A DNA stretch of 25,630 nt, from positions 1 to 25,630 of the IMG/VR virus record IMGVR_UViG_3300023443_000080. One strand, given 5' to 3'. Position 1 is the first letter of the stretch; each line of letters starts with the position of its first letter. Made by a program: the position numbers and the translations under genes. This document shows, one piece after another, positions 1-25,630 of this stretch. Source of the stretch: a virus. The notes under the pieces were generated by a model that saw only the letters and a program-made list of their open reading frames with translations, did not search any database and was not told the origin of the DNA.

Positions 1-480
1 AAATGTGGGGTGTCCTTTTTACATACTAAAGAGAATGTTATAAATCATATATGTAAAGAGGATATGAAGAAATATAACAAGATTGCAGAAGATATACTAA
101 AAAATCTTATACAGTGTGTAAAGTGCGGAATGGGAGAAACTAATACAGCAGATGAATTATTGTACCATCAAAAAAATTGTTTTCCTGGAGTTAACTGTGT
201 AAAGTGTGGTGTAAGTTATACGATAGATCATATATGTAAAGAAAGAGGATACACAGTGGAAAATCAACATAGAAAAATCAAAGGGTATAGAGAATTATCC
301 CAGACAGAAATAGATATGATTAATCATATACAGGGTTTAAGAGAAACTATAAGTGATGTATTGAAGATAATGGAAAATACCGCTTTACTGGATAAAAGGT
401 GGTTAGCAATAGGAAAAACCGATTTACAAAAAGGATTAATGGCTGTGACTAGATCAATATCTAAACCAGATTTCTTTTAA
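1..480 (+). CDS. Zinc-knuckle protein with C-terminal Acb2/Tad1-like hairpin domain (5' end missing)
   Basis: The reading frame is open from base 1 (it begins K-C-G), so the true start lies upstream; the GTG at 10 is only an internal codon. Seen: three Cys/His clusters in 159 visible residues: C2...H16-x-C18, C39-x2-C42...H56-x3-C60, and C66-x2-C69...H77-x-C79, which look like repeated C2HC zinc knuckles. After a basic linker, residues about 93-159 carry IKGYREL, a helix with TEIDMINHI, then RWLAIGKTDLQKGLM and a terminal RSISKPDFF. Known: this pattern (KGY near the start, I-x-K-T-x-L-x4-M-x3-R near the end, then Pro) is typical of the Acb2/Tad1 hairpin family, whose studied members are phage sponges for CBASS or Thoeris nucleotide signals. 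Inferred: a possible anti-defence protein with a zinc-binding N-terminal part. Many family members are untested, so function is uncertain. It ends 3 nt before the terminase gene. Confidence 0.75.
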   Translation, partial: KCGVSFLHTKENVINHICKEDMKKYNKIAEDILKNLIQCVKCGMGETNTADELLYHQKNCFPGVNCVKCGVSYTIDHICKERGYTVENQHRKIKGYRELSQTEIDMINHIQGLRETISDVLKIMENTALLDKRWLAIGKTDLQKGLMAVTRSISKPDFF

Positions 481-483
481 ATA

Positions 484-1743
484 ATGGTAGTTAGAAACCC
501 ATCCCCTAATTTAGATTTCTTTAAACAACAAAGATTTTCTTACTGGAATAGTAATAAACGTTTAAATATATGGGATGGACCCGTAAGGTCTGGGAAGACT
601 CATTTATCTGTAGCTAGATGGATTAAGTTTATAGGAAATGCCCCCCCAGGTGATTTGTTAATGACAGGTAAGACTAATGCTGCCTTATACAGAAATATAA
701 TTCGTCCTATGCAGACCTTTTTAGGTAGTGAAATGAATTATACCACTAGGCATGATAATAGAATAGTGGAACTATGGGATAGAGAGATATTTTGTTATGG
801 TGCTAATGATGAAAGAGCTGAAGCTAAGATTAGAGGAGGTACCTTTGCTGGTGGATATGGTGATGAATTAACTCTATGGCCTGAAAGCTATTGGACAATG
901 ATGTTATCCAGGTTCTCGGTTAGAGGAGCTAAGTTCTTTGGGACTACTAATCCAGATAATCCACAGCATTGGCTTAAGACTAAATTTATTAATCGTAGAA
1001 ACGAATTAGATTTAAATGTATTTAGTTGGCCTATTGATGCCAATCATCATTTACCTAAAGAATATATTAAGGCACTTAAATCCGAGTATGTAGGTATCTG
1101 GCACAGAAGATATATACTAGGTGAGTGGTGCGTTGCGGAGGGTGCTATTTATGATATGTTTAATGAGAAGATACATGTTGTTCCCAGGGATAAGCTACCT
1201 AAAGCTAGATATCATATTGTTTCCTATGACTATGGTACTAAGAATCCTGCATCATTTGGTTTGTATGGTGTTAATCCAAATACTATTCCTAAAATTTGGA
1301 GAATAAAAGGATATTGGTGGGATTCACATAAAGAAATGAGACAAAAAACGGATGAACAATATGCCAAAGCCATGAAAGAATTCTTAGGAGATATAAAGCC
1401 TTTACATATTATTGGTGATCCTAGTGCAGCATCATTTAAATTAGTATTAAAATCTTATCCATATAACTACAACGTTATTGATGCTGATAATGAAGTATTA
1501 GATGGTATTAGAACCCAAGCCAGAATGTTACAGACTGGACAATATGTTATTTCTGATGATCCCAGCAATGATCCCTGTATTTCAGAATATTATGGTTATG
1601 TATGGGATGACGATGCAGCAACTAAGAAAGGTGAGGACAAACCAGTCAAACAAGGGGATCATACTAAAGACGATGAAAGGTATGCATTACAAACTACCTT
1701 TGGACAAGACCAATTAGACTATTTCATGTTTAACAAAATGTAA
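484..1743 (+). CDS. terL: Terminase large subunit (packaging ATPase and nuclease)
   Basis: 419 aa, a normal length for PBSX-type large terminases. It pumps DNA into the prohead and cuts the concatemer while docked on the portal. Seen: N-terminal ATPase with Walker A GPVRSGKT at residues 32-39, Walker B-like GGYGDE with D127/E128, and a coupling-type motif TTNPDNP near 154-160. The C-terminal RNase H-like nuclease starts with VSYDYG (D249), followed by IIGDPSAAS near 312-320 and an acidic DDERYA near 395. The WHRRYILGEW segment before the nuclease is also typical of the family. ATG 484 follows the previous stop after 3 nt. There is no good Shine-Dalgarno, so translation may be coupled to the upstream gene. 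No small terminase gene is visible in the window; it probably lies upstream. Confidence 0.96.
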   Translation: MVVRNPSPNLDFFKQQRFSYWNSNKRLNIWDGPVRSGKTHLSVARWIKFIGNAPPGDLLMTGKTNAALYRNIIRPMQTFLGSEMNYTTRHDNRIVELWDREIFCYGANDERAEAKIRGGTFAGGYGDELTLWPESYWTMMLSRFSVRGAKFFGTTNPDNPQHWLKTKFINRRNELDLNVFSWPIDANHHLPKEYIKALKSEYVGIWHRRYILGEWCVAEGAIYDMFNEKIHVVPRDKLPKARYHIVSYDYGTKNPASFGLYGVNPNTIPKIWRIKGYWWDSHKEMRQKTDEQYAKAMKEFLGDIKPLHIIGDPSAASFKLVLKSYPYNYNVIDADNEVLDGIRTQARMLQTGQYVISDDPSNDPCISEYYGYVWDDDAATKKGEDKPVKQGDHTKDDERYALQTTFGQDQLDYFMFNKM

Positions 1744-1752
1744 GGGGTGAAA

Positions 1753-1986
1753 ATGAATGAATTAGAATTCAGAGGAAAAATAGAAGATCGTTTTATGGAT
1801 CTGCTTATATCAAAGAATAAGATATCCTTTAATAATGATGGATTTAAACTAATAATAAAAGATGATAAAATAAAAAATTTGTTAGATGAATCTGGTAAAA
1901 ATATCAATAATATATCTTTTAACTTAATAAAAAATTCTTCTTGTTTTGCTGATAGGGTGACAGTTGAATTGAAGGATATGAAATGA
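1753..1986 (+). CDS. Small hypothetical protein between terminase and portal
   Basis: 77 aa, highly charged (Lys, Asp, Glu) with many Asn and Ile; no recognised domain, signal peptide or membrane segment. ATG 1753 is preferred over the in-frame GTG at 1747, because the AAGGGGTGA stretch just after the terminase stop is a Shine-Dalgarno sequence correctly placed for 1753 and would itself contain the GTG. It begins only 9 nt after terL and its stop overlaps the next ATG (ATGA), so it belongs to the same transcript. Function unknown. Confidence 0.65.
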   Translation: MNELEFRGKIEDRFMDLLISKNKISFNNDGFKLIIKDDKIKNLLDESGKNINNISFNLIKNSSCFADRVTVELKDMK

Positions 1987-2153
1987 CTAAAAGTGAATAT
2001 AAAAAAAATTTCTTCTACCATTGTGAAAAAATGCAAATTAGTATTAGCAGAAATAATTCTGAGGTGATCACAGTTCTATTAGATGCTTTGTTCGATACCT
2101 ATTTACAGATAGAAGGATTAACTAAAAGAGTTAGTGATTTAGAAGGAAAATAA
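1983..2153 (+). CDS. Small hypothetical protein, 56 aa
   Basis: The ATG overlaps the preceding stop in an ATGA arrangement, which supports coupled translation. The product is MTKSEYKKNFFYHCEK at the N-terminus, with a helical second half ending LTKRVSDLEGK, where Leu/Val spacing suggests a short coiled coil. It is unrecognised. The tight packing with neighbours on both sides, with no gap left between terminase and portal, is the main reason to accept it as a gene. Confidence 0.55.
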   Translation: MTKSEYKKNFFYHCEKMQISISRNNSEVITVLLDALFDTYLQIEGLTKRVSDLEGK

Positions 2154-2156
2154 CAA

Positions 2157-2315
2157 ATGACTGAAGATGAATTAAAACTTTTTGATGAAATATCAAGAGA
2201 AGAATATATTGCATACGATAAGTTATACTATAGGATTATTGCAAGACTAAGGGGTAAAATACACCCTATAAAAATAAAAGGAACGATAACTAATGACCAA
2301 GAAACAGACAACTAG
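2157..2315 (+). CDS. Small hypothetical protein, 52 aa, overlapping the portal start
   Basis: Starts at ATG 2157, 3 nt after the previous stop, and runs 23 nt into the portal gene in another frame. The N-terminal half is acidic and helical (TEDELKLFDEISREEY), followed by a tyrosine/arginine-rich stretch (DKLYYRIIARLRGK). The portal lacks a strong Shine-Dalgarno, so translation of this ORF could deliver ribosomes to the portal start. No family recognised; function unknown. Confidence 0.5.
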   Translation: MTEDELKLFDEISREEYIAYDKLYYRIIARLRGKIHPIKIKGTITNDQETDN

Positions 2316-3957
2316 AACAGACAACAGTACGTCAGAACAATTCTCTAAATCAGTAAAACACCGTGACGGTTGGGCTAATATATATACCAGAGAAGGGATG
2401 GTGGATAGGGATAAACAAACTGGGTATTCTCATAGACGTGGGCCTATAATGAGAGAACAGGAGTTAAAGGATATATATCGTACTGATGGATTTGGTAAGA
2501 AGATAGTTAATCGAGTAACAAAGGACATGGTTAGGGAATGGTTTGACATTACTAATGATACTGATGGGGAAATAAATAAAGTATTATTAAATATAGGTGC
2601 TCCCACTGAAATATTGATAGCTTTAAGATGGGCTAAAATATATGGAGGTTCTTTAGTAGTTATGGGAATAAATGATGGTGCAACTGGAAATGATGCTTTG
2701 GAACAACCCGTAAATGAGAATAATATACAAAGTATTGATTTTCTAAAGACTTATAATAGATTTAGAGTAACCTGGGAAACTAACGATTTATTCAATGATC
2801 CTACACAAAGCAATTTTAATACTCCAGAGTTCTATACAATAAGTCCTTTAACTAGTGGTGCTCAAACACCTTTTAAAGTACATGCTTCTAGAGTTTTAAG
2901 ATTTGATGGTGAGCTAACAGATGATGAAACTAGAACAGATAATGAGGGGTGGGATGATTCTATATTTACAGGGATTAGAACACAGCTAATTAATGTTAAT
3001 AGTATGTTTCAATCGGTTAAATCTATTGTAGACGAGTACGTAATTACTATTATTAAAATAAAGAACTTACAGGCTATGATAGCAGCAGGTCAAGATGGGC
3101 TAATTAAAGATAGGCTTAATATACTTGATTTAGGTAGACAAACCATCAATTCAATGATGTTGGATGCGGAAGAAGAATATGAGCGACAATCAGCTTCAGT
3201 AGCGGGGCTTAGAGAGTTGGTGATTGAGTCTGAAACGGCCTTAGCTGCTGTTTCTGATTATCCTATGGTTATCCTTATGGGTGTTTCACCCAGCGGTATG
3301 GATGCAACGGGGGACGCTGATGTTAGATTATATTATGATAATGTAGTGGCAGATCAAAACGATAAGATGAGGAAACAATGTATCACTTTAGTTAGATATA
3401 TACAGCTATCTAAAGAAGGTCCTTTTAATGGTAAAGAATTACCTGACTGGAATATAGAATTTAATCTTCTATGGCAGCCCACAGATAAAGAACTTGCTGA
3501 AACAAGAAAAATAGTAGCTGAAACTGATGAAAAATATATTGATCTAGGGGTTGTTAATTCTCAAGAGGTTAGGGAATCTAGGTATGGCGGGGATGATTAT
3601 TCATTGGAAACTAAAACAGAATCTAAATTTGATAATGAATTGGCTATGTTGCCAGGGCCAGGTAATCCAAAAAATCCTACATTTAATGAAGAACCTACTG
3701 ATAAAAAACAAATTAATACAGATAGACATAATGTATTTGATTCATTTGGTATTACTTCAGAAGATAAAGAACATAGTCATCAGATATTTTTTTATGATAG
3801 AACAAAAGGTAATGGATTTACTGGACCTGGTGGTGAAAGTGATCATCAACATAGAATCGAGGGATTTAATGTGCAAATGAGGAATGATTTAGATGGTACT
3901 CAACATACCCATAGAATAAGTAATGAAATAATACAAAAGGTGAAAGATGCCAATTGA
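2293..3957 (+). CDS. Portal protein, DUF1073 (phage portal, Acb1-associated) family
   Basis: 554 aa. The portal dodecamer forms the DNA-entry vertex and contacts terminase and connector proteins. Seen: the N-terminal block GWANIYTREGMVDRDK, then ELKDIYRTDGFGKKIVNR and DMVREWFDI near 70-90, matches the DUF1073 portal pattern (trans-acting 'elyr...wlarkivd...dMtReW'). The middle contains the long stem/wing helices and a GVSPSGMDATGDADVRLYYD segment near 333-352, a typical portal motif. The last ~75 residues are unusual: three His-x-His motifs at about 494-496, 518-520 and 538-540 around a TGPGGESD turn. Some DUF1073 portals carry a fused Acb1 phosphoesterase, but this one lacks the paired H-x-T/S motifs. 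It overlaps the next gene by 11 nt. Confidence 0.92.
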   Translation: MTKKQTTRTDNSTSEQFSKSVKHRDGWANIYTREGMVDRDKQTGYSHRRGPIMREQELKDIYRTDGFGKKIVNRVTKDMVREWFDITNDTDGEINKVLLNIGAPTEILIALRWAKIYGGSLVVMGINDGATGNDALEQPVNENNIQSIDFLKTYNRFRVTWETNDLFNDPTQSNFNTPEFYTISPLTSGAQTPFKVHASRVLRFDGELTDDETRTDNEGWDDSIFTGIRTQLINVNSMFQSVKSIVDEYVITIIKIKNLQAMIAAGQDGLIKDRLNILDLGRQTINSMMLDAEEEYERQSASVAGLRELVIESETALAAVSDYPMVILMGVSPSGMDATGDADVRLYYDNVVADQNDKMRKQCITLVRYIQLSKEGPFNGKELPDWNIEFNLLWQPTDKELAETRKIVAETDEKYIDLGVVNSQEVRESRYGGDDYSLETKTESKFDNELAMLPGPGNPKNPTFNEEPTDKKQINTDRHNVFDSFGITSEDKEHSHQIFFYDRTKGNGFTGPGGESDHQHRIEGFNVQMRNDLDGTQHTHRISNEIIQKVKDAN

Positions 3958-4807
3958 AACCGCATTACCGGATTTAAACCGTAGAAGGGCTGCACTTCCC
4001 AATCCTAGGAGAAAATTACCTAAGAATTTACCTATATGGTTATTTCCATTACCTATAGAAACCATTTATCGTAATGCTTTATTAGAATTAATAGATGCAC
4101 AAAATAAGATAATACAAACTTCTTTAATACCTCATTTACCTTCTATAGCACTGCAAAGAAATGAAGAAGTACCAGAACAATTTAGAGCGGATGATTATTC
4201 TGATTCTGTAGAAGAATTAATAGCAATATTGATTTTGTTGTATGCTTCTATTCCTATAAATATAGAGGCCCTAGTAACTAAGATAGGGGCAGATGTAAGT
4301 ATATGGAATGAGGTGCAGTATCAGAAGTTAATAAAGTCTGCTCTTGGGGTTAATTTATTCCAAAGAGAGCCATTCTTAAATGCCGCATTAAATTCATTTA
4401 TTAAAGAGAATGTCACCCTTATTAACAAAATGACTACTGATCAGATAGATAGTATTGAGGGTATAATGCAAAGAGGATTTAGGACCGGATTATCTTCCAG
4501 TGAAATTGCAACACAAATAGAGAAACAAATAGGTGTTACTAAGAATAAAGCTAGATTTATTGCCAGAGATCAAGTAGGTAAACTTAATGGCCAACTCACT
4601 GGAATGCGACAAACTAATTTAGGTATTACTAAATACAAATGGCGTACGCAGTTAGATAATAGGGTGAGACCAAACCACAGAACAAAAGAAGGGGTTACTT
4701 TCTTTTGGGATAATGCCCCTGCTGATACAGGACATCCGGGGGAAGACTTTCAATGTAGATGCCACGCAGAACCAGATTTTTCAACAGTATTTGAGGAGCT
4801 ACAATAA
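3947..4807 (+). CDS. Minor head / head morphogenesis protein, phage Mu F (SPP1 gp7)-like
   Basis: 286 aa. MuF-like proteins sit inside the head near the portal and are packaged in few copies. Seen: a Pro-rich N-terminus with NLPIWLFPLP, a helical middle, then the C-terminal MuF region from about residue 195: FIARDQVGKLNGQLTGMRQ, YKWRTQLDNRVRPNHR, FFWDNAPADTGHPGEDFQCRCHAEP. The arginine, HR and CRCHAEP positions are characteristic of the family. It follows the portal with an 11-nt overlap, the usual order. No fused toxin or other effector domain is present at the C-terminus. Confidence 0.93.
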   Translation: MPIETALPDLNRRRAALPNPRRKLPKNLPIWLFPLPIETIYRNALLELIDAQNKIIQTSLIPHLPSIALQRNEEVPEQFRADDYSDSVEELIAILILLYASIPINIEALVTKIGADVSIWNEVQYQKLIKSALGVNLFQREPFLNAALNSFIKENVTLINKMTTDQIDSIEGIMQRGFRTGLSSSEIATQIEKQIGVTKNKARFIARDQVGKLNGQLTGMRQTNLGITKYKWRTQLDNRVRPNHRTKEGVTFFWDNAPADTGHPGEDFQCRCHAEPDFSTVFEELQ

Positions 4808-4974
4808 TGGGAAAAAATATTTTAGAGGATAAAATGTTAATCAATAATGCCATTACACAGGCTTCTAATGATAATTTTACCGGAAAAATGATAATTACCC
4901 TCAATATGAATCAGGGCGGGATAGGAAATATTTCAGTAAATATGGACAAAACGTTAAAAAAACAGCGTATTTAG
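4807..4974 (+). CDS. Small hypothetical protein, 55 aa
   Basis: TAATG overlap with the MuF stop (shared A at 4807) indicates reinitiation. The product is methionine- and asparagine-rich, starting MGKNILEDKM and ending KTLKKQRI; the central MIITLNMNQGGIGNISVNM could form a beta hairpin. No family recognised. It is the last gene before the terminator at 5073-5102. Confidence 0.5.
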   Translation: MGKNILEDKMLINNAITQASNDNFTGKMIITLNMNQGGIGNISVNMDKTLKKQRI

Positions 4975-5040
4975 AGCCAACAATAAAAAGTATTTGCTTT
5001 TTCTAGTGAATTAATTTAAGTTAATAAACAAATCATTTCG

Positions 5041-5242
5041 GTCACTCATCTTGACCTTTTCAATAAGGTTACAAAGGAGTCCATTCCCCGGACTCCTTTT
5101 TTATTGGATAAAAATGAGAACCAACAAAAAAATAATACTCTTTATAAAATATTTCTTTGAAGCATTTGATAGAGGTTTAAATCCGTTAGGAGTCACTCAT
5201 CTAGGGGTTCAAGTCACTCATTTAGGAGCTGATGTTACACAT
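5041..5242 (+). repeat. GTCACTCAT repeats upstream of the large fibre gene
   Basis: The 9-mer GTCACTCAT occurs exactly at 5041-5049, 5192-5200 and 5213-5221, with a degenerate copy GTTACACAT at 5234-5242. The last three copies are spaced 21 nt apart, in frame with a short ORF (7-residue VTHLG repeat). The first copy lies upstream of the terminator and is out of that frame (151 nt away), so a DNA-level role is possible. Function unknown. Confidence 0.5.
5073..5102 (+). terminator. Intrinsic transcription terminator
   Basis: A 10-bp perfect inverted repeat, AAAGGAGTCC (5073-5082) and GGACTCCTTT (5090-5099), encloses the 7-nt loop ATTCCCC and runs into a T tract through 5102. This is a textbook Rho-independent terminator on the + strand. 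It separates the packaging/portal genes from the fibre cassette, so the cassette may need read-through or its own promoter. Confidence 0.88.
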
Positions 5243-5251
5243 ACATCTTAA
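5114..5251 (+). CDS. Doubtful short ORF with VTHLG heptad-spaced repeat
   Basis: 45 aa from ATG 5114: a basic/aromatic first half (RTNKKIILFIKYFFEAF) followed by GVTHLGVQVTHLGADVTHTS, a 7-residue repeat. There is no convincing Shine-Dalgarno, and the ORF starts just downstream of the terminator. It is in the same frame as the 1011-aa fibre gene, separated by two stop codons (TAA at 5249 and 5261). It may be a real leader peptide, a degenerate 5' remnant of a longer fibre gene, or chance. Confidence 0.3.
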   Translation: MRTNKKIILFIKYFFEAFDRGLNPLGVTHLGVQVTHLGADVTHTS

Positions 5252-5263
5252 GGAAATGGGTAA

Positions 5264-8200
5264 ATGCTCACAGACAATTTTATAGTTAGAGGGAATTCAG
5301 GTACCGAAATTGACATAGGCAATATAACTATGTCTGCTGATGGGAATGATTTAAATATTCCTGGATCTATAGAAATTGAGAATGGATCAATAGCATTACC
5401 TTCTTTAAATTTCGCATCACACATAACCACTGGATTATCTGCAAGTGTGACAGGTCTTGAATTGTCCGTTAATGGGATCGAGGGGCTAGGAATAAGAACC
5501 TCTACAACCCCAGTAAATGGATTATTAATAGAGATGGCCAACACGGGAGATGGTGTAAATATTGTACCTGTTGGTCCTGATGGTTCTATTGACTTTGTGG
5601 TACGCGCAAAGGGCGGTAATTTAGTATTAAATAATCTTATTGGAGAGGTACATCTTGGTGTTGGGCCAGTGATGATAGTTAAAAATACTGGAACGGAAGT
5701 AATTATTTCAGGAGACATAACTGCTACTTCTTTTAATGGTGTGGCCCTTACCACAGCAGGGGTTTCAAGTAATTTTTTAGATGAAACAGGAAATTATTCC
5801 GTCCCAACAGATACAGGTGGTCAAGTAGATTCTGTTGTTAGTGGGACAAACATAACTATAGATGCCACAGATCCAGTTAACCCAATCGCCAATTTAGATG
5901 CGGCCATTACAGGCACATCTGTTAATGGTGTTACACTGGCAACAGGGGGGGCTGCAACTAACTTTTTAAATCAAACGGGTAATTATTCTACACCAGCGGG
6001 TACAGGTAATGTAACAACATCTTCAACCTTAACAGATAATTTTATTGTGATAGGTAATGGGACAGAGGATGTTGATGTTACTACTGCATCATTCAGTGGA
6101 GATAACCTTACAATTGTAGGATCGGCTACTATTGTAAATGGTTTTATAGCTACACCATCACTAAATTTCACATCCCATATAACTACAGGATTATCAGCAT
6201 CGACTAACCGTTTCGATCTTAGTGTTAATGGGGTTTTAGGTATTGGGATAGTAGCTTCTACAATTCCTGTAAATGGTCTTTTTGTAGAAATGTCTGATAC
6301 TGGTAATGGGGTGAATTTAGTTCCGCAGGGTACGGATGGTACTATTGATTTGATTGTAAGGGCTAAAGGTGCTAATGTTAGGATAAATCAAATTGCAGGT
6401 GATACTTTTATTGGTATTGGTGATCAAATACAAGTTGATAATGGCGGTAGTACTGGAATTGGTCGAGGTGTTGGCACCCCTAGTGTAGTCTTAGATGTGG
6501 CAACAGAAGCTTCTGATACAATACCTATTGCTAGGTTCTCCTCAACAGTTACAGACTCAGGTTCTACGAGGTTGTTTTGTGGTAATAATGATCCTAATAC
6601 TCATGTTACCGGATTCCCTGGAGATGTATATCATAGAGATTCAGGAGAGCTATCAGGTTCTTGGGAAAGCTTAGAAGCAACATCAGGTACAGAATGGTTT
6701 AGCAGGGGCCTTAATCCCCCAACTATAAGAATGATCAATAATATTGCACAGTTTGAAGATCTTGTGTCAACTGGTACTTTTACAGTGTTAGAAGATACCT
6801 TACTTATTATGAATACCAAGGTGGTTACTGCATCCAATATTTCCATTGTTTTTGGTTTTAAATTATCAGTTATTGGAAGATATAAAGGGGATGTAGGTTT
6901 TAATTATACAGGAGCTAGTACATTCATTAGCGGGGAAGGATCTTTTATAGCTACTCAAGAGTGTAATCTTGAAAGTGTTGGTACAGGACAATTATTTGAT
7001 ATAACTAACAAGGCTGCTATAGTTATTATGAAAGAAATAAAGTTAGATGGTTGGGATGATTTAGGTGAAATTGTTAATGCTGCATTGATAATAGATACTG
7101 TAGAAATGGATAATATTACTGTAGGTCTTACTTTAACTAATCCTAGAGAAGTTGTTGTTACTAAAATCTTTCAAGATGGTGTAGCAATGGTAGGATCTTT
7201 ATTTACTTTTACTACTATAGCTATAGGTGAGATTTATTCATTTAAAGACATTAGAAGTAATTTAACTTCTACAGGTTCAATTTTTGATTTTAGTCCTGAT
7301 ATACCGCCTACAACTCAAATAGCTGTAAGTGAATGTTTAGCTGATATAGGGAATATATTTAAACAAACCCAAATAGCTACAGATGCTTTCACTTTAGTTA
7401 GTGATAGTGCTGTTAGCAATACAATTACAGCGGCAGTAGATAATGGATCTGGGTTAGTTAGGTTTTCAAGTTCTGAAGATATATTTAATGGAGAACTTGT
7501 CACAACATCAGGGTTTACAACCAATACAGCTTATAATGGTACATTTAAAGCGTTCAATATCGTATTAGGAGTATCTTTTGATGTTAATGTACTAATAGGT
7601 ACTACAGAAACAGGTAATCTTTCTGCTAAGCGAGTCTTATTTTTCTCCGCTGGTAACTCCTTTTCCAATGGGGATACTGTAGAAGTAACAAACTCTCAAT
7701 TTTATAATGGTTTTTATAGAGTACTTGACTCCACTACTAATGAAGTTGAAGTAAATCATTCATTTGAGGGAACTGATATAGGTACAATGTCAAGAGATGT
7801 AGGTCTTGATGAACGAGATCCACGTATTAAAGCATTTAATAATTTTAGTGATAATGCCAATTCTTCTGTTACATTATTTGCTGAGAGAAATGGAAATGAT
7901 GTAGAGACTCCAGTGTCAAGTGGTGCCACTTTTTACTCAACTGTTCAAGTGAATGTTATAAACTCACAGAGCACACAAAGATTTAGAATGATAAGTTCTC
8001 AAATAAGTGCTTATATATACACTGGGATTGAAACCATAACCGTTCCTGTAGTGGCAACGTTTACAGTAATAAAGAATGGTGGTGATGGTGATTATCGAGC
8101 CGCTGTAACTAAGAATGATGTGGACCCCACCTCAGAAAATGACGGGTTTGTACCTATGGTAATAACTACCCAGAAAAGTAGCTGGACATATGAATCAATT

Positions 8201-8299
8201 GTAACACTTAGTACAGGTGATGAGATAGTTGCTAAACTAGTAGGGGATGGCACTTCTGTAGCACCTACAATAACAGACTTTAGGTTGATAGTGGGATAA
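5264..8299 (+). CDS. Large repetitive tail-fibre-like / adhesin protein
   Basis: 1011 aa, rich in Gly, Thr, Ser, Val and Asn, and almost all predicted beta. The start ATG 5264 follows AAGGAA at 5249-5254, with an in-frame TAA immediately upstream. Seen: an internal duplication (residues about 1-150 and 255-395, each beginning LTDNFIV and containing LPSLNF/TPSLNF...SHITTGLSAS and a VRAKG block); two copies of the NGVxLxTxGxxxNFLxxTGNYSxP linker at about 158-185 and 225-250, a motif common in phage tail fibres; a probable beta-helix at about 495-720; two small beta modules at about 725-843; and a C-terminal globular beta domain. Inferred: a trimeric receptor-binding fibre or spike. Its place next to head genes also leaves a head fibre possible. 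No intramolecular chaperone or enzymatic motif recognised. Confidence 0.78.
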   Translation: MLTDNFIVRGNSGTEIDIGNITMSADGNDLNIPGSIEIENGSIALPSLNFASHITTGLSASVTGLELSVNGIEGLGIRTSTTPVNGLLIEMANTGDGVNIVPVGPDGSIDFVVRAKGGNLVLNNLIGEVHLGVGPVMIVKNTGTEVIISGDITATSFNGVALTTAGVSSNFLDETGNYSVPTDTGGQVDSVVSGTNITIDATDPVNPIANLDAAITGTSVNGVTLATGGAATNFLNQTGNYSTPAGTGNVTTSSTLTDNFIVIGNGTEDVDVTTASFSGDNLTIVGSATIVNGFIATPSLNFTSHITTGLSASTNRFDLSVNGVLGIGIVASTIPVNGLFVEMSDTGNGVNLVPQGTDGTIDLIVRAKGANVRINQIAGDTFIGIGDQIQVDNGGSTGIGRGVGTPSVVLDVATEASDTIPIARFSSTVTDSGSTRLFCGNNDPNTHVTGFPGDVYHRDSGELSGSWESLEATSGTEWFSRGLNPPTIRMINNIAQFEDLVSTGTFTVLEDTLLIMNTKVVTASNISIVFGFKLSVIGRYKGDVGFNYTGASTFISGEGSFIATQECNLESVGTGQLFDITNKAAIVIMKEIKLDGWDDLGEIVNAALIIDTVEMDNITVGLTLTNPREVVVTKIFQDGVAMVGSLFTFTTIAIGEIYSFKDIRSNLTSTGSIFDFSPDIPPTTQIAVSECLADIGNIFKQTQIATDAFTLVSDSAVSNTITAAVDNGSGLVRFSSSEDIFNGELVTTSGFTTNTAYNGTFKAFNIVLGVSFDVNVLIGTTETGNLSAKRVLFFSAGNSFSNGDTVEVTNSQFYNGFYRVLDSTTNEVEVNHSFEGTDIGTMSRDVGLDERDPRIKAFNNFSDNANSSVTLFAERNGNDVETPVSSGATFYSTVQVNVINSQSTQRFRMISSQISAYIYTGIETITVPVVATFTVIKNGGDGDYRAAVTKNDVDPTSENDGFVPMVITTQKSSWTYESIVTLSTGDEIVAKLVGDGTSVAPTITDFRLIVG

Positions 8300-8300
8300 A

Positions 8301-9923
8301 ATGGATTTTAATATATATAGAAATGATCTTGTAACTAGGTTCCCACAATATGTAATATCGGACCAAGTTGTTGGTTCTGGATTTACAGCAGAAGCAACAA
8401 TAACATCTACTTCTATTACCAGTGTAACGGACAATGGAGGAATAGCAGTATTTAATCACGCTGGAACTTCCCCCCCTGTAGATTCTTTGGTTACTATCAC
8501 TGGATTTATAACAAATACTACGTATAACGGAAGTTTTAGGATAACTTTATCAACCGCCACAACTTTTGAAACTGGTGTTGCTTTTGGAACTAATGAAACA
8601 GGGGATTATACAGCACAGGTTGTGATTAGTGGTTATGCGTCGTTTCAGTTAGAGGCATACCGTGACTTAAGAAATAAACTTCTTGAAGGTGAAGATCCTT
8701 TACCTCAAGCTACTACAACTCAAAAAGATTCATACACTGATGTTGAAACTAATTTTCATCTTGTAGATTCCGATCTTAACCAAATTCAATACTTTGATAG
8801 TGTTAACTGGGTAGGACCACCTGGAAGTGGTGGAGCTTCTGTTAGTGGATCTTGGAAGTTCGATAATAGTACGACAGAATCTAATCCTGGATCTGGGAAC
8901 TTTCGTACTAACAATGCTACTATTGGTAGCGTAACCAAATTATTTATATCACATGAATCAGAATCTGGATCGGATGTTACCAATATTATTAATTTATTGT
9001 CTTCTGGAGATGTACTTTACTTACAGAATGCTGAAGATTCTACAGAGTTCTTAACATTCAATATTACTATAAATGTTGATAATGGTTCTTGGAGTTCAAT
9101 TACAGGGACTGTAAGTAATTCAAATTCAAATTTTACTAATGGAAAAGAATTTGGAATTGTATTTCTATTTGGAGGTGCTGGACCAAGTGCTAATGGTCTA
9201 CCATTAAATTTTGCAAGTTTTAATGGTTCTGGTGGTTTGAGCTATATATCAAGTACTACTGTACAGGTAACGGCAGGATCTTGGAGAGATAGTGCCAATT
9301 CTTTTGATCTTATATTAGGATCAAACACCAACGTAGTTATAACGACTACAGGGGCAGGAGGTTTACAAACCGGATCATCTGAGTCATCGAACACTTGGTA
9401 TGGGGTTTATGCTATTGGGGATACCTCAGGATCTAATGTTACAACTACCTTACTTATACCAGAAGGTGTAGCTTTCAATGAGTCTGGGTATGATGTAATT
9501 AGAAATGTAGGTTGGGTAAAAAATAATGCCGGGGCTGATTTTTTTAGATTTAATACAGAAGGTAAAGGGTCATCTCAGATATACCTATTTGATATTGATG
9601 CTCAATCAGAAATATTAACCGCGGGTAGTGCTACTACATTTACTGATATTGACTGTTCGGCTTTTATACCTCCAACATCAATATTAGGATTCTTTCAAGT
9701 AGGCGTTGTCGCGTCTGCTGCATTTGCAGGAATAACGATAAGGCCAAATGGTGCTGGTGGCACATACGCTGCGTTTGTAACACGCCCAGGAATAGCAACA
9801 ACAATTACAAACAGGTCATTTGCAGCTATGATTACTGACGAAGATCGAATTATAGAATATGAGATGATTAATGCAGGTGATGATGGATACCTATCCATCC
9901 AAGGGTTTAAGGTGGATATATAA
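8301..9923 (+). CDS. Tail-fibre-like / adhesin protein, 540 aa
   Basis: Begins 1 nt after the preceding stop (TAAAATG). Seen: N-terminal residues about 42-106 carry a beta module (NGGIAVF...VTITGFITNTTYNGSF...TNETGDYTAQ) also found in the C-terminal half of the upstream fibre. A short alpha segment, EAYRDLRNKLLEG, follows, then a GSWKFDNSTTESNPGSGNFR block near 190-210 that is widespread in phage fibre proteins, and Gly/Ser/Asn-rich beta repeats. The C-terminal ~110 residues form a distinct globular beta domain and the likely receptor-binding tip. Inferred: part of the same host-recognition cassette as its neighbours. Confidence 0.72.
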   Translation: MDFNIYRNDLVTRFPQYVISDQVVGSGFTAEATITSTSITSVTDNGGIAVFNHAGTSPPVDSLVTITGFITNTTYNGSFRITLSTATTFETGVAFGTNETGDYTAQVVISGYASFQLEAYRDLRNKLLEGEDPLPQATTTQKDSYTDVETNFHLVDSDLNQIQYFDSVNWVGPPGSGGASVSGSWKFDNSTTESNPGSGNFRTNNATIGSVTKLFISHESESGSDVTNIINLLSSGDVLYLQNAEDSTEFLTFNITINVDNGSWSSITGTVSNSNSNFTNGKEFGIVFLFGGAGPSANGLPLNFASFNGSGGLSYISSTTVQVTAGSWRDSANSFDLILGSNTNVVITTTGAGGLQTGSSESSNTWYGVYAIGDTSGSNVTTTLLIPEGVAFNESGYDVIRNVGWVKNNAGADFFRFNTEGKGSSQIYLFDIDAQSEILTAGSATTFTDIDCSAFIPPTSILGFFQVGVVASAAFAGITIRPNGAGGTYAAFVTRPGIATTITNRSFAAMITDEDRIIEYEMINAGDDGYLSIQGFKVDI

Positions 9924-10693
9924 TGGCAATAGTTTTTCAGGTTTTAATTTTACATGATTCAGGTAATACTGGCCCAGGTGATGTTATTGCGGCGGGCTAT
10001 ACAGATTTAACATTAGATGGAAAATATAATGCCTCGATAATGTCAGTAAGAACGGATTCTCCAAGCTCTGTGTTTATCTACTCTGATCAGAACACAGATG
10101 TTACAGAATGGGATGGTGTTTCTTTTTCTAATGCTACTAAAAACTATGATGTAACTACTCATTTTGTTAAGTGGGACCTGGTAAATGAAGAATATATAAT
10201 TCTAAGACTAATAGAAGGATCGAAGGAAGTAGTTTTTGATGCTAATAGTGTTAGCTACCCTTCGAGTAATCCGGCCACCGCTGATTCTAGAAACGGACAT
10301 CCTATAATTGCTTATGATGATACAGTTGCTGAAAGTATACTAATCACTTCGTCTGTGTCAGGAAATTATGTTGGTGGAGAATTTGATGTTTTTGTTGAGT
10401 GGGTTTCTGCATCTGCTACTACAGGTGGTGTGTCATGGGGAGTTGAGATTGAACGCAGTTCTCCAGGAGGAACTAGTATTGCATCTGATTCATTTGCAGC
10501 GCAGCAAATAGGAACCGATACAACTAATGGAACTTCAGGCATTATCACAAGAACGCTTATTGCATTTACTCAGTCCCAGGCAGATTCAATTGAAGCCTTT
10601 GATACTTTTAGAATGAGAATACAACGAGTTGTAGGAGATGTCGGTGATGATATGGTAGGAGATGCTCAAATTGTTAAGATTGGAGCGGTATAA
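9923..10693 (+). CDS. Putative virion/fibre-associated beta protein, 256 aa
   Basis: TAATG overlap with the preceding gene. The first 100 residues form an all-beta domain (GYTDLTLDGKYNASIMSV, then a WDLVNEEYIILRL segment). The second part, from about 130, includes GGEFDVFVEWVSASATTGGVSWGVEIE, a beta-sandwich style sequence seen in phage appendage proteins. No signal peptide or catalytic motif. The role as a fibre accessory or second adhesin is inferred from composition and context only. Confidence 0.6.
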   Translation: MAIVFQVLILHDSGNTGPGDVIAAGYTDLTLDGKYNASIMSVRTDSPSSVFIYSDQNTDVTEWDGVSFSNATKNYDVTTHFVKWDLVNEEYIILRLIEGSKEVVFDANSVSYPSSNPATADSRNGHPIIAYDDTVAESILITSSVSGNYVGGEFDVFVEWVSASATTGGVSWGVEIERSSPGGTSIASDSFAAQQIGTDTTNGTSGIITRTLIAFTQSQADSIEAFDTFRMRIQRVVGDVGDDMVGDAQIVKIGAV

Positions 10694-10695
10694 TT

Positions 10696-11358
10696 GTGGC
10701 TAGAAACTTTGAAGAATCTAATAATGATTATATAGAGATCGGGGATGTAGCTGCTTTAGACCTTACTGGTGATACCGTTTCTTTATCTTCTTGGATAAGA
10801 ATAGAAGCTCTTAATGGAGAACAGAAGATTTTTGATAAGTGGTCCGATGTTGATAGCAACTTTAGTTATCTGTTATCAATGAATGTAGATAATAAAATCA
10901 TAATGGCTATACATTCTGGCACTACTACAATAGCTACTGGGACAACGACTTTGAGTACTGGGGTATGGTTTCATGTCGCTGGAACTTATGATGGATCAAA
11001 TATAAGAGTCTACTTGAATGGAATAGAAGAAGGTTCGACTGCGAAAACTGGGAACATGGTATCAAACACATCACCCGTGAGAATTGGTGCAGGTTCCGGT
11101 GGTGTGGGAACCGAACAACCATTTAATGGTGATATTGGTCATTGTGAGATCTGGGATAGTGCTTTATCAGCTAATGAAATAAAATCATTATCAGTGGGTG
11201 TTAATCCATTAAGGATTAACAGGGAGAGCTTATTATCTTATTCACCACTCAATGGGCAAAATCCAGAATTGGATGTAATTGGTGGGTTAGATTTAACGGT
11301 AGTGGGAACAACTAAATCTGAAGAACCACCAATACCTAACAGTATAATAGCACCATAA
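10696..11358 (+). CDS. LamG/concanavalin A-like lectin-fold protein
   Basis: 220 aa, GTG start 2 nt after the previous stop with a GGAGCGG purine stretch upstream. Seen: the LamG-like jelly-roll signature: SLSSWIRI near 30, then a TGVWFHVAGTYDGSNIRVYLNG strand pair near 90-112, SPVRIGAG, and the closing FNGDIGHCEIWDSALSANEI near 142-160. Known: this fold often binds glycans. Inferred: it binds host or surface polysaccharide as part of the fibre cassette. The C-terminal ~45 residues hold a second copy-like strand set (LLSYSPLNGQNPELDVIGG) and a Pro-rich tail. Confidence 0.82.
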   Translation: MARNFEESNNDYIEIGDVAALDLTGDTVSLSSWIRIEALNGEQKIFDKWSDVDSNFSYLLSMNVDNKIIMAIHSGTTTIATGTTTLSTGVWFHVAGTYDGSNIRVYLNGIEEGSTAKTGNMVSNTSPVRIGAGSGGVGTEQPFNGDIGHCEIWDSALSANEIKSLSVGVNPLRINRESLLSYSPLNGQNPELDVIGGLDLTVVGTTKSEEPPIPNSIIAP

Positions 11359-11371
11359 AAAGGATAATTAT

Positions 11372-11518
11372 ATGAAAGTAGAGCCTACAAAAGAAGACTA
11401 TCAAGAACTATTAAAAGATGAACATTCTAGAATGTTACTCACAACTATAGTACTTCAAAGATTATTAAAAGATGCAACAACAACAATTGAAGAACTTAAA
11501 AAGGGTGAATCAAATTAG
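11372..11518 (+). CDS. Small helical hypothetical protein, 48 aa
   Basis: ATG 11372 is preceded by AAAAGGATAATTAT, an acceptable Shine-Dalgarno. The product (MKVEPTKEDYQELL...) is charged and predicted helical, ending IEELKKGESN; Leu spacing suggests a short coiled coil. It fills the gap between the LamG gene and the next gene. No family recognised. Confidence 0.6.
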   Translation: MKVEPTKEDYQELLKDEHSRMLLTTIVLQRLLKDATTTIEELKKGESN

Positions 11519-11529
11519 GGATTATAATA

Positions 11530-11793
11530 ATGAAAATAGAACAATTTACAGTATTTTCAGGGGTAGTCACAAAAATAGGTGATATTGTACCCGAAACTAA
11601 ATTTATGTATGTACAAAACAATAATGTAACTAATTTTATGGTTGTAGGCACTAATAATTCACTTACACTATCTACAGGGTATAAAATAGTGCCTGGAGAT
11701 ACATTTCCAGTACCTTTAGATGGGAATACCACGGAAGTATTTGCTTTAGCATCTATTGCTGATATTAACGAAACAATAGTGGTGCAGGGATAA
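11530..11793 (+). CDS. Small beta-rich hypothetical protein, 87 aa
   Basis: The product is an all-beta-looking sequence with LSTGYKIVPGDTFPVPLDG followed by a TEVFALASI strand, a layout seen in small virion accessory or decoration proteins. It begins 11 nt after the preceding stop and ends 2 nt before the protease gene, inside the head-maturation block. A capsid decoration or fibre accessory role is plausible but unproven. Confidence 0.6.
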   Translation: MKIEQFTVFSGVVTKIGDIVPETKFMYVQNNNVTNFMVVGTNNSLTLSTGYKIVPGDTFPVPLDGNTTEVFALASIADINETIVVQG

Positions 11794-11795
11794 TT

Positions 11796-12944
11796 ATGGT
11801 TTTAAGATTTGATGTAGGTTCTATTAAGAGTAAACATATCACTAAAGAAGGTTTTTTATCTCTAGAAGGTACTGTTACAAGAATAGGTGTTTTTAGATAC
11901 AAGAACAGTGATGGATCTATTAGAAATGAATTAAGACATCCAGACGATGTTTTAAAAACTGATTCGTTATCCACTATGGAAATGATACCAATTACATTAC
12001 ATCATCCATCAGAGAAAACAGTTAATTCTAAAAACTTTAAAAAGGTTGGTGTTGGTTTCACTGGAAATAAAATAACCAATGATGGAGTATTTATAAAAAC
12101 CAATCTAAAGATAAATGATCAAAATGCTATTAATGCTGTAGAAAATGATAACATACAAGAATTGTCATTAGGATATAGTACGGTTTTAGTTCCAGAGTCA
12201 GGGGAATTTAATGGAGAACATTATGATTGTAGACAAACAGAGATTGTATATAACCATCTTGCATTAGTAGACAAGGGAAGGGCAGGGCCAGAGGCTAGAC
12301 TACATTTAGATTCTGATGATGCTGTTCAAGAAGATAATATTAACATTGATAAAAAGGAGAAAATGATGCCAGATTTAGTAAAAGTTTCAATTGGTTCACT
12401 CAATTACGATGCTGCACCAGAAGTTAAAATTGCATATGAAACCGCGATTAAAAGAGCGGATATAGCTGAAACTGAACTCAAAACAAAATCAAATGAGGTT
12501 TCCACTGTTCAAGCTAAACTTGATACAGCTAATGAGACTATAGAATTAGCAAAAAAAGAAGATCCACAACTAAAGATTGATGAGGCTGTAAAGACTAGAA
12601 TCGATTTAGAAAGGATTGCTTTAACTCATTTAGATTCTAATACCAAACTTGATGGTGTATCTAATAAAGAAATAAAAAAGCAATGTATATTAAAGCATTT
12701 TCCAGAATCACAGAAAAAATTAGATGATGGTAATGATATATATATAGATGCACGTTTTGATGCTGTTCTTGAAATGAAAACTGATGGTAGACATAATGAT
12801 AATCCACCTAAAAAAGGAATTGCTGATCAACGTATTTCTATATATACAAAGAATGATAGTAGATCCAAAGATAGGATTGATTCTGTAGCATCTAAACAGA
12901 AAATGGAAGATTACTTATTAAATTCCTGGAAACCTAAAGAATAA
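11796..12944 (+). CDS. Prohead protease-scaffold fusion (DUF2213 family)
   Basis: 382 aa. The N-terminal ~165 residues match DUF2213: RHPDDVLKTDSL near 47-58, IPITLHHP (H69/H70) near 64-71, a VGVGF strand, IQELSLGYS (S124) near 120-128, and YNHLALVDKGRAG near 152-163. Known: such proteins act as capsid-maturation proteases of the HK97 U35-like type. His69/70 and Ser124 are the candidate catalytic residues (inferred, not proven). After an acidic linker, the C-terminal ~190 residues are charged and coiled-coil-like (AETELKTKSNEVSTVQAKL), as in scaffolds that line the prohead interior. A strong internal ribosome site before Met190/191 suggests the scaffold part is also made alone. It precedes the cement and capsid genes, the usual order. 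Confidence 0.88.
   Translation: MVLRFDVGSIKSKHITKEGFLSLEGTVTRIGVFRYKNSDGSIRNELRHPDDVLKTDSLSTMEMIPITLHHPSEKTVNSKNFKKVGVGFTGNKITNDGVFIKTNLKINDQNAINAVENDNIQELSLGYSTVLVPESGEFNGEHYDCRQTEIVYNHLALVDKGRAGPEARLHLDSDDAVQEDNINIDKKEKMMPDLVKVSIGSLNYDAAPEVKIAYETAIKRADIAETELKTKSNEVSTVQAKLDTANETIELAKKEDPQLKIDEAVKTRIDLERIALTHLDSNTKLDGVSNKEIKKQCILKHFPESQKKLDDGNDIYIDARFDAVLEMKTDGRHNDNPPKKGIADQRISIYTKNDSRSKDRIDSVASKQKMEDYLLNSWKPKE
12354..12359 (+). promoter_or_regulatory. Internal Shine-Dalgarno for a nested scaffold protein
   Basis: AAGGAG lies inside the protease-scaffold gene, 3 nt before ATG 12363 and 6 nt before ATG 12366. Both ATGs are in frame (Met190 and Met191). The site falls exactly at the linker between protease and scaffold regions, as expected for a lambda Nu3-style internal start. 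Confidence 0.6.
12366..12944 (+). CDS. Probable nested scaffold protein (internal in-frame start)
   Basis: 192 aa read in the same frame as the DUF2213 gene from Met191 (MPDLVKVSIGSLNYDAAPEV). The upstream AAGGAG is one of the best ribosome sites in the window, while the residues it encodes (KKEK) need no such codons. The product would contain the coiled-coil region (about 25-65) and the charged C-terminus but no protease. Known precedent: lambda Nu3 is made from an internal start in gene C. Start choice between 12363 and 12366 is by spacing only. Confidence 0.5.
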   Translation: MPDLVKVSIGSLNYDAAPEVKIAYETAIKRADIAETELKTKSNEVSTVQAKLDTANETIELAKKEDPQLKIDEAVKTRIDLERIALTHLDSNTKLDGVSNKEIKKQCILKHFPESQKKLDDGNDIYIDARFDAVLEMKTDGRHNDNPPKKGIADQRISIYTKNDSRSKDRIDSVASKQKMEDYLLNSWKPKE

Positions 12945-13010
12945 TAAATTTAACTGAATCCTGAAAGCTAAAACAGGTAATTAATTATAAACATTTAAAA
13001 GGAGTAAGAT

Positions 13011-13496
13011 ATGTCACAAACAGCTTACACAATAGATCAGCCTGAAGCTTTTGCAGGAATGAAGGGTGATTCTGAATTTGATAAAGTAGAAAGTAAAGCA
13101 GCTGAGGGAGTGGTAGGTTTTGGTCTTGGTCTTGAAGCTGGTACCGATCCAGTAGACCAAGTTAAAGTGCCATCTGATGCGGCAGGTGTATTTAGAGGAA
13201 TATCTATACATCAACATGTAGAACCATTATCCGATGGATCTGTTCAATATCTTGATACACAAACTGTTGGTGTTCTTAGACAAGGCAAGGTTTGGATGCA
13301 ACAAGAATCTTCAGACATCGATACACTTGCTGTAGATAATGCTGTATTTGTTAATGTAGCAATTGCAGGGGTACAACTAGGGAGAGTAACATCAGTTTCA
13401 ACTTCTAATCTTTCCATTCCTACTGGTGTATGTCGTAAAATAACTGTAGACCCCGATGGAATTTCAATAGCTTTAATAGAAATAAACTTACCTTAA
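13011..13496 (+). CDS. Structural cement / head decoration protein (gp24-like)
   Basis: 161 aa with a strong Shine-Dalgarno (AAAAGGAG 7-8 nt before ATG). The N-terminus YTIDQPEAFAGMKGDS, then EGVVGFGLGLEAGTDPVDQV and FRGISIHQHVEP, follows the pattern of phage structural cement proteins found immediately upstream of DUF2184 capsid genes. The rest is beta-rich with TVGVLRQGKVWMQ near 86-98. Known role: it binds the outside or junctions of the capsid lattice and stabilises it. The strong ribosome site and own short leader fit high expression. Confidence 0.8.
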   Translation: MSQTAYTIDQPEAFAGMKGDSEFDKVESKAAEGVVGFGLGLEAGTDPVDQVKVPSDAAGVFRGISIHQHVEPLSDGSVQYLDTQTVGVLRQGKVWMQQESSDIDTLAVDNAVFVNVAIAGVQLGRVTSVSTSNLSIPTGVCRKITVDPDGISIALIEINLP

Positions 13497-13538
13497 TAGC
13501 ATTGAGGTTAATTTTTAACTACAAAGGAAAAAATAATT

Positions 13539-14495
13539 ATGGATACAATATATACACAAAATCTCGATGCGAACGAATCGGCCTTTTTCGCGAGGGAGCT
13601 AGAGTTTGTCAAGTCTAAAACCTACGACATTAAATACCCTAATCTGAAAGCGACTAAATTAATCCCAATGTCTATGGATGCAGGGGCTGGTGCTGATACA
13701 ATCACTTATCAACAACTTAATAGTGCGGGTATTGCTAAGATAATTGCAAACTATGCTGATGATCTTCCTAGAGCTGATGTATTTGGTAAAGAGTTTACAT
13801 CTAATGTACGTACAATAGGTATGGCTTATGGATATAATAGGCAAGAAATTAGAGCTGCCCAGATGGCAGGAAGACCTTTAAGGGATAAGAAAGCAACAGC
13901 AACTAGAAAAGCTAATGACGAAGAAGTCAATAGGATAGGATGGTTTGGTGATGATATTAATGGTTTAATAGGTTTCCTTACACAACCTAATGTTCCATCG
14001 GCTGTAGTTGCTACAGGAATTACATCTGGTAATGTACGTTGGATTGGTGGTACTCCTAAAAATCCTGCTGAAATACTTCAGGATATGAATGACGCTGTGA
14101 CTCGTATTATATCACTTACATTAGGCGTTGAGAATCCTAATACTATATTACTTCCAATTGATCAGCAAAGGAAGATAGCTACTACTAGGCTTGACTCTGG
14201 AACTGATACTACCATTATGGAATACTTCCTAAAAAATAATCCTCAAATTAATGTAATCGAATGGGTTAACGAATTAAACGATGTTAGTCCAGCTCCATCT
14301 GGGGGTGCCTCTCCCACCGATATTGGTATAACTTATGAAAAGAATATAGATATACTTTCATTTGAAATTCCTATGACCTTTACACAGCTTGCCCCACAGG
14401 AAAGAAATCTAGAATTTGTAGTTAACACAGAATCTAGGAATGGTGGAGTTATAGTCTATTACCCACTGGCCATTGATTTTATGGAAGGTATATAG
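13539..14495 (+). CDS. Major capsid protein (DUF2184 family)
   Basis: 318 aa. An N-terminal arm with NESAFFARELEFVKSKTYDIKYP and LIPMSMDAGAGADTITYQQL, then DVFGKEFTSNVRTIGMAYGYNRQEIRAAQ, NRIGWFGD near 131-138 and GLIGFLTQPNV, match the DUF2184 capsid family with the HK97 fold. The C-terminal part has the typical TFTQLAPQERNLEFVVNTESRNGGVIVYYP ending. An AAAGGA ribosome site lies upstream. It is placed after protease and cement genes and before connector genes, the standard head order. Composition here is slightly less AT-rich than neighbours, as expected for a highly expressed gene. Confidence 0.93.
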   Translation: MDTIYTQNLDANESAFFARELEFVKSKTYDIKYPNLKATKLIPMSMDAGAGADTITYQQLNSAGIAKIIANYADDLPRADVFGKEFTSNVRTIGMAYGYNRQEIRAAQMAGRPLRDKKATATRKANDEEVNRIGWFGDDINGLIGFLTQPNVPSAVVATGITSGNVRWIGGTPKNPAEILQDMNDAVTRIISLTLGVENPNTILLPIDQQRKIATTRLDSGTDTTIMEYFLKNNPQINVIEWVNELNDVSPAPSGGASPTDIGITYEKNIDILSFEIPMTFTQLAPQERNLEFVVNTESRNGGVIVYYPLAIDFMEGI

Positions 14496-14500
14496 TCCTC

Positions 14501-14581
14501 TGCTGGTGTAGTGGAAAGCCTTGCTTGTATACCAGGGTTAAGTCGAAAGACAGTATACTCATGAATCATTAACAACCAGCA
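14501..14581 (+). ncRNA. Candidate structured RNA element between capsid gene and next gene
   Basis: Seen: nested inverted repeats. Outer TGCTGGT (14501-14507) pairs with ACCAGCA (14575-14581); middle GTATAC (14527-14532) pairs with GTATAC (14553-14558); an inner hairpin GTC-GAAA-GAC (14542-14551) has a GNRA-type tetraloop. The layout loosely recalls a tRNA-like fold, but no proper D-arm, T-arm or anticodon stem can be drawn. It could be a processing, attenuation or mRNA-stability element after the capsid gene. Confidence 0.3.
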
Positions 14582-14593
14582 ACGGAGAATAAT

Positions 14594-15064
14594 ATGTCAA
14601 AAAATAAAAACATTCAAGAAACAGAATCAACAGACTATACAGAAGTTGTAGTTCATAGAAATAAATTAAATATGACTACAATCAATTTTACAAAAGATGG
14701 TAAGATACATTCATTAAGGGTATATCCAGGTACAAATAGAATTACTGATGAAATAATTATAAGTTGTATCAATGATCCTAAGTGTAATAGGGTTTGGATG
14801 GATTTTTTAAAACCCTCTAAATTTTTTAGACATGGGTGCCATGAAATTATCACTGGACAAGTAAAAAAGGGAACTAAACAAACTACATCATTTACATCAA
14901 TGGATGCCGACACCGCTAAATTGGTAGTTTCTGAAACCTATTCTATAGAGCAATTAAAACAGATGTATTCAGATGAGGAAAGACATAAATCAAGAAAAAC
15001 TATTCTTTCAGCTATTATGGGACAAATAGATTTACAAAGTAAAGAAGATGTAGGTAAACATTAA
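14594..15064 (+). CDS. Hypothetical protein in the head-connector block, 156 aa
   Basis: An AACGGAG ribosome site precedes ATG 14594. Seen: a polar N-terminus, then a beta-rich core NMTTINFTKDGKIHSLRVYPG followed by ITDEIIISCINDP and KVWMDFLKP-like text (actual NRVWMDFLKPSKFF), and a helical Lys-rich C-terminal part starting near AKLVVSETYSIEQLKQMY. Not recognised. Its place between capsid and DUF4054 connector genes suggests a head-region accessory. TAATG overlap with the next gene. Confidence 0.65.
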   Translation: MSKNKNIQETESTDYTEVVVHRNKLNMTTINFTKDGKIHSLRVYPGTNRITDEIIISCINDPKCNRVWMDFLKPSKFFRHGCHEIITGQVKKGTKQTTSFTSMDADTAKLVVSETYSIEQLKQMYSDEERHKSRKTILSAIMGQIDLQSKEDVGKH

Positions 15065-15462
15065 TGTCTATCTCTACCCCAGAAGAAATTATAGCAGTAA
15101 AATGTCCTAGCAGTGCCACAGATCCAAGATTAACCGATCTTATAGACTTAGCTAAATTCTATATATCTGAAAATATATTCCTAACTAAATTCAATTTGGC
15201 TTTAGCTCTTTTGGTGTGTCATCAACTTACTTTAGAGGCACAGGGTAATGGGGATTCATCTTCCTCTGGAAATGGAGCTATAGGAGGAATTAGAAGACTA
15301 CGGGAAGGAGAGCTAGAAAAAGAATTCAATCAAATGTTTCAAGGTAATAGTATTAGGGAAAATAATCTTTATTTATCTCAAACACCAGCAGGACAAGAAT
15401 TATTAATGTTATATAATGCATGTATATTAATGCCAAGGAATAGGTTTGTAAGTGGCAGGTAG
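15064..15462 (+). CDS. Head-tail connector / adaptor protein (DUF4054-like)
   Basis: 132 aa. Seen: an early helix with DPRLTDLIDLAKFYISENIF, then LALALLVCHQLTLEAQGNG near 47-65, a Gly/Ser loop, GGIRRLREGELEKEF, and LSQTPAGQELLMLYNACI near 104-121. This helix-loop layout (a hydrophobic 'ahhlt' helix, a Gly/Ser loop, then an 'S.T.yG..l..L' helix) is typical of DUF4054 adaptor proteins that sit below the portal. It overlaps the next gene by 11 nt. Confidence 0.78.
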   Translation: MSISTPEEIIAVKCPSSATDPRLTDLIDLAKFYISENIFLTKFNLALALLVCHQLTLEAQGNGDSSSSGNGAIGGIRRLREGELEKEFNQMFQGNSIRENNLYLSQTPAGQELLMLYNACILMPRNRFVSGR

Positions 15463-15907
15463 TGTAAGAGATATAGATAAAGGTTGGAAATCTATAGTAC
15501 ATCAATTAAGTATACTTGATAATAACTCTACTAAAATAGGTATATTAAAAGGTACTACTAGAAAAGATGGTTCCAGCATGGTTAAGATAGCTTCCATAAA
15601 TGAATTTGGATCAAAAGACAAAAAAATACCTTCAAGGCCAGCCCATAGATTTTCTTTTGATAAAAACCTAAACAAAATAAAAGTTTTCGAAGAAAAGGTA
15701 GTTGGACAGATATTTAAAAGAAAAATTAGATCTAAAGCAGCTTTAAAAGATATTGGTGAGTTTCATACTAAGAATGTAAAAAATGAAATAATTAAACTAA
15801 AAATTCCTGCCAATGCAGATTCAACTATTAGACAAAAAGGATTTGATAATCCATTAATAGAAACAAAACAGATGTTGAATAGTGTAGATCATAAGGAGAC
15901 TATATGA
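15452..15907 (+). CDS. Neck protein, HK97 gp10-like
   Basis: 151 aa from GTG 15452. Seen: an N-terminal helix, then TKIGILKG, VKIASINEFGS near 44-54 and KKIPSRPAHRFSF near 57-69, the characteristic gp10-like block, and the closing NPLIETKQMLNSVDHK (pattern 'PLidTG.m..Si'). Known: this family joins the head-tail interface or helps tail completion. The GTG start gives an 11-nt overlap with the DUF4054 gene, and no ATG lies nearby in frame. Confidence 0.8.
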   Translation: MAGSVRDIDKGWKSIVHQLSILDNNSTKIGILKGTTRKDGSSMVKIASINEFGSKDKKIPSRPAHRFSFDKNLNKIKVFEEKVVGQIFKRKIRSKAALKDIGEFHTKNVKNEIIKLKIPANADSTIRQKGFDNPLIETKQMLNSVDHKETI

Positions 15908-16257
15908 CTCTGTTAGGTAATCTTACTATTCCAGTGGTACGGTATACTAGTATATCTATTGTAAAAGGCAGGCATGTACCTGGAAGTGATGTAACTACTA
16001 ATTTCAATACTATTGGGAGTGTGCAGCCTTTAACTGCTAAAGATACATCTACATTACCAGAGGGTGTAAGGGATAGAGGTGGGCATAAATTGTTTACTGA
16101 TGATTTATTAAACATTGCAGATATTCCAAATAGAATAAAAGCAGATAGGGTGACTATAGAGGGTAGTTTATACGAGGTAGTTAAATCTAATAATTGGAAA
16201 AATGGACTTATTAATCATTTTAAATCTTTGGTGGTGCAAATAGATGATAAGCCTTAG
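15904..16257 (+). CDS. Probable head-closure (stopper-type) protein
   Basis: 117 aa, ATGA overlap with the gp10-like gene. Seen: a beta-rich N-terminus (NLTIPVVRYTSISIVKG), a GSVQPLTAKDTSTLPEGVRDRG segment near 38-60, then TIEGSLYEVVKSNNWKNG and a C-terminal FKSLVVQID strand. The size, beta content, the SVQPL-to-EG layout and the position between neck and terminator genes resemble stopper proteins of other myophages. The family was not identified with certainty. Confidence 0.6.
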   Translation: MTLLGNLTIPVVRYTSISIVKGRHVPGSDVTTNFNTIGSVQPLTAKDTSTLPEGVRDRGGHKLFTDDLLNIADIPNRIKADRVTIEGSLYEVVKSNNWKNGLINHFKSLVVQIDDKP

Positions 16258-16798
16258 CTCCATACAAGATGCCTTTTTTGATTGGGTAAATGAAAATACC
16301 ACAGTAGGAACTAATAATATTATTTGGTCATTTCAAAATGTACCTGTACCAGAACAGACAGACCCCTATATTACCTTAAGAATATTAACTCTTTCACAAA
16401 TAGGTGATGCTGATTTTAAAACCCCAGAAGCCCCAATTAATGAAGGTGATAAAGATATGATAATAACCTTGGATGGAATGCTTGAAATACAGGGATTTAA
16501 TTTTGGAGTTATGCAGCAATTAATAGATTTAAAAAGGTCTATAAATATCCCTAGTGTACATCAAACATTGAGAGATAGTGATATAATTACATGGAATATG
16601 CCTAGTCCAATATCTGATATATCTGGATTAGATGATGTAGAAAATGAAGAACGGGCTTTGTATGAACAGGAATTTAGAGTTAATGATATTGAATCTAATA
16701 TTGATTTAGGTTCTATTGTAATAGTTAATGCTAATGGGACATATGAACAACCAGGAAAACCAGATATAACAACAATTTTAAATATAGATGCTTCATAA
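16244..16798 (+). CDS. Neck/tail terminator protein (LIC_12616-type family)
   Basis: 184 aa; overlaps the previous gene by 14 nt. Seen: IIWSFQNVPVPEQTDPYITLRIL near 25-47 (the W-x2-Q-x2-P-x-P pattern), a central QQLIDLKRSINIPSVHQTLRD near 90-110, PSPISDISGLDDVENEERALYEQEFRV near 118-144. These three blocks match the phage neck terminator family, which caps the sheath/tube and joins it to the neck. It lies directly upstream of the sheath gene, as expected. Confidence 0.8.
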   Translation: MISLSSIQDAFFDWVNENTTVGTNNIIWSFQNVPVPEQTDPYITLRILTLSQIGDADFKTPEAPINEGDKDMIITLDGMLEIQGFNFGVMQQLIDLKRSINIPSVHQTLRDSDIITWNMPSPISDISGLDDVENEERALYEQEFRVNDIESNIDLGSIVIVNANGTYEQPGKPDITTILNIDAS

Positions 16799-16809
16799 AG
16801 GAGGTTAAA

Positions 16810-18105
16810 ATGTCAATTGATTCAATAGTTAATGTTACAATTTTAATACAAACAGGTGCGGTCTCACGTGCTGGTTTTGGTATTCCAGGTATTCTGGGAA
16901 CAAATAAGGCTTTTCTTGGATTAACCAAAGAATATACAAGTCAAACAGATGTTTTGGCTGATTTTGCTGCAACAGAATTAGAGGCAATAGCTTCAAATAA
17001 TGTTTTTTCACAATCACCCCAAGTAATTAAGCTTGTTATGATGAGACGTGCTACATCAGATACTTCTGTGGTTACAATAACAGTAGCTATTGATAACACT
17101 AACTATACCATTACAGTTAATGGAACTGATTTTACTTTTAATTCTGGTGGGTCCGCAACAGTTATTACAATTGCTGCTGGTTTAGTAGCTTTAATTACAG
17201 GTGTTGGCATTACACCCACAGATAATTTAGATGGAACTTTTGACTTAGATGTAGATATTGCTTTAAACCCCTATACAGTTAAAGTAGGTCTTAACATGTC
17301 TGTTGATTATTCCACTTCAGATACAGTGCCTAATGATATAGCTAACGCGCAACAAGAGAATGATCTTTGGTTTGGTTTAACCCTTACATCCAGAGTTGAG
17401 GCAGATGTTTTAGCAGCATCCGGGTATATAGAAACACAAAAGAAAATATTTGGGACCTCATCTAGTGATTTAAATATTATTAATCAAGCTGTGGCTATAG
17501 ACACTACTTCAATACCAGCTCAATTTAGATCACTAAGTCTTGCTAGGAGTTTTAGTTTTTATTCTGCTAATGCTGCAACCCAGTATAATGAAGCTGCATT
17601 ATTTGGAACAATACTTCCATTAGACCCTGGATCATATACTGCTAAATTCAAAACCTTATCGGGTGTGTTCACAGATAATCTAGACTCAACTCAAGAGACT
17701 AACGCTTTTGCTAAAAATGCAAATATATATACAGAAGTTGGTGGTAAGAATATTACTTGCAATGGTCAAGTTGCCGAAGGTGAATTTATTGATATAATTA
17801 TTTTAGCTGATGCAATAAATGCTAGAATCACTGAAAATGTTCTTTCATTATTGTTTAAACTTCCCAAAGTTCCATTCACTGATAAAGGAATTACAGCCAT
17901 ACAAGCTGAGATTAATGAGGCTTTAACCTTTTTCCAGGGTTCTGGTGGTATAGCAATAGACCCTCCTTTTATAATTACCGTTCCATTAGCTGCTGACATT
18001 TCAGCAGTAGATAAAGCAAATAGAACTTTAAACGGTGTAACTTTTACAGCTACATTAACTGGGGCTATCCATGCAGTAACAATTGTAGGGACATTACAAC
18101 TTTAA
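16810..18105 (+). CDS. Tail sheath protein (DUF3383 family)
   Basis: 431 aa with a near-perfect AAGGAGG ribosome site. It is the contractile outer sheath. Seen: an N-terminal domain with GFGIPGILGTN, an inserted beta domain at about 80-165 (VVTITVAIDNTNYTITVNG), and a conserved C-terminal core: ALFGTILPLDPGSYTAKFK, a TNAFAKNANIYTEVGGKNI strand near 300, GEFIDIIILADAINARI, and KVPFTDKGITAIQAEI. This is the DUF3383 pattern, which is the sheath of simple-baseplate myophages. It defines the tail as contractile and precedes the tube gene. Confidence 0.9.
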   Translation: MSIDSIVNVTILIQTGAVSRAGFGIPGILGTNKAFLGLTKEYTSQTDVLADFAATELEAIASNNVFSQSPQVIKLVMMRRATSDTSVVTITVAIDNTNYTITVNGTDFTFNSGGSATVITIAAGLVALITGVGITPTDNLDGTFDLDVDIALNPYTVKVGLNMSVDYSTSDTVPNDIANAQQENDLWFGLTLTSRVEADVLAASGYIETQKKIFGTSSSDLNIINQAVAIDTTSIPAQFRSLSLARSFSFYSANAATQYNEAALFGTILPLDPGSYTAKFKTLSGVFTDNLDSTQETNAFAKNANIYTEVGGKNITCNGQVAEGEFIDIIILADAINARITENVLSLLFKLPKVPFTDKGITAIQAEINEALTFFQGSGGIAIDPPFIITVPLAADISAVDKANRTLNGVTFTATLTGAIHAVTIVGTLQL

Positions 18106-18139
18106 AATTTTAAAGAATTTAATATAAGGAGATTTTACA

Positions 18140-18574
18140 ATGGCATTAAAAACATTTGATCCACAAACTATTTCGCTCATTATTGGTGGTTTACCTATGG
18201 GTGGGTTTGCTGATGGTACTTTTATTACTTTTGAATATGATGAGGATACATTTACAAAGACTCAGGGAGCTGATGGGGAGTCAACAAGGGTCAAATCAAA
18301 TAATAATGATGGTATATTGACCTTAACATTAGCCCAATCCTCTGATAGTAATATAGCCCTTAGTGGATTAGCTGAATTAGATAGATTATCTAATTCTGGA
18401 GTTGTTCCAGTATTATTAAAGGAGATATCTGGTTTAGTGGTTACTGCAACCTCAATAGCATCTGCACAAGCATATATTATGAAACGACCTAGCGTAGGAT
18501 ATTCTAAAGAAATATCTACTAGGGAATGGCCTATTGCAATGGTAGATGTTATAGCTATAATAGGCGGAAATTAA
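18140..18574 (+). CDS. Tail tube protein (DUF3277 / KPP10 ORF10-like)
   Basis: 144 aa, with AAGGAG ribosome site. Seen: an N-terminal FDPQTISLIIGGLPMGGFADGTF, then FEYDEDTFTKTQGADGESTRVKSNNN near 30-55, which is the typical tube 'E.d.f....G.dGe..r....d..g..tl.L.q.S' pattern, and a beta C-terminus closing EWPIAMVDVIAIIGGN. It forms the inner tube rings inside the sheath. Confidence 0.88.
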   Translation: MALKTFDPQTISLIIGGLPMGGFADGTFITFEYDEDTFTKTQGADGESTRVKSNNNDGILTLTLAQSSDSNIALSGLAELDRLSNSGVVPVLLKEISGLVVTATSIASAQAYIMKRPSVGYSKEISTREWPIAMVDVIAIIGGN

Positions 18575-18616
18575 ATCTAATATTTATATTAAAATTACAC
18601 CAGTTAAGGAGGAAAA

Positions 18617-19120
18617 ATGATAGAAGCAAAAGAACGAGATATAGATGGTATACGTGTAAATGTGTTACAGTGGGGGGCTAGAAAAGCCCTAAAAAATAAG
18701 TTTATATTAGGTAAATTAATAGGGCCAGCGATTGGTAAATTGGGAAAAATACTTGGAAACCTGGAAAATATGGGTGATGAAACAGATGAGGTTGATTTAA
18801 CAAAAATTGATCTTGGTCCCATAGGGGATGCGTTTTTTCACATAATGATTTCGTTAGAAGAAAATAAATTTGATAAACTATTAAATATGTTAATGGAAAA
18901 TGTTAAGTTAAATGAAAAAACATATAACGAAACATTATTTGATGAAATATTCACTGGAAATCTAATGGCAGTATATAAAACGATTAGTTTTGTTTTGGAG
19001 GTGAATTACAAAGATTTTTTCGTAAACAGCGGTATTGGGAACCTGTTGGAGAAACAAGTAGAGAAAGCAAAAACAACTTCTCAGCCAATATCGTTAAAGA
19101 AACTGAAGAAACATTCTTAG
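18617..19120 (+). CDS. Tail assembly chaperone, short (unshifted) form
   Basis: 167 aa, ribosome site AAGGAGG. Seen: an N-terminal block VLQWGARKALKNKFILGKLIGPAIGKL that matches tail assembly chaperones of this phage group, an acidic middle, then FDEIFTGNLMAVYKTISFVLEVNYKDFF near 113-135. Known role: it holds the tape measure during tail assembly (lambda gpG analogue). The reading frame continues 33 codons past a T TTT TTC heptamer, giving a basic tail (KAKTTSQPISLKKLKKHS). It lies between tube and tape measure, the expected position. Confidence 0.85.
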   Translation: MIEAKERDIDGIRVNVLQWGARKALKNKFILGKLIGPAIGKLGKILGNLENMGDETDEVDLTKIDLGPIGDAFFHIMISLEENKFDKLLNMLMENVKLNEKTYNETLFDEIFTGNLMAVYKTISFVLEVNYKDFFVNSGIGNLLEKQVEKAKTTSQPISLKKLKKHS

Positions 19121-19281
19121 ATGAACAAATATTATGGAGGTTAATAGGTGAGAACTTTGCCACTCTTACTGATCTGGAGACTACTTGGAATTTAGATGAT
19201 GTTTTAAGAGCTAATGCTAGACTAGACATGATCCAACATTACCAAGATAAACAGATTAAAGAAGAACAAAATAAAAAATAA
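18617..19281 (+). CDS. Tail assembly chaperone, -1 frameshift fusion (gpGT-like)
   Basis: 221 aa: 135 residues from the upstream frame, then 86 residues in the -1 frame after slippage at 19015-19021, ending at TAA 19279-19281. The added part, starting RKQRYWEP, contains ILWRLIGENFATLTDLETTWNLDDVLRANARLDMIQ, which matches the T-domain pattern ('lWrl...gf.tl.dle...nl.dv..an..ld') that binds the tape measure. This stretch has no suitable start codon of its own (its only ATG is near the end), so a frameshift is the economical explanation. Known: lambda gpG/gpGT and many long-tailed phages use the same trick. Confidence 0.82.
19015..19021 (+). other. -1 programmed frameshift slippery heptamer
   Basis: T TTT TTC in the correct phase (codons GAT TTT TTC) matches the canonical X XXY YYZ form. 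After slippage both tRNAs re-pair on TTT TTT. A weak downstream hairpin is possible, AACAG at 19025-19029 with CTGTT at 19043-19047. Confidence 0.82.
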
Positions 19282-19292
19282 GGAAATAACAT

Positions 19293-19718
19293 ATGCCAGC
19301 AGTAACAGAAGCAATGACAGCGGGAATTCCAATGATTGCTGCCTTTCAAGCAATACTCATTGGATCGGTAACTGCTGGATTTGCAAGTTTGCTTACCTAT
19401 TTTATGTCCACTATAGGACAAAATAATAGAGTATCAAAAATTGTAAAAGATGTTTGTAATACACATATAGATATATACCACAAAGATAATATACCTAGTT
19501 TAATTAAAGAATCTGAAAAAGATATTAAGAAAGATATATGGGTATCTGTGAAAAATAAAACAGCTCTACAAGATCAAAAAATTGAAAGTCAAAATGATAA
19601 GATTTCTAATATATTATGTATAATATCAAAATTAGATAAAAGTATGGATAATTTAAAATCTTCTCAGTCTTTTATAATTGTAAAGTTAGATGGTAATCCT
19701 AAAGACTTCAATCTATGA
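19293..19718 (+). CDS. Membrane-anchored hypothetical protein upstream of tape measure
   Basis: 141 aa, ribosome site AAGGAAAT. Seen: one strong hydrophobic segment at about 12-38 (IPMIAAFQAILIGSVTAGFA), then a soluble helical region with Lys/Asp/Ser and probable coiled coil (KTALQDQKIESQNDKISN). No Cys-rich or lysis motif. ATGA overlap with the tape measure gene. Inferred: an inner-membrane or tail-lumen protein. A holin-like or DNA-ejection role is possible but unsupported; not recognised. Confidence 0.65.
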   Translation: MPAVTEAMTAGIPMIAAFQAILIGSVTAGFASLLTYFMSTIGQNNRVSKIVKDVCNTHIDIYHKDNIPSLIKESEKDIKKDIWVSVKNKTALQDQKIESQNDKISNILCIISKLDKSMDNLKSSQSFIIVKLDGNPKDFNL

Positions 19719-21673
19719 TAATTAGAGAACTAGTAACTAAACTTACCTTTAAGGTTGATAATGCTAAGCTCATTAGGTTTAATAAAAATTTAAAAGCTAC
19801 TATAGCAATAGCTAAAAAAGTTACAAAAGAAATAACAAAAATAACTGGAAGTGTTCGTAAACTTAATGCAGTTAAGCCTAAAATTAATATTAAGGTTAAT
19901 AAAGGAGGCTTAGGTAAGTTTGATAAAGATTTAAAAAAAATAAAGAAAACGGTTAGAGATATTGAAAAAGGAATAACAAAAGTATTAAGATCAGCACGCA
20001 AAATTAATATTACTACCCCAAAACTAGATGTTAAGGTCAACACTACTGGATTAGAAAGATTAAATAGAAAGTTAGCAGTTACAAAACGTTTATCTAGGGA
20101 AACTATAGGAGAGTTACGAGATTTTAGTAGATCGGTGCGTAATGTAGGTATAGGTATAACAGCCTTAGTAACTTTACCTTTAACTCTATTGGGCATTAAA
20201 GCATTAAAGACATCAGCCAATTTAGAACAAGCTAAAATTGCACTAGAGGTATTTTTAGGCTCCGAAGAAAAGGCACTGGAAAAACAAAAAGAATTAATTA
20301 AATTTGCTAGTGAAACTCCTTTCCAGGTATTGGGTATACAAGAAACCGCTGGACAATTATTGGGGGCTGGAATAGAGGCAGATAAGCTAATCCCCACCCT
20401 AAACGCATTAGGTAACGCAGCTAAAGGCGATTCAGCTATTTTCCAGAGATTAGTATTAAATTTAGCACAAGTTAAGACACAAGGTAAATTAACAGGTAGA
20501 GACCTTAGAGATTTTTTAGTGGGGCAGGTACCCTTAACAAAATTACTTGCCAAGGGTTTGAACACTACAGAAGCAGCAATAGCTAGTATGACGTCTAAAG
20601 GACAGATATCTTTTGCAGATGTAGAGAAAGCTTTTTTTGATGCCTCAAAAGAGGGTGGTTTCTTTTTTGATTTAATGAAAAAACAATCGAAAACTTTAAC
20701 GGGAAGATTTTCTAATTTAATGGATGCTATAACAGTATTTTTAGCTGAGTTTGGTGATGCTATAGATGTAGCTTTTAATTTAAAAGAAAATATTACAAAA
20801 CTTGCAGTGTTTATAGGTAAGTTAACTGCTAGATTTAAATCCTTAAATCCAAAAATAAAGACACTTATTATACATTTTATAACATTTATAGCTTTAATAG
20901 GTCCTTTAATCACTATGTTGGGGATAGCTGCCTTAGCTTTCTTTTCATTAAAAATAGCCGCTGGATTTTTAGCCGTAACTATGACGGTCCTTGCTGCAAC
21001 TATGGGCATGATAATATTTGTTATTGCTGCTATAGGTATAGCTATACATATTCTTATTGATGACTTTAATACATGGAGATCTGGAGGTGAGTCTGTAATA
21101 GGTTCTTTACTTGGATCTTTTGAAAGATTTAAAAACGTATTATCTAAAATATTCAATACTATAAAAAATGTTTTCACCACTTTCTTCACAGCTATTACAG
21201 ATAATTCAAAAGAAAATTGGAAAGCTTTCTTTGATGCAATAATAACCACAGCTAAGTTATTTGTTAAGACAATTAAACTTGTACTTTTTGATAAGGTAGG
21301 GGAGCTATTAGATAAACTTGGTTTAAAGATTCTTAACACATTTACTAGGAACTTTGGTAGGGTTAAAAATCTTTTCGGCTTTAAGCAAAGAAATTTTGTA
21401 GAGCAACAAACACCACAAGAGAAAAATGCCGAATTAACCGCAGAAGCCTTAAAAAATGATTTTGATGTCAGCGTCCTTAGGCAACAAGCTTTAGGCCAAG
21501 GTCAAAATGTACAAGACATAAAAATAGATCCTGTTATTAATCTTACTTTACCAATAGGTACACCAGAGGAACAAAAGAAAATTGTAAGTGAAGATGCTAG
21601 AAAAATGGTTAGAGAAGAGCTTCAAACCATAATAGGAAATACTATTTCGGCTAATCCAAGGAATGAACAATAG
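19715..21673 (+). CDS. Tape measure protein
   Basis: 652 aa. It fills the tube lumen and sets tail length; by the usual ~0.15 nm per residue rule the tail would be near 100 nm (inference). Seen: a Lys-rich helical N-terminus with short IKVNKGGLGKF/VKVNTTGLERL repeats; the conserved tape measure core near 170-300 (SANLEQAKIALEVFLGS, FASETPFQVLGIQETAGQLLGAG, LTGRDLRDFLVGQVPLTKLLA); hydrophobic stretches at about 145-165 and 385-450, probably for membrane passage; and a polar C-terminus. No lytic domain was found. It follows the chaperone pair, the standard order. Confidence 0.93.
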   Translation: MIIRELVTKLTFKVDNAKLIRFNKNLKATIAIAKKVTKEITKITGSVRKLNAVKPKINIKVNKGGLGKFDKDLKKIKKTVRDIEKGITKVLRSARKINITTPKLDVKVNTTGLERLNRKLAVTKRLSRETIGELRDFSRSVRNVGIGITALVTLPLTLLGIKALKTSANLEQAKIALEVFLGSEEKALEKQKELIKFASETPFQVLGIQETAGQLLGAGIEADKLIPTLNALGNAAKGDSAIFQRLVLNLAQVKTQGKLTGRDLRDFLVGQVPLTKLLAKGLNTTEAAIASMTSKGQISFADVEKAFFDASKEGGFFFDLMKKQSKTLTGRFSNLMDAITVFLAEFGDAIDVAFNLKENITKLAVFIGKLTARFKSLNPKIKTLIIHFITFIALIGPLITMLGIAALAFFSLKIAAGFLAVTMTVLAATMGMIIFVIAAIGIAIHILIDDFNTWRSGGESVIGSLLGSFERFKNVLSKIFNTIKNVFTTFFTAITDNSKENWKAFFDAIITTAKLFVKTIKLVLFDKVGELLDKLGLKILNTFTRNFGRVKNLFGFKQRNFVEQQTPQEKNAELTAEALKNDFDVSVLRQQALGQGQNVQDIKIDPVINLTLPIGTPEEQKKIVSEDARKMVREELQTIIGNTISANPRNEQ

Positions 21674-22338
21674 TGGCTACCGAACAAACTACATTACTTT
21701 TCGGCAGAAAGGGTCCTAAGATTGGAGAAATCCAATTAGATGCTAATGTTAGGGAAACGCCTAAATATGAAAATGAAGTAACTCAATATCCTATAGAAAC
21801 TGGATCGGACATAACAGATAATAATAGAATACTTCCCGATAAATTAAGCATAGAAGGTATTGTAACTAATACCCCCTTAGAAGTAACTTTCCAAGATATA
21901 ACCGAACAAGTAGATGGTGATTCTAATACATCACAAGCAATTATTAACCAGCGTACGGGTAATCCCACGTTTGTAGAGGTGGCGCAAAACGCTTTATTAG
22001 CATTAACAGGTAGATCAATACATGGAAATATTATAAATGATCCACAAGTGATATCTATTACTACAGGACTTAGAGTCTATCCTAATATGGTTATTAGTAG
22101 TTTAAGTTTTCCTAGGACCGCAGAAACAGGGCAGGCACTTAGGGTAGTTATAGAGGCCGTTGCAATAGAAACCGTAAATATAGAATTTATAGAAATAGCT
22201 AATCCTCAAGCATCTGTAAAAGATAAAACGCAATCTAAAATAGATAAAGGAAAAAAAGTAACGGAGAAACCAGAGGAAGAAGAAAATATCTCAATATTAG
22301 CCAAGGTTGTCAATAAAATATTTAAAGGAACACCTTAA
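21673..22338 (+). CDS. Baseplate Dit-like protein (distal tail)
   Basis: 221 aa, GTG start overlapping the tape measure stop (TAGTG). Seen: an N-terminal beta block with IGEIQLDANVRETPKYENEVTQYPIETGSDITDN, LPDKLSIEGIVTNTPLE and ALTGRSIHGNI, the pattern of Dit-like N-terminal domains, and a closing FPRTAETGQALRVVIEAVAIETV. The C-terminal ~45 residues are Lys/Glu-rich and disordered-looking. Known role: a ring that links tube end and baseplate hub. Confidence 0.8.
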   Translation: MATEQTTLLFGRKGPKIGEIQLDANVRETPKYENEVTQYPIETGSDITDNNRILPDKLSIEGIVTNTPLEVTFQDITEQVDGDSNTSQAIINQRTGNPTFVEVAQNALLALTGRSIHGNIINDPQVISITTGLRVYPNMVISSLSFPRTAETGQALRVVIEAVAIETVNIEFIEIANPQASVKDKTQSKIDKGKKVTEKPEEEENISILAKVVNKIFKGTP

Positions 22339-22340
22339 TA

Positions 22341-22706
22341 ATGTCAGTAGAAATATTACCTATTACAGCCGATGTATCTAATTTCTCTGAAGAAATTACA
22401 TTAGAAAATGTACCTTTTAGATTTGATTTTGTATTTAATAATAGATCTAATCAATGGTCTATGTCTGTATTAAATATTAATTTGACCCCTATTGTAGAAG
22501 GTATTAAATTAGTTTTAAATTATGGTATGTTTGAGCAATTTAGGAGCTATGATTTGCCACCTGGAGAGTTATATGCTATAGATTCCACTGGAGATGAGAT
22601 AGAAATTACACGAACTAATCTAGGAAATACTGTTTTACTCATATACATACTTGAAGATCAGGTTACTCCATTAGCAAGTATTTCAGGTGCATCGGCTTTA
22701 TTATGA
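22341..22706 (+). CDS. Baseplate plug protein (Pam3 gp18-like)
   Basis: 121 aa. Seen: VSNFSEEITLENVPFRFDFVFNNRSNQWSMSVLN, GIKLVLNYGMFEQFRSYDLPPGELYAID: the W-x-M-x-V-L and DLPPGEL features are typical of the plug family (DUF6983). Known role: it sits between the Dit-like ring and the hub. ATGA overlap with the hub gene. Confidence 0.82.
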   Translation: MSVEILPITADVSNFSEEITLENVPFRFDFVFNNRSNQWSMSVLNINLTPIVEGIKLVLNYGMFEQFRSYDLPPGELYAIDSTGDEIEITRTNLGNTVLLIYILEDQVTPLASISGASALL

Positions 22707-23554
22707 CTCAATTTAATAGATCAGCATCGGTAAATATAACCGCTAAAGGCGGGGCACTTATCCCTATTACTCGATTACGTATTGTAGGAACTATTAATAA
22801 AACGGATAACAAAGACCCTAATACTTCTACTATAAAAATATATAATATGACTGAAAATCTATCTAATATAATACGTGCTACAGGGGATATAATTCAAGTC
22901 AATGCTGGTTATCTAGATGGTGATGGTGAGGAGTTAATTTTATTAGGCACAATTAAAAGTGTAGATACATTTCCAGATAGGCCAGAAGTTGTAACTACTA
23001 TAAAGATATTGGATGGTAAATCAGCATTAGATAATGCAAAGGTAACTATCAACCAAACAGGTGGTACAGGCGCAAAATCAATTTTGAATAAAATTTTAGC
23101 TACATTCGATATAGGTAATAATTTAAAAACAATATCTTTTTCAGATATAAATTATCAAAATGGTTTTGCGTTCGCTGGTATGTCTAAATCCGCACTAACC
23201 AAAGTTACTAAGTTTTTAAAGTTAAATTGGTCTATACAAAATAATGAGATTAATCTAGTTCCTTTTGATAGTAATAATGGCGTTCTAGGTGTTTCTATAT
23301 CCCCAAGAACCGGATTAATAGGATCACCACAAAAAATTGATTCTACAACTAGGAAAGATGCTGGTAAAAGTGATGTATCCACAATTGGCTGGAAATTTGA
23401 CACATTATTGTCCCCAAAAATAAATCCACAAGGACAATTGGAATTAACGAGTAAAGAAATACCTAAAGAGAATATATTTACTGTTACCAGTGTCAACCAT
23501 AGCTTTGATACCCATGGACGTGATTGGATATCATCCGTAGAGGTTAAGGAATAA
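22703..23554 (+). CDS. Baseplate hub protein (Pam3-type)
   Basis: 283 aa. Seen: an N-terminal beta domain (LRIVGTINKTDNKDPNTSTIKIYNM near 25-50, a common hub signature 'f.i..t....pN.a.i.iyNl'), IIQVNAGY, and LLGTIKSVDTFPDRPEVVTTI near 80-100. The middle has an ILATFDIGNN and GFAFAGMSKSALTKVTKFLKLNWS region, and the C-terminus a TVTSVNHSFDTHGRDWISSVEV strand typical of hub ends. It forms the baseplate centre and holds the spike. Confidence 0.85.
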   Translation: MTQFNRSASVNITAKGGALIPITRLRIVGTINKTDNKDPNTSTIKIYNMTENLSNIIRATGDIIQVNAGYLDGDGEELILLGTIKSVDTFPDRPEVVTTIKILDGKSALDNAKVTINQTGGTGAKSILNKILATFDIGNNLKTISFSDINYQNGFAFAGMSKSALTKVTKFLKLNWSIQNNEINLVPFDSNNGVLGVSISPRTGLIGSPQKIDSTTRKDAGKSDVSTIGWKFDTLLSPKINPQGQLELTSKEIPKENIFTVTSVNHSFDTHGRDWISSVEVKE

Positions 23555-24189
23555 TGGCTGAAGATAACTCCCTAACCGTAGCTATCGAGAATGTAATATC
23601 AGCGTTATTTGAGGACGTACATACTTGTATGCCTGGAAGGATAGAATCATATGTATTTGGTGAAGCTAAAGCAACAATTAAACCACTGCTTAAAAAGGTA
23701 TTTAATGATGGAACTATTTTAGAGCTTCCTGTTCTTCCTAATGTTCCTATTGTTTTCCAGAGAACCAATAACTCTGGGTTGACTTTTCCAATGAAAGTTG
23801 GTGATGGTGTGTTGCTATTATTTTCAGAAAGAGCTTTAGAAAGATGGTATTTATCTGGACAAGACTCCGAACCAGGAGATCCTAGGAGATATGATTTATC
23901 AGATGCTATAGCTACACCAGGATTATTTGGCTTCAATACAAAAAATTTAGCTTCTAATAATGAAGATCTTGAAATACACCATAATGGATTTAAAATAACT
24001 ATCACAGCAGCGGGAAAAATAAGTCTTGTCGGCGCAAGTGGTTTAGACCTGGTAAAGATTATAGATGATTGGATGACACAAATGCAAAATTCTTTAGTTA
24101 TCACTGGAATAGGATTACAACCTTTTGACCCGACATCATTAGCAGCAATGGCTGTTATACAGGCAAAATTACAGGAGCTATTAGCATAA
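23554..24189 (+). CDS. Baseplate spike protein (Gp138-type OB-fold N-terminus)
   Basis: 211 aa, shares one base with the hub stop. Seen: MPGRIESYVFGEAKATIKPLLKKV, then ILELPVLPNVPIVFQRTNNSGLTFPMKVGDGVLLLFSERALERWYLSG, the Gp138 N-terminal pattern (OB fold, 'P.l.nVPv.f....g....p.k.GD..ll.fsersld.w'), and a short beta-helical stretch near 130-155 (EIHHNGFKITITAAGKISLVG). Known role: the membrane-puncturing tip under the hub. No lysozyme domain is fused. Confidence 0.88.
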   Translation: MAEDNSLTVAIENVISALFEDVHTCMPGRIESYVFGEAKATIKPLLKKVFNDGTILELPVLPNVPIVFQRTNNSGLTFPMKVGDGVLLLFSERALERWYLSGQDSEPGDPRRYDLSDAIATPGLFGFNTKNLASNNEDLEIHHNGFKITITAAGKISLVGASGLDLVKIIDDWMTQMQNSLVITGIGLQPFDPTSLAAMAVIQAKLQELLA

Positions 24190-24509
24190 TGGCTATGAAC
24201 GGAACAAATTTAGCAGGTGAAATTGTTGATGCTCTTGTTGCTGCTGGAAGATATCCAGGTTTAAATGCAACACAAATAAATGCAATTAAATCTGATAATG
24301 CTATAGTATATAATACTATGGTAGCTTATTTCATAGCTAATATGGAAATATCTGGTATCACTACTAGTACAACAAGCATTTTAGACTCACCTACTTTACC
24401 TATTCCGGTTCCTACAGATGGAGGTGCGGCTATATTAACTACAATGATAGCAAATACACTAACTAAATCTTTATCACAAGATAATGATGGTACTGGGCGG
24501 GTAACATGA
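24189..24509 (+). CDS. Hypothetical protein between spike and wedge, 106 aa
   Basis: TAATG overlap with the spike gene and ATGA overlap with the wedge gene. Seen: a small helical Ala/Ile-rich protein (GEIVDALVAAGRYPG, AIKSDNAIVYNTMVAYFIANMEISGI) with a Pro-rich loop and GGAAILTTMIANTLTKSL. It may be a spike accessory or baseplate part by context; no family recognised. Similar-sized small proteins occur here in related phages from memory, but this was not verified. Confidence 0.65.
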   Translation: MAMNGTNLAGEIVDALVAAGRYPGLNATQINAIKSDNAIVYNTMVAYFIANMEISGITTSTTSILDSPTLPIPVPTDGGAAILTTMIANTLTKSLSQDNDGTGRVT

Positions 24510-24868
24510 GTATTGATTTAGCTTTAGATACATTAACGCATGATTTGTTAATTCAAACAAATGATTTACAATTAGTTAAAGATTCTAATCAAATAGATCA
24601 AAATACTAAAATTAGATTATTATTTTTTAGAGGTGAGTGGTTTTTAGATACTATAAGTGGTCTTCCATTTTATGAAGAAATCCTAGTAAGAAATCCTAAT
24701 CTACCTGATATAGATAATATTATAAAAGCACAAATTACAGATACAAATGATGTTACAGAATTAATAGAATATAGATCTAATTTTGATACTAAAAATAGAA
24801 CATATACTATAGTTTTTAAATATAAAGATAGTTTCGGAAATATAAACGGAACAACAATCACGATATAG
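24506..24868 (+). CDS. Baseplate wedge protein, gp25-like (DUF2634 type)
   Basis: 120 aa. Seen: LVKDSNQIDQNTKIRLLFFRGEWFLDTISGLPFYEEILVRNPNL near 24-67, the gp25/DUF2634 'v....q..k..L.l..GEw.ld...Gip...ll' pattern, and an antiparallel C-terminal strand pair (TYTIVFKYKDSFGNINGTTITI). Known role: it triggers sheath assembly at the baseplate periphery. It directly precedes the gene for baseplate J-like protein, as in most contractile tails. Confidence 0.87.
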   Translation: MSIDLALDTLTHDLLIQTNDLQLVKDSNQIDQNTKIRLLFFRGEWFLDTISGLPFYEEILVRNPNLPDIDNIIKAQITDTNDVTELIEYRSNFDTKNRTYTIVFKYKDSFGNINGTTITI

Positions 24869-24876
24869 GAATTATT

Positions 24877-25630
24877 ATGGCAGGATTAACCACTACAGGC
24901 TTTGACAAAAAAACATTATCTCAAGTATTGGTGGATTTAAATCAAGCAACTGTTGATGTATTTGGATCTGTTAATACAAATCCAGAATCGGTTTTTGGAC
25001 AATATAATGGTATTATATCAGAGACTGCTTCAGATATATGGGATTTAGCCGAATTAGTATATCAATCTCAATATGCTTTATTTGCAATAGGAACATCATT
25101 AGATGCTGTCGCTGAATTAAATAATGTTACTAGACTTGAAGAAACTCCATCTATAGCTATAGTTATTCTAGAAGGAACACAAGGTACTATAGTTACATTG
25201 GGAACACAATTTAGACAAGGATCTACAAATGAATTGTTTGCTTCATTAACCGATGTTACAATAGATCAATTAAATATTTTGAAAACTGTTGTATCGGTTA
25301 ATGATGAAACTAATACACCTCACACAATTACCTTGACTATAGCAGCATCAGCAGAAGTATTCACAAATAATATTGTATCAAGTAAATCCGATGTTTTAAT
25401 GGATTTAGAAACTCAGATAAATGCTTCGTCCAATTATGTTGCAGTTTTTGATAGTGTAAATATTACTCTTACTATAACAATATCTGATGATATTACACCA
25501 TTCGAAATTTCTGTTACTGTATCAATAGATATTGATGAAATTTGGACACCTGTTACTGTACAATCTTTAAACACTGGTTCTATTCCTATAGCAATAGGAT
25601 CTATAACAGATATTGAAACACCTGTTGTGG
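24877..25630 (+). CDS. Baseplate J-like wedge protein (3' end missing)
   Basis: ATG 24877 to the window edge, 251 codons still open. Seen: an N-terminal GFDKKTLSQVLVDLNQATVDVFG, then ISETASDIWDLAELVYQSQYALFAIGTSLDAVAELNNVTRLE near 47-88, which is the family signature (a helix followed by G-x-L-D-x-h-g...g-x-x-R), then a beta region rich in Thr/Ile/Val. Known role: gp6/J-like proteins build the baseplate ring with gp25. The gap to the wedge gene is 8 nt. The C-terminal part and later tail genes lie outside the window. Confidence 0.9.
   Translation, partial: MAGLTTTGFDKKTLSQVLVDLNQATVDVFGSVNTNPESVFGQYNGIISETASDIWDLAELVYQSQYALFAIGTSLDAVAELNNVTRLEETPSIAIVILEGTQGTIVTLGTQFRQGSTNELFASLTDVTIDQLNILKTVVSVNDETNTPHTITLTIAASAEVFTNNIVSSKSDVLMDLETQINASSNYVAVFDSVNITLTITISDDITPFEISVTVSIDIDEIWTPVTVQSLNTGSIPIAIGSITDIETPVV

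Follow-up and report, generated by a model that had tools for sequence, protein, structure and literature searches.

A complete Acb2 sponge domain, preceded in frame by a cysteine-rich segment, was found at the left edge of a viral contig, IMG/VR record IMGVR_UViG_3300023443_000080. The record is a fragment of 25,630 bases; it was analysed over its whole length and is called the window below. In the frame 1-480, a stretch of 85 residues holding three repeated Cys/His clusters is followed by a complete 74-residue Acb2 domain; the stop occupies 478-480 and no earlier stop lies between the two parts. The initial annotation had described three Cys/His clusters followed by an Acb2-like hairpin, and the frame is indeed open and reads as quoted there. 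Its true N-terminus falls beyond the left edge of the contig. The reading preferred here, which we hold at about an even chance, is an Acb2 sponge gene lying in frame with a probably metal-binding cysteine-rich segment, with fused and free sponge being produced from one frame.

Acb2 is a small sponge that almost always occurs by itself, and in-frame N-terminal segments that spare the internal ribosome site and start codon would, if true, offer a simple route to a mixed hexamer with a few extra domains. The features discussed below are the following:

1-480, + strand: continuous open frame of 159 visible codons, 5'-open at the contig edge, comprising the cysteine-rich segment and the Acb2 domain
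4-54, + strand: Cys/His cluster 1, C-x13-H-x-C (KCGVS...NHIC), its first CxxC half lost to the contig edge; includes an in-frame DNA repeat shared with 223-242
115-180, + strand: Cys/His cluster 2, C-x2-C-x13-H-x3-C (CVKCG...YHQKNC), recognized from the sequence with composition and shuffle tests
196-237, + strand: Cys/His cluster 3, C-x2-C-x7-H-x-C (CVKCGVSYTIDHIC), recognized from the sequence with the DNA repeat and the shuffle test
244-249, + strand: AGAGGA, Shine-Dalgarno-like, 6 nt ahead of GTG 256 and within the KERGY codons
256-258, + strand: GTG, Val86, at the start position of the homologues
256-480, + strand: complete Acb2 domain or gene, 74 codons and stop (PF24729; PDB 8h2j/8ixz; Foldseek; VIA-align)
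286-288, + strand: Tyr96 of IKGY, Acb2 position 11, invariant in 168 homologues and equal to the IKGY Tyr of T4 Acb2
331-333, + strand: CAG, Gln111, Acb2 position 26, which is Lys in 166 of 168 homologues
484-1743, + strand: terminase large subunit (PF03237, phrog_2), starting 3 nt past the acb2 stop

Identity of the Acb2 domain

The C-terminal domain belongs to Acb2 and is closest by sequence to the Acb2 branch. Residues 95-154 matched Pfam PF24729 (Acb2_Tad1_hairpin) with 40.2 bits (E=3.8e-10), above the curated cut-off of 27 bits, and phmmer against solved structures returned the Acb2 chains 8h2j (E=6e-16) and 8ixz (E=1e-15) over residues 87-159. T4 Vs.4 (7uq2) was also found with the family profile (E=3e-7). 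The predicted model reached pLDDT 96-98 across two long helices (residues 101-150). Foldseek of this model gave 8h2x, 8h2j and 7uq2 with probabilities of 0.95-1.00 and no other convincing match, and VIA-align placed 69-72 residues with Z of 8.4 to 8h2x/8h2j and 8.1 to 7uq2, the best unrelated row scoring 6.5. No Tad1 chain was present among the fold matches listed by either program. The hairpin initially assigned to Acb2/Tad1 is thus borne out as Acb2, not visibly Tad1, by the Pfam and solved-structure matches as well as by both fold comparisons, and the Foldseek search proposed at that stage as a check did return structural matches to the Pseudomonas phage chains and to T4 Vs.4.

The Pseudomonas phage Acb2 (8h2j, 8h2x, 8ixz; p26) aligned over its full length to residues 87-159 as the same hairpin, and its NQHxKIKGYR start, RWLAIGKTD motif and invariant residues are kept in the window. 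The window domain differs from it in having some 20 residues fewer between the helices, in carrying Gln instead of Lys at position 26 and in being preceded in frame by at least 85 cysteine-rich residues. T4 Vs.4/Acb2 shows the same fold (Z 8.1, 2.4 A over 70 residues), and the likeness to T4 that the initial annotation had pointed out, namely IKGY and a C-terminal R...P, is common to the two domains; the T4 protein is, however, about 21 % identical, stands alone and retains the Lys that is absent from the window. Tad1, the Thoeris sponge that binds gcADPR, shares the PF24729 hairpin and also has an N-terminal domain ahead of it. The N-terminal part of Tad1 is an antiparallel beta-sheet (PMC12043709), whereas a cysteine-repeat segment takes this place in the window.

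The cysteine-rich N-terminal segment

The N-terminal part is coding, as follows from its cysteine enrichment, its improbable openness, the rarity of its units among shuffled sequences and its in-phase DNA repeats. Cysteine accounts for 8 of the 85 residues (9.4 %), compared with 25 of 7563 (0.33 %) in the other window proteins, and the probability of 85 stop-free codons at the local composition is ~2e-4. Two complete C-x2-C...H-x(1,3)-C units are present, and a further one is truncated at the contig edge; when the same residues were shuffled 100,000 times, at least two units arose in 17 cases. The DNA repeat ATAAATCATATATGTAAAGA is found at 40-59 and 223-242, 183 nt apart, and the repeat TGTGTAAAGTGCGG at 115-128 and 196-209, 81 nt apart with one synonymous difference, both distances being multiples of three.

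The segment probably binds metal, and its Cys/His pattern makes zinc binding likely; clusters of such a kind usually bind nucleic acid or a protein partner. The name zinc knuckle, used in the initial annotation, had to be dropped since the cluster spacings (C-x2-C-x13-H-x3-C and C-x2-C-x7-H-x-C) differ from that of the CCHC zinc knuckle, C-x2-C-x4-H-x4-C. No zinc family exceeded its cut-off in a profile search of the N-terminal part, and the predicted model of this part was of low confidence and had no strands. When the 85 residues were searched separately, no relative was found in viral contigs, genome contigs or phages (best phage match E=0.07), so that a single contig edge carries the case for the fusion. 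The earlier proposal of a zinc-binding domain fused to a sponge is accordingly upheld only as regards the open cysteine-rich coding frame, but no zinc family, confident model or homologue came to its aid. A variant of a known sponge family with a cysteine-rich in-frame extension, and with it the less described zinc-finger-sponge architecture, is plausible, and a literature search found nothing on Acb2 with zinc domains; this claim is weakened by the intact internal start and by its basis in a single contig edge.

The internal start codon and the products of the frame

The normal start of a stand-alone Acb2 gene is preserved within the open frame, judging by its homologous position and the strength of its ribosome site. 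Among 168 distinct homologues, the window included, the position of residue 86 is occupied by Met in 157 and Val in 11, so that all 167 others have one of the two. The proteins of relatives start at this residue, some of them with GTG, and the phage Acb2 genes in L312 and L313 also begin at the equivalent of GTG 256. The anti-SD pairing of AGAGGA was -5.8 kcal/mol, close to the median over the 29 gene starts of the window (-5.7) and to that of the Acb2 family (-6.0), and equally strong pairing was found at only 13 of 196 internal start-like codons. Since residue 86 corresponds to the stand-alone start, the fusion is not established as the sole product, and the intact start is compatible with three readings: that one frame gives both a fused and a free product, that two genes have lost the stop between them, or that the fusion alone is made.

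Comparable arrangements were sought in about 180 distinct homologues, drawn from viral contigs, genomes and phages. Most have an in-frame stop near upstream, at a median of 14 codons, and below 45 % GC an upstream in-frame extension of more than 30 codons was present in only 1 of 45. Stand-alone Acb2 is the norm, since long in-frame extensions are almost absent among the low-GC relatives. No fusion related to the cysteine-rich one of the window occurred in these some 180 homologues. In L006 (IMG/VR 3300005512_001288, 3935-4249), a CxxC/CxxC segment, MRYLSKPCPRCRKRRVDLLVKCHFCGHTSRRE, immediately precedes MENQHRKIKGYREL in frame, and AAGGAG stands ahead of the internal ATG. L006 thus resembles the window in having a cysteine segment (C-x2-C...C-x2-C) in frame with Acb2 and an internal ribosome site, but its segment is a different, short and ribbon-like one, Lys26 is kept and the gene lies directly behind recT, not next to the terminase. 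In L229 (2379-2725), about 40 cysteine-free residues stand in frame before MDNQHKK, with GGAG ahead of the internal ATG. Since the upstream segments of the window, L006 and L229 are mutually unrelated, these single contigs are suggestive of in-frame joining to Acb2 having arisen more than once.

Several other candidates were rejected. Luteibacter phage Pluto, considered as a third cysteine fusion, proved to be a chance alignment with upstream stops and no ribbon. Those tblastn matches that extended farther upstream (Leptolyngbya phage Lsp-JY19, Vibrio 1.204, Klebsiella plasmids) either carry an annotation as separate genes or overlap such genes, and the long in-frame extensions in the GC-rich L250, L162, L027 and L026 resemble open frames that arise by chance and were left uncounted. 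The alignment to phrog_717 covers its columns 198-285 of 289, so some member of that family may have a long N-terminal part.

The production of fused and free sponge is supported by the conserved start, the strength of the ribosome site and the GTG starts in relatives, and also by L006 and L229, in which an internal ribosome site and ATG are kept behind unrelated upstream segments. A long protein, composed of the putative metal-binding arm and the sponge, would be translated from the whole frame, and initiation at GTG 256 would also yield the ordinary 74-residue sponge. The Acb2 hexamer binds cyclic di- and trinucleotides, and the long and short forms could co-assemble in such a hexamer. Acb2 sponges act by sequestering the cyclic oligonucleotides of CBASS-like defences (PMC10419184, PMC12657218), and the hexamer formed by the window protein would do so and thereby keep the effector inactive. 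Lying outside the pocket, the arm would be an accessory that might help with localisation, with the binding of a partner or of nucleic acid, or with stability.

We lean against, but take seriously, the possibility that a small cysteine-rich protein and a stand-alone Acb2 starting at GTG 256 are encoded by two genes, whose separating stop was recently lost or is masked by a sequencing error, the fused form being no functional unit. The Met or Val in all 167 other homologues, a ribosome site as strong as those of the real starts in the window and the phage genes of L312 and L313 all agree with two genes. Moreover, a single base change would create a stop in five of the six linker codons (K80-Y84), and therefore the apparent fusion could stem from the loss of a stop or from an error in sequencing. 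Against two genes, the frame as written is open and free of stops, and L006 and L229 show the in-frame arrangement independently. An obligate fusion, with the long protein as the sole product and the arm adding a function to the sponge, e.g. the binding of nucleic acid or of a defence protein, is improbable: it accords with the open frame and the clear coding signature of the arm, but it would render the retained ribosome site and start codon superfluous, and no related fusion emerged from the survey.

Position 26 of the domain and the genome context

Three near-invariant positions are changed in the window domain in comparison with the 168 homologues (M22I, K26Q and A69S). The replacement of Lys26, like the internal start codon, had escaped the initial annotation. 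Lys26 and Tyr11 are the Acb2 residues whose mutation, we presume, abolishes cGAMP binding. The dinucleotide pocket of Acb2 makes hydrogen bonds and a salt bridge to the phosphates (review, PMC10419184), and the Y8A substitution in T4 Acb2, equivalent to a change of Tyr96, disrupts dinucleotide binding (PMC12657218). The equivalent of Lys26 is retained in T4 Vs.4 despite only about 21 % identity to the window domain. The Gln at position 26 suggests an altered dinucleotide pocket, and dinucleotide binding is likely weaker or altered in the window domain, given the replacement of a near-invariant Lys, the salt bridge in the pocket and the presumed role of Lys26; Gln111 could leave only weak binding. 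The three substitutions would also fit a domain that has drifted from being a cyclic-dinucleotide sponge to another ligand or to a structural role near the packaging genes, which we consider very unlikely as every invariant residue is kept, including IKGYR, N23, R48, M62, R66 and P71.

The Panoptes defence is set off when Acb2 takes up its decoy dinucleotide, 2'3'-c-di-AMP (PMC12657218), and so a loss of dinucleotide binding could, speculatively, be an advantage against it. Hardly any weight is given to the full version of this idea, that Gln111 has retuned the pocket from dinucleotides to other signals (e.g. cyclic trinucleotides) and so avoids Panoptes, with free and armed sponge both made and the metal-binding arm tethering the hexamer to a partner. 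The lost Lys nevertheless provides a natural test of separating the dinucleotide from the trinucleotide sites, which bears on how phages might evade this sponge-triggered defence.

Downstream of the terminase, the remaining window is the module in which a contractile-tailed phage encodes its head and tail, with portal, Mu-F-like head protein, cement, major capsid, tail sheath, tape measure and baseplate genes. The closest terminase relatives (L074-L077, about 65 % identity) have neither Acb2 nor cysteine repeats upstream of the terminase. Four large proteins are encoded at 5264-11358 within the head module, with the Mu-F-like head protein on one side and the DUF2213, cement and capsid genes on the other. 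They comprise a 1011-aa protein with repeated blocks, proteins of 540 and 256 aa, and a Laminin_G_3 (ConA-like) protein (Pfam E=1e-30), and may represent fibres of the capsid or decorations that bind glycans, unusually placed.

Acb2 genes were often seen among head and packaging genes (L069, L316, L315 and window 256-480). The gene follows the major capsid gene at a distance of one gene in the Leptolyngbya phage and in Pseudomonas phage AV002, and lies ahead of the virion genes in Shewanella phage 1/41 and ahead of the terminase in the window. Four separate Acb2 hairpin matches above the cut-off, on four contigs, were present in one Flavobacteriaceae bin (G008; L143).
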